Part shown: positions 1 to 45,293 of the stretch, piece after piece
Position numbering within the stretch: the first letter of the stretch is position 1
Layout of the letters: each line of letters starts with the position of its first letter
NCBI GenBank assembly: GCA_030017835.1
Contig: JASEGU010000010.1
Location: 1 to 45,293, forward strand
Direction of reading: 5' to 3'
Length of the DNA stretch: 45,293 bases
Source: Actinomycetota bacterium
GTDB taxonomy: Bacteria; Actinomycetota; Aquicultoria; UBA3085; Oleimmundimicrobiaceae
The notes under the pieces: model-generated
What the model was told of the DNA's origin: nothing
Databases searched by the model: none
Seen by the model: the letters and a program-made list of their open reading frames with translations, nothing else
Program-made: the position numbers and the translations under genes

Positions 1-1
1 C

Positions 2-517
2 ATCGGGCTCTTTGAGGTCGTCTTCTCCGACATTACCGAGATACGGTTCGCTCAGGGCAGAGTATATTTGGCGGCATCCCTTGAAGCAGTATCAAAGCGA
101 CTCATCGGGCATAGCGCGTCAAGAAGCCCAGACAGTAATCTGGTTGTCGGGGTATGTCGTCAAGCAAAAGCGTATTTGAAAAAGCTAGGAGTTAATCTGT
201 CCGGCGTCATCTTCCACCAGGACCAGGGCAGCGTCTATACAGGTTATGAGTATGCGGGATACTTAGTGCGCGACAGCATCAAGATATCGTATAGCCGCAT
301 TGCAACACCCTCGGATAATCCCGATATGGAGTCCTTCTTCGGCAGGCTCAAGGACGAGTGGGGGGATGTATTTGCCGCTGCTCAAACAGAAAGCGAGGTG
401 ATAGAGCTTATCAACAAAGCGCTCTCGTACTATAATGAAAGGCGTCGGCACTCGGCAATCAATTACTTTGCGCCGGATGAGTTCATCAAGCGAGAGCTTG
501 CAGCAGCGACAGCGTAA
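2..517 (+). CDS. IS3-family transposase OrfB, C-terminal part (cut by window edge)
   Basis: This is the catalytic half of an IS3/IS150-type transposase with an integrase-core DDE fold. The reading frame is open to the left edge, so the gene begins outside the window. The DDE signature is complete: an Asp in the SDIT motif near the left edge, a second Asp in HQDQGSVYTG where the family usually has HSDxGxQY, and the Glu in DNPDMESFFGRLK. The tail with YNERRRHSAINY is the typical IS3 C-terminus and the stop is at 515-517. No orfA or left inverted repeat can be seen. The right end of the element must lie in the following roughly 60 bases, but I could not fix its boundary. The element may be active, because nothing visible in this part is broken. 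Confidence 0.93.
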   Translation: MGLFEVVFSDITEIRFAQGRVYLAASLEAVSKRLIGHSASRSPDSNLVVGVCRQAKAYLKKLGVNLSGVIFHQDQGSVYTGYEYAGYLVRDSIKISYSRIATPSDNPDMESFFGRLKDEWGDVFAAAQTESEVIELINKALSYYNERRRHSAINYFAPDEFIKRELAAATA

Positions 518-535
518 TATCGCCATTCACCTTAG

Positions 536-679
536 GATTCCTCAATAGTAGTTCAAGTTTTCGGGCGCAGTTCGAAGGGAGATTACCAAAAAGAGTGGGA
601 ATACTTCGAAGAAAGAATGGAAGATTTGACGGATGAAATTGACGTAGAGGTTTTTGACGAATCAGCCTTTGATGATTAA
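536..679 (+). pseudogene. C-terminal remnant of an acidic protein next to the IS element
   Basis: A short frame opens after a TAG at 533 and runs to a TAA at 677-679. From about 581 it reads as protein-like, strongly acidic sequence with DYQKEWEYFEERMEDL followed by DEIDVEVFDES. The first 15 codons look unlike the rest and may belong to the IS right end. There is no good start codon or ribosome binding site before the acidic part. The simplest reading is a gene whose 5' part was cut off by the IS3 element, leaving its last 33 or so codons. I do not recognise the family. It converges on nrdJ with only 8 bases between the two stop codons. Confidence 0.4.
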
Positions 680-687
680 GTAATAAG

Positions 688-2481
688 TTAGGCTTTACAC
701 TCAGGGCAGCTCTTATTTTTAGCATCTTCAATAGAAGCTGCCCTTGCTTTTTTAAGTTCTGGATATCCCGCGTAAAGGACTTGGCTCTTCTTGCAGCCGT
801 AGCGGTAGACGGTGACTCCCTTACATCTCATCTCATGGGCCAGCATGAAGACGGCCGCCACATCTTGCTCGGTAGCGTCTTCGGCCAAGTTGACCGTCTT
901 GGAGACGGCATTATCAGTATGTCTCTGGAAAGCGGCCTGAATCTTGATGTGTTGCTCGAAGGGGATCTCAAGGGCGGTTTCAAAGAGACGCTTAAAACTG
1001 TCCGGAATCCCCCTTAGGCTCCGGAGCCTTCCTGAGTTCATTACCTCCTGTTTTATCTCGTCTTGCCAGAGCCCCATCTCTTTGGCCATCCTTTCAAAGA
1101 GCGGGTTGACCTCGGCAAGCCTTGTCCCGTCCATGACCTTTCTGACGAAGGAGACGGCAAAGAGAGGTTCGATGCCGCTTGAGGTATTTGCGATTATGCT
1201 TATCGTGCCGGTCGGGGCGATGGTGGTGGTGGTGGCGTTGCGCATGTGAGAAAATCCCATATCGATCCAGCGGCTCTCCTTAAAATTGGGAAATGAACCC
1301 CGCGCCTTAGCCAGCAGAGCCGATTTTTCTCTCGCCTCTTTCGAGATGAAGGCCATGATCTCTTCGCCGATTTTTATGGCCTCCTCGGAGTCATAGGGGG
1401 TGGCCAGCATGATCAGCATGTCCGCAAAGCCCATGACTCCGAGACCGATCTTGCGGTTGGCCTTGGTTATCGCATCCACCTCCGGCAGAGGAAACTTGCT
1501 CGCGTCTATCACATTATCTAAGAAATGGACGGCCAGTCGGATCGTTCTGGCGAGCTTTTCCCAGTCGACTGAGGCCCCTCTCACCATCTGGGCCAGGTTT
1601 ATTGAGCCCAAATTGCAGCTCTCATAGGGCAAGAGGGGCTGCTCGCCGCAGGGGTTGGTCCCCTCTATCTCGCCGATTCTTAAAGTTGGGTTATGCCTGT
1701 TGTTTATCTCATCGATGAAGACAAGGCCGGGGTCTCCGCTCGAATGGGCGGATGAGACCATCATATCAAAGAGACTTTTTGCCGAAATCCTCTTTACGGT
1801 CTTCTTGTTTCTGGGATTTATGAGGGCGAAATCGCCGCCTCTCTTTACCGCCTCCATGAACTCATCTGTCACTGCGACCGAGAGGTTGAAGTTGCTGAGG
1901 CTCTCTCCATCGGCCTTGGCTCTTATGAAATCGAAGATATCGGGATGATCGACTGCAAGAATGCCCATGCTGGCTCCCCGGCGCCGACCACCCTGCTTTA
2001 CGACCTCGGTTGTTACGTCGAAGACGCGCATGAAGGAGAGGGGACCGGAAGCAAGGCCGTGTGTCTTACTGACTACGTCACCCTTTGGCCGAATCTTCGA
2101 GAAAGAGAAACCCGTCCCTCCGCCGCTCTTATGGATCAAGGCCATGTTCTTTACGGCTGCAAAGATCGATTCCATCGAATCCTCTACCGGAAGAACAAAG
2201 CAGGCCGAGAGCTGACCGAGCTCGGTTCCCGCATTCATCAAAGTGGGAGAGTTGGGCAAGAAATCGAGGCCCGCCATCATCTCGTAAAACCGCTCTGTTA
2301 GGGCGGCAAGATTGGCGCCACTATCGTAGAGGGCATCGATTTTGGCGACGGTTTCCGCGACCCTCGCAAAGAGCTCATCCGGGGACTCGAGGACCTTGCC
2401 TTGCTCGTCTTTTAAGAGGTATCTCTCTCTCAGCACCTCCACAGCATTCTCTGAGAGTTTGGTCTCTGGGTAATCTTTCAT
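688..2481 (-). CDS. nrdJ: Vitamin B12-dependent (class II) ribonucleotide reductase
   Basis: This enzyme reduces ribonucleotides to deoxyribonucleotides using adenosylcobalamin to make the active-site thiyl radical, so it needs no oxygen. The ten-stranded barrel signatures are present: FLPNSPTLMNAG, a redox Cys in LSACFVLP (about residue 94), the radical Cys in NPCGEQPLLPYE (about 278) and its redox partner in ESCNLGSINLAQ (about 289). The protein ends in a CPEC pair, the C-terminal dithiol that is re-reduced by thioredoxin. There is no ATP-cone, as in short NrdJ forms. I chose ATG at 2481 over GTG at 2490 because AGGTGG lies five bases before that ATG. It lies downstream of cbiMNQO on the same strand, which fits a cobalt-dependent enzyme. 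Confidence 0.95.
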   Translation of the reverse strand: MKDYPETKLSENAVEVLRERYLLKDEQGKVLESPDELFARVAETVAKIDALYDSGANLAALTERFYEMMAGLDFLPNSPTLMNAGTELGQLSACFVLPVEDSMESIFAAVKNMALIHKSGGGTGFSFSKIRPKGDVVSKTHGLASGPLSFMRVFDVTTEVVKQGGRRRGASMGILAVDHPDIFDFIRAKADGESLSNFNLSVAVTDEFMEAVKRGGDFALINPRNKKTVKRISAKSLFDMMVSSAHSSGDPGLVFIDEINNRHNPTLRIGEIEGTNPCGEQPLLPYESCNLGSINLAQMVRGASVDWEKLARTIRLAVHFLDNVIDASKFPLPEVDAITKANRKIGLGVMGFADMLIMLATPYDSEEAIKIGEEIMAFISKEAREKSALLAKARGSFPNFKESRWIDMGFSHMRNATTTTIAPTGTISIIANTSSGIEPLFAVSFVRKVMDGTRLAEVNPLFERMAKEMGLWQDEIKQEVMNSGRLRSLRGIPDSFKRLFETALEIPFEQHIKIQAAFQRHTDNAVSKTVNLAEDATEQDVAAVFMLAHEMRCKGVTVYRYGCKKSQVLYAGYPELKKARAASIEDAKNKSCPECKA

Positions 2482-2615
2482 CTCTGCCACCTATGATCGG
2501 CTTGCCAAGGGTTTAATAGCTCAGAAAGCTTAAGGCCATTGGGTAGGCGCTTAATCTAAATGGTATTTCATCGCTCCAAGGCATGCAACACTTGAGTGCT
2601 TTGAGGCGAATCGGG

Positions 2616-3332
2616 TCAATCGTAGGTCAGCTCATACTTCTTTAGTAAGGGCTCATCGGAGAGGATGGCTGAAGCCTCTCCGTCGGCGACTATTTTGCCG
2701 CCGCTCATGATGACGGCCCGCTCGCAGAGCCTCTTTGCCTCATCCAGGTTATGGGTGATGATGAGCTTGGTTATGGGCAGCCCCTCGATTATCTCGATTA
2801 TCTTGCCCTTGCCTCTGGGATCCAAGTTGCTGGTCGGCTCATCCAAGACGAGCATATCAGGCTCCATGGAGAGGGCTGTCGCTATGGCCACTCGTTTCTT
2901 CTGGCCGAAGCTCAGGTGATAGGGAGGGCGCTCCTCAAAGCCCTCCATCCCGACCGAGCTCAAGGCGGCAAGGACCCGCTTTCTGACATCATTGGGCGAG
3001 AGGCCCATGTTTACGGGTCCGAAGGCGACGTCATCGAATACGGTTGAGGAGAATAGCTGATCATCGGGGTCCTGAAAGACTAGGCCGACCCTCCTTCTTA
3101 TCTCCATCAAATTATTCTTGGCTATCGGGAGGCCGAAGATCATCACCCGACCATCTCCTTTAAGAGAGCCGTTGAGATGGAGGGCAAAGGTCGACTTTCC
3201 GGCCCCATTTGCGCCGAGGAGGGCGATCGACTGGCCGTGTTCTATATCGATATCGATACCTTTCAAGGCAACTGTGCCGTCCGGGTAGCTATATTTAAGA
3301 TCCCTTATCTCAACCGCTTTATTATGGTGCAT
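2616..3332 (-). CDS. cbiO: Cobalt ECF transporter ATPase CbiO
   Basis: This is the ATP-binding subunit that powers cobalt import by the CbiMNQO energy-coupling-factor transporter. Its 238 residues are normal for the family. The Walker A is GANGAGKST (about residues 39-47), the Q-loop is in VFQDPDDQLF, the signature is LSFGQKKRVAIA, and the Walker B is LVLDEPTSNLDP followed by the switch His in IITHNLDE. FQDPDDQLF is typical of the ECF/CbiO group. GGAGG sits seven bases before the ATG. It is the last transporter gene, after cbiQ, with nrdJ 134 bases further on. Confidence 0.94.
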   Translation of the reverse strand: MHHNKAVEIRDLKYSYPDGTVALKGIDIDIEHGQSIALLGANGAGKSTFALHLNGSLKGDGRVMIFGLPIAKNNLMEIRRRVGLVFQDPDDQLFSSTVFDDVAFGPVNMGLSPNDVRKRVLAALSSVGMEGFEERPPYHLSFGQKKRVAIATALSMEPDMLVLDEPTSNLDPRGKGKIIEIIEGLPITKLIITHNLDEAKRLCERAVIMSGGKIVADGEASAILSDEPLLKKYELTYD

Positions 3333-3350
3333 CGGGCCTCCAAATTATCA

Positions 3351-4118
3351 TTACGCTTTGGCGAAAAATCTTATCGCGATGGCCAAAGAGGGCAAGGTGG
3401 TGACGAAGATGAGATCGATCGGGGAGAGGGGAGCCGCCTCAAACGGTTTCTCCTTACCATCATAACCTCTTGCGAGCATCGAGATATAGACCCGCTCGCC
3501 CCGCTCATAGCTGCGCAAAAAGATGACCCCGATCATGTTTCCGATCGTTTTTGTTTGCCATATCCATCTCGGATTAAAGTTTCTAGAGTCTCTGGCCCGC
3601 TTCATGCGCTGCGCCTCATCGCTTAAGACGTGGACGTAGCGCTGCATGAAGGAGACGGTTGCAAGAAAGACCTTGGGCGCTCCGAGCCCCTTAAAGCCCT
3701 CCATAAGCCTGTCAAACGGGGTCGAGACGGTAAGGATAGAGATGGCCAAAATGGCCAAGGTCGCCTTGGCGCCGGCCGTAAATAGGGTTGAGAGGCCCTC
3801 GCTGTACATCGGCAGGCCGAAGATGCGGCCTGCCACCTGATCGCCGCTCTGGCCAAAGAAGGGGAGCGAAATCACCAAGACCAGCATGAAGGGGAGGGCC
3901 AGGGCTACCCGCTTGATGATGTGCGTCAACTTAAGGCCCGAGGTTAAAGATATCAGAACGAGAAGCCCGAAGTAGCCCGCAAAGGTCGGATAAGCCTTTG
4001 CGGGCGTCGTGCCCGATATGACGGCGATCATGAAGAAGGAGATTATCTTGATCCTGGCGTCTAGCCTGCCGAGATAACCTCGGGCCGAAGTTGACTTCAA
4101 TAAAGCAGAGCCCTCCAT
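3351..4118 (-). CDS. cbiQ: Cobalt ECF transporter transmembrane protein CbiQ
   Basis: This is the membrane coupling subunit that links the CbiO ATPase to the substrate-binding CbiM/N pair. The 255-residue protein has several hydrophobic segments. It carries the LDARIKIISFF opening (about residues 19-29) and the cytoplasmic coupling helices with RYVHVLSDEAQRMKRARDSRNF and SYERGERVYISMLARGYDG, both hallmarks of CbiQ/EcfT proteins. The gene starts two bases after the cbiN stop region and has AAAGGA before its ATG, consistent with one polycistronic message. A nickel transporter is possible by sequence alone, but cbiN and the neighbouring nrdJ favour cobalt. Confidence 0.92.
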   Translation of the reverse strand: MEGSALLKSTSARGYLGRLDARIKIISFFMIAVISGTTPAKAYPTFAGYFGLLVLISLTSGLKLTHIIKRVALALPFMLVLVISLPFFGQSGDQVAGRIFGLPMYSEGLSTLFTAGAKATLAILAISILTVSTPFDRLMEGFKGLGAPKVFLATVSFMQRYVHVLSDEAQRMKRARDSRNFNPRWIWQTKTIGNMIGVIFLRSYERGERVYISMLARGYDGKEKPFEAAPLSPIDLIFVTTLPSLAIAIRFFAKA

Positions 4119-4120
4119 GC

Positions 4121-4426
4121 TTACGTCCTTTCATCCCTCTTTAAGATTCTGGCCAGGCCGTGGGCCAAGGTGAAGGTTATAGCCGTTCCGGCTAGGCCAG
4201 CCAGTCCGGTTGCAATCGACTCTCTTTCTATCCCGGGGACGGCGTAATCTGGAATGGGCGACCCGGTCCAGGCCGGCTCTTTCTCGGCCAGTTCAATGAA
4301 GCCCTTGTTCTCAGCCACTCTCTCCAAGCCATCGGGATGAGGTGAGGCATATGGCGAGACAAGGGTGGCCAAAAAGAAGGAGATCAAGAGGCCTATAGTT
4401 ATAAAACTTGCGATCTTAAGCTTCAC
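4121..4426 (-). CDS. cbiN: Cobalt transport protein CbiN
   Basis: This small membrane protein assists substrate loading in the cobalt ECF transporter. It is 101 residues long, with an N-terminal transmembrane helix (about residues 5-25), an extracytoplasmic loop containing the family motif PDGLERVAE (about 31-39), and a second helix near residues 73-93. It ends in a short basic tail. The start overlaps the end of cbiM by 11 bases, so the two are probably translationally coupled. CbiN occurs with CbiM but not in NikMQO-only systems that use NikL, which supports cobalt as the substrate. Confidence 0.92.
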   Translation of the reverse strand: MKLKIASFITIGLLISFFLATLVSPYASPHPDGLERVAENKGFIELAEKEPAWTGSPIPDYAVPGIERESIATGLAGLAGTAITFTLAHGLARILKRDERT

Positions 4427-5102
4427 TTGTGATACCTCCCGCTCCGCCGGTGGTCAAGGAGTCCTCGCTCTTATAGGTTCTTATCAGATCGGGGCGGACG
4501 CTTAAGATCATGTTGACGACCACAACGGTCATCATTGCCTCGCCGATCCCGATGAGGACGTGGACGGAGAGCATGGCGGGCAGTACTACCGAAAGGGGAG
4601 AATGGCCGGAGGCCGCAATTTCGAGGGCGCAGAAGGCGGAGGCCAGAATGACCGACAGCCAGGAGCCCAGGGCGACGCTCGCAATGAAGCCCGCTCTATT
4701 CTTTGCAAGGAGCGGCCTTAAGGCCGCAAAGATGTAGTAGGTCACCACCCCGCCTACGATGGCCATATTGAAGACGTTTGCTCCCAGAGCCAAAAGGCCG
4801 CCGTCGCCGTAGAGTATCATCTGGATGAAGAGGACGACGGTTAGAGCGGCTGCGGCCAGCCAGGGTCCCAAGAGGACGGCGGCCAAAAAGGCCCCCAAGA
4901 AGTGGCCGGAAGTTCCGGCGGCGATGGGGAAGTTGAGCATCTGGGCGGCGAAGATGAAGGCGGCGACGACTCCAAGCAAGGGGACTTGCTTATCGCCCAG
5001 CTCCTCACCGGCCCTTTTGAAACCGTATCTGACGGCCGCGCCGGCTAAGATAGCTGTTGATGCCATTGTTTTGACATCGAGAAATCCATCTGGAATGTGC
5101 AT
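4416..5102 (-). CDS. cbiM: Cobalt ECF transporter substrate-binding membrane protein CbiM
   Basis: This is the substrate-specificity subunit of the cobalt importer. It begins with MHIPDGFLD, where the amino terminus and His2 form the metal site in characterised CbiM/NikM proteins, and contains several membrane helices and the SGHFLGAFLAAVLLGPW region. The start is set at ATG 5102: a frame from TTG at 5117 would put that TTG inside the Shine-Dalgarno GGAGGG, which is eight bases from the real ATG. The protein is about 228 residues. Two small hairpins lie upstream (5129-5158), but I found no recognisable cobalamin riboswitch. Confidence 0.94.
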   Translation of the reverse strand: MHIPDGFLDVKTMASTAILAGAAVRYGFKRAGEELGDKQVPLLGVVAAFIFAAQMLNFPIAAGTSGHFLGAFLAAVLLGPWLAAAALTVVLFIQMILYGDGGLLALGANVFNMAIVGGVVTYYIFAALRPLLAKNRAGFIASVALGSWLSVILASAFCALEIAASGHSPLSVVLPAMLSVHVLIGIGEAMMTVVVVNMILSVRPDLIRTYKSEDSLTTGGAGGITSEA

Positions 5103-5172
5103 GGGTAATCCCTCCAAAATAATTTTTTGAAATCCTTCGGGATTCCCTGATGCTAGGGCATAGGATAGGTGG

Positions 5173-5430
5173 TTAAAGCTTGGTTATGGTGACCTCGTGG
5201 TTATGATGGTCAGACAGGTGATTCGCTTCGGCGATCGCCTGTTTAAGGAGGGCTTCAATCTTGGCGGAATTTTCGATGGCCTCCTGAAGGCAGGAGGCTA
5301 AATCCCCGTGCTCAAGGGAGCCTGCTATCGCCCGCCATTGGGCGGCGCCCTTTTCGAAGAGGCCGTTTAGTTCTCCGAGTTGGTGGAGACCCAATTTCAG
5401 CCCAGTTAAATTAACTCCGCTCTCGCACAC
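5173..5430 (-). CDS. Small unknown protein with Met-Cys start and His-rich tail
   Basis: I do not recognise this 85-residue protein. It starts MCESGV, using GTG with GGGGTGAT just upstream, is mostly predicted helical (IENSAKIEALLKQAIAEAN), has a second Cys in LASCLQ, and ends with a His cluster, HLSDHHNHE. Its place between cooT and cbiM on the same strand suggests a metal-related role. A Cys at position 2 is also how the neighbouring nickel protein CooT begins. Metal binding or a chaperone function is my inference; no domain is identified. Confidence 0.65.
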   Translation of the reverse strand: MCESGVNLTGLKLGLHQLGELNGLFEKGAAQWRAIAGSLEHGDLASCLQEAIENSAKIEALLKQAIAEANHLSDHHNHEVTITKL

Positions 5431-5513
5431 GATATCACCCCATTAAGGCCATGGTCGCTTAATAAAGCACCCATTTCGGCGATGATAGCAGAAGGCTCTG
5501 GCCTTATCAAGGA

Positions 5514-5702
5514 CTAAACCTGGCTCAAGATTACCTTATGGTCCAAGAGCTTGAGCTCTTTAATGTCGGCTTTCAAAAACTTCTGCTCCCCGAAGAGGTC
5601 GATGAGGAGTAGTTTCTCGCCCTCTGGCCGTATGATCACTACGTTATCCATATACTCTTCAAGCTCGCCATCTTTATCTAAGAATACTTTGGCTTCGCAC
5701 AT
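5514..5702 (-). CDS. CooT-family nickel-binding protein
   Basis: This is a 62-residue protein of the CooT family, small dimeric proteins that bind nickel through the Cys at position 2 and were first described beside carbon monoxide dehydrogenase genes. The start MCEAKVFL, the central hydrophobic strand NVVIIRPEGEKLLLIDLFGE and the ending DIKELKLLDHKVIL fit the family along the whole length. AAGGAGG lies seven bases before the ATG. It sits 18 bases after a DUF3842 gene, a pairing I recall from other anaerobes. No CO dehydrogenase or hydrogenase is visible in this window, so its client enzyme is unknown. Confidence 0.85.
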   Translation of the reverse strand: MCEAKVFLDKDGELEEYMDNVVIIRPEGEKLLLIDLFGEQKFLKADIKELKLLDHKVILSQV

Positions 5703-5720
5703 CTTTCCTCCTTGAAAACG

Positions 5721-6131
5721 TTAACTGATTTTCGACTTCAGGGCGATGATTGCCTCATCCATCAGGTGGGGCAAAGGGGTATCCTTAACCCCGATCAAGA
5801 TCGCCTCCAGATTATTTAGGGGAAGGATTATCTTCTCCCCTTTGGCCCCGGATACTGCTTCGGCCATCTTGGTGGTGAGTTCGCCCAGAAATGAATTTGG
5901 AACCATCATCGCGAGGGGGCCGATGATGAAATCGGCCTGGCCTATGGAGTGGACGAAGGCATTCTCTCCGCTTGCTCCGAGGTTTGCTCCGGCCTTCATC
6001 ATATTGCTTGCGGCAACCGCGTTGGTTCCCAAGGCGAGCAGCTCTATCTCATCTCCAAAGGCCACTCTGAGCTTGATTATGATTTGGCGGCCTATGCTGC
6101 CCCCCATGCCGTCTATGACGGCGATGATCAT
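5721..6131 (-). CDS. DUF3842 family protein
   Basis: This 136-residue protein has the DUF3842 pattern: the Rossmann-like start IAVIDGMGGSIGRQII, then ELLALGTNAVAASNMMKAGAN, GASGENAFVH, DFIIGPLAMMVPNSFLGELTTKMA and a conserved ending. The family has no established function; the glycine-rich start suggests nucleotide or phosphate binding. A GAGGT motif precedes the ATG. It lies between trxA (four bases upstream) and cooT (18 bases downstream), so it is probably cotranscribed with both. An association with nickel or cobalt handling is an inference from context only. Confidence 0.85.
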   Translation of the reverse strand: MIIAVIDGMGGSIGRQIIIKLRVAFGDEIELLALGTNAVAASNMMKAGANLGASGENAFVHSIGQADFIIGPLAMMVPNSFLGELTTKMAEAVSGAKGEKIILPLNNLEAILIGVKDTPLPHLMDEAIIALKSKIS

Positions 6132-6135
6132 TTTT

Positions 6136-6468
6136 TTACCTCAGCCATTCTGCCAGGGATTCGACCAGGCTCTTCTTGGGCATAGCTCCGACCAACTTCT
6201 TCTGGATGGCACCGTCCTTGAAGAGGATAAGGGTCGGTATGCTCATGATATCATAACCTGAGGCCGTCTCCTGATTCTCATCGACGTTCAATTTGCATAC
6301 TTTGAGCTTGCCGGAGTATTCGCCGGCCAGTTCCTCCAAGACCGGAGCGATGGATCGGCAGGGTCCGCACCAGGCCGCCCAGAAATCGACCAGGACCGGT
6401 CCGTTCGCCTTCAAAACCTCCGCCTCGAAGTTATCCTTATTTAAATGTATGACGCTTCCTCCACCCAT
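6136..6468 (-). CDS. trxA: Thioredoxin
   Basis: This is a classical thioredoxin of 110 residues that reduces protein disulfides. The active site WCGPC is at about residues 34-38 within VLVDFWAAWCGPC, the cis-proline is in SIPTLILFK, and the fold is complete. GGGAGG lies seven bases before the ATG. The gene is directly downstream of trxB, forming the usual reductase-thioredoxin pair. In this setting it could reduce the C-terminal CPEC of NrdJ, although that is inferred. Confidence 0.96.
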   Translation of the reverse strand: MGGGSVIHLNKDNFEAEVLKANGPVLVDFWAAWCGPCRSIAPVLEELAGEYSGKLKVCKLNVDENQETASGYDIMSIPTLILFKDGAIQKKLVGAMPKKSLVESLAEWLR

Positions 6469-6491
6469 ATCTTATCCTCCCGTGTTTATTT

Positions 6492-7430
6492 CTAGCCACC
6501 AAGTTCATCGAGGTATTTTTGAGCCGAGATGGCGGCTAAAGCTCCTTCGCCGGCGGCGATTACAACCTGCTTGGCTCCATTTTTTCTCGCATCGCCGGCG
6601 GCAAAAATCCCATCTTTCGAGGTCATCAGGTCATCTGCTGTGATGATATAACCCTTTTCATCCAATTTTAAAATATCGGTCAAGAAGTCAGAGTTGGGCT
6701 TGGTGCCGACATACATGAAGACTCCGCCCACGGCCACCTCGCCGACCTTGTCGCTTTTCTTATCCTTTATGATGGCTCGCTCTACCCGGCTGCCTCCCTC
6801 TATTGCAAGGAGCTCAGAACCCAAAATGAAGTCTATCTTATCGCTCTCTCTTGCCCTTTCTACCAGGATCCTATCGGCCCGAAGCTGATCCCTGCGATGG
6901 ACCAAAGAGATCTTTCGTGCAAACTTGGTCAGAAAGATGGCCTCCTCTACGGCGGCATTTCCGCCTCCCACGACAAGGACGTCCGCGCCCGAAAAGAATG
7001 CGCCGTCGCAGGTGGCGCAGTAAGAGACGCCACGGCCGGCAAACTCACTCTCTCCTGGGATGCCTAGTTTGGCCGGAGTCGCTCCCGTCGAGACGATTAC
7101 GGCTCTGCCATCAGATCTCTCATCCCCCGCAAGGATAGTAAAGTCTCCTCCTTGGCCTTGGATCGATTCCACCTCGAGAAGGGTCTTGATCTCAAGACCG
7201 AATCTCATGGCCTGCTTCTCCATGCGCCCTGTTAACTCAGCTCCCCCGATGGCCTCCACGAAACCTGGGTAGTTCTCGATCTCCTCGGTTGCGGCTATCT
7301 GCCCTCCGGTCAAGCCTTTCTCGATGAGCAGGGTCCTTAGCCTAGCCCGCGCGCCGTATATGCCGGCCGTAAGCCCGGCCGGGCCGCCTCCGATTATTAT
7401 GAGATCGTACTTACTCTTCGAATTACTCAT
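6492..7430 (-). CDS. trxB: Thioredoxin reductase
   Basis: This is a low-molecular-weight flavoprotein that transfers electrons from NAD(P)H to thioredoxin. It has the FAD-binding GGGPAGLTAGIYGARA, the redox site CATCDGAFF, the second nucleotide site GGGNAAVEEAIFL, and the final FAD motif GIFAAGDAR. At 312 residues it has the normal length. The start is placed at ATG 7430 because TTG at 7442 would lie in the purine-rich GGAGGAG ribosome site. In the second dinucleotide site, the residues after the glycines are VHRRDQLRAD; HRR(xxR) is usual for NADPH enzymes. Confidence 0.95.
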   Translation of the reverse strand: MSNSKSKYDLIIIGGGPAGLTAGIYGARARLRTLLIEKGLTGGQIAATEEIENYPGFVEAIGGAELTGRMEKQAMRFGLEIKTLLEVESIQGQGGDFTILAGDERSDGRAVIVSTGATPAKLGIPGESEFAGRGVSYCATCDGAFFSGADVLVVGGGNAAVEEAIFLTKFARKISLVHRRDQLRADRILVERARESDKIDFILGSELLAIEGGSRVERAIIKDKKSDKVGEVAVGGVFMYVGTKPNSDFLTDILKLDEKGYIITADDLMTSKDGIFAAGDARKNGAKQVVIAAGEGALAAISAQKYLDELGG

Positions 7431-7522
7431 GCTCCTCCGCAATAAGAACGATTTTTAAACCGTTAATCTTGTAAGCGCTAAGATGCTTTCTCTTGGCGGG
7501 CTCACGGCCCACCCGAGACCTA

Positions 7523-7696
7523 TCAGGCGGATTTTCTTCTGACGCCGCAGCTGCCTTCGCCGAACAAGGTCTCCAGGTTGTCAACCGTCTTGGCCACATC
7601 CGGACTTTTGCAGCGCGGGCAGACGATGCTCTCTTCTTCCTCTTTTCGTTCGTGCTTGAAAATAAGACCGCACATTTTGCACTTGTAGTTGGCCAT
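7523..7696 (-). CDS. Small FmdB-like zinc-ribbon protein
   Basis: This is a 57-residue protein starting MANYKCKMCG. It has two CxxC knuckles, at residues 6-9 and 26-29 (VCPRCKS), separated by a charged stretch KHERKEEEE, as in FmdB/rubredoxin-like zinc ribbons. A single further Cys sits at residue 50. Its tail contains TVDNLETLFGEGSCG. The function is unknown; such proteins are often regulatory or bind zinc structurally. The ribosome site is weak (AAGAAG). It lies upstream of trxB on the same strand with about 90 bases between. Confidence 0.75.
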   Translation of the reverse strand: MANYKCKMCGLIFKHERKEEEESIVCPRCKSPDVAKTVDNLETLFGEGSCGVRRKSA

Positions 7697-7754
7697 TTTG
7701 AGATCTTCTTAAAAAAGTTAGATGATAAAGTAATCGGTCAGATGACTATTTCTA

Positions 7755-7783
7755 ATGACATTTTAAACTTTTAAAGTTAAAAT
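7755..7783 (+). promoter_or_regulatory. Candidate sigma-70-type promoter for the CBS-domain gene
   Basis: ATGACA (-35, five of six consensus bases) and TAAAAT (-10, five of six) are separated by exactly 17 bases. They lie 27 bases before the CBS-domain gene start, which itself has a GGGGGAGG ribosome site. Position and spacing are good, but the surrounding DNA is AT-rich. Confidence 0.5.
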
Positions 7784-7809
7784 TACCAATAAAAGGGGGA
7801 GGCGTACTG

Positions 7810-8205
7810 ATGAATGATTTGCTGGTAAGGGATATCATGCATCTTGGGGTGGTGACTTGCAGGTTGGATACCCCGCTCTGTGAGATTGCCGGGCTCATGG
7901 TCGGGCATAAAATTCACTGCATAGTTGTAGTTGATGAGGCCGGTGAGGCTTGTGGCGTCATCTCGGACTGGGGACTTTTGAAGGCATTCGGCAAGGATAT
8001 CAAGACGGCCGTGGCCGAGGATATCATCGATAATAGGCTGCTGACGGTCAGGCCCAATGCTCTGGTTTCAGAAGCGGCCAGCATGATGGTGAACGAGCAC
8101 GTTCACCGCCTGGTGGTTATGAGCGAGCCTCCGCTCCGGCGTCCGGTCGGCGTTTTAGCCGCAAGCGATGTGGTAAAAGAGATGTCAAAATACTGCTCGA
8201 ACTAG
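7810..8205 (+). CDS. CBS-domain pair protein
   Basis: This 131-residue soluble protein consists of two CBS domains (about residues 5-60 and 68-128), a module that binds adenosyl nucleotides and works as an energy sensor. Typical CBS features are VRDIMHLGVVTCRLDTPLCEIAGLM, GVISDWGLLKA, and in the second copy LVSEAASMMVNEHVHRLVV with GVLAASDVVKE. There is no attached enzyme domain, so its target is not evident. It is transcribed alone from its own candidate promoter, and a hairpin follows its stop. Confidence 0.9.
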   Translation: MNDLLVRDIMHLGVVTCRLDTPLCEIAGLMVGHKIHCIVVVDEAGEACGVISDWGLLKAFGKDIKTAVAEDIIDNRLLTVRPNALVSEAASMMVNEHVHRLVVMSEPPLRRPVGVLAASDVVKEMSKYCSN

Positions 8206-8218
8206 GTTTTCAAAGCTT

Positions 8219-8253
8219 GCGGTTTTGGGGTCGTTCGTTACCAAAGAGACCGC
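8219..8253 (+). terminator. Possible terminator hairpin after the CBS gene
   Basis: GCGGT pairs with ACCGC and the inner TTTGG pairs with CCAAA, with a three-base bulge (GAG) on the right arm. A moderately T-rich stretch (TTATTGCTTCCGCTTT) follows. It sits 14 bases after the CBS stop. The stem is interrupted and the T-run is poor, so this is tentative. Confidence 0.3.
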
Positions 8254-8377
8254 TTATTGCTTCCGCTTTACTTTGATATCCCCGATGGATTATTCTTGTC
8301 TCTTCTTGCTTTTCATCCGACATTCTTCTAAGAATCTGCCAAGTCCTAATGGGATCTGGCTTGAAAGAGGAGGTTTT

Positions 8378-10249
8378 GTGGCAAGGCTCAAAAGGACCCT
8401 TTTGCTTAAGGTGAAAGCTAGGCTCTATCCTCTCCTCGCCCTCGCCCTCATCCTGATGGCTGGCTTTTCTCCTTCGGCCTCGGCCAAGGACTACACTCTC
8501 CCTAAGCTGGACATCGAAATAGAAGTGGAGAAGGACGGCTCCTTCAGCGTGGCAGAGGAGCGGACGTTCGCCTTTGATGGCACCTTCAGCTGGGCTGAGT
8601 ATAGCCTGCCGCTCAGCTACAAGTATGAAATCAAGGACTTCTCAATTCAAGAGGGAGGGATCGAATACGTCCGCTCGACCTCATCGGCCCCCGGTACCTA
8701 CGAGCTGGATCGGGATCAGGATTCTTTCACGGCAAAGTGGTACTTTTCGGCCAAGGATAGTGAAAAGACCTTTATCATCAAATATAAGATCTTGGGCGGC
8801 GTCGACGTCTACTCCGACTTCGCTCAGTTCTATTGGAAATTCGTTGGAACGGGTTGGACCAAACCGGTTGAAAGATTTCAGGCCGTCCTAAGGTTGCCCG
8901 ATGGGGCCAATAAGGAGGAGATCAGGGCCTGGGCTCATGGCCCCTTGACCGGCGAGGTGGAGATAGTGGACGGGGCGACCGTCAGCTTCAAGGTGAACGA
9001 TCTGCCCGCAAGCACCTTCGTTGAGGGGAGGGTTCTCTTCCCGCTATCCTTGGTGCCAGAGGCAAAGGTCGACTTCGATGAGCCCATCTTAAATGAAGCC
9101 TTGGCCGAAGAGACCGAGTGGGCAGAAGATGCCAATATCTTGAGGGAGCGGGCCATAGCCGATCTTGAGAAGCGGAGGCAGCTAGAGAGCATGGGTCTAG
9201 CCTCTTCGATCATCGTCTCGGCAGTCGGTATTCTCTTCTACGCCATCTTGTGGTTTCTCTTTGGAAAGGAGTATTCGCCCAGCTTTGACGGCGATTATTT
9301 CAGGGAGCTCCCGGCTGAATATCCCCCGGCCGTCATGGGTTATCTGGTCAAATTCGGTCACGTCGATACCAGGGATATGATCGCAACCCTGATGGACCTC
9401 GCCAGAAGAGGTTTTTTAACCATAAAAGAGGAGGAGCTTACCAGAAAGATACTCTTTGTCATCAGGACTGAGTATGACTACAACTTAAAGAGGATGGTTT
9501 CCGATACCCACTCCTTGAACGGCTATGAGTCTAATCTCTTAAGTTTCCTCTTCGATGAGGTGGGAAATGGGGAGAGCGTCAGCATTGAAGAGCTCAAGGA
9601 TTTTGCCAAAGCCGAACCCCTCGCCTTCAGCCGCTTCTTCGAGGAGTGGAAGAAGGACGCCTCTTTGGCCGCAAAGGCTCACGGTTTTTTGGAGCGGCAC
9701 GGTTCGGTAATAGCCTTAAACGTCTTTGTCTCGCTCATGCTGATTGGTTTTGGGGCCGCGATCATGGCCACCTGGCAGATAGCCTCCGGTTTTATAGCCA
9801 TCTTCTTCGGGGTTCTTCAAATAGTTCTCTCCGTATTCTTGAGGCGCCGCTCTCCCGCCGCTGCCTCGGACTTTAAGAAGTGGGAGGCCTTCAAGCGGTT
9901 TCTGCTCCACTTCTCCAACCTAAAGGAGGCCCTGCCATCCTCGATGGTCATCTGGGAGCATTATCTGGTCTATGCGGTCAGTCTGGGCGTAGCCGAAAAG
10001 ACGATCGAACAACTCAAGATCGTCATGCCCGAAATCCTAAAAGAGCAGGGCCTCACCTATTTTGGGCCGTCTTGGTTTGAGTCTTCCAGGGGCCTTGAGG
10101 GCTTGGGCTCGCTCGAGTCATTCGGCCAGAGCCTTTCGAGCATGGTGGCCACGGCAAACAGCGCTATGAGTTCGGCGAGCGGCGGCGGCGGCGGATTCTC
10201 GGGCGGCGGCGGCGGTGGCGGCGGCGGAAGCGGCGGCGGAGCCGGCTAA
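8378..10249 (+). CDS. DUF2207 membrane protein with glycine-rich tail
   Basis: This is a 623-residue exported membrane protein. A signal peptide spans about residues 10-32 (LALALILMAGFSPSASA). It is followed by a DUF2207 extracellular beta domain, one membrane helix near 275-297, a cytoplasmic winged-helix-like part (ATLMDLARRGFLTIKEE), two helices near 443-488, and a tail of almost pure glycine (GGGGGFSGGGG). That order is standard for DUF2207 proteins; their function is unknown. The start is GTG 8378, four bases after GAGGAGG; upstream codons in the frame look non-coding. Similar proteins often occur with LemA, whose gene lies 4.6 kb away. Confidence 0.9.
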   Translation: MARLKRTLLLKVKARLYPLLALALILMAGFSPSASAKDYTLPKLDIEIEVEKDGSFSVAEERTFAFDGTFSWAEYSLPLSYKYEIKDFSIQEGGIEYVRSTSSAPGTYELDRDQDSFTAKWYFSAKDSEKTFIIKYKILGGVDVYSDFAQFYWKFVGTGWTKPVERFQAVLRLPDGANKEEIRAWAHGPLTGEVEIVDGATVSFKVNDLPASTFVEGRVLFPLSLVPEAKVDFDEPILNEALAEETEWAEDANILRERAIADLEKRRQLESMGLASSIIVSAVGILFYAILWFLFGKEYSPSFDGDYFRELPAEYPPAVMGYLVKFGHVDTRDMIATLMDLARRGFLTIKEEELTRKILFVIRTEYDYNLKRMVSDTHSLNGYESNLLSFLFDEVGNGESVSIEELKDFAKAEPLAFSRFFEEWKKDASLAAKAHGFLERHGSVIALNVFVSLMLIGFGAAIMATWQIASGFIAIFFGVLQIVLSVFLRRRSPAAASDFKKWEAFKRFLLHFSNLKEALPSSMVIWEHYLVYAVSLGVAEKTIEQLKIVMPEILKEQGLTYFGPSWFESSRGLEGLGSLESFGQSLSSMVATANSAMSSASGGGGGFSGGGGGGGGGSGGGAG

Positions 10250-10280
10250 AGGGCCCGGGGCTCAGGGAGAGGGATCTTCT

Positions 10281-11612
10281 TTACCTCGGCTCCTCATGGT
10301 CATAGATGACCAAACCGGTGATGAGCTTGGGATAGAAGTAGGTCGATTTCTGGGGCATCCTCTCTCCGCCCTTGGCTATCGTTCTGACCTGATCTATCGT
10401 CGTCGGATTCAACAGGAAGGCAACCTTGTATTCGCCGCTATCGACCAGAGCGGTCGCCTCGTCCTCATCCGGAGTGAACTTGATCGATTTGTGCTTGATG
10501 AGGTCGCGGCTCTTAACCCCCAAGATTTCATCTATCAAGAGGCCGTGAAGTACGGTTACATCCAGTCTCTTCCAGGCGGACGAGCGGGCCTTGGAGATAA
10601 CTTCATCCATCAGGCCCTCATCCTTCAGCGTAAGCAGGTGGTAACGGCCACCGCCGAAGTAAGAGAGAATGCTGTGAGAGCAGTTCATCCGTCGGCTTAG
10701 AGCCTCACAGGCCCTCTTTTTGACTCCGTCCTCATTCCCGGCTGGGCCGGAAAAGGTCTCGATATCGAAGTATCTTGAGGCCATCTTCAAGAAGTCCTCC
10801 TCGCTCTGGTCCACCGCATCCTTTACCAACCTATGGGCAGCCAGGATCGAGAGGCCATCACTGTCCATGTTGACGAACATCATCATTACGTAATTGAAGC
10901 CGGCCTCGGGGTCATTTGAGGTGGCTCGCATCTCATTTCGGTAATTTAGGGCCGTCTCGTAGCGGTGATGGCCGTCGGCGATGAAGATCGTCTTATCCTG
11001 CATCTTGCCTGAGACGACTTCTATCACATCGGGGTCGGTTATGGTATATAACCTATGGATGACGCCGCTCTCATCGGCCACCTCTCGCGTGGGCTGCTTG
11101 GGCCTTGCGCCTTCAAGAATCTTGCCGAGCTCATCTTGTTGATCGGAGTACAGGGAGAAGACCTGGCTGAAATTTGCCTTACAGGCCCGTATCAGGCTTA
11201 AGCGATCGGCCTTGGCCTTGGGGAAGGTCTTTTCGTGGGGCAAGACCAAGCCGCTCTTAAAGTCCTCTATCTTAAGGAGGGCTATGAAGCCAAGGAGGCG
11301 CCGCTTCTTTTCGCCCTTTGTGGAGTAGATCTGCTCGTAAAAGAATATGGCCGGCTCATCTGAGGCTACCAGTATCCCCTTCTCAAGCCAGCTATCGAAA
11401 TGCCTTTTGGCCCTCGTGTACTTATTTTTTTGGCTGTTGTCGTCCGGTTTTTCTTGGCCTAAAATGAGCCTTATGATGTTAAAGGAACTCTTCTGATAGA
11501 AGTCCCTCTGGGCCTGCTTAGAGATTACGTCGTAAGGCGGAGTGACGACATCCTTTAAATCGACGTCATCATCGTTGTAAAGCAGACCCTTGAAAGGTTT
11601 GATTTCGATCAA
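10281..11612 (-). CDS. DUF1015 family protein
   Basis: This is a 443-residue soluble protein of the DUF1015 family. It has the family start IKPFKGLLYN, then VTPPYDVIS, SSFNIIRLILGQ, the central VLPHEKTFPKAKADRL, and FIADGHHRYETALNYRNE (roughly residues 210-227), with FYPKLITGLVIY near the C-terminus. DUF1015 members are uncharacterised; DGHHRYETA is strongly conserved and may be catalytic or nucleotide-binding. The start is TTG 11612 because AGAAGGTG sits seven bases ahead of it and the family begins there; an ATG at 11648 adds 12 unusual residues. It converges on the DUF2207 gene, 31 bases apart. Confidence 0.88.
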   Translation of the reverse strand: MIEIKPFKGLLYNDDDVDLKDVVTPPYDVISKQAQRDFYQKSSFNIIRLILGQEKPDDNSQKNKYTRAKRHFDSWLEKGILVASDEPAIFFYEQIYSTKGEKKRRLLGFIALLKIEDFKSGLVLPHEKTFPKAKADRLSLIRACKANFSQVFSLYSDQQDELGKILEGARPKQPTREVADESGVIHRLYTITDPDVIEVVSGKMQDKTIFIADGHHRYETALNYRNEMRATSNDPEAGFNYVMMMFVNMDSDGLSILAAHRLVKDAVDQSEEDFLKMASRYFDIETFSGPAGNEDGVKKRACEALSRRMNCSHSILSYFGGGRYHLLTLKDEGLMDEVISKARSSAWKRLDVTVLHGLLIDEILGVKSRDLIKHKSIKFTPDEDEATALVDSGEYKVAFLLNPTTIDQVRTIAKGGERMPQKSTYFYPKLITGLVIYDHEEPR

Positions 11613-11712
11613 GAAACGACACCTTCTAGCGATATTTTTTAAAAGCATTTCAATTTTAAGCGAGACTTACGATTTGGACAACAGTCTCTTTTCGATTTAA
11701 GTGAGGGCGGAT

Positions 11713-11910
11713 ATGCCAGGGGTCATCGTAAGATCGGCCGATTATTGCGACCTTAAGGAGGTTATCGAAGAGATCTTCTCTAAGTTCCCGCTGGCTCTTT
11801 CGGGTAAAAGGGTGTTTGTAAAACCGAACATCCTTTTGCCCTATGAGGTCGAAAAGGCGGTGACGACCCATCCGAGTCTCGGGTTCGTCCTGGCCGCCTC
11901 TTCCTTTTAA
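11713..11910 (+). pseudogene. Truncated DUF362 gene (N-terminal part only)
   Basis: About 65 codons match the beginning of DUF362 proteins: GVIVRSADYCDLKEVIEEIF, then KRVFVKPNILLPY and AVTTHPSLGFVLA. Intact members continue for 200 or more residues, and some carry ferredoxin motifs. Here the frame stops at TAA 11908-11910, which overlaps the stop codon of the EF-G-like gene on the other strand. No continuation is visible because the DNA immediately becomes EF-G coding sequence. This is best read as a gene whose 3' part was removed by a rearrangement ending at the EF-G stop. A working 65-residue protein is unlikely. Confidence 0.75.
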
Positions 11911-13967
11911 ATCTCTTCGACGATTCTGTCGGCAAGATCCTTGGGGACCTCCTCGTACCTTGCGAACTCAAACGAGAAGGAACCGCGGCCGTGAGCCAGA
12001 GAGCGCAGTTCGGTCGCATATCTCTTCATCTCGGCTTCGGGCACGCTCGCCCTGACCAACTCGAAGCCGTCTTCCGTCGGCTCCATGCCGAGAATCCGGC
12101 CCCGCTTGCTGTTGAGGTCGCCGATCACGTTGCCCATGTAGGCTTCGGGCACAAGGACTTCGACATTTAAGATCGGCTCCAAGAGGACGGGCGAGGCTTC
12201 GGCCACCCCCTTTTTGAAGGCCATCGAGGCGGCTATCTTGAATGCCATCTCGGATGAGTCGACCGGGTGGAAGGAGCCGTCATGGAGTGTGGCCTTTATG
12301 TCAACCGCCTCATGGCCGGCCAAGACTCCCTCGGCCATAGCTTCGCGAAGGCCCTTTTCCACGGCCGGGATATACTGTTTGGGCACGGAGCCTCCGAAGA
12401 TCTTATTCTCGAACTCGAATCCGGAGCCCTGAGCAAGCGGCTGAAATTCCACCCAGACGTCGCCGTATTGGCCCCGCCCGCCCGACTGCTTCTTATATTT
12501 TCCCTGAACTCGGGCGGATTTTCTGATCGTCTCTTTGTAGGCTATCTTCTTCTCTTTGAGCTCGGCCTGGACGCCGTATTTATGGTTGAGCTTATCCATC
12601 TTCACTTCTATCTGGACATTTCCCATGGCCGAGATAACCGTCTGCGACGTCTCGTTATCTCGTCTGATGACGAAGGTCGGGTCCTCTTCGGCCAGTTTAG
12701 AGAGGGCGGTGCTCAACTTCTCGTCGTCGCCCTTGGTCTTTGACTCTATGGCCACCGAATAGACCGGGGTCGGAAAGTCGATCTTCTCCAAGACTATATC
12801 CTTGGATTCATCGCACAGGGTGTCGTTGCTGTGAGTCTGGGCAAGTTTGGGAATGGCGACTATATCGCCGCATATGGTCTCACTTACGTCCCCCTGCTCC
12901 TTGCCGCACATGGCAAAGAGGTGGCCGATCTTCTCCTTCTTATCCTGGGTTGAGTTATTGACCGTGCTGGATGCCCGCATGGTGCCCGAATAGATGCGGG
13001 CGAAATTGAGCCGACCGATATAAGGATCGGAGATCGTCTTGAAGACCAGGGCCACCAAGGGAGCGCTCGGATCGGCGTCGCATGCCACCTCCTTTTTATC
13101 TCTGCCCTCGAAAGCGGCCGGGGTCGGCCGCTCGTTTGGCGAGGGCACGAAGTTTACGATGGCATCCATGAGCGGCTCAACCGCCTGGTTGAAAAGGGCC
13201 GAGCCGCAGAGGACCAAGGCGAGGCCGCCCTCCTTCACGCCCTTGGCCAAGCCCAGAAGCATCTCGTCACCGCTTAAGCTCTCCTCGCTCAAGTACTTGT
13301 CCAAGAGTTCCTCGTCGTTCTCTGCCGCCGCTTCCATAAGGATTCTGCGGGCCTCTGCCACCTTTTCCTGCATATCGCCCGGCACGGGACCCTTGGTCAT
13401 TTTGCCCTTATCGGAGATGAGCGACTCCTCTTTTACGAGGTCTATCACTCCCTTGAAATCCTTTCCGGAGCCTATCGGTATTTGGAGCTGCATCAAAGAA
13501 CCCTTAAGCGAGGCCCTCAAGCTGGCAAGGGCCTTATCGAAGTCGGCGTTCTCCTTGTCCATCTTGTTGATAAAGACGAGTCTGGATAGGTTCTCATCGC
13601 CGGCCATCTTCCAGTAGGTCTCGGCCTGAGGCTCAAAACCGTTTACGGCATCGATTAGGAGGATCGCCCCATCGCAGGCCCGAAGCGAGCCCTTGACCTC
13701 TCCGATAAAATCGGCATAACCAGGATTATCTATCAGGTTAACCTTGTGGTCCTTCCAATTGAAGTGGGTGATGGTCGAGGTCAAAGATATATGTCTTTTT
13801 ATCTCCTCGGGGTCGTAATCGCTCGTTGTCGAGCCATCATCGACCCGTCCCAGTCTCTCGATCGATCCGGCGTCGAATAGTATGGCCTCGGTGAGGCTGG
13901 TCTTCCCGGCTCCCCCATGCGAGATAAGGCTCACGTTTCTGATGTCGGCCGTGGTCGTCTTGCCCAT
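11907..13967 (-). CDS. Elongation factor G-like protein (EF-G2 type)
   Basis: This is a 686-residue translational GTPase with the EF-G domain order. The G1 loop is HGGAGKTSL, whereas canonical EF-G has HIDAGKT. G3 is DNPGYADF in place of DTPGHVDF, and G4 is NKMD. Domain IV (YKKQSGGRGQYGDVWVEFQP) and domain V (LNSKRGRILGME) are present. HGGAGKT with DxPGYADF marks the EF-G-like subfamily common in actinobacteria and some other bacteria, whose exact role is unsettled. It is therefore probably not the housekeeping fusA. The start is ATG 13967 with AGGGGGAT upstream; a longer frame to 14006 looks like leader sequence. Confidence 0.9.
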   Translation of the reverse strand: MGKTTTADIRNVSLISHGGAGKTSLTEAILFDAGSIERLGRVDDGSTTSDYDPEEIKRHISLTSTITHFNWKDHKVNLIDNPGYADFIGEVKGSLRACDGAILLIDAVNGFEPQAETYWKMAGDENLSRLVFINKMDKENADFDKALASLRASLKGSLMQLQIPIGSGKDFKGVIDLVKEESLISDKGKMTKGPVPGDMQEKVAEARRILMEAAAENDEELLDKYLSEESLSGDEMLLGLAKGVKEGGLALVLCGSALFNQAVEPLMDAIVNFVPSPNERPTPAAFEGRDKKEVACDADPSAPLVALVFKTISDPYIGRLNFARIYSGTMRASSTVNNSTQDKKEKIGHLFAMCGKEQGDVSETICGDIVAIPKLAQTHSNDTLCDESKDIVLEKIDFPTPVYSVAIESKTKGDDEKLSTALSKLAEEDPTFVIRRDNETSQTVISAMGNVQIEVKMDKLNHKYGVQAELKEKKIAYKETIRKSARVQGKYKKQSGGRGQYGDVWVEFQPLAQGSGFEFENKIFGGSVPKQYIPAVEKGLREAMAEGVLAGHEAVDIKATLHDGSFHPVDSSEMAFKIAASMAFKKGVAEASPVLLEPILNVEVLVPEAYMGNVIGDLNSKRGRILGMEPTEDGFELVRASVPEAEMKRYATELRSLAHGRGSFSFEFARYEEVPKDLADRIVEEI

Positions 13968-14116
13968 CGAATCATCCCCCTGCAATAAGAATGGATTAAA
14001 AACCAAAATTATTTACACATTTCGACACCAACGGAAGACAACCTTCATAAATTTGAAAAAGGCGCAAGTTTTGCAGGGAACTCAAGCTTTCGCCCGAGGG
14101 ATTCCCTTAGTAAGGG

Positions 14117-14785
14117 TTAGTCTTTTTGAGGAATCGTTTTGTAGGCGAAGAGGGCTAGGAGGAGGCCGATTAAGAAGCCGCCGATGTGGGCGAACCAGGC
14201 CACTCCTCCCGCCTCCATCATAGGCGACATGGCTGAGAAATATCCGTTAAGCAACTGAAGGACGAACCAGAATCCGATGACGATGAGAGCCGGCAGACGG
14301 ACTATGCTTATGAAGAAGAAGATGGGAATAGCCACATCGACGCCGGCGAGCGGAAAGAGGATGAGATAGGCGGCCAACACCCCGGCGATGGCCCCGCTCG
14401 CCCCAAGGCTCGGCAGGCTCGAGGCGGGGTTCATGATGACGTGGGCGCTCGCTCCACCCAGGCCGGATAGAAGATAGAAGAGGATGAAGCCAAGGTGGCC
14501 AAGGACGTCCTCGACGTTGTTTCCGAAGATCCACAGATAGAGCATATTGCCGAGGAGATGGAACCAGCTACCGTGCAAAAAGATTGAGGTGAGTAGGGTG
14601 ATATAGACGTAGGGGCCTCCTTTGGTCAGGATGAGGCAAGGGGTCGCCCCAAAAGACCTGATGAAGGCGTCAAAGCCGCTCCCAAGGCTCAACTCATAGA
14701 GGAAGACGGCTGAATTTACCGCAATCAGCGATATCGTCACGAAGGGGAAGGTGCGCGTCGGATTCTCGTCTCTTATCGGTATCAC
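14117..14785 (-). CDS. Rhomboid-family intramembrane serine protease
   Basis: This is a six-helix membrane protein that cleaves transmembrane substrates. The family signs are HGSWFHLLGNMLYLWIFG, the catalytic Ser in GASGAIAGVLAAY, and the catalytic His in FAHIGGFLIG. The start is set at GTG 14785, giving VIPIRDENPTR, the usual opening of bacterial rhomboids; AGGGAG lies six bases before it. A candidate promoter -10 covers the upstream ATG at 14809, which argues against the longer form. The protein is about 222 residues. It is divergent from lemA. Confidence 0.93.
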   Translation of the reverse strand: MIPIRDENPTRTFPFVTISLIAVNSAVFLYELSLGSGFDAFIRSFGATPCLILTKGGPYVYITLLTSIFLHGSWFHLLGNMLYLWIFGNNVEDVLGHLGFILFYLLSGLGGASAHVIMNPASSLPSLGASGAIAGVLAAYLILFPLAGVDVAIPIFFFISIVRLPALIVIGFWFVLQLLNGYFSAMSPMMEAGGVAWFAHIGGFLIGLLLALFAYKTIPQKD

Positions 14786-14807
14786 TTGCTCTCCCTTTTG
14801 AGGACTC

Positions 14808-14836
14808 ATTTTAAGGCGCCCAAATTGACAAAGCAA
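14808..14836 (-). promoter_or_regulatory. Candidate promoter for the rhomboid gene
   Basis: On the minus strand TTGCTT and TAAAAT are spaced by exactly 17 bases, and the expected transcript start falls about 15 bases before the GTG start at 14785. The -35 region interleaves with that of the divergent lemA promoter, so the two polymerase sites overlap back to back. Confidence 0.55.
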
Positions 14837-14853
14837 GTCGCCCGCCCTATGAT
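14825..14853 (+). promoter_or_regulatory. Strong sigma-70-type promoter for lemA
   Basis: A perfect TTGACA (14825-14830) is followed after 17 bases by TATGAT (14848-14853, five of six). The predicted start near 14860 leaves a leader of about 30 bases with an AGAGGAGG ribosome site. A second TATAAT at 14859-14864 exists but is too far from this -35. Confidence 0.75.
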
Positions 14854-14888
14854 TGTTTTATAATTCTAACTTAAAAAGAGGAGGAGAC

Positions 14889-15446
14889 ATGTTCTTTGGT
14901 CCAACCATATTTCTGATAATCATACTGCTGATTCCGGTCATGATCATCATCGGAATGTATAATAATTTCGTGACCTTACGTAACAGGATAGATAACGCCT
15001 GGTCACAGATAGACGTCCAGCTCAAGCGGCGCTATGACCTCATCCCCAACCTGATCGAGACGGTCAAAGGCTACGCCACCCACGAAAAGGAGCTCTTTGA
15101 AAAGGTGACTCAAGCCCGAGCTCAGGCCATAAATGCCGCAGGGGTTACCGAGCAGGCCCAGGCCGAAAATGCTTTGACCGGGGCTTTAAAATCTCTCTTT
15201 GCGGTGGCCGAAGCCTACCCGGATCTTAAGGCCAACCAGAATTTCATAATGCTCCAGGAGGAGCTCTCTGGGACAGAGGGCAAGATAGCCTACGCCCGTC
15301 AGTTCTATAACGATACGGTCATGAAGTTTAACACGATGATCCAGAGGTTTCCCGGCAACATAGTTGCCTCCATGTTCGGCTTTACGGCGCGTACCTATTT
15401 CGGGGCCGAGGAGTCTTCAAGGGAGCCGGTAAAGGTTCAATTCTAG
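14889..15446 (+). CDS. lemA: LemA family protein
   Basis: This is a 185-residue protein with one N-terminal membrane helix (about residues 3-25) and a long helical domain. It carries the LemA core: [24 protein letters not shown] split around the membrane exit, [17 protein letters not shown], and the C-terminal [15 protein letters not shown] plus FPGNIVA. The start is ATG 14889 after AGAGGAGG; an in-frame ATG at 14853 lies inside the promoter. LemA proteins are of unknown biochemical role but are linked to envelope stress, and lemA next to an HtpX-type protease is a recurrent pair, as seen here. Confidence 0.93.
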
Positions 15447-15525
15447 CCTCATCGGGCTCGAGCTCAAAGATCGGTTCACCCATCTTTTTTCGTTTCATCC
15501 AATCCCTTTTGATCGGTGATAATTT

Positions 15526-16431
15526 ATGTATGAAGAGATATCGAGCAATATAAGAAGGTCTTGGGCGATGATAATCATCTTCATCATCTTCGTTGCCTAC
15601 TTGGGCTACATCTTTGGCGAGCTCACCGAGTTCGGTTACGCGGGCGTATTCTTCGCCCTCCTGGTGGCGGGCGCTATGAGCTGGACCGGCTATTACTACA
15701 GCGATCGCATCGTCCTTGCCATGAGCCGGGCAAGGGAGGTCGAAAAGGTTGAGCTCCCTTACCTCTACAACGTCATCGAGGGCCTCTCGATAGCGGCCGG
15801 GGTGCCGGTTCCCAAGATGTATGTGATCGAGGACAGTGCCCCCAATGCCTTTGCCACCGGACGCGACCCGGAGCACTCGGCCGTGGCCGTCACGACCGGT
15901 CTTCTGGAAAAGCTGGATCGGGTCGAGCTGGAAGGGGTCGTAGCCCATGAGATGAGTCACATCAAGAACTACGACATTAAACTCGCGAGCCTTGCCGTCG
16001 TCATGGTCGGCATCGTCACCCTGCTCGCTGACTGGTTGATGAGATCTTTTTGGTGGGGCGGGTCAAGGAGACGGCGAGATGATGGCGGCGGAGAATTTGG
16101 AGCCATCCTTATGATAGTCGGTCTCATAATGGCCATTCTTGCGCCTGTAGTCGCTCAGCTAATGCGTCTTGCCCTCTCGCGTCAGCGAGAATTCTTGGCC
16201 GATGCGAGCGGTGCCATGCTCACCCGCTATCCGGAGGGACTGGCCTCAGCTTTGGAGAAGCTCGCTTCGGATAGAGAGCCGCTCGAGGTGGCCAACAAGG
16301 CCACGGCCCACCTTTATATAGTCAATCCTCTAAAGGATATCGGTGGCTCCATAAACAACCTTTTCAACACCCATCCCAAGATCGAAGAGAGGGTGGCAAA
16401 GCTTCGAGCAATGTCATTTGAAGTCGTCTGA
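15526..16431 (+). CDS. htpX: HtpX-like M48 family zinc metalloprotease
   Basis: This is a 301-residue membrane protease of peptidase family M48 that degrades damaged membrane proteins. Two N-terminal helices (about 13-34 and 38-57) precede the catalytic domain. The zinc site HEMSH is at residues 141-145 with the third ligand expected in REFLADASG. Two further hydrophobic segments lie near 153-173 and 190-210. The end TNDxF-type motif is NLFNTHPKIEERVAKLR, typical of HtpX. It follows lemA by 79 bases on the same strand. Confidence 0.94.
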   Translation: MYEEISSNIRRSWAMIIIFIIFVAYLGYIFGELTEFGYAGVFFALLVAGAMSWTGYYYSDRIVLAMSRAREVEKVELPYLYNVIEGLSIAAGVPVPKMYVIEDSAPNAFATGRDPEHSAVAVTTGLLEKLDRVELEGVVAHEMSHIKNYDIKLASLAVVMVGIVTLLADWLMRSFWWGGSRRRRDDGGGEFGAILMIVGLIMAILAPVVAQLMRLALSRQREFLADASGAMLTRYPEGLASALEKLASDREPLEVANKATAHLYIVNPLKDIGGSINNLFNTHPKIEERVAKLRAMSFEVV

Positions 16432-16461
16432 TTAATCCGCAAAACCTGCCTAAGAGGTTAG

Positions 16462-17262
16462 ATGCAGCATCTATTTAAAGCTTGGTCCATCATAAGAGAG
16501 AGGATAGCTTCAGCCAAGGGCCTTCTTCTCTTGACCGATTTTGACGGAACCATCTCCCCCATCGTCCCCCATCCGAAGGATGCCGTAATATCTCAAAAGA
16601 TAAAGGACCTTCTATCAGAACTAAAGGATAAAGAGGACGTAAGGGTCGCCGTCATCAGCGGCCGCTCCCTGGGAGATCTCAAGGGAAGGGTCGGATTGAG
16701 CGGCGTAATCTATGCGGGAAATCATGGCCTTGAGATAGAGGCCGGGAGTAAGAAGATGACTCATCCCGGCGCCCAAGAGGCGGCTTCCTCTATTTTAGAC
16801 TTGGGCCGAAAGCTTGCCTTGAAGCTCTCGGATTACCCGGACGCGGCCCTGGAGGAGAAGGGACTGACCATAAGCCTTCACTATCGGCAGGTCAAGCGGG
16901 AGGACGTGGCGAAGATAAAACGCATGGCCCATGAAGTCTGCGAGCCATTCATGGCATCTAATCGGCTTAAGATGAGGGAGGGCAAAGAGGTGATCGAGTT
17001 CCTTCCCGCTCTTAGCTGGGATAAGGGTAGCGCCGTCCGGTGGATAATCGATGAGGTCAATCTCTTAGGTTATTTGCCGATATACTTAGGAGATGATTTG
17101 ACTGACGAGGATGCCTTCTTGGCTCTTGAAGAGATGGGCTTAACCGCGCTTGTAGGCGAAGAGAGCCCCAAAAGCGTTGCCGAATATTTCTTGAGCGATA
17201 TCGGCGAGGTTGAGCTATTTCTTGGTGGAGTGAAAGAGGTCTTGGATGAAAAAGGCAGATAA
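16462..17262 (+). CDS. otsB: Trehalose-6-phosphate phosphatase
   Basis: This enzyme removes phosphate from trehalose-6-phosphate, the last step of the OtsA-OtsB pathway. It is a HAD-superfamily protein of 266 residues. The catalytic motif LLLTDFDGTISPI gives the nucleophile Asp26 and acid Asp28, followed by VAVISGRSL, YAGNHGLEIE and the metal-binding YLGDDLTDEDAF. The match covers the full family length. AGAGG precedes the ATG. It overlaps the downstream DUF5752 gene by 17 bases, which suggests coupled translation. Its partner otsA lies on the opposite strand 1.9 kb away. Confidence 0.95.
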   Translation: MQHLFKAWSIIRERIASAKGLLLLTDFDGTISPIVPHPKDAVISQKIKDLLSELKDKEDVRVAVISGRSLGDLKGRVGLSGVIYAGNHGLEIEAGSKKMTHPGAQEAASSILDLGRKLALKLSDYPDAALEEKGLTISLHYRQVKREDVAKIKRMAHEVCEPFMASNRLKMREGKEVIEFLPALSWDKGSAVRWIIDEVNLLGYLPIYLGDDLTDEDAFLALEEMGLTALVGEESPKSVAEYFLSDIGEVELFLGGVKEVLDEKGR

Positions 17263-17941
17263 TCCATTCGTTTTCTATACCAGGTTGAGTCTTCTTGAAA
17301 TAACCGGCGAAAAGGCAAAGAACTTGAAGGAACTCGCCGATCTCATCGAGGCGGCACCGATCTCGGTGGTCTATCATCACACCCACCACTTCGTATCCTT
17401 TCAGCCTTACGAATCGCCCAAGACGCCCAACGACTTCGCCTACTGGGTCAAGAAGGATATCCACGAGGAGGCCTTAAGCGAGAGGATAGTCGCTCTCGAT
17501 CTTGAGAAGCCCCTAAACATCTTCGATCTCAAGTCGCGGATAGTCGGTCTCATAAAAGAGCACATCGACTCCGAAGATTTCAAGCCCTTCGACACCCCGC
17601 CCGGCAGAGAGTTTCATTTTATAAAGGCCAAGGTATTTATCTTGCCGACCAAACACGTGGCCTACGATCTCGTTCAATTGCAACAGGCCTTAAAGGAAGT
17701 CAGCATCGACAGCATCTGCTCTCACATGGTCGGCATCGACCCCATCATGGGTGAATCCGAAAACGACTTTGCCCTTTGGCTAAGAGAAGAACTCGGCGAG
17801 GAGCAACTGGCCGAGCGTATTGCGGCCATCGACCCCTTTATCTTCTACGTGATGGAAGATATCCGAAACAAACTCTTGGGTCTGGTCAAGAAGGCCGTAA
17901 AGTCGGCCAAAAGAAGCGAAGGAGGTCAGGCGCGGTGCTGA
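17246..17941 (+). CDS. DUF5752 family protein
   Basis: This is a 231-residue protein without signal peptide or membrane segments. Two similar halves can be seen: SVVYHHTHHFVSF with NDFAYWVKKDIHEEALSERIVALD, and SICSHMVGIDPIMG with NDFALWLREELGEEQLAERIAAID. It therefore looks like an internal duplication. It fits DUF5752, a family I associate with trehalose synthase and other glycosyltransferase genes; no activity is established. The clustered His residues in the first half are less conserved in the second. It overlaps otsB by 17 bases and treT by 7, so it is probably made in step with them and may act as a partner of TreT. Confidence 0.82.
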   Translation: MKKADNPFVFYTRLSLLEITGEKAKNLKELADLIEAAPISVVYHHTHHFVSFQPYESPKTPNDFAYWVKKDIHEEALSERIVALDLEKPLNIFDLKSRIVGLIKEHIDSEDFKPFDTPPGREFHFIKAKVFILPTKHVAYDLVQLQQALKEVSIDSICSHMVGIDPIMGESENDFALWLREELGEEQLAERIAAIDPFIFYVMEDIRNKLLGLVKKAVKSAKRSEGGQARC

Positions 17942-19152
17942 TAGATCAGTATGCTCCTATAATCGGCGAAGGACAGGTGGACGAGATAAAGATCTTGGCC
18001 GAGAGGCTCTCCAAAAAGAGCATAAAAACTGTCAATTCCACCGCCATGGGAGGCGGGGTGGCCGAGATCTTGAACCGCTTCATCCCCCTCATAAATGACA
18101 TGGGTGTCGATATGAAGTGGGAGGTAATGACCGGCTCTTTGGTCTTCTTCACCATCACCAAAAAGATACACAACGCCCTGCATGGGGCCGACGTCGATAT
18201 TGGCCAAGAAGAGATAGAGGTCTTTTTGGAGAACAGCCGGGAAAACGCCAAAAACATCGATCTTGACTCCGACATCGTGCTGATTCACGATCCCCAGCCC
18301 CTGGCCCTGGTCGAGAAGAAGGCCGAAAATGAGAATAAATGGGTATGGCGCTGCCACGTCGACACCCAATCGCCCGACTGGGGAACCTGGCAGTTCTTGA
18401 GGCGCTACATCGACTCCTACGACGCCGCCATCTTCTCTTCGCCCAAGTTCACTCAGCGCCTCTCGATAAAGACCTTCCTGATCCCCCCCTCGATAGACCC
18501 CTTGAGCCTGAAGAATCAGGAACTATCCAAAGAGGCGATCGATTCGGTTCTTAGAAGATTTGCTATCAAGCGGGACAAACCGATCATAACCCAGATATCA
18601 CGTTTTGATTATCTCAAAGACCCCATCGGGGTAATCGAGGCCTATAAGCTGGTCAAGAAGACGGTCGATTGTCAGCTCATCCTGGCCGGAGGGGCAGCCG
18701 TAGACGATCCTGAAGGGGCCAAGATCCTATCCGAGGTCAAGGAGCGGGCGGCCAAAGATGCCGACATTCACATCTTGGAGCTTGAGACGCCGGCAGACAC
18801 AGAAGTAAACGCCCTACAGCGCGCCTCCGATATAATCTTGCAAAAATCGATTCGTGAAGGCTTCGGTCTTACGGTCAGTGAGGCCATGTGGAAGGGCAAG
18901 CCGATCATCGCCTCGGCCGTGGGGGGCATCACCCTTCAGGTCACCCATAATTACAATGGCATTTTGACCAGGACGATCGAGGGGACGGCCTACTCGATAA
19001 GGGAGCTCCTCTCAAATCCCGGCTACGCAAAGAGACTTGGGGTAAACGCCAGGGAGTTCGCCCGGAGAAATTTCCTTCTGACCAGACACGTTCGGGATTA
19101 TCTTCTCCTCTTCATCTCCCTCTATCATCCCGAAGAGATAGTCCGCCTTTAG
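17935..19152 (+). CDS. treT: Trehalose glycosyl-transferring synthase (TreT-like glycosyltransferase)
   Basis: This is a GT4-type retaining glycosyltransferase of 405 residues. TreT makes trehalose directly from a nucleotide-diphosphate glucose and glucose. Features are NSTAMGGGVAEILN near the start (sugar-donor glycine loop), VLIHDPQPLAL, WRCHVDTQSPD, the domain-II donor site RFDYLKDPIGVIEAY, and KSIREGFGLTVSEAMWKGKPIIAS with the conserved E-x7-E element. The start is GTG 17935 after GGAGG at nine bases. Its last four bases overlap the otsA stop on the other strand. Trehalose phosphorylase is a close alternative within this family. Confidence 0.85.
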   Translation: MLIDQYAPIIGEGQVDEIKILAERLSKKSIKTVNSTAMGGGVAEILNRFIPLINDMGVDMKWEVMTGSLVFFTITKKIHNALHGADVDIGQEEIEVFLENSRENAKNIDLDSDIVLIHDPQPLALVEKKAENENKWVWRCHVDTQSPDWGTWQFLRRYIDSYDAAIFSSPKFTQRLSIKTFLIPPSIDPLSLKNQELSKEAIDSVLRRFAIKRDKPIITQISRFDYLKDPIGVIEAYKLVKKTVDCQLILAGGAAVDDPEGAKILSEVKERAAKDADIHILELETPADTEVNALQRASDIILQKSIREGFGLTVSEAMWKGKPIIASAVGGITLQVTHNYNGILTRTIEGTAYSIRELLSNPGYAKRLGVNAREFARRNFLLTRHVRDYLLLFISLYHPEEIVRL

Positions 19153-20633
19153 CTTCCGATTTCGGCCAGGTCACTTGCTATCTTGCCTATCCAATCGTAG
19201 ATATCGTTTGACGAGACCACCTTGCGCAGGGCGCCCATTCGCCTTCTGGCCTCCTCCTCATCCACCTCGATGGCCTCCTTTATCCTGTCGGCAAAAGCCT
19301 CTATGTCGTAGGGGTTTATGCCGATTGCCTCCTCGCCGAGCTCGTTGAAGGCTCCGGCGAATCGACTCAAGATCAGGCGGCCGCCAAGGTCGTTTCTCGC
19401 CGAGATGAATTCCTTGGCCACCAGGTTCATTCCGTCGTGGAGTGAGCTTACGATGCAGACGTCAGCCAGACGATAGAGGGCGAGGATCCCGTCATAATCG
19501 AGATCACGCCTGGTCAAAATGGCTGGAGTCCAGCCATTGGACGAATATTTCCAATTGAGCTTCTCGACAACTGCGTTTATCCGATCATTCAGTCTCTTGT
19601 ATTCGGGAATGTGGAGTCGGCTCAAGGTTCCCTTTTGTAACAGGACGACTTTGCCGAGGTAGTCAGGATACTTTTCTAGGAATCTATCCAAAGCTTCAAA
19701 CTTTTCGATGATCCCTTTGGTATAGTCAAGGCGATCCAGCCCGAAGAGGACGATCTTATCCCTCAAATTGAACTCTTTGGTGAATCTCTGTTTCAACTCC
19801 TCAACCCTATTCGACTCGGCTAGGCGGGAGGTCTGTTCAAAGTCGACGCTTATCGGCCAGGCTTTGATCAGGGTAGTTTTATCTCTATGGGTCAAACTCA
19901 AGTCCTTTTTTCCGGCCGCGGCCCCAAGTTCCCTCTTTGCCGCGGCCATGAAGTTATCGCAGAAGTATTCCAAGTGGAAACCGAGCATATCGTTTGCCAA
20001 GAGACCCTCCAAGATCTCGTCCTTGAAGGGGCAGATCCTAAAAGCTTCGGGGTTGGGCCAGGGGATATGCCAGAATTGGGCGATCGTCAAATCGGGCCGC
20101 TCCCCCTTCAAGAGGCGGGGCAGAAGGGCAAAATGGTAGTCCTGGATGAAGACGAAGGCCTTTTTGGAGCCGATCTCATCCAAGATGGCCCTGGCAAATT
20201 TGGAATTTACCTCTTTATAATTTAGCCAGTCATCCGCGTTGAAGCGGGGGCGCAGGTAGACTATGTGGCAGAGGGGCCAGAGGCTCCGGTTGGAGAAGCC
20301 GTAATAGTAGCCCTCCTCTTCCTCCTTGCTTATCCAGACCCTCTTTAAGGTGTAGGGCTCCTCGCCTCTCTCATCACCAGGCGAGGTCACCATAACTCTG
20401 CCCGCCTCGTCGGTGACGGCCCGGTCGGCCGAGCCGCTGCCGTGAGCGACCCAAATTCCGGAGCAGGTCTTGACCACCGGTTCCAAGGCTGTCACCAGCC
20501 CGCTGGCCGGCCTTATGCACCTTATCTCCTCCTCGTGATAGTTGTGAATGACCGGCTCCCGGTTTGAGACGACCACGAGGAGTTGATCGGATAGCTTCTC
20601 TTTAACCAGGTCTTTTAGGTCTTGCTTCTTCAT
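19149..20633 (-). CDS. otsA: Trehalose-6-phosphate synthase
   Basis: This is a GT20 glycosyltransferase that joins glucose from a nucleotide sugar to glucose-6-phosphate. The 494-residue protein has VVVSNREP at the start, the ASGLVTAL donor-loop region, VFIQDYHFALLPRLL, FWHIPWPNPEAFRICP, GLDRLDYTKGI and the C-terminal SLHDGMNLVAKEFISAR. All are standard OtsA motifs. I chose ATG 20633 because GGGAG lies about nine bases before it, while GTG 20642 is too close to that site. It converges with treT, sharing four bases at the stops, so the two compete at their 3' ends. Confidence 0.94.
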   Translation of the reverse strand: MKKQDLKDLVKEKLSDQLLVVVSNREPVIHNYHEEEIRCIRPASGLVTALEPVVKTCSGIWVAHGSGSADRAVTDEAGRVMVTSPGDERGEEPYTLKRVWISKEEEEGYYYGFSNRSLWPLCHIVYLRPRFNADDWLNYKEVNSKFARAILDEIGSKKAFVFIQDYHFALLPRLLKGERPDLTIAQFWHIPWPNPEAFRICPFKDEILEGLLANDMLGFHLEYFCDNFMAAAKRELGAAAGKKDLSLTHRDKTTLIKAWPISVDFEQTSRLAESNRVEELKQRFTKEFNLRDKIVLFGLDRLDYTKGIIEKFEALDRFLEKYPDYLGKVVLLQKGTLSRLHIPEYKRLNDRINAVVEKLNWKYSSNGWTPAILTRRDLDYDGILALYRLADVCIVSSLHDGMNLVAKEFISARNDLGGRLILSRFAGAFNELGEEAIGINPYDIEAFADRIKEAIEVDEEEARRRMGALRKVVSSNDIYDWIGKIASDLAEIGS

Positions 20634-20765
20634 CCAAGCCACTCCCTAGCGGCTCTTGACGGGGCGATATTAGTATCGAAAGGAGTATCGGCATCCTTAG
20701 GATATACCATTTACCCACTCGGCTCAAATTCAAAATCGGGCCCAAAGCGGCCCGTCACAAAGCCG

Positions 20766-20794
20766 TTGACAAGATTGTTAAGTAGTTTTAAAAT
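20766..20794 (+). promoter_or_regulatory. Strong sigma-70-type promoter for the ArsR gene
   Basis: A perfect TTGACA (20766-20771) is followed after exactly 17 bases by TAAAAT (20789-20794, five of six). The transcript would start near 20801, about 30 bases before the ArsR-family start codon. An AT palindrome overlaps the -10 element. Confidence 0.7.
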
Positions 20795-20801
20795 TTTAAA
20801 A
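20786..20801. promoter_or_regulatory. Perfect 16-bp AT palindrome over the -10 (possible operator)
   Basis: TTTTAAAATTTTAAAA reads the same on both strands and covers the -10 element and the expected start point of the ArsR-family gene. Autoregulation through such a site is common for ArsR repressors. Because the sequence is only A and T, chance is a real alternative. Confidence 0.4.
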
Positions 20802-20832
20802 GTATCTAAATTTGTCTGGAGCCCGATCTTAT

Positions 20833-21105
20833 ATGGTGCAAGACCTAAAGGTTAAGATATTTAAGGCCCTCTCCGATGAGACGAGATGTGAGATGGTTGT
20901 GAAGATGATGGGTGGCGAAGTCTCCTGCGACTGTATGGCCAAGGACTTCTCCCTCTCTAGGCCGGCCCTCTCCCATCACATCAGGGTCCTTAGGGAATCT
21001 AGCCTGATAATCTTGAGGAAGGAGGGGCAGTTTCATCATTATGCCCTAAATTTCTCCTTTATCGAGGAGGTCTTGCCCGGCTTGATCGAGGCCCTTAAGA
21101 AGTGA
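20833..21105 (+). CDS. ArsR-family winged-helix transcriptional regulator
   Basis: This is a roughly 90-residue DNA-binding repressor. The start VKIFKALSDETRCEMV, the recognition helix region LSRPALSHHIRVLRESSLI, and the wing LRKEGQFHHYALN match the ArsR/SmtB family. Just before the recognition helix it has SCDCMA, a Cys-x-Cys placed as in the ELCVCD metal or arsenite site of ArsR, so sensing a metal, metalloid or thiol oxidant is plausible. ATG 20833 is preferred, although a weak GGAG lies 11 bases away and a TTG at 20812 is possible. It is followed within 12 bases by a thioredoxin-fold gene, its likely target. Confidence 0.88.
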   Translation: MVQDLKVKIFKALSDETRCEMVVKMMGGEVSCDCMAKDFSLSRPALSHHIRVLRESSLIILRKEGQFHHYALNFSFIEEVLPGLIEALKK

Positions 21106-21117
21106 GAGGTGAAGATG

Positions 21118-21390
21118 ATGGATCTTACCATATACATTCGGGATAACTGCATGGAATCGGAGAGGGCTCTGGAGGTCGCCTCCTTTTTGAAGAGCCTAAA
21201 CCCGGCCGTCAACTTGAGCATCATAAACGTCGATCGCCTGGGCGAACCTTTGGCCGTCGAAAGCGAGCTTGTGGCCTTCCGCAAGGGTCCCGTCTACGTC
21301 TTGAACGGCAAGGTGATAAACCTGGGTAATCCCGAGGACACCTTGGCTTTAAGGCAGATGCTCGACTCCGAAGGAGAGATTCTACACTAA
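21118..21390 (+). CDS. Small thioredoxin/glutaredoxin-fold protein with CxxS motif
   Basis: This is a 90-residue protein with a thioredoxin-like pattern: strand LTIYIRDNC, helix ESERALEVASFLKSL, strand NLSIINVD, then KGPVYVLNGKVI, where the Pro after KG occupies the cis-proline position. The active-site-like CMES has only one Cys, so it could act as a monothiol redox or metal-binding protein. ATG 21115 or 21118 is possible; GAGAGG is five or eight bases away. It follows the ArsR gene closely and a strong hairpin ends the unit. No specific family is assigned. Confidence 0.75.
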   Translation: MDLTIYIRDNCMESERALEVASFLKSLNPAVNLSIINVDRLGEPLAVESELVAFRKGPVYVLNGKVINLGNPEDTLALRQMLDSEGEILH

Positions 21391-21409
21391 TATTTCTAGC
21401 CTGCTTAGT

Positions 21410-21434
21410 GGGCGGGGCCTTGACGGCCCCGCCC
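21410..21434. terminator. Strong GC hairpin ending the ArsR operon
   Basis: A perfect ten-base stem, GGGCGGGGCC with GGCCCCGCCC, closes a five-base TTGAC loop, 19 bases after the stop at 21390. The tail (AAACTTTAT) has only a weak T-run, so termination may be incomplete or need Rho. Confidence 0.65.
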
Positions 21435-21460
21435 AAACTTTATCCAGCCAAGGAGAGAGC

Positions 21461-22117
21461 ATGATAGAAGAGACCGACTTTAAGGCGGCGATGAGGATAA
21501 TCATCGGCTCATATGAGCCCGTTCTCTGGAGCGAAAAGCTGACCCCTTTCGAGATTTTGGTTTCCGTCGTCATCTCGCAGGCGACCGAGCGGCGGGGGAA
21601 CATCCGGGCCTTCAAAAACCTCAAAAATCATTTCATGATAACCCCGGCCAATTTCAGCGAGATGGATGAGGGTGAGCTTGCCGAACTGATCAAGCCGGCC
21701 GGTCTTCACAGAAACAAGGCCAAAAAATTGAAGGAGACAGCCGAGGTAATAATGACCGAATATGAGGGAGACTTGGCAAAGATCTTTGAGCCGATCTCTT
21801 CTGCCAAAGAGAAGCTGGTCGTCCTGCCTGGAGTCGGGGTCAAGACGGCCGACGTCATGCTAGCTTTGGTTGGGGGAGTGGGTCTCCTTCCGGTCGATAC
21901 CCATATCGCGAGGATCGCAAAGCGCCTTCCCTTGGTGGACGCCAAAGCGAGCTACGAGGAGATAAAGGCGGCCTACGAGAGATGGACTCCCCCCAAAGAG
22001 AGGCCCTCCCTCCACATGGCCCTGATAGAGCATGGCCGGGATGTCTGCAAGAGCCGCCGGCCGCGATGCGAAATATGTCCCATAAGGACCTACTGCGGGC
22101 GGGTTGGTCTCACCTAA
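21461..22117 (+). CDS. Endonuclease III-family DNA glycosylase
   Basis: This is a base-excision-repair glycosylase/AP-lyase of 218 residues. The helix-hairpin-helix is LPGVGVKTADVML with the catalytic Lys at about 128, and the catalytic Asp is Asp146 in PVDTHIAR. The C-terminus holds the [4Fe-4S] ligands C196-x6-C203-x2-C206-x5-C212, exactly the endonuclease III spacing. I call the family only, because HhH-GPD proteins with these features include Nth and relatives of different base preference. It follows the terminator hairpin and starts a repair and housekeeping block. AAGGAGAG precedes the ATG. Confidence 0.9.
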   Translation: MIEETDFKAAMRIIIGSYEPVLWSEKLTPFEILVSVVISQATERRGNIRAFKNLKNHFMITPANFSEMDEGELAELIKPAGLHRNKAKKLKETAEVIMTEYEGDLAKIFEPISSAKEKLVVLPGVGVKTADVMLALVGGVGLLPVDTHIARIAKRLPLVDAKASYEEIKAAYERWTPPKERPSLHMALIEHGRDVCKSRRPRCEICPIRTYCGRVGLT

Positions 22118-22174
22118 TTCTTCCCCCTTTATATCCACCGATTTTCATCTTAAGAATTTATATTGAAAACAAGG

Positions 22175-22180
22175 TATAAT
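22175..22180 (+). promoter_or_regulatory. Consensus -10 element upstream of the phosphoesterase gene
   Basis: A perfect TATAAT lies 42 bases before the start at 22223. At a 17-base distance upstream the sequence is AAGAAT, a poor -35, and TTGAAA at 22163 is too close (six-base spacer). It is listed as a weak candidate only. Confidence 0.3.
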
Positions 22181-22222
22181 GACGTCAGGAAAGGTTCAAA
22201 AAATCGGTTGAGGACTTAAGAC

Positions 22223-22714
22223 ATGGCCCTTGAGGAGTATCGAGACAAACGGAGTTTTGAGAAGAGCCCCGAGCCAAAGGGGGAAGCTCAAGGGGGTGGC
22301 CAGAGCCGCTTCGTCGTCCAGGAGCATCATGCGAGCAGCCATCATTTCGATTTTCGCTTAGAACTCCCTTCCGAAGTCGGCGGGAAAGATTGGGTCCTAA
22401 AATCATGGGCCGTGCCCAAGGGGCTGCCGACCGGGATCGGGGTGAAGCACCTGGCCATCGAAGTCGAGGATCACCCGGTCAGCTACATCGATTTTGAAGG
22501 CGAGATCCCCGAAGGCCAGTACGGGGCTGGCAAGGTCGCTATCTTCGATTCGGGAAATTTCACCCTTCTGAAGCGGGACTCAAAAGAGGTGGAGGTCGTC
22601 CTGGGTGGCTCCATCCTTAAAGGGCGCTACGTTTTGATATTTACCGGTTTTCAGGGCGGCAAGGGCTGGCTGATCTTCAAGGCCAAGGACAAGCCGAAAC
22701 CTTCAGACTCTTAA
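22223..22714 (+). CDS. Stand-alone LigD-type 3'-phosphoesterase domain protein
   Basis: This 163-residue protein equals the phosphoesterase (PE) domain of bacterial DNA ligase D, without the ligase or polymerase domains. Recognisable parts are RFVVQEHHASSHHFDFRLEL with the metal-binding His and Asp residues, VLKSWAVPKGLP, HLAIEVEDHPVSYIDFEGEIPEGQYGAG (seen in two adjoining blocks), and LKGRYVLIF. PE domains trim 3' phosphates and ribonucleotides at breaks. Free-standing forms occur in archaea and anaerobes. No Ku or LigD partner is in the window. It is 13 bases upstream of cutA on the same strand. Confidence 0.88.
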   Translation: MALEEYRDKRSFEKSPEPKGEAQGGGQSRFVVQEHHASSHHFDFRLELPSEVGGKDWVLKSWAVPKGLPTGIGVKHLAIEVEDHPVSYIDFEGEIPEGQYGAGKVAIFDSGNFTLLKRDSKEVEVVLGGSILKGRYVLIFTGFQGGKGWLIFKAKDKPKPSDS

Positions 22715-22727
22715 GGGGGCTCTCTGG

Positions 22728-23051
22728 GTGAAATATATCATAATATACATTACGGCTTCGAGTTTGACGGAGGCCAGGCGGATAAGCTCAAGCCTCTTGG
22801 AGAAGAGGCTGGTAGCCTGCGCCAACATCTCTTCCCCCATCGAGTCCCACTATCATTGGCAGGGCAAGTTGGAGACGGCGAGCGAAGTCGCTGTCATCTT
22901 CAAGACGACCGAGGATAAACTGAAAGAGGTGGCTGACGAGATCAAGAGCCTGCATTCTTACGACCTCCCGGCCATTATCTCTTGGAATATAACATGGGGC
23001 GAGCCTTCCTACCTTAATTGGATAGAGAAGGAGACGGGTGGTCTTTTATGA
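22728..23051 (+). CDS. cutA: Divalent-cation tolerance protein CutA
   Basis: This is a 107-residue trimeric CutA1 protein. It shows YIIIYITASSLTEARRISSSLLEKRLVACANI across its first third, then SHYHWQGKLETASEVAVIFKTTE and HSYDLPAII, all diagnostic. The family was named for copper tolerance, but its precise role is still unclear. The start is GTG, with GGGGG a few bases ahead. The final ATGA is shared with the sppA start, so the two genes are coupled. Confidence 0.93.
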   Translation: MKYIIIYITASSLTEARRISSSLLEKRLVACANISSPIESHYHWQGKLETASEVAVIFKTTEDKLKEVADEIKSLHSYDLPAIISWNITWGEPSYLNWIEKETGGLL

Positions 23052-24001
23052 AGAAGAGAACCAAGATGATAATAGGTATTTCGCTTGCGGCAATCATGCT
23101 ATTTTACATCTTTGCCATCGGATCGATCTTCTTTAGCGGGAGCAAAAGCTCGGGCGGCTTAGGCGATGTGGTAGCCGTCATATCTTTGAGCGGGAGCATC
23201 GCCGACGGCAACGGGGAGTCCGATCCCTTCGGCTCGGCGGCCGGAATAACCCCAAGCTTGGTCAGAGATCAGCTCAAAGAGGCCCTTGAGGATTCGTCGG
23301 TCAAGGCGATCGTTCTCAAAGTCAACAGCCCCGGAGGCTCGGTCGGAGCTTCCCAGGAGATAGCTGAGGAGATAAAACGGGCGAAGGACGAGAAGCCGAT
23401 CGTCGTCTTCATGGGCGACATGGCCGCCTCGGGCGGCTATTATATCTCCGCTATGGCCAGCAAGATTGTGGCCAAGCCGGGCACGCTGGTCGGCAGCATC
23501 GGGGTCATCTCGCAATTTATGGATCTGAGCGGTCTCTATGAAAAGCTAGGCATCAAGGTCCAGACGATAAAATCGGGCATACATAAGGATATGGGCGTAA
23601 GGACCTTGACCGAGGAAGAGGTCGCAAAGTGGCAGGGTCTCTCCGATGAGGTTTATAATCAGTTCATAGGCGACGTGGCGACGGGGCGCGGCCTTAAGGT
23701 CGATGAGGTCCGCTCGGCGGCGACCGGCGAACTCTTCACGGGTAGCCGGGCAAAGGATCTTGGACTGATAGATTACGTCGGTGACTATCAGAAGGCGATA
23801 GATGTTGCAGCCGAGCTAGCCGGAGTTGAGGACCCAAGCGTGGTCGAGTATGAGGGGCCGACCTTCTTGGATGCCCTCTTCGGTCTTTCAGCGAGTGATC
23901 TCGACTTCTTCATCAAGGCAAAGGCCCTTGGGCCAGAGTACGCCATATTGGACAAACTAAAGCAAGAGGCGGCCATGCCTCGCTATCAAACCAAGAGATA
24001 G
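23048..24001 (+). CDS. sppA: Signal peptide peptidase SppA (short form)
   Basis: This is a membrane-anchored serine protease that digests cleaved signal peptides. It is 317 residues with one N-terminal helix (about residues 7-28). The catalytic Ser lies in GDMAASGGYYISAMA, and the Lys of the Ser-Lys dyad lies near KSGIHKDMGVRTLT. Other marks are VLKVNSPGGSVGASQEIAEEI and GTLVGSIGVI. It is a single-domain SppA, as in Gram-positive bacteria, not the fused Escherichia coli type. The start is ATG 23048, overlapping cutA by four bases; a longer frame from 23018 runs inside cutA. Confidence 0.93.
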   Translation: MKKRTKMIIGISLAAIMLFYIFAIGSIFFSGSKSSGGLGDVVAVISLSGSIADGNGESDPFGSAAGITPSLVRDQLKEALEDSSVKAIVLKVNSPGGSVGASQEIAEEIKRAKDEKPIVVFMGDMAASGGYYISAMASKIVAKPGTLVGSIGVISQFMDLSGLYEKLGIKVQTIKSGIHKDMGVRTLTEEEVAKWQGLSDEVYNQFIGDVATGRGLKVDEVRSAATGELFTGSRAKDLGLIDYVGDYQKAIDVAAELAGVEDPSVVEYEGPTFLDALFGLSASDLDFFIKAKALGPEYAILDKLKQEAAMPRYQTKR

Positions 24002-24078
24002 GGGCGCTTGCCTCATCCGTCTTAAATTCGATGATCGACCCAGAGCCAATAATGATCGGCGCTCGAAAGGAGATATCT

Positions 24079-24681
24079 TTGGAGGTATTGGACGCCATCT
24101 TTTCCAGGCGAAGCTGCCGTCACTTTGAAACCAGGCCCATAGATGAGGATGTTTTGAAAAAGGTGCTGAAGGCCGGCTGCTCTGCTCCATCCGCACACAA
24201 CAGTCAGCCCTGGCATTTTGTGGTCATGGGGGGCAAAAAGAAGGACGACCTCTCCTCGCTCTTTTTAAACGTCTCGAGCGAAGCCAGGTATAAGGAATAT
24301 ACCGGCTTCTATGTCAACCGTCTTCTCAAGTATTCGAGCCGAATGATCGATGAGGCGCCGATAGTTATCGCCGTATTCAATCGGGGCAGTTTCGCCCAAG
24401 AGGCGAGCAAGTACTTCGGCCGAACCAAGAGGGGGTTTCTCCACATGATGGAGGTCCAGAGCGTGGCTGCCGCCATCGAGAACCTTCTCATTGCCGCCCA
24501 CAGTTTTGGGTTGGGCAGCGTCTGGCTGGGAGTTCCCCTCCTTATACCCGAGGAATTGGTCGAAGACTTCTTTGCCACCAAAAATGAGCTTATGGCGATC
24601 CTGCCGCTCGGATATCCTGCTCGCGGCCGGATGGTTGAAAAGGCGATCGACCTTGAGGGACGCGTAACCTATCTAGATTGA
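24079..24681 (+). CDS. Nitroreductase family flavoprotein
   Basis: This is an FMN-dependent oxidoreductase of about 200 residues with the nitroreductase fold. The N-terminal LDAIFSRRSCRHFETRPID, AGCSAPSAHNSQPWHFVVM and C-terminal ENLLIAAHSFGLGSVWLG with LPLGYPA are standard. The substrate is not predictable. I place the start at TTG 24079, six bases after AAGGAG, because family members begin here; ATG 24031 would add 16 residues of low-quality leader. It sits between sppA and mutM, all on the same strand. Confidence 0.88.
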   Translation: MEVLDAIFSRRSCRHFETRPIDEDVLKKVLKAGCSAPSAHNSQPWHFVVMGGKKKDDLSSLFLNVSSEARYKEYTGFYVNRLLKYSSRMIDEAPIVIAVFNRGSFAQEASKYFGRTKRGFLHMMEVQSVAAAIENLLIAAHSFGLGSVWLGVPLLIPEELVEDFFATKNELMAILPLGYPARGRMVEKAIDLEGRVTYLD

Positions 24682-24709
24682 GATTCAGTTGAAAGCGAGG
24701 TAAATATCT

Positions 24710-25528
24710 TTGCCCGAACTTCCCGAAGTCGAGACCATCCGCAGCCAGCTTGAGAGGCTGACCCAAGGCAAAAAGATAGTCAAGGTCCGCCTCATCTCCG
24801 ATAAGCCCTTGAAGAACTCGTCCCCCGTCGACTTTGTAAAATCGGTTGAGAATAAGACCATCACCGCCATAAAGAGGCGGGCAAAGATACTGATAATCGA
24901 ACTCTTTGGTGGGTTAAACCTGCTCGTTCACCTCAAGATGACGGGCCGCCTCCTCTACGCAAAGCCGGATGAGGAGGTGGCCAAACACACCCACATCATT
25001 TTCTCTCTTTCGGATGGCATGGAGCTGAGTTTTTGGGATATGCGCCAGTTCGGCTACGTCAAGTTGGCAGAGGGCCCCTTGGGCGATGCCCAAGAGATAA
25101 AGGATCTTGGGCCCGAGGCCTTGGACATCAGCGATGAGGAGTTCAGGCGGATAGTCAAAGCCAAGAAATCGGGCAAGATAAAGCCCCTTCTTATGGATCA
25201 GAATTTTCTGGCCGGGGTCGGCAACATCTACTCCGATGAAGCCCTCTTTCTGGCCGGCATCGACCCCTTGCGAAGCGTCTCGAGCCTAACCGGCGAAGAG
25301 ATAAAGAACCTTGCGAGTGCTATCAGGCACGTCTTAGCCGATGCCCTTAAGGCGGGCGGCTCTTCGGTTGGTGACTACGTCGATGTCTTCGGCAGGGAGG
25401 GGAGCTACGTCAAGCAGCATCGGGTTTACGGACGGGCCGGAAAGGATTGCCCCTGCTGTGGGGGGAGCATCGGCCGCATCAAGCTTGGCGGGCGAAGCGC
25501 CCACTTCTGTCCCATTTGCCAGAAATAA
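24710..25528 (+). CDS. mutM: Formamidopyrimidine-DNA glycosylase (MutM/Fpg)
   Basis: This enzyme removes oxidised purines such as 8-oxoguanine from DNA. Its 272 residues open with PELPEVETIR, where Pro1 after Met removal is the nucleophile and Glu2 is catalytic. The conserved Lys follows in AIKRRAKIL, then the helix-two-turn-helix with DQNFLAGVGNIYSDEALF. The C-terminal zinc finger CPCCGGSI...CPICQK has four Cys. The start is TTG 24710, required to give the catalytic N-terminus. Together with the endonuclease III-like and PE genes it makes a small repair neighbourhood. Confidence 0.96.
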   Translation: MPELPEVETIRSQLERLTQGKKIVKVRLISDKPLKNSSPVDFVKSVENKTITAIKRRAKILIIELFGGLNLLVHLKMTGRLLYAKPDEEVAKHTHIIFSLSDGMELSFWDMRQFGYVKLAEGPLGDAQEIKDLGPEALDISDEEFRRIVKAKKSGKIKPLLMDQNFLAGVGNIYSDEALFLAGIDPLRSVSSLTGEEIKNLASAIRHVLADALKAGGSSVGDYVDVFGREGSYVKQHRVYGRAGKDCPCCGGSIGRIKLGGRSAHFCPICQK

Positions 25529-25560
25529 ACTCAATCTTACCTTTTAACCCAGCCCCTTTC

Positions 25561-25589
25561 TTGCCTCTTTATTTTTATTTCTGTAAAAT
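25561..25589 (+). promoter_or_regulatory. Candidate sigma-70-type promoter for pdxST
   Basis: TTGCCT (25561-25566) and TAAAAT (25584-25589) are 17 bases apart, and the predicted start lies about 30 bases before pdxS, whose ribosome site is TTGGAGG. The region is AT-rich, unlike the coding DNA on either side. Confidence 0.5.
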
Positions 25590-25624
25590 TACCTTAGCCT
25601 TTAACGCTAATATTTGGAGGATAA

Positions 25625-26509
25625 ATGGTTAGAACGGGAACTTTGAAGGTAAAGACCGGCCTTGCCGAGATGCTCAAGGGCGGCGTGATAATGGATGTGA
25701 CCAATGCCGAGCAGGCCAAAATAGCTGAGGAGGCCGGGGCGGTTGCCGTCATGGCCCTGGAGAGGGTTCCGGCAGATATCCGGGCGGCCGGCGGGGTGGC
25801 TCGCATGGCCGATCCCCTCATCATCGAGGAGATAATGGGTGCCGTCACCATTCCGGTCATGGCCAAGGTGCGGATAGGCCACTTCGTCGAGGCCCAAGTC
25901 CTAGAGTCCCTTGGGGTCGATTACATCGACGAGAGTGAGGTTTTAACCCCAGCCGATGAGGCCAATCATGTCGATAAACATGCCTTTACCATCCCCTTCG
26001 TCTGCGGGGCAACCAACCTGGGAGAGGCCCTGCGCCGGATCGGCGAGGGCGCGGCCATGGTGAGGACCAAAGGGGAGGCCGGAACCGGCAACGTCGTCGA
26101 GGCCATCCGTCATATGAGGACGATAGTCGGCGAGATGACTTGGCTTAAGGGATTGAAAAAAGAAGAACTGATGGCCGCGGCCAAGAAGCTGATGGCTCCC
26201 TACGAGTTGGTTTTACAGGTGGCCGAGACGGGCAAACTTCCGGTCGTCAACTTCTCGGCTGGCGGTATCGCCACCCCGGCCGATGCGGCCCTGATGATGC
26301 AGCTTGGGGCGGACGGCGTCTTTGTGGGATCGGGCATATTCAAATCGAACGATCCGGCTGGCCGGGCCAAGGCGATCGTCGAGGCGACCACTCACTATAA
26401 CGACCCCAAGATCGTTGCCGAGGTCTCCAAGGGGATCGGCGAGGCCATGAAGGGCTTAGACATCAAGGATATAGGCGAGGATAAGCTGATTCAGACCAGG
26501 GGCTGGTAG
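25625..26509 (+). CDS. pdxS: Pyridoxal 5'-phosphate synthase, lyase subunit PdxS
   Basis: This subunit builds pyridoxal phosphate from ribose-5-phosphate, glyceraldehyde-3-phosphate and ammonia supplied by PdxT. The 294-residue (beta/alpha)8 protein is very well conserved. Asp24 is in [13 protein letters not shown], Lys81 is in [10 protein letters not shown] and Lys149 is in [10 protein letters not shown], matching the catalytic residues of Bacillus PdxS by position. Phosphate-binding glycines are in [27 protein letters not shown] precedes the ATG. pdxT follows after 34 bases. Confidence 0.97.
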
Positions 26510-26543
26510 ATCTTAAGTTAAATATTTTTTAAGGAACAGGATC

Positions 26544-27110
26544 ATGAAGGGCATCGGCGTGCTCTCCCTCCAAGGAGCGGTCAGGGAACACTTAAGGATG
26601 ATAGAGAGAGCGGGAGCTCATGGGGTCATCATAAAGAAACCCCATGAGCTCTCAAATATTGATGGCTTGATTATTCCCGGCGGCGAGAGCACGACCATCT
26701 CAAAGCTGATGGCGAAGTACGGCCTTATTAAGCCCATCAAGGATTTGGCTCAGGGCGGACTTCCCATCTTTGGCACCTGCGCCGGGATGATTCTGATGGC
26801 CAAGGGTCTGATCGGACCTGCCGAAGAGAGCCTTTCGATCATGGATATCGAGGTGAGACGAAATGCTTTTGGCCGTCAGAAGGAGAGCTTTGAGGCCGAG
26901 ATAGAGGTGGCCGGTCTAGAGGGAGGACCCTTTAATGCTGTCTTCATCAGGGCTCCTTGGATAGAGCGGGTGGGCGAAGGGGTCGAAGTCTTGGCCGAGC
27001 TTGATTCCCATATCGTCATGGCCAAAGAGAAGAGCCTCCTTGCCGCCGCCTTCCACCCCGAACTGACTGAGGACATGAGGATTCACGAACTCTTTTTGAA
27101 GATGATCTAA
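26544..27110 (+). CDS. pdxT: Pyridoxal 5'-phosphate synthase, glutaminase subunit PdxT
   Basis: This class I glutamine amidotransferase hydrolyses glutamine and channels ammonia to PdxS. It is 188 residues. The oxyanion motif IIPGGESTTI is at about 43-52, the nucleophile Cys79 is in IFGTCAGMIL, and the His-Glu pair is in AAAFHPELTED. It ends at a strong terminator. The ribosome site is AAGGAACAGG with ATG at 26544. Confidence 0.96.
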   Translation: MKGIGVLSLQGAVREHLRMIERAGAHGVIIKKPHELSNIDGLIIPGGESTTISKLMAKYGLIKPIKDLAQGGLPIFGTCAGMILMAKGLIGPAEESLSIMDIEVRRNAFGRQKESFEAEIEVAGLEGGPFNAVFIRAPWIERVGEGVEVLAELDSHIVMAKEKSLLAAAFHPELTEDMRIHELFLKMI

Positions 27111-27121
27111 AGAGATAAAAG

Positions 27122-27155
27122 AAAAGGGCGGGGAGCGATCGCTCCCCGCCCTTTT
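27122..27155. terminator. Bidirectional terminator, perfect 34-bp palindrome
   Basis: A self-complementary sequence with arms AAAAGGGCGGGGAGCGA and TCGCTCCCCGCCCTTTT has A- and T-runs on its two flanks. It therefore serves both pdxT (plus) and the converging ferredoxin gene (minus). It lies 11 bases after the pdxT stop and 18 bases before the ferredoxin stop. Confidence 0.85.
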
Positions 27156-27173
27156 TCATCCGTAAGAAAGAGC

Positions 27174-27359
27174 CTAGTCTTCCTCGATGACGATGGCTTC
27201 CATAGGGCACTCTTCGGCGCAGAGTCCGCAGCCGTCGCAGGCGTCCTCGTTGGTGGGGGACGAAATATCATCTACCAGCTCAAGAACGTCATTAGGGCAG
27301 ACGTCCACACAGATTCCGCAGCCGGTGCATTCATCGCTATCTACGATTGGTCTTGGCAT
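27174..27359 (-). CDS. Small 2[4Fe-4S] ferredoxin
   Basis: This is a 61-residue electron carrier with two cluster motifs: CTGCGICVDVCP (about residues 11-22) and CDGCGLCAEECP (about 41-52). Each supplies CxxCxxC plus a Cys-Pro. The protein is acidic, as expected. GAGGAGG lies about seven bases before the ATG. It is monocistronic, between a good promoter and the shared palindromic terminator. Candidate partners in the window are the NfnAB-like enzyme and the dehydratase activase; neither link is proven. Confidence 0.94.
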   Translation of the reverse strand: MPRPIVDSDECTGCGICVDVCPNDVLELVDDISSPTNEDACDGCGLCAEECPMEAIVIEED

Positions 27360-27412
27360 AAGGCTTCCTCCTCGATTATTTGTGAGTATTTGCTTTAGTG
27401 CGCATAAGAAAA

Positions 27413-27441
27413 CTTATACATAAAGAAAAATGGTTTGTAAA
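27413..27441 (-). promoter_or_regulatory. Candidate promoter for the ferredoxin gene
   Basis: On the minus strand TTTACA (five of six) and TATAAG (five of six) are separated by exactly 17 bases, 53 bases before the ferredoxin start codon. The dnaK promoter lies about 75 bases away on the other strand, leaving room for a shared regulatory region. Confidence 0.6.
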
Positions 27442-27517
27442 GACGAAATCTAAATTTTACCAAAAATTAATTTTTCAACCACCTTTTAAAAGCCAGTTCA
27501 ATCTCAAAATCATAAAT

Positions 27518-27546
27518 TTGACATTAAACGACTTAGATTTTATACT
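27518..27546 (+). promoter_or_regulatory. Sigma-70-type promoter of the dnaK operon with nearby inverted repeats
   Basis: TTGACA (27518-27523) and TATACT (27541-27546) are 17 bases apart, a near-consensus promoter 44 bases before dnaK. An inverted repeat CTTTA-AAC-TAAAG (27549-27561) covers the expected start point, and an imperfect one, TCAAA to TTTGA, overlaps the -35. No canonical HAIR box (CTTGAGT with ACTCAAG) was found, so the HspR operator here may be divergent or may be one of these repeats. Confidence 0.65.
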
Positions 27547-27589
27547 GTCTTTAAACTAAAGTTATTAATCTATTGAAGGAGTGATAGCG

Positions 27590-29416
27590 ATGGCAAAAGT
27601 ACTGGGCATCGATTTGGGCACCACCAACTCTTGTATGGCCGTCTTGGAGGGCGGCGAACCGACGGTAATCCCCAACGCCGAGGGCGGCAGGGTTACCCCG
27701 TCGGTTGTTGCGTTTTCCAAGGGCGGGGAGGTTCTGGTCGGCGAGGTCGCCAAGAGGCAGGCCATCGTCAACCCCGATCACACCATCCGCTCAATCAAGC
27801 GGAAGATGGGCACCAAAGATAAGGTCAAGATCGAGGGGAAAGACTATACCCCCGAGCAGATCTCAGCCTTCATCCTGCAAAAACTGAAGAGGGACGCCGA
27901 GGCTTACCTCGGCGAGAAGATCACCCAGGCCGTCATCACCGTGCCAGCCTACTTTGACGACTCTCAGAGGACGGCCACCAAAGATGCGGGCGCCATCGCC
28001 GGTCTTGAGGTCTTAAGGATCATCAACGAGCCGACGGCGGCCGCTCTCGCTTACGGTCTTGGAAAGAGCAAGGAAGAGACGATTTTAGTCTTCGACCTTG
28101 GCGGTGGAACCTTCGATGTATCCATCTTGGAGCTTGGCGAGGGGGTCTTTGAGGTCAAATCGACGAGCGGCGACACCCATCTTGGCGGCGACGACTGGGA
28201 TCAGCTGGTCATCGACTGGATGGTTGAGGATTTCAAATCCAAAAACGGCGTCGATCTCTCCAAAGATAAGATGGCTCTCCAAAGGCTCAAAGAGGCGGCC
28301 GAAAAGGCTAAGACTGAGCTCTCTAGCGCCCAGAGCACCAGCATAAATCTACCCTTCATCACCGCAAGCGACCAAGGTCCGCTCCACTTGGACATGAACT
28401 TGACCCGCTCCGAATTTCAGAAGATGACGGCCGATCTCTTGGAGAAGTGCGTTGCCGCTTTCAATCGGGCGGTCGATGATGCCAAGATAAAGGTGTCCGA
28501 CCTCGACCACATCATCCTGGTCGGCGGCTCAACCCGTATGCCGGCCGTCCACGATCTGGTCAAAAAGCTAGCCGGCAAGGAGCCTCACAAGGGAGTCAAT
28601 CCCGATGAGGTGGTAGCGGTTGGGGCTTCCATCCAGGCGGGCGTCCTCAAGGGTGATGTGAAGGAGGTCCTGCTTCTCGATGTTACCCCGCTATCTCTGG
28701 GCATCGAGACCAAGGGCGGAATCTTCACCAAACTGATCGAGAGGAATACCACCATCCCGACGAGAAAGAGCGAGATCTTCACCACAGCCGAGGACGGGCA
28801 GAATAGCGTAGAGATCCACGCCCTCCAGGGTGAGCGTCCGATGGTCCCGGGCAATAAGACGCTTGGCCGTTTTCATTTGGTCGGCATACCGGCCGCGCCA
28901 AGGGGGATCCCTCAGATCGAGGTCGCCTTCGACATTGATGCCAACGGCATCACCCATGTCTCGGCCAAGGATCTCGGCACTGGCAAGGAGCAGGCCATGA
29001 CGGTCACCGGAACCTCATCGCTCTCGAGCGAAGAGATAGATAAGATGGTTCGCGAGGCCGAATCGCATGCGGCCGAGGATCTAAAGAGAAAAGAGGAGGC
29101 CGAGGCAAGAAATAACGCCGACAACCTCGTCTATAATACCGAAAAGAGCTTGGATGAAGCCAAGGATAAATTGGCCGAAGAGGATGGGGTAGGCATCGAG
29201 TCGGCCCTTGCCGAGGCCAAAGAGGCTCTAAAGGGCGGCGACATTGCCAAGATCAAGGAGGCGACCGAGAAGCTCCAGCAGGCCGCCTACAAGCTGGCCG
29301 AGGTCCTCTATGCGCAGGCTCAGGCCCAGAGCGGCGAGGGAGGAACAGAAGGATCTGCCGAAGGCCAGGTTGTCGATGCCGACTACGAAGTTGTCGACGA
29401 GGAAGGTAAGGAATAA
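27590..29416 (+). CDS. dnaK: Hsp70 chaperone DnaK
   Basis: This is the ATP-driven chaperone that binds exposed hydrophobic segments. The 608-residue protein has the opening [10 protein letters not shown], the second phosphate loop [13 protein letters not shown], the adenosine motif [10 protein letters not shown], the linker [16 protein letters not shown], and a C-terminal tail rich in Glu, Gly and Ala ending EVVDEEGKE. The start is ATG 27590 with GAAGGAG ten bases ahead; an upstream GTG at 27581 lies inside the ribosome region. It heads the heat-shock operon. Confidence 0.97.
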
Positions 29417-29417
29417 T

Positions 29418-29477
29418 AAGGGCTCTTTGAGCGGATTATTTGGGGGACGCGACTTTAATCGCAGCTCCCAGAGCCTT
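29418..29477 (+). other. Structured dnaK-grpE intercistronic element
   Basis: Between the two genes the RNA could fold into an extended stem: AAGGGCTCT with AGAGCCTT (one bulged G), then GAGC with GCTC after a small internal loop, enclosing a GCGA-CTTTAA-TCGC hairpin. No T-run follows, so it is not a simple terminator. Such structures can stabilise the upstream message or lower downstream expression, giving more DnaK than GrpE. This is read by eye without energy calculation. Confidence 0.45.
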
Positions 29478-29497
29478 AACTAGTCGGAGGTTTATAG

Positions 29498-30058
29498 ATG
29501 ACTGAAAGAGAAGAGAAGGGGGCTAAAGGCGTAAGTGAGTCTGCGCATCCCAAACAAGAGAAGGGCCAAAAAGAGAAGAAGGGCGATCTAGCCGTTTTAA
29601 AGGAAGAGCTCAAAAAGAAGAATGAAGAGATCGCTTCCTATGTGGAGATGCTTCAGAGACTCAAAGCCGAGTTTGAAAATTATAAGAAGCGGGTCGAGCG
29701 GGATCAGGCAGCCTTCTTCGAGATGGCTTCCAAGGATATCGTCCTTAAGGTCTTGCCGACTCTGGATAATCTGGAGAGGGCGCTTGCCGCTTCAAACGAC
29801 TCTTCCGATTTAGATTCCTTCAAGAAGGGCATAGAGCTGGTTATGGCCCAACTTGCCGAAACCCTTAAAAAAGAGGGCCTAAGCGTCATCGATCCGGTTG
29901 GAGAAAAGTTTGATCCCCTTCACCACGAGGCTTTCATGCAGGTGGAAAGCGACGAATATGAGGAGGGAAGCGTGGTCGAGGTCTTTCAGAAGGGCTACGC
30001 TTTGGGCGGTCGCGTCATTCGGCCGGCCGTGGTCAAGGTGGCCAAGCCGCGCTCCTAG
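29498..30058 (+). CDS. grpE: Nucleotide exchange factor GrpE
   Basis: GrpE releases ADP from DnaK. The 186-residue protein starts with a charged, disordered Lys/Glu-rich part, followed by a long coiled coil (about 25-75, KEELKKKNEEIASYVEMLQRL, then AEFENYKKRVERD). The C-terminal beta domain has DPVGEKFDPLHHEAFM and VFQKGYALGGRVIRPAVVKV, the family signature. CGGAGG precedes the ATG. It is the second gene of the dnaK operon. Confidence 0.96.
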   Translation: MTEREEKGAKGVSESAHPKQEKGQKEKKGDLAVLKEELKKKNEEIASYVEMLQRLKAEFENYKKRVERDQAAFFEMASKDIVLKVLPTLDNLERALAASNDSSDLDSFKKGIELVMAQLAETLKKEGLSVIDPVGEKFDPLHHEAFMQVESDEYEEGSVVEVFQKGYALGGRVIRPAVVKVAKPRS

Positions 30059-30095
30059 GGGCTCGGTTAAATCTTGATGAGGAAATATTAAAAAT

Positions 30096-31205
30096 ATGCC
30101 TAACCATAATCACAAAGACTACTATCAAATATTGGGTGTCGATAAGAAGGCTACGGCCGATGAGATAAAGAAGGCCTATCGTAAGCTCGCCCGCGAATTT
30201 CATCCCGACAAGGCCGAGGAGGCCAAGAAGAAGGAGTCGGAGGAGAAGTTCAAGGAGATAAGCGAGGCCTATGAGGTTCTCTCCGATGAGAAGAAGCGCT
30301 CAGATTATGACCGAGGGGTCAAATACTTTCAGTCGGGCGGCGGCTTTCGCCCCGGAGCCGATCCCGGTTTTGGCGGCTTTGGAGATTTTGGCCAGTTCTC
30401 TGATATCTTCAATATGTTCGGTATGGGCGGGCGGACCAGAGGCTACGATATGCCAGAGCGGGGGCGAGACCTTCAATACAGCGTCCAGATCTCCTTCGAG
30501 CAGGCCTTCAGCGGGGCCTCAATAAAACTTAACGTCACTAGGGAGGCGGCTTGCACCACCTGCTCGGGAAGCGGGGCCAAACCTGGAACCTTCCCGAAAA
30601 CCTGTCCTTCTTGCGGCGGAAGCGGTCAGATCGCTCAGAACCAGGGCTTCTTTAGCATCAGCCGGCCCTGTCCGACTTGCCTCGGCAAGGGGACGGTCAT
30701 CGACAACCTCTGTCCGACTTGCAGGGGCAAGGGACGCTCGGCCAAGACCGAACCAGTCAATATCAAGATACCGGCCGGTGTGACCGATGGGGCCAGGATA
30801 AGATTTCCCGGCAAAGGGGAGGCTGGTTATAAAGGCGGCCCACCCGGAGACCTTTATGTGATAACCAAGGTAAAACCCCACCCCGTCTTCAAGCGGGATG
30901 GCGGCGATATCCTGATGGATCTGCCGCTAAAGTTCACCGAAGCGGCCCTTGGGGCTAAGATCAAAGTGCCGACCATGAGCGGGGCGATATCGCTCAAAAT
31001 CCCAGCCGGCACTCAGGACGGGCAGATTTTCTCGCTCAAAGGTAAGGGGGCACCGCGTCTCAAGGGACGCGGCAAGGGAGATATGCTGATAAAGGCCAAG
31101 ATTTCCGTGCCCAAAAACCTCAAAGGCGAGAAGAAGGAGATCTTGGAGAAGCTGGCAGCCATAGATAAGGATAATCCCAGAGAGAATCTGGATAAGCTTG
31201 TATAA
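30096..31205 (+). CDS. dnaJ: Chaperone DnaJ (Hsp40)
   Basis: DnaJ delivers substrates to DnaK and stimulates its ATPase. The J-domain covers residues about 8-75 with the essential HPD in [12 protein letters not shown] Gly/Phe-rich linker follows ([18 protein letters not shown]), then four zinc-binding repeats [24 protein letters not shown] and CPTCRGKG, and two C-terminal beta domains with [18 protein letters not shown]. All are intact in 369 residues. The ribosome site GAGG is rather distant from the ATG. It is the third gene of the operon. Confidence 0.97.
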
Positions 31206-31225
31206 CGATTTAAACGGTGAGAGAG

Positions 31226-31627
31226 ATGAAGGATAGAGAGAAGAGAGGGGTCTATATGATAGGGGTGGCGGCCAGACTTGCCGGCCTCCATCCTCAGACC
31301 CTTCGGATGTATGAGGCCAAAGAGATAATTTCGCCGTCTAGAAGCGACGGCAAGACCCGTCTCTACTCGGACGAAGATATAGAGATGCTCAAATATGTTC
31401 AGAGGCTCACGAGCGATCTTGGGATAAATCTTTCCGGGGTCAAGATGATCATGAATTTGAACGATCAGATCGAAGAGATGGACAAAAAGATGGAAGAGAT
31501 GAAGAGAGGCATGGATGAGTTTAAGAATGAAATGGTCAAAGAGATAGATAGCGTTCACAGGAGCTATCGTAGAGATATAGTCGTGTTTCCCAAAGGAAGC
31601 ATGGTAAAGAGAGACGAAGGAAGGTGA
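31226..31627 (+). CDS. hspR: Heat-shock repressor HspR (MerR family)
   Basis: HspR represses the dnaK operon in actinobacteria and uses DnaK as a co-repressor. The 133-residue protein has a MerR-type winged helix near its start (MIGVAARLAGLHPQTLRMYE and RLYSDEDIEMLKYVQRLTSD) and a Lys/Glu coiled-coil tail (EEMDKKMEEMKRGMDEFKNEM). The gene order after dnaJ and the HPQTLRMYE recognition helix are diagnostic. ATG 31226 is preferred to GTG 31217, which lies within the purine-rich ribosome region. clpC starts five bases after its stop. Confidence 0.93.
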   Translation: MKDREKRGVYMIGVAARLAGLHPQTLRMYEAKEIISPSRSDGKTRLYSDEDIEMLKYVQRLTSDLGINLSGVKMIMNLNDQIEEMDKKMEEMKRGMDEFKNEMVKEIDSVHRSYRRDIVVFPKGSMVKRDEGR

Positions 31628-31632
31628 TTTAA

Positions 31633-34095
31633 ATGTTCGATCAATTTACGGAAAAGGCGCGGGAAGCTGTGGCGGTTGCCCAGGACGCGCTTCGCAGGAT
31701 AAACAATAATCAGATGGGGACCGAACATCTATTGCTCGGTCTGCTCGCCCAGACCGACGGCATCATCCCCCAGATATTTTCACTTCTGGGCGCCGATATC
31801 GGCGAAGCCAGGATCAGGATAAACGATATCGTGGAGCTCAGCCGGCGCGATAAGGCCTACGGCTTCATCGAGCAGTTCGTTCTGACCCCAAGGCTTAAGA
31901 AGGCGATAGATATCGCAGCCGAAGAAGCCAAGCATCTTGGGGATAACTACGTCGGAAGCGAGCACCTCCTGATCGGTATCTTGAAGGAGGGCGAGGGACC
32001 GGGGGCCATCATGCTTCGCGACCTCGGCTTTAGTGAAGATAAGATTTACGGGGCTCTGCGCCAAATTAGAAGAGACGGCTTTACCGACGAAAGCCTGGCT
32101 CCAAAGGGCAAGATGCTGGCCAAATATAGCCGCGACCTGACGGCCGCAGCCAAGGAGGGCAAGTTAGATCCGGTCATAGGACGCACCGAGGAGATAAAGC
32201 GGGTCATCCAGATACTTTCCCGCCGGACCAAGAACAACCCGGTCCTGATCGGAGATAGCGGCGTCGGCAAGACGGCCATCGCCGAAGGCTTGGCCCAGGC
32301 CATCGTGGGCAGCGAGGTGCCTGAGATACTCAAGGATAAGCAGGTCGTCTCGCTCGATTTGGGGAGCTTAGTCGCCGGAGCCAAATATAGGGGTGAGTTT
32401 GAGGAGAGACTAAAGGGCGTCATCGATGAGATAAAGAAGGCGAGCGGCGAGATAATCCTCTTCATCGACGAGCTCCATAACGTGGTCGGAGCCGGAGCGG
32501 CCGAAGGAGCTCTCGACGCCTCCAGTCTGCTCAAACCGGCGCTCGCTCGCGGCGAGCTTCAATGCGTCGGGGCGACCACCTTGGACGAGTACAGAAGATA
32601 TATCGAGAAGGACCCGGCCCTAGAGCGCAGATTTCAGCCGATCATGGTGAGTGAGCCAAACGTCGAGCAGACGATCGAGATACTCAAAGGGCTGCGCGAC
32701 CGCTACGAGGCTCATCATCGGGTCAAGATCAGCGACGAGGCTTTGGAGGCGGCGGCTAAATTATCCAGCCGTTACGTGACCGATCGTTTTCTGCCCGACA
32801 AGGCGATAGATCTGATGGACGAGGCGGCCTCCAAGCTTCGCCTGGAGTCGATTATGCTCCCGCCCGGCTTGCGTAAATTGGAAAATCAGCTTCACGTCTT
32901 GACCAAAGAGGGCGAGGAGGCCGTCCAATCGCGCGACTATGAAAAGGCGGCCAAACTTCGAGATGAGACCGACCGCCTGCAGACCGAGTTCAACGTCAAA
33001 CGGGAGGATTGGCTGGCCGAAAAAGGGATTACCAGCTCGACCGTCTCGGCCGAGAACATCGCGGCCGTCGTCTCCAGTTGGACGGGGATTCCAGTCAGCC
33101 GAATGCTGGAAGAGGAGGCCGAAAAGCTGATTCGCATGGAGGAGGAGCTGCACGGGCGGATCATCGGTCAAGACGAGGCGGTTTCCCGCGTCTCCGAAGC
33201 GATTCGTCGGGCGAGAGCGGGGCTCAAGAATCCGCGTCGGCCCATCGGCTCCTTCATCTTCTTGGGGCCGACTGGCGTCGGCAAGACTGAGCTTACCAAG
33301 GCGCTGGCCGAGTTCCTCTTCGACGACGACGACGCCATGATCAGGATAGATATGAGCGAGTACCAAGAGAGACATACCGTTTCGCGCCTGGTTGGGGCGC
33401 CTCCCGGCTACGTCGGCTTCGAGGAGGGCGGTCAACTGACCGAGGCGGTCAGGCGTCGTCCCTACTCGGTCATCCTCTTCGACGAGATCGAGAAGGCCCA
33501 TCCCGATGTCTTCAACACGCTTCTTCAGATACTCGACGACGGGCGTTTGACCGACGCCAAGGGACGGACGGTCAGCTTCAAGAATACGGTCATCATTATG
33601 ACCTCCAACCTTGGGGCCCACCTGATCCAGAAGGAGAAGGGCTCTTTGGGATTTGGGAGCGAGAAGGAGACTGAGGCCTCTCACGATAAGATGAAGCAGG
33701 TCATTATGGCCGAACTCAAAAGGAGCTTTAGGCCCGAATTTCTAAACCGGATAGATGAGATCATCATCTTCCGAGAGTTGACCGAGGATGAGATCTTAAA
33801 GATCGTCGATATCATGCTTGGCGAGCTAAAGGAGCAACTGAAAGAGCGGGAAATGGAGATAGAGGTGACCGGCGAGGCCAAGGCTTTCTTGGCCAAGGAG
33901 GGTGATGACCCCAAACTTGGGGCGCGCCCCTTAAGGCGGGCCATCCAGCGCTTGATCGAAAATGCTCTGGCCTCGGAGATAATCAGGGGCAAGTTCGGCG
34001 AGGGGGATCTGGTTAAGGTCTCACTTACGGGCGGCGAACTCGCCTTCGAGAAGGCCAAAAAGCCGGCCAAGAAGAAGGAGCTGGCTATAGGTTAG
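31633..34095 (+). CDS. clpC: ClpC-type AAA+ unfoldase
   Basis: This is a double-ring ATPase of 820 residues. It has two N-terminal Clp repeats (1-145) and the first AAA module with Walker A GDSGVGKT (207-214). A short middle region holds a UVR motif around [17 protein letters not shown] (about 433-449) in place of the long ClpB coiled coil. The second module has GPTGVGKT (545-552) and [18 protein letters not shown] (681-686) provides the LGF tripeptide that docks ClpP. These features make it ClpC, a proteolytic unfoldase, although ClpB is what HspR regulons usually carry. GGAAGGTGA precedes the ATG, and a strong terminator follows. Confidence 0.92.
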
Positions 34096-34120
34096 CGTCT
34101 TGGTCAAGGTGATTGTAAAT

Positions 34121-34145
34121 AGGGGCGCCCGCACAGGGCGCCCCT
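34121..34145 (+). terminator. Rho-independent terminator of the dnaK-clpC operon
   Basis: AGGGGCGCCC pairs perfectly with GGGCGCCCCT around a GCACA loop, and AGCTTTTTT follows. It lies 25 bases after the clpC stop. Confidence 0.9.
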
Positions 34146-34208
34146 AGCTTTTTTATGCTTTAATATTCTTATACATCTTCTCAAGCTCGAAGAGGGGAGG
34201 TGAATGAT

Positions 34209-34550
34209 TTGGAAGAAGAGAAGAAAGAATCATCTTCAGGCACGGGACTGGACCCAAAGCTAGCGGGTCTTCTTTGCTACGCTTTTGGCTGGATAAGCGG
34301 AATCATCTTTTATCTGATAACCCCCAAAGATGAGTACATCCGTTTTCATGCCATGCAGTCCATCCTCGTATTCGGCTTCTTAAGCGTTTTAGGTTTTGTT
34401 ACCAATATGTTTTGGTATATTGGCTGGGGAATCAGCTCTTTGATCTCATTGATCGGGCTTGTGCTCTGGGTGGTCCTCATGGTTAAGGCCTACCAGGGCG
34501 AGAAGTATAAGTTGCCCTTCTTTGGAGATCTGGCCGAAAAGTACATCTAG
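34209..34550 (+). CDS. DUF4870-like small membrane protein
   Basis: This is a protein of about 113 residues with a charged N-terminus and three or four hydrophobic helices. The pattern is DPKLAGLLCYAFGWISGIIFYLI, then RFHAMQSILVFG and LVLWVVLMVKAYQGEKYKLPFFGDLAEKYI, as in DUF4870/Tic20-like proteins. The function is unknown. TTG 34209 sits eight bases after AGGGGAGG and is my choice; GTG at 34200 overlaps that site. It is a single-gene unit between two terminators. Confidence 0.8.
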   Translation: MEEEKKESSSGTGLDPKLAGLLCYAFGWISGIIFYLITPKDEYIRFHAMQSILVFGFLSVLGFVTNMFWYIGWGISSLISLIGLVLWVVLMVKAYQGEKYKLPFFGDLAEKYI

Positions 34551-34610
34551 CTTTCTTGGTTTAAAATCGGTCAAACTTGGCTACTTTGATCGGATCTATT
34601 TAAGTTTTAA

Positions 34611-34648
34611 GAGAGGGCGAAGGGGAAAACGAAGCCCTTCGCCCTCTC
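34611..34648. terminator. Bidirectional terminator hairpin between the DUF4870-like gene and apbE
   Basis: A 14-base perfect stem, GAGAGGGCGAAGGG with CCCTTCGCCCTCTC, closes a ten-base loop. It ends three bases before the apbE stop codon and 60 bases after the convergent gene's stop. Flanking T- and A-runs are modest. Confidence 0.75.
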
Positions 34649-34651
34649 CTT

Positions 34652-35698
34652 TCAATCCCAGGCATTATCCTTTAATTCTTGAACCCTGCCCTCAAGCCCC
34701 GAAGTTATCTTGACGCTTCCATCAGATAGGACCAAGATGCCCTCGATCTGGTCGTCACTTTCCAAAAACTCCAAGCCTTTCTCGTTGCCCATGACAAATA
34801 CGGCCGTCGAGAGAGCATCGGCCTCGGCGGCCGTAATCTCTCCGATGACGCTTGCGCTCATCAGGCCCTCGGCCGGCATCCCGGTCTTGGGATCCAGGAT
34901 GTGGTGGAGGCGGATGCCATCCTCTTCAAAGTAGCGCTGATAATCTCCCGAGGTGCTTAAGGCAAGTCCGTCCAGAGAAAGGACGCCGACAAGGGAGCCG
35001 TCTCCGGCAAAACGGGGATTTTGGATACCGACCTTCCAGGGCTTCCCATCGGCCTTGACCCCGATGACCTTGGTCGTGCTGCCCATGGTCAAAAGGGCGC
35101 TCTCGATTCCGTTATCTCTTAATATATCGGCCGCCCGGTCCAAGGCGTAGCCCTTGGCCACGCCCCCGAGATCTATCTTAGCTCCCTCGGCTTTCAGTCT
35201 TACGGCCCGTTTATCCTCGTCCAACTCGATCCCTTCATAGCCGACGAGGGCTACTGCGGCCGCAAGCTCGCTAGGGTCGGCTCGTCTTTTTTCGACAAAG
35301 TCCCAGAGATGTTCAATGCTTCCAACCGTCGGATCAAAGGCGCCAAGGCTCTTCCTTGAGACGTCCAAGCTCAAAGAGATCAGCTCAAAGGTGTCAAAAG
35401 AGACGCGGACGAATCTTTGGCCGCTGACTTCGTTGATGGCCGCAACTTCGCTCTCTTTGGAGTAGAAGCTCATCAGCTCATCCAGCCTCTTTATCTCGGC
35501 AAAAGCCGCGCCCACCCCCTCCTCAACCATCTCCTTGTCGCTTCCGAATGCCTTGATGGTTACGAAGGTGTCCATGAGGACTTCCGTCTTCTCATAGGGG
35601 ACGCTTTCATAGACGCCCTTTTTAGCAAAGAGGGCTAAGCCTATCAGCAAGACTATCGCTATCATTACCGCGCTTTGTGTTATTGTTTTTCTCTTCAT
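34652..35698 (-). CDS. apbE: FAD:protein FMN transferase (ApbE)
   Basis: ApbE attaches FMN covalently to a threonine of target proteins outside the cytoplasm, such as RnfG/NqrC-type subunits. The 348-residue protein has an N-terminal membrane anchor (about residues 7-25) without a lipobox Cys. It is followed by VLMDTFVTIKAFG, ELMSFYSKESEVAAIN, AFDPTVGSIEHLW, the metal and FAD site KIDLGGVAKGYALDRA, and ALSTAVFVMG near the end. No flavin-accepting partner (Rnf, Nqr or NosR) is present in this window. It has its own candidate promoter, divergent from the next operon. Confidence 0.93.
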   Translation of the reverse strand: MKRKTITQSAVMIAIVLLIGLALFAKKGVYESVPYEKTEVLMDTFVTIKAFGSDKEMVEEGVGAAFAEIKRLDELMSFYSKESEVAAINEVSGQRFVRVSFDTFELISLSLDVSRKSLGAFDPTVGSIEHLWDFVEKRRADPSELAAAVALVGYEGIELDEDKRAVRLKAEGAKIDLGGVAKGYALDRAADILRDNGIESALLTMGSTTKVIGVKADGKPWKVGIQNPRFAGDGSLVGVLSLDGLALSTSGDYQRYFEEDGIRLHHILDPKTGMPAEGLMSASVIGEITAAEADALSTAVFVMGNEKGLEFLESDDQIEGILVLSDGSVKITSGLEGRVQELKDNAWD

Positions 35699-35715
35699 AA
35701 TTAAATCACCTTGCC

Positions 35716-35745
35716 ATCATATAATAGTTAAGCCCACCTTCTCAA
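35716..35745 (-). promoter_or_regulatory. Candidate promoter for apbE
   Basis: On the minus strand TTGAGA and TATGAT are 18 bases apart, with the -10 about 18 bases before the ATG and a GGTGAT ribosome site between. It is divergent from the next promoter at 35758. Confidence 0.45.
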
Positions 35746-35757
35746 TCTTCCATCGTA

Positions 35758-35787
35758 TTGCCCGTACATGAAAGAAGGGGTTATAAT
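35758..35787 (+). promoter_or_regulatory. Candidate promoter for the dehydratase/activase operon
   Basis: TTGCCC (35758-35763) and a perfect TATAAT (35782-35787) are 18 bases apart. The -10 ends 30 bases before the first ATG of the three-gene operon. Confidence 0.55.
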
Positions 35788-35817
35788 CTAATCTCTACCG
35801 AAAGGGTTTGATGCAGA

Positions 35818-36774
35818 ATGAAGATAGGCATTCCACAAGCCCTGCTCTACTACAAATACTCTCCTCTGTGGGACGGGTTCTTCTCTGGGCTCGGGGTAGA
35901 GGTCGTCTTATCCGGCAAGACCGATAAATCCATCTTGAATCTGGGAGTAAAAGCGGCCGAGAACGAGGCCTGCCTGCCGCTTAAGGTCTTCTACGGGCAC
36001 GTCTTAAGCTTAAAAGACAAGGTGGACGGCATATTCATCCCCAGGGTTGTCAGCATCGAAAAGGATGCCTACACCTGCCCCAAATTTTTGGGGCTGCCCG
36101 ATATGATAAGCGCTTTGGACGATGATCTCCCCCAAATAATCTCCTGCACCATAGATCGCAAGCTCGGCCTAAGGGGGGTCGTCTCATCCATCTTTGAGCT
36201 CGGCCGCTACTTCACCGATGATGTAGTAAAGATCGGACTCGCCGTCCACAAAGGTTTTAAGTCTCTAAGATCACCCAAGCCCTCTCTCGCTCATCATAAT
36301 CCCTTGATTAGAGAGGGGCGCCTTTGCGGTCTGAAGGAAGGGCTAAAGATCGGTCTTCTCGGTCATCCCTACAACGTGTTCGACCCCTTCATCAACATGA
36401 ATATCTTGGATAGATTGGTTGGATCCAAAGTCGAGGTCGTGACGATCGAGACGAACTCGGTCAAGTCGAATATTCGCAAGATCTTGCCGGTCGAAAAGGA
36501 GCTCTTCTGGACGTATGAAAAGGAAGTCGTCTCGGCGGCTTTGGACTGGATCGATGCCGGCTTAGTCGATGGCATAGTCTACCTCCTCTCCTTCGCTTGC
36601 GGGCCTGACTCTCTGGTCCAGATGATAATCGAAGATGAGGCCAAAAAACGGGGGGGCAATATCCCCATCATGTCCATCGTCATAGATGAGCACAGCGGAT
36701 CGGCCGGCATATTGACCCGGCTGGAGGCTTTTCTCGATATGATAGAGCGAAAGAAGGCGGCCGAGGCGATATGA
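35818..36774 (+). CDS. 2-hydroxyacyl-CoA dehydratase-like protein (DUF2229 type), first copy
   Basis: This 318-residue protein resembles the DUF2229/acyl-CoA dehydratase activase-related family. The start is MKIGIPQALLYYKYSPLWDGFF. Three Cys sit at conserved places: NEACLPLKVFYGH, DAYTCPKFLG and SFACGPDSLV, possible [4Fe-4S] ligands as in HgdA/HgdB-type subunits. The ending is SIVIDEHSGSAGILTRLEAFLDM. It is a clear paralogue of the next gene, whose first ATGA overlaps its stop. In many bacteria these parts are fused in one protein of about 1400 residues. The substrate is unknown, and no CoA-transferase or acyl-CoA gene is nearby. Confidence 0.85.
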   Translation: MKIGIPQALLYYKYSPLWDGFFSGLGVEVVLSGKTDKSILNLGVKAAENEACLPLKVFYGHVLSLKDKVDGIFIPRVVSIEKDAYTCPKFLGLPDMISALDDDLPQIISCTIDRKLGLRGVVSSIFELGRYFTDDVVKIGLAVHKGFKSLRSPKPSLAHHNPLIREGRLCGLKEGLKIGLLGHPYNVFDPFINMNILDRLVGSKVEVVTIETNSVKSNIRKILPVEKELFWTYEKEVVSAALDWIDAGLVDGIVYLLSFACGPDSLVQMIIEDEAKKRGGNIPIMSIVIDEHSGSAGILTRLEAFLDMIERKKAAEAI

Positions 36775-37859
36775 AGCTGACCTTCCCTCATCTTGGCAAC
36801 TTAGACATTATCCTTAGCGACCTCTTCACCAGGCTCGGGGTTGAGGTGGTCGTCCCACCGAAGACCTCGCTTAGGACGATCAACCTTGGGGTCAAGCATT
36901 CGCCCGAATTCGCCTGCTTTCCGCTGAAGGTTACAGTGGGCAACCTGATAGAGGGCTTGGAGGCAGGGGCCAACCTTGCGGTCATGGCCGGCGGGATCGG
37001 CCCCTGCCGGTTCGGTCTATATGCCGAAGTCCAAAGGAGGATGCTCGAATCTTTGGGCAAGGACTTCGAAATGGTGGTCATGAAGCCACTTAGGGTCAGC
37101 TATGGCGATTTCCTTGCAGCCTGCGCTAAGCTCGTCCCTAAGAGATCGTTCTTAGAGATCGCCCACCAAGTTAAGATCGCCTGGGCTAAGGCGACGGTCA
37201 TGGATGAGCTGGAGTGCGAAGTCTTGAAGATGAGATGCTTTGAAAGGTTCTCGGGCGCGACGGATCTTGCCCATTTTAAGGCCGTCCAACTGATAAGGAA
37301 GGCAAATTCCGGAACCGAGCTTGAGACGCTCAGAAAAGAGGCGCTGAGGCTACTTAGCTTGGTCGAAAAAGAAGAGACCGAGGGCTTTTTGAAGATAGGT
37401 CTGGTCGGCGAGTTCTACGTCGTCTTGGAGCCCTTCGTCAACTTCGACATCGAAAAGACCCTCGGCCAGAAAGGCATATACGTGGAGAGATCGGTCTATC
37501 TCACCGATTGGCTGGATCCCTTAAAAAGGAACCGGATCCTTGGGACCAGCCGAAGCGAGTTAGCCCATCTGGCACAGCCATACCTCTCCCACTTCGTTGG
37601 CGGGGAGGGTCAGTCGACCGTGGGCCACGTGGTCAAATTTGCCAAAGAGGGTTTTGATGGGGTCATCCAACTTCTCCCCTTCACCTGCATGCCGGAGATA
37701 ATAGCAAAGAGCGTGCTTGGCAAGGTGGTCAGAGAGATGGATATGCCCGTCTTAACATTGAGCATAGATGAACAGACGGGCCGGGCTGGGATCATGACCA
37801 GACTGGAAGCCTTCACCGATCTTCTGAAGAGCAGGAGACTTGAGAGGAGGGCTGTATGA
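36771..37859 (+). CDS. 2-hydroxyacyl-CoA dehydratase-like protein, second copy
   Basis: This 362-residue paralogue of the preceding protein begins MKLTFPHLGNLDIILSDLF. It keeps the three Cys positions in FACFPLKVTVGNL, GIGPCRFGLY and LPFTCMPEI, and the same ending, LSIDEQTGRAGIMTRLEAF. The equivalent layout in both proteins suggests a heterodimer like the A and B subunits of 2-hydroxyglutaryl-CoA dehydratase, each with one [4Fe-4S] cluster. It shares an ATGA overlap with the gene before and the gene after, so all three products are probably made in equal amounts. The reaction is not known. Confidence 0.85.
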   Translation: MKLTFPHLGNLDIILSDLFTRLGVEVVVPPKTSLRTINLGVKHSPEFACFPLKVTVGNLIEGLEAGANLAVMAGGIGPCRFGLYAEVQRRMLESLGKDFEMVVMKPLRVSYGDFLAACAKLVPKRSFLEIAHQVKIAWAKATVMDELECEVLKMRCFERFSGATDLAHFKAVQLIRKANSGTELETLRKEALRLLSLVEKEETEGFLKIGLVGEFYVVLEPFVNFDIEKTLGQKGIYVERSVYLTDWLDPLKRNRILGTSRSELAHLAQPYLSHFVGGEGQSTVGHVVKFAKEGFDGVIQLLPFTCMPEIIAKSVLGKVVREMDMPVLTLSIDEQTGRAGIMTRLEAFTDLLKSRRLERRAV

Positions 37860-38851
37860 TGGTCGGCTATCTTGGGGTCGATGTCGGCTCGGTCAGCACC
37901 AACCTGGTTGTCATGGACGGCAAGGAGGAGATGATCGCCTACATATATCGCAGGACGATGGGCGACCCGATCTCAGCCGTCCAGAGCGGTCTGGTCGAAT
38001 TGGAGAGGCTCCTTCCGCCCGGTCTTAGGATCGAAGCGGCCGGAACGACCGGGAGCGCCCGGGCCTTAAGCGGGGTGATAGTCGGAGCCGACGTAGTCAA
38101 GAACGAGATAACCGCCCACGCGGTCGCGGCCTTAAAGATCATCCCGGATGCCAGGACGGTTCTGGAGATAGGCGGTCAGGACTCCAAGATAATCATTCTG
38201 CGCGGCGGCATCGTGGTCGATTTCGCCATGAACACCATTTGCGCGGCCGGAACCGGCTCATTTCTCGATCATCAGGCGGGGCGGATTGGCATCGATATCG
38301 AGGATTTCGGCGATTACGCCCTCCGCTCCAAAACCCCCGCTCAGATTGCCGGGCGCTGCACGGTCTTTGCCGAATCGGATATGATCCATAAGCAGCAGGT
38401 TGGATACCACATCGAGGATATCATCTATGGATTATGCAAATCTCTGGTCAGGAACTATCTCAATAACGTAGCCAAAGGCAAGGAGATAGCCTCGCCGATA
38501 ATTTTTCAGGGTGGGGTGGCCGCAAATCTTGGAATCAAGAAGGCCTTCGAAGAGGAGCTCGAAGCGGAGGTGATAATTCCCAAATACCACAACGTCATGG
38601 GGGCGATCGGGGCGGCACTTCTGGCCAAATCGGCGGCGGAAAAAGAGGGTTTTAAAGGGGAATTTAGGGGCTTTTCGGCCGCCAAGATGGAGTTCAAGAC
38701 GGTGAGTTTCAATTGCAACGGCTGCTCTAACGGCTGCGAGATAGTCAAGATCTCTAAAGGGGCTGAGACTTTAGCCTGCTGGGGCGGCCGGTGCGGTAAA
38801 TGGGAAGTCCAAAATGACCGGCCGCCCCAGGCAGTCACACTAACTACCTGA
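37856..38851 (+). CDS. BadF/BcrA-family ATPase, acyl-CoA dehydratase activase with Cys-rich tail
   Basis: This 331-residue ASKHA ATPase is the kind that drives single electrons into a dehydratase or reductase by ATP hydrolysis. The phosphate loops are YLGVDVGSVSTNLVVMD and EIGGQDSKIII. The cluster-binding Cys residues lie in TICAAGTGSFLDHQ and GRCTVFAESDMIH, the two-Cys pattern of HgdC-type activators, and the adenosine part is FQGGVAANLGIKKAF. The last 40 residues add FNCNGCSNGCEI and CWGGRCGKWE, an extra Cys-rich module that HgdC lacks but large fused activases have. It shares its ATGA with the preceding gene. Confidence 0.9.
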   Translation: MMVGYLGVDVGSVSTNLVVMDGKEEMIAYIYRRTMGDPISAVQSGLVELERLLPPGLRIEAAGTTGSARALSGVIVGADVVKNEITAHAVAALKIIPDARTVLEIGGQDSKIIILRGGIVVDFAMNTICAAGTGSFLDHQAGRIGIDIEDFGDYALRSKTPAQIAGRCTVFAESDMIHKQQVGYHIEDIIYGLCKSLVRNYLNNVAKGKEIASPIIFQGGVAANLGIKKAFEEELEAEVIIPKYHNVMGAIGAALLAKSAAEKEGFKGEFRGFSAAKMEFKTVSFNCNGCSNGCEIVKISKGAETLACWGGRCGKWEVQNDRPPQAVTLTT

Positions 38852-38854
38852 TAG

Positions 38855-39370
38855 TTACTTAGTCGATATCGTTATCGTGATGTTGTTTCCTTCGGCTTCT
38901 TCCACAGTATCCTCGCCCAAGACGACCCCGGCCATTCTACTCCCCTTGACCGCCGAATAGGTAATGATCTTGCCCTCGCCGGTATCGGCAGTGAAGGTGC
39001 TTTCGATCTTCCAGCCATTGGCCACGAGCTCTTTGTCGTAGAAGCTCTTCATTTGATCGATGGAGTCGTTTGTTAACAAGACGGCCGCAACGGTCTCCAA
39101 GTTCTCCTCGCCGGAGATGTTGATGTTGCCGTAAGGGGTCGCCCCCGGATATATCGGCATATCATCCGGCCAATTGGCCGGAAGCTCGGTTCCGGCTCCA
39201 AACTCGCCGGTGCCCTGATCGGAGGTTACGGTCACCTTGTCTCCGCCCAAGCCGGTGCTCACATCGATAGCGCCGTCCTCTGTCTGGATGGTCCTCTTGG
39301 TGCAACCGGTTAAGGTTAGGATTGTCGTAATAAGGATGAGCGTCAAAAATAAAGCGGTAAACCTCTTCAT
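38855..39370 (-). CDS. Putative secreted lipoprotein
   Basis: This is a 171-residue protein with a signal peptide and lipobox LTLTGC (lipid-attached Cys near residue 22), so it is anchored outside the membrane. The mature part contains a Thr/Gly-rich start, the segment PANWPDDMPIYPGATPYG, and a compact domain with SFYDKELVANGWKIESTF. I do not recognise a named family, though the segment 'WPxDxPxYPGA' followed by such a domain occurs in lipoproteins of unknown function. The start is ATG 39370, placed after a perfect AAGGAGGTGAT. It converges on the activase operon, with the two stops four bases apart. Confidence 0.8.
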   Translation of the reverse strand: MKRFTALFLTLILITTILTLTGCTKRTIQTEDGAIDVSTGLGGDKVTVTSDQGTGEFGAGTELPANWPDDMPIYPGATPYGNINISGEENLETVAAVLLTNDSIDQMKSFYDKELVANGWKIESTFTADTGEGKIITYSAVKGSRMAGVVLGEDTVEEAEGNNITITISTK

Positions 39371-39482
39371 TTTATCACCTCCTTTTATTGCTTCATTTAC
39401 TATATTTATAACATATCTGACTTGACTTTTGTTTGACTTGCCGTAAATATATGGGGAGAAACTTTGAAACAGGGAGATACAA

Positions 39483-40343
39483 GTGTTTGAAATTCTAACC
39501 AAAAGAACCATCGGACCAGCAGTTTATCACTATGATATCTCGGCCCCCAATATCGCAAGGAAGGCCAAGCCGGGACAATTCTTAATCCTTCGTATAAATG
39601 AAACCGGAGAGCGGATTCCCTTGACCATCTGCGACTATGATGGCTCAAAGGGAACCGTTTCGATAATGTTTCAGGCCATCGGCAAGACGACCAAGGAACT
39701 GGCTTATATGGAGGCGGGAGATAGTCTTTCCGATATGGTCGGCCCCTTGGGGAGGCCTTCCGAGATAGAGAGGCTTGGTACGGTCGTCTGCGTGGCCGGC
39801 GGAGTCGGGGCGGCCGTCATTTTGCCGATAGCCAAGGCATTGAAAGCGAAGGGAAATGAGATAATCACCATTTTGGGTGCGAGAACGGCTGAACTGCTCG
39901 TCTTAGAGGATGAGCTCAAAGCCATCAGCGACGACTTCATCATCACCACGGACGACGGAAGCCGCGGGATCTCTGGCGTCTGTACCGATCCCTTAAGACA
40001 GCTCATCGAGAGCGGCAAGAGAGTCGATCGGGTCATCGCCATCGGCCCGGCCATCATGATGAAGTTCGTCTGCAAGACGACCGAGCCCTTCGGGGTCGAG
40101 ACCGTGGTCAGCCTGAACTCGATCATGGTCGATGGCACGGGCATGTGCGGCTCTTGCCGGGTCACCATTGGCGGTCAGACCAAGTTCTGCTGCGTCGACG
40201 GGCCCGATTTTGACGGCCACGAGGTCGATTTCGATGAGCTGATGATCAGGCAAAGGATATATCTGGACGAAGAGAAGGCCTCTTTGGAAAGGTTCGAACG
40301 GCAATGTGAAGGCGGTTGCGGCTCGAAAGGTGAACGCAAATGA
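39483..40343 (+). CDS. NfnA-like ferredoxin-NAD(P) reductase subunit
   Basis: This is a 286-residue FAD/[2Fe-2S] protein of the PyrK/ferredoxin-NADP reductase group, the small subunit of NADH-dependent reduced ferredoxin:NADP oxidoreductase (Nfn) or sulfide dehydrogenase. The FAD motif is RIPLTICDYD, the NAD loop is CVAGGVGAAVILPIAKAL, and the cluster region is GTGMCGSCRVTIGGQTKFCCVDGP. The start is GTG 39483 with AGGGAGA ahead. It shares its ATGA with the large-subunit gene. A role as the GltB-free glutamate-synthase-like pair is the alternative. Confidence 0.88.
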   Translation: MFEILTKRTIGPAVYHYDISAPNIARKAKPGQFLILRINETGERIPLTICDYDGSKGTVSIMFQAIGKTTKELAYMEAGDSLSDMVGPLGRPSEIERLGTVVCVAGGVGAAVILPIAKALKAKGNEIITILGARTAELLVLEDELKAISDDFIITTDDGSRGISGVCTDPLRQLIESGKRVDRVIAIGPAIMMKFVCKTTEPFGVETVVSLNSIMVDGTGMCGSCRVTIGGQTKFCCVDGPDFDGHEVDFDELMIRQRIYLDEEKASLERFERQCEGGCGSKGERK

Positions 40344-41725
40344 TGGCAAAAGGCGAAAGGCTATCTGCCCGGGAGCAGGATGCCAAAGAGCGGATGGACA
40401 ATTTCGATGAAGTCTCCTTGGGTTACGATGAGAAGCAGGCGAGGGCGGAAGCCGAGCGCTGCCTGCAGTGTAAAAAACCGGCCTGCGTGGGAGGATGTCC
40501 GGTCGGCATCGATATCCCGGCCTTCATAAAGCTTTTGAAGGAAGGCAATCCGGCCGCTGCCATCAAGAAGATCAAGGAGAAGAATAGTCTGCCGGCCGTC
40601 TGCGGGCGGGTCTGTCCCCAAGAGAACCAGTGCGAAAAGGAGTGTATCCTGGCCAAGAAGTCCGATCCGATAGCCATCGGTCTTCTAGAGCGGTTTGCAG
40701 CCGACTCGGAGCGGAGCCAAGATGTGGCTGCCGGTTCCAAAGTAGAGTCCAAAGGCAAGAAGGTAGCCGTGGTCGGCTCGGGCCCGGCAAGTCTGGTCAG
40801 CGCTGGAGATCTGGCCAAACTGGGCTATTCGGTCACCATCTTCGAAGCCCTCCACAAGGCGGGCGGGGTTCTGGTCTACGGTATCCCAGAATTTAGACTG
40901 CCCAAAAAAATAGTCGAAGCCGAGATCGATTACGTTAAGGGTCTTGGCGTTGAGATACGGACCAACTTTGTGATCGGAAACACTTTGACGGTCGATGACC
41001 TCTTCGAGCAGGGATATGAGGCGGTCTTTATCGGCACCGGGGCTGGCCTTCCCCACTTCTTGGGGATTGAGGGCGAGAATCTAAATGGCGTCTATTCGGC
41101 CAACGAATTTCTAACCCGGGTCAATCTGATGAAATCACACCTCTTTCCGGAGCACGATACGCCCATCAAAAGGGGGCACAAGGTGGTCGTAGTCGGTGGC
41201 GGCAACGTGGCCATGGACTCGGCAAGAACGGCCAAGCGCCTGGGGGCAAGCGAAGTTTACCTAGTCTATCGCCGAACCGAAGAGGAGATGCCGGCAAGAG
41301 CCGAGGAGGCCCACCACGCCAAAGAGGAGGGCATCATATTCAAGACGTTGACGCTGCCCAGAAAGCTGATCGGCGAAAGCGGCTGGCTCAAAGCGATCGA
41401 GTGCATAGAGACGACCCTTGGCGAGCCCGACGCGAGTGGCAGGCGCCGCCCCGTCATCAAGGAGGGCTCTAATTTTACCCTCGAGGCCGATGTGGTCATC
41501 GCAGCCGTCGGAACAGGGGCTAATCCCCTTCTGCTCAAGGCAACGCCAAAGCTTAAATTGAACCCTAAGGGATATATCGAGGCCGACGAGAAGGGCACGA
41601 CCAGCATGAAGGGGGTCTTTGCCGGCGGCGACATCATAACCGGCTCGGCAACCGTGATTCTGGCTATGGGAGCCGGCAAGCAAGCGGCCGCCTCGATCGA
41701 CGAGTATCTATCCGCCAGAGCTTAA
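40340..41725 (+). CDS. NfnB/GltA-like NADPH oxidoreductase subunit
   Basis: This is the 461-residue large subunit of an NfnAB-type enzyme, homologous to the glutamate synthase small subunit. The N-terminal two-cluster domain has CLQCKKPACVGGCPVGIDI and CGRVCPQENQCEKECI. It is followed by the FAD loop VAVVGSGPASLVSAGDLA, the NADP site VVVVGGGNVAMDSARTAKRLGA and the final FAD motif GVFAGGDIITGSATVILAMGAG. Nfn enzymes bifurcate electrons between NADH, NADPH and ferredoxin. Because no glutamate synthase large subunit is adjacent, Nfn is more likely than GltD. A good terminator follows. Confidence 0.88.
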   Translation: MMAKGERLSAREQDAKERMDNFDEVSLGYDEKQARAEAERCLQCKKPACVGGCPVGIDIPAFIKLLKEGNPAAAIKKIKEKNSLPAVCGRVCPQENQCEKECILAKKSDPIAIGLLERFAADSERSQDVAAGSKVESKGKKVAVVGSGPASLVSAGDLAKLGYSVTIFEALHKAGGVLVYGIPEFRLPKKIVEAEIDYVKGLGVEIRTNFVIGNTLTVDDLFEQGYEAVFIGTGAGLPHFLGIEGENLNGVYSANEFLTRVNLMKSHLFPEHDTPIKRGHKVVVVGGGNVAMDSARTAKRLGASEVYLVYRRTEEEMPARAEEAHHAKEEGIIFKTLTLPRKLIGESGWLKAIECIETTLGEPDASGRRRPVIKEGSNFTLEADVVIAAVGTGANPLLLKATPKLKLNPKGYIEADEKGTTSMKGVFAGGDIITGSATVILAMGAGKQAAASIDEYLSARA

Positions 41726-41764
41726 AGCTCCCCAGAGACCGCCGGTCTATTGATCGTATGCGAT

Positions 41765-41785
41765 GGGCTCCTTTATTAGGAGCCC
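41765..41785 (+). terminator. Rho-independent terminator after nfnAB-like genes
   Basis: GGGCTCCT pairs with AGGAGCCC around TTATT, followed by TTCTTTTTTCTC. It lies 39 bases after the stop. Confidence 0.88.
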
Positions 41786-41818
41786 TTCTTTTTTCTCTTC
41801 CAAATCAGGAGTAATCCC

Positions 41819-41847
41819 TTGACCGCAAACCCCCCTTATGTTAAATA
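41819..41847 (+). promoter_or_regulatory. Candidate promoter of the TusA-YedE operon
   Basis: TTGACC and TAAATA are 17 bases apart, about 45 bases before the start. It directly precedes the dyad at 41847-41874. Confidence 0.45.
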
Positions 41848-41874
41848 TATGCTTATATTGTTCATAAGTCATAT
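41847..41874. promoter_or_regulatory. AT-rich dyad before the TusA-like gene (possible operator)
   Basis: ATATGCTTAT and ATAAG-T-CATAT form a ten-base inverted repeat with one bulged T, separated by seven bases. It overlaps the end of the -10 and the expected transcript start, and ends just before AAGGAGG. The pattern resembles operator sites of ArsR/SmtB-type regulators, but I cannot assign a regulator. Confidence 0.45.
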
Positions 41875-41893
41875 TTATAAGGAGGTGATGGTC

Positions 41894-42115
41894 TTGGAAG
41901 TGGAGGTCGATGCGAGGGGCTTATCCTGTCCGCTCCCCGTCATCAGGACTAAAGAGGCGGTTGAAAAGAATCCGGACGCTGAGATTGTCGTTCTTGTCGA
42001 TAATCCGGCCGCCAAAGAGAACGTAATCAGGATGGCCGAGAAGACGGGCAGACTGGTCTCGGTCGAAAGTGATGGCCTAGAATTCCGTCTTAATCTTACA
42101 AAAGGAGTCAGTTAA
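41894..42115 (+). CDS. TusA-like sulfurtransferase
   Basis: This is a 73-residue protein with the TusA/SirA fold that carries persulfide or selenium on one Cys. The start EVEVDARGLSCPLPVIRTKEAV contains the CPxP site, followed by IVVLVDNPAAKENVIRMAE. The start is TTG 41894, eight bases after AAGGAGG; ATG 41888 is too close to that site. It shares one base with the yedE start. The genes downstream suggest it hands sulfur or selenium to or from the YedE carrier. Confidence 0.88.
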   Translation: MEVEVDARGLSCPLPVIRTKEAVEKNPDAEIVVLVDNPAAKENVIRMAEKTGRLVSVESDGLEFRLNLTKGVS

Positions 42116-43215
42116 TGAAGAAGGATAATCTCATGATTTGGTCGGCCGGCGCCGTTATCGGGTTCATTGCCGTCGCCTTGGTGCTCTTTGGTAACCCGAT
42201 AAATATGGGTTTTTGCACCGCCTGCTTCGAGCGGGATATCGCGGGCGCCCTCGGTCTTCACCGGGCGGCCCCGGTTCAATACATCCGGCCCGAGATAATC
42301 GGTATCGTATTTGGGGCGCTCTTTGCGAGTCTCATCGGCAAGGAGTTCAAGGCCGAGGGTGGTTCCTCGACGCTCACCAGGTTCATCCTTGGCATCTTTG
42401 TGATGATCGGGGCCCTTGTCTTTCTGGGCTGCCCTCTTAGGATGATGATTCGCCTTGGCGGCGGCGATCTAAACGCCCTCATCGGTCTAATCGGTTTCGT
42501 TGCCGGAGTTGCCATCGGCGTATACTTCTTGAAGAAGGGCTTCGACCTTGGCCGCACCCAGGTTCAGACCAGAATAAACGGCTTCATCCTCCCTTCAATA
42601 ATGGCCATCATGCTCCTCCTTCTCATCTTTAAGCCCATGTTCAATCCGGCGGCCGGTGGGCCCGTCTTTTTTAGCAAGGAAGGGCCGGCCGCCCAGCACG
42701 CTTCCATCATCCTCTCGATTGGCGCGGGGCTACTCGTCGGCTATCTGGCTCAAAAGAGTAGGCTCTGCATGGCCGGCGGGGTTAGGGATATAGTATTGAT
42801 TAAGGATTGGCATCTGGCCAAGGGTTCACTTGCCATATTGCTTGCCGTCTTTTTGGGCAATATCGCCGTTCAAGTTCTGGGGGTCAATGGGGTCAATGCT
42901 CCGGCCTTCAATCTTGGATTTGCCGGCCAACCCGTCGCCCATGGTGAATACCTCTGGAATTTCCTTGGCTTAGGTCTGGTCGGTTTTGCCTCGGCCCTTC
43001 TGGGCGGCTGTCCGCTGCGTCAGCTAGTCCTTTCGGGTGGCGGCAACTCCGATTCGGCCATGACCGTCCTTGGCATGATATTTGGCGCGGCCATCTCGCA
43101 CAACTTCATGCTGGCTGCTTCCCCGAGCGGCGTTCCCATCTTTGCCAAGTATGCCGTCATCATCGCCCTGCTGCTTACCGCCGTGATCGGCTTCATGAAT
43201 ATGGAGAAGGTCTAG
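42115..43215 (+). CDS. yedE: YedE-family putative selenium/sulfur membrane transporter
   Basis: This 366-residue YeeE/YedE-type membrane protein has about ten hydrophobic segments and an internal duplication. MGFCTACFERDI with FLGCPLRMMIRLGGGD in the first half match RLCMAGGVRDI with LLGGCPLRQLVLSGGG in the second. The paired Cys motifs are the thiosulfate- or selenium-handling residues of this family. Genomic association with YedF has led to its annotation as a putative selenium transporter; YeeE itself takes up thiosulfate. Its ATG shares one base with the TusA-like stop, and AAAAGGAG precedes it. Confidence 0.9.
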   Translation: MKKDNLMIWSAGAVIGFIAVALVLFGNPINMGFCTACFERDIAGALGLHRAAPVQYIRPEIIGIVFGALFASLIGKEFKAEGGSSTLTRFILGIFVMIGALVFLGCPLRMMIRLGGGDLNALIGLIGFVAGVAIGVYFLKKGFDLGRTQVQTRINGFILPSIMAIMLLLLIFKPMFNPAAGGPVFFSKEGPAAQHASIILSIGAGLLVGYLAQKSRLCMAGGVRDIVLIKDWHLAKGSLAILLAVFLGNIAVQVLGVNGVNAPAFNLGFAGQPVAHGEYLWNFLGLGLVGFASALLGGCPLRQLVLSGGGNSDSAMTVLGMIFGAAISHNFMLAASPSGVPIFAKYAVIIALLLTAVIGFMNMEKV

Positions 43216-43268
43216 AACAACTCTGTGAAGTTGAGACGGTAATGGGTTTTTAAGATTTTAAGTTTAAA

Positions 43269-43314
43269 GGGCGGCCCAAGATATGATATTTTAAGCTTAC
43301 TTCTTGGGCCGCCC
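43269..43314 (+). terminator. Long stem-loop between yedE and the yedF remnant
   Basis: GGGCGGCCCAAGA pairs perfectly with TCTTGGGCCGCCC over 13 bases with a 20-base AT-rich loop; the tail is CATTCCTTTA. It is 54 bases after the yedE stop. The weak T-run and long loop allow an attenuator or processing site as alternatives. Confidence 0.6.
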
Positions 43315-43371
43315 CATTCCTTTACCTGGCTCAGGCGAAGTCCCTTTAGTCGCTAAGGAGGAGGCTTATCC

Positions 43372-43771
43372 ATGTTTGAGATCGATGCCAGAGGTTTTTC
43401 CCGTTCCGAGCCGGTCATTTTGGTCAAGAAGGCCATAGAAGACGGAGAGGAGATTATCGAGGTCAAGGTGAGGGGAGACTTTGCCAGAGACAATGTCATC
43501 CGGATGGCCGAAAGTCTTGGCTGCTCGACCAGCCAAGAGGAGATGGAAGGCCACTTCTTGGTGAGAATAGAGGCTGGACAAGGTCGCAAAATCCGGCTCT
43601 CCCGTTCTCGATGGTCTAAAAGAGCTTGAATCTTTGGGAGCCGAGGTCCTCTCCTGTGGGACCTGTCTCGACTATTACGGTCTGAAGGAAGACCTGGTGG
43701 TGGGCAAGATATCCAACATGTATGACACCACCGAATCATTCAAGAAGGCTGAGAAGATACTATCCATTTAA
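43372..43771 (+). pseudogene. yedF: Broken selenium-metabolism gene yedF
   Basis: YedF has a TusA-like N-terminal domain and a DsrE-like C-terminal domain, about 190-200 residues in all. Here the first frame gives MFEIDARGFSRSEPVILVKKA up to about 43570. The rest of that frame is nonsense and ends at 43629. The C-terminal part continues in another frame (from 43571) with GSPVLDGLKELESLGAEVL, SCGTCLDYYGL and SNMYDTTESF to TAA 43769-43771. About 50-60 residues of the middle are absent and the joint is shifted. The usual CPEP is SRSEP, so the catalytic Cys is lost too. GAGGAGG still precedes the ATG. Confidence 0.85.
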
Positions 43772-43780
43772 GGGCTTAAG

Positions 43781-44929
43781 ATGAACATCTACTTCGATAA
43801 CGCTGCAACCTCATATCCCAAACCACAGGCCGTTTCCGCCGCCGTGGCCGACTTCTTTGAGAACATAGGGGCCAATCCGGGCCGCTCCGGCCATCGCCTC
43901 TCGGTTGAGGCGGCAAGATCGATATATCTTGCCAAAGAGGCCATGGCCACTATCCTTGGGGTCACCGATCCTTTGCGGATCATCTTCACCCATAATGCCA
44001 CCTACGCGATAAATATGGCCCTCTTTGGACTCCTCAAGGCCGGCGATCACGTCATCACGAGCAGCATGGAGCACAATTCGGTCGCCCGTCCTCTGCGCCA
44101 TCTGGAGAGTTTAGGAGTCGAGCTGACCATAATACCGGCCGATCCCAAAACCTCCCTCATCGATCCGGCCGACTTCAAGGCGGCCTTAAGGCCGAGCACC
44201 AAGCTGATATCGCTAGTCCACGCCTCCAACGTGACCGGGGCCGTCATGGACATCGAAGGCGTCGGAGAGATAGCGAGTGAGGCTGGCGCAATCTTTATGG
44301 TCGATGCAGCTCAGACTGCCGGAGTGATAGAAATAGACGTAGATAAGATGAAGATAGATATCCTCGCCTTCACCGGCCATAAATCGCTCTTTGGCCCCCA
44401 AGGAACGGGCGGTCTGTATATCGGGGAGGGGGTCGAAATCTCCCCCCTTATCTTTGGCGGGACGGGAAGCGCTTCTGAGAGCGATATTCAGCCGGATTTT
44501 CTCCCCGACTCATTGGAGAGCGGAACCCCAAATACCCATGGACTCGTTGGGCTGCTGGCCGGAGCCGAGTTTATACTGGATCAAGGGGTCGGCAAGGTAA
44601 GGGCTCACGAACTAAAACTTATTGGGATGATGGGAGAAGGTCTTGCCAAGATTGAGGGGCTGACCCAGCCGGTTAAAATAGCGGACGAGGCGCGCCTTCC
44701 CATCTTCTCCTTCAATCTAGAAGGCCTTTCGGCCTCTAAGGTCGGCTACATTTTAGATAGCGAGCACGATATCATGGTGCGAGTCGGACTCCACTGCTCT
44801 CCCTGGGCTCACTTGACCATCGGGACCCATCCGCATGGCACGGTTAGGGCCAGCCTCAGCTATTTGAACACCGAGGCCGAGGTGGAGGCGTTTTTCGACG
44901 CTCTTATCGCCATCTCAAAGAGGGGGTAA
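43781..44929 (+). CDS. Cysteine desulfurase family protein (class V aminotransferase)
   Basis: This is a 382-residue PLP enzyme that takes sulfur (or selenium from selenocysteine) as persulfide on its own Cys. The start NIYFDNAATSYPKPQAV, the cofactor Asp-Gln in MVDAAQTAGV, the PLP Lys in FTGHKSLFGPQGTGGL and the active Cys in VRVGLHCSPWAH with TVRASLSYLNT identify it. This is the 'cysteine desulfurase family' group seen near YedE/YedF and DUF3343, rather than IscS. It starts nine bases after the yedF stop, and DUF3343 follows by seven bases. Confidence 0.92.
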   Translation: MNIYFDNAATSYPKPQAVSAAVADFFENIGANPGRSGHRLSVEAARSIYLAKEAMATILGVTDPLRIIFTHNATYAINMALFGLLKAGDHVITSSMEHNSVARPLRHLESLGVELTIIPADPKTSLIDPADFKAALRPSTKLISLVHASNVTGAVMDIEGVGEIASEAGAIFMVDAAQTAGVIEIDVDKMKIDILAFTGHKSLFGPQGTGGLYIGEGVEISPLIFGGTGSASESDIQPDFLPDSLESGTPNTHGLVGLLAGAEFILDQGVGKVRAHELKLIGMMGEGLAKIEGLTQPVKIADEARLPIFSFNLEGLSASKVGYILDSEHDIMVRVGLHCSPWAHLTIGTHPHGTVRASLSYLNTEAEVEAFFDALIAISKRG

Positions 44930-44936
44930 TGCTCTC

Positions 44937-45164
44937 TTGAAGGGTCACTCAATAATCACCTTTTATTCAACACATCATGCCCTCAAGGCCGAGCGAATTT
45001 TGAAGGAAAAGATAGAAGTCGTGGTGGTTCCGGTCCCCCGCTCCATCAGTGCAAATTGCGGGATCGCCTTGAAGATAGCACCCGAAAGTGAAGAGGAGGC
45101 CAGGGTGGTCCTGAAAGAGGGAAGAGTCCCCTTCGAGGCTATCTGGCTCGAGCCGAATTCATAG
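44937..45164 (+). CDS. DUF3343 family protein
   Basis: This is a 75-residue protein of the DUF3343 type. The signature is IITFYSTHHALKAERILKE, then VVPVPRSISANCGIALKI, with the conserved Cys in ANCG. The family is a frequent companion of cysteine desulfurase, YedF and selenium-related genes, and its Cys may accept persulfide; the function is not established. The start is TTG 44937 with GGGGG about nine bases earlier. It is the last gene of the locus in this window. Confidence 0.85.
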   Translation: MKGHSIITFYSTHHALKAERILKEKIEVVVVPVPRSISANCGIALKIAPESEEEARVVLKEGRVPFEAIWLEPNS

Positions 45165-45264
45165 AGAGGGGCTCAGAATCACAAACGGCAAAGGGTTTTT
45201 AAACCAAGCCGGCCGGAGTGACTAAGCAGCTTTAAACATGGTGATTCCTACCTAACTGGTACTG

Positions 45265-45273
45265 TGATATGAT
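45265..45273 (+). promoter_or_regulatory. Possible extended -10 promoter at the window end
   Basis: TGATATGAT gives a TG-x extended -10 followed by TATGAT, without a good -35. It is at the edge, facing a gene that would lie outside the window. The 91 bases before it (from 45165) hold no gene I can see. Confidence 0.3.
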
Positions 45274-45293
45274 ACCTTTATGCTTGATAACCA

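Follow-up and report, generated by a model that had tools for sequence, protein, structure and literature searches.

A split three-gene relative of the PlsA/PlsR/Ger lipid enzymes in Actinomycetota and its possible role in ether-lipid synthesis

The closest described systems

The nearest relatives of the locus considered here that have been characterised act on lipids. The anaerobic plasmalogen synthase is found as the pair PlsA-PlsR in Clostridium perfringens and as a single-gene PlsA in Enterococcus faecalis and Lactococcus cremoris. Expression in E. coli has shown that PlsA-PlsR turns the ester at sn-1 into a vinyl ether (plasmalogen) and that Ger turns a glycerolipid ester into an alkyl ether. 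Ger is described from Thermotoga maritima, for which its activity is reported, and from Desulfatibacillum alkenivorans; for PlsA, activity is reported in L. cremoris. PlsA-PlsR and Ger are each made up of two activation and two reductase domains (PMC12838417), a reaction scheme has been published for PlsA (PMC8788747) and Listeria is reported to have plsA/plsR orthologues (PMC9702350). Published surveys of Ger and PlsA centre on the fused protein or mention homologues that have no activation domain, the role of such PlsA homologues being called unclear in a 2026 paper (PMC13274423).

Three further systems have the fold that is predicted for the proteins described below. The 2-hydroxyisocaproyl-CoA dehydratase HadBC, with a three-cysteine cluster in HadB, is served by a separate activase, HadI. 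The class I benzoyl-CoA reductases BzdNOPQ and MbdNOPQ combine a paralogous heterodimer with an activase that is encoded by two genes; in BzdO the catalytic [4Fe-4S] cluster has Cys95, Cys128, Cys380 and water as its ligands, and in BzdN six cysteines bind the double cubane (PMC11971306). The double-cubane protein DCCP is a homodimer with a six-cysteine [8Fe-9S] cluster in each monomer and has an ATP-driven reductase partner, DCCP-R.

Genes, predicted fold and cysteines

The window is the whole stretch of DNA that was analysed, 45,293 nucleotides of contig JASEGU010000010.1 from an Actinomycetota bacterium. Within it three open reading frames, called mechanically as were their neighbours, lie head to tail on the forward strand: gene A (35818-36774, 318 aa), reductase subunit 1 and the equivalent of the Red1 domain of PlsA and Ger; gene B (36771-37859, 362 aa), reductase subunit 2 and the equivalent of PlsR/Red2; and gene C (37856-38851, 331 aa), a BadF/HgdC-type ATPase, or activase. 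The junctions A/B and B/C are both ATGA overlaps. A promoter-like site of the form TTGCCC-18-TATAAT lies upstream of A on the same strand (35758-35787), such matches being no more frequent in the window than in shuffles, and an Rfam search of the window gave no match, so no regulatory RNA was found.

At its N-terminal end A matches PF09989 (DUF2229, the family to which Ger also belongs) with an E-value of 3.4e-46 and at its C-terminal end PF06050 (HGD-D) with 8.6e-07; B matches the same families at the same ends (1.1e-11 and 2e-04). C matches TIGR00241 above the cut-off (2.4e-55) and PF01869 (4.9e-45), and its solved relatives are MbdQ, the activator of 2-hydroxyisocaproyl-CoA dehydratase, HgdC and DCCP-R. 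RefSeq names the split-form proteins only as 'acyl-CoA dehydratase activase(-related)' and '2-hydroxyacyl-CoA dehydratase'. A kinship with the methanogenesis-marker or MCR-activation complex was rejected, its subunits and L-clusters being unrelated and C sharing only the general BadF match (TIGR03286).

Single-sequence phmmer searches of A and B against the PDB gave matches that were too weak to rely on. AlphaFold2 models of A and B, made singly from five or six sequences each, reach a pLDDT of 76 and pTM of 0.74 for A and a pLDDT of 79.7 and pTM of 0.78 for B, and structure searches with them place HadC, DCCP and BzdNO/MbdNO first. By VIA-align these are the sole full-length matches, with Z of 10.0-13.9 (best 13.9 for A, 13.6 for B) against a background of single-domain Rossmann-type matches with Z of 9.6 or below. 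On these models A and B are predicted to have the three-domain HAD fold of the BCR/HAD radical-enzyme family, and C, judged by its sequence, is the dedicated BadF/HgdC-type ATPase with two cluster cysteines that this family requires. An earlier note on this DNA had described two paralogous proteins joined by ATGA overlaps to a BadF-type activase and had read the set as an ATP-driven complex with two cluster subunits; the gene junctions, the full-length fold matches, the cysteines and the activase profile all agree with it.

The predicted cluster cysteines of A are Cys52, Cys87 and Cys261 (codons at 35971, 36076 and 36598) and those of B are Cys49, Cys79 and Cys306 (codons at 36915, 37005 and 37686), all on the forward strand. 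When the split family is aligned the three positions of A are cysteine in 30/30 rows, and in B Cys49 and Cys79 are kept in 31/31 and Cys306 in 30/31, the last row having a gap. In a wider set that includes 14 fused proteins the A positions are cysteine in 84/84, and thus in 14/14 of the fused relatives; the B positions in these relatives are cysteine in nearly all rows with sequence there, the exceptions being Paraclostridium (Y/E/E) and rows too short to reach the position. The six positions that the note had picked out in the two paralogues are therefore conserved, without exception in A and nearly so in B. The cysteine spacings are 35 and 174 in A, 30 and 227 in B and 33 and 252 in BzdO, so that A and B resemble the three-cysteine site of BzdO in the first spacing and have a shorter middle part.

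With three cysteines per subunit, one [4Fe-4S] cluster would be expected in each and not a double cubane; on sequence and models A and B should each carry one. The comparison with double-cubane proteins that had been proposed fails on this count of three against six, which also separates A and B from BzdN. DCCP is nevertheless among the best fold matches, and A-B-C could be a DCCP-like reductase of a small molecule, or could serve another metalloenzyme as its reductive activator or maturation factor; this would have to be achieved by two different subunits with three conserved cysteines each, where DCCP is a homodimer with six.

In C, Cys129 is conserved in 28/29 sequences (the other has X) and Cys168 in 29/29, and these are presumably the ligands expected for the dimer-bridging cluster of HgdC-type activases. 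The C-terminal tail (38714-38794, forward strand), a probable extra Fe-S site, does contain the five additional cysteines that had been noted (287, 290, 294, 308 and 313), but only four of them are conserved: Cys287, Cys290, Cys294 and Cys313 are invariant in 29/29, whereas position 308 is cysteine in only 12/29 and mostly Arg. No full-length C lacks the tail motif, CxxCxNxC...GxRC[GED]K, which most of the fused relatives have as well.

Kinship with the fused proteins and genome context

Profiles of A, B and C match fused proteins of about 1000-1560 aa with the order C-C-tail-A-B, which are held by several Actinomycetota, Listeria, Acetoanaerobium, Haliovirga and others, and this order gives them the same make-up as PlsA-PlsR and Ger. 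In Fusobacterium the protein consists of C-C-A, B being absent from that frame, which is what a plsA-plsR pair would give. Judged by sequence, the three proteins are the domains of the fused PlsA/PlsR/Ger proteins taken apart, each homologous to its counterpart: they have the domain set of PlsA-PlsR (activation, DUF2229/Red1 and PlsR/Red2), and share with most of the PlsA-type fused relatives examined the six reductase cysteines and the activase cysteine tail. They differ in being three separate proteins of a separate clade with one activase domain instead of two, so that the two activation domains of Ger, a single polypeptide, are set against a probable homodimer of C. Identity to the fused Listeria orthologue is low (30% for A, 21% for B and 35% for C), Ger and the C. 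perfringens PlsA being compared by description, and the residues that set split forms apart from fused ones include K89, T300 and E303. A control search for DUF2229 (E<=1e-10) in 14 genomes was positive only in T. maritima and Lactococcus lactis, which agrees with the Ger reported for the former and the PlsA of L. cremoris.

In a quick-search tree with SH-aLRT support and no bootstrap, A and B form two sister clades (SH-aLRT 100 each), as would be expected of the paralogous pair that the note had recognised. Both clades hold split and fused forms, from which it follows that A and B are ancient paralogues whose duplication predates the split/fused difference. The fused forms group together on the A side (SH-aLRT 99) and likewise on the B side (100), with the split forms outside, thus the split set is a branch of its own within the larger family, and not PlsA/Ger proper or a broken PlsA. 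Several Actinomycetota genomes hold a fused and a split form together, which may mean that their roles differ.

The locus had been called a possible uncharacterised enzyme, a description that is not supported, since these parts in their fused form are PlsA(-PlsR)/Ger, for which others have shown an activity on glycerolipid esters. Both the family and the chemistry that it performs have been described before; the separate three-gene form was not found described in the literature examined. Given the domain homology to PlsA/PlsR/Ger, a split version of a recently discovered lipid enzyme is the most likely explanation, ahead of a wholly unknown enzyme, and by analogy it is on balance probable that A-B-C is a glycerolipid ester (or acyl-ACP) reductase of this branch, driven by ATP and reduced ferredoxin.

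Within the class to which the window belongs A, B and C occur together in 28/29 loci, the 29th stretch ending inside C. Downstream of C lie NfnA (39483-40343, forward strand), the small subunit of an NADH-dependent ferredoxin:NADP oxidoreductase (PDB 5jca_S, 7.8e-105; 4ylf_A, 9.1e-87), and NfnB (40340-41725, forward strand), its large subunit (4ylf_B, 1.6e-172), and NfnAB, which is electron-bifurcating, is found no more than 6 kb downstream of C in 23/29 class loci. An ApbE-family FAD:protein FMN transferase (34652-35698, reverse strand; PF02424, 1.5e-85) is the divergent neighbour of A and lies within 1.5 kb of A in 12/29 class loci, and a Clp ATPase lies within 4 kb upstream in 15/29. Part of this neighbourhood may be plain synteny, yet one locus (L052) has the NfnAB pair in inverted orientation and still beside the operon, and NfnAB is the probable electron supply of A-B-C. 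Among the surveyed Actinomycetota loci outside this class NfnAB was not found adjoining the operon.

YedE/YedF-type and desulfurase-type genes are also seen downstream of A-B-C, and one paper lists an activase near selenium genes. A selenium link was rejected because YedE is near A-B-C in only 3 loci and so is a mere neighbour.

The fold, the activase family and the HGD-D matches are those of catabolic acyl-CoA dehydratases and benzoyl-CoA-type reductases, and A-B-C might be such an enzyme, like HadIBC or BzdNOPQ. Neighbouring genes were clustered and read, and part of them scanned against families, and no 2-hydroxyacid, CoA-transferase or benzoyl-CoA pathway genes were seen in the surveyed neighbourhoods; such neighbours would have spoken against the suggestion of the note that something other than a CoA ester may be the substrate, a suggestion that also agrees with the glycerolipid esters used by the characterised fused relatives. 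The sequence match to the HAD enzymes is limited to the C-terminal part, and only one activase gene is present where BzdNOPQ has two. The genome that contains the window (1.31 Mb, estimated 100% complete) has no DUF2229, BadF or HGD-D protein beyond A-B-C and hence a single activase gene; a search of it for a family III CoA-transferase found none, and it has one acyl-CoA dehydrogenase. A catabolic CoA-pathway role is thus highly improbable. The same genome does have PlsY and two PlsC-type acyltransferases, so that ester glycerolipids are probably made, and within the window no lipid gene adjoins the operon.

Associations with lipid genes are found elsewhere in the survey, which covered Actinomycetota and a few PLSDB records. 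Many other Actinomycetota genomes have two or three A-B pairs with no C beside them; the same genomes have one close homologue of C elsewhere, 58-71% identical where intact, and it appears that in some genomes one separate C is common to several A-B pairs. The lone C often follows what appear to be rpsF-ssb-rpsR-rplI-dnaB, names read by eye from the sequences. Such a housekeeping setting is what might be expected of a DCCP-like reductase or maturation factor, although no recurring partner enzyme other than NfnAB is seen, and with the subunit and cysteine differences given above we consider this role quite improbable.

In one subclade of A-B an acyl carrier protein gene precedes A by 0-144 bp (7 loci), and in another the acyltransferase PlsB follows B at 0-13 bp (4 loci). 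The acyl carrier protein directly upstream of A suggests that A-B may act on the acyl thioester of ACP, either by radical dehydration of hydroxyacyl-ACP or by reduction of acyl-ACP, and this HAD/BCR thioester chemistry would suit a fold family that otherwise uses CoA thioesters, which have the same phosphopantetheine arm. As the ACP link is limited to one A-B subclade whilst the other is tied to PlsB, and the nearest characterised proteins use glycerol esters, ACP-thioester chemistry is fairly unlikely. What is new here is the separate C with its cysteine tail, apparently common to several A-B pairs, together with the ACP and PlsB links.

A proposed route to ether lipids

If A-B-C is a split glycerolipid ester reductase, the cluster types, electron path, substrate and product that we infer for it would be as follows. 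C, as a probable homodimer, would have a [4Fe-4S] cluster bridging its two subunits and might have a further cluster in the cysteine tail; it would be reduced by reduced ferredoxin, perhaps supplied by NfnAB in the class of the window. Hydrolysis of ATP on the C dimer would lower the potential, with single electrons then passing to an A-B heterodimer that has one three-cysteine [4Fe-4S] cluster per subunit. An open-site [4Fe-4S] cluster of A-B would reduce the acyl ester carbonyl of a glycerolipid, or that of the preceding acyl-ACP, after which loss of water would give a vinyl ether and further reduction an alkyl ether; the published PlsA scheme (PMC8788747) is the basis of this last step.

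It is also conceivable, though we hold it to be rather unlikely, that the split form represents a distinct, early-branching route to ether lipids, with A-B reductases each tuned to a particular lipid step (acyl-ACP in one case, PlsB at the first acylation in another) and sharing C. With interchangeable A-B pairs and a common C, the ether bond could then form while glycerolipids are being assembled, rather than on phospholipids that are already complete.

The identity of the bacteria that produce ether lipids and membrane-spanning lipids, and of the enzymes involved, bears both on lipid evolution and on how branched tetraethers are used as climate proxies. If the split set, which the cultured Monoglobus pectinilyticus also carries, does make ether lipids, entire uncultured lineages of Actinomycetota and Clostridia such as Monoglobus would become candidate producers, and the enzyme would be open to study as separate parts.

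Genes downstream of the activase

Between the activase gene C and NfnA, on the strand opposite to both, lies a gene for a small predicted lipoprotein (window 38855-39511), which gave no match in Pfam and has homologues only in close relatives (loci L041, L042 and L043). Further downstream (window 41819-44929) are a TusA/YedF-like protein, YedE and a cysteine desulfurase-family gene (TIGR01977), with YedE, a putative selenium transporter, exceeding the cut-off of TIGR04112; this is likely a selenium-handling cluster. SelD is also encoded in the genome of the window (G000:C45:785-1705), its match interrupted by one TGA that may be selenocysteine.

Variant and fused forms

The reductase subunit genes A and B are naturally fused into 757 aa in genome G006 (L071:7660-9933), the order is A-B-C-B in G013, with an extra B downstream of C (L070:8166-12954), and in Monoglobus a small TSCPD-domain protein (PF12637) follows the A-B-C operon (L077:10226-11486). 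A plasmid-borne fused relative in Paraclostridium (L078:4159-8037) is without the Cys tail of the activase, and its B half keeps none of the three Cys, having Y, E and E instead, thus from its sequence the second reductase domain looks to be cluster-free.

Lone and possibly shared activases

The surroundings of lone C in related Actinomycetota are of a housekeeping type, with the single gene downstream of rpsF-ssb-rpsR-rplI-dnaB-like genes and/or beside a DUF3842-thioredoxin-thioredoxin reductase-like block (L145, L146, L147, L149, L150, L153, L154, L156). Six genomes (G086, G116, G136, G049, G194, G204) each carry two or three A-B pairs but only one close homologue of C, which suggests that several reductases are served by one common activase.
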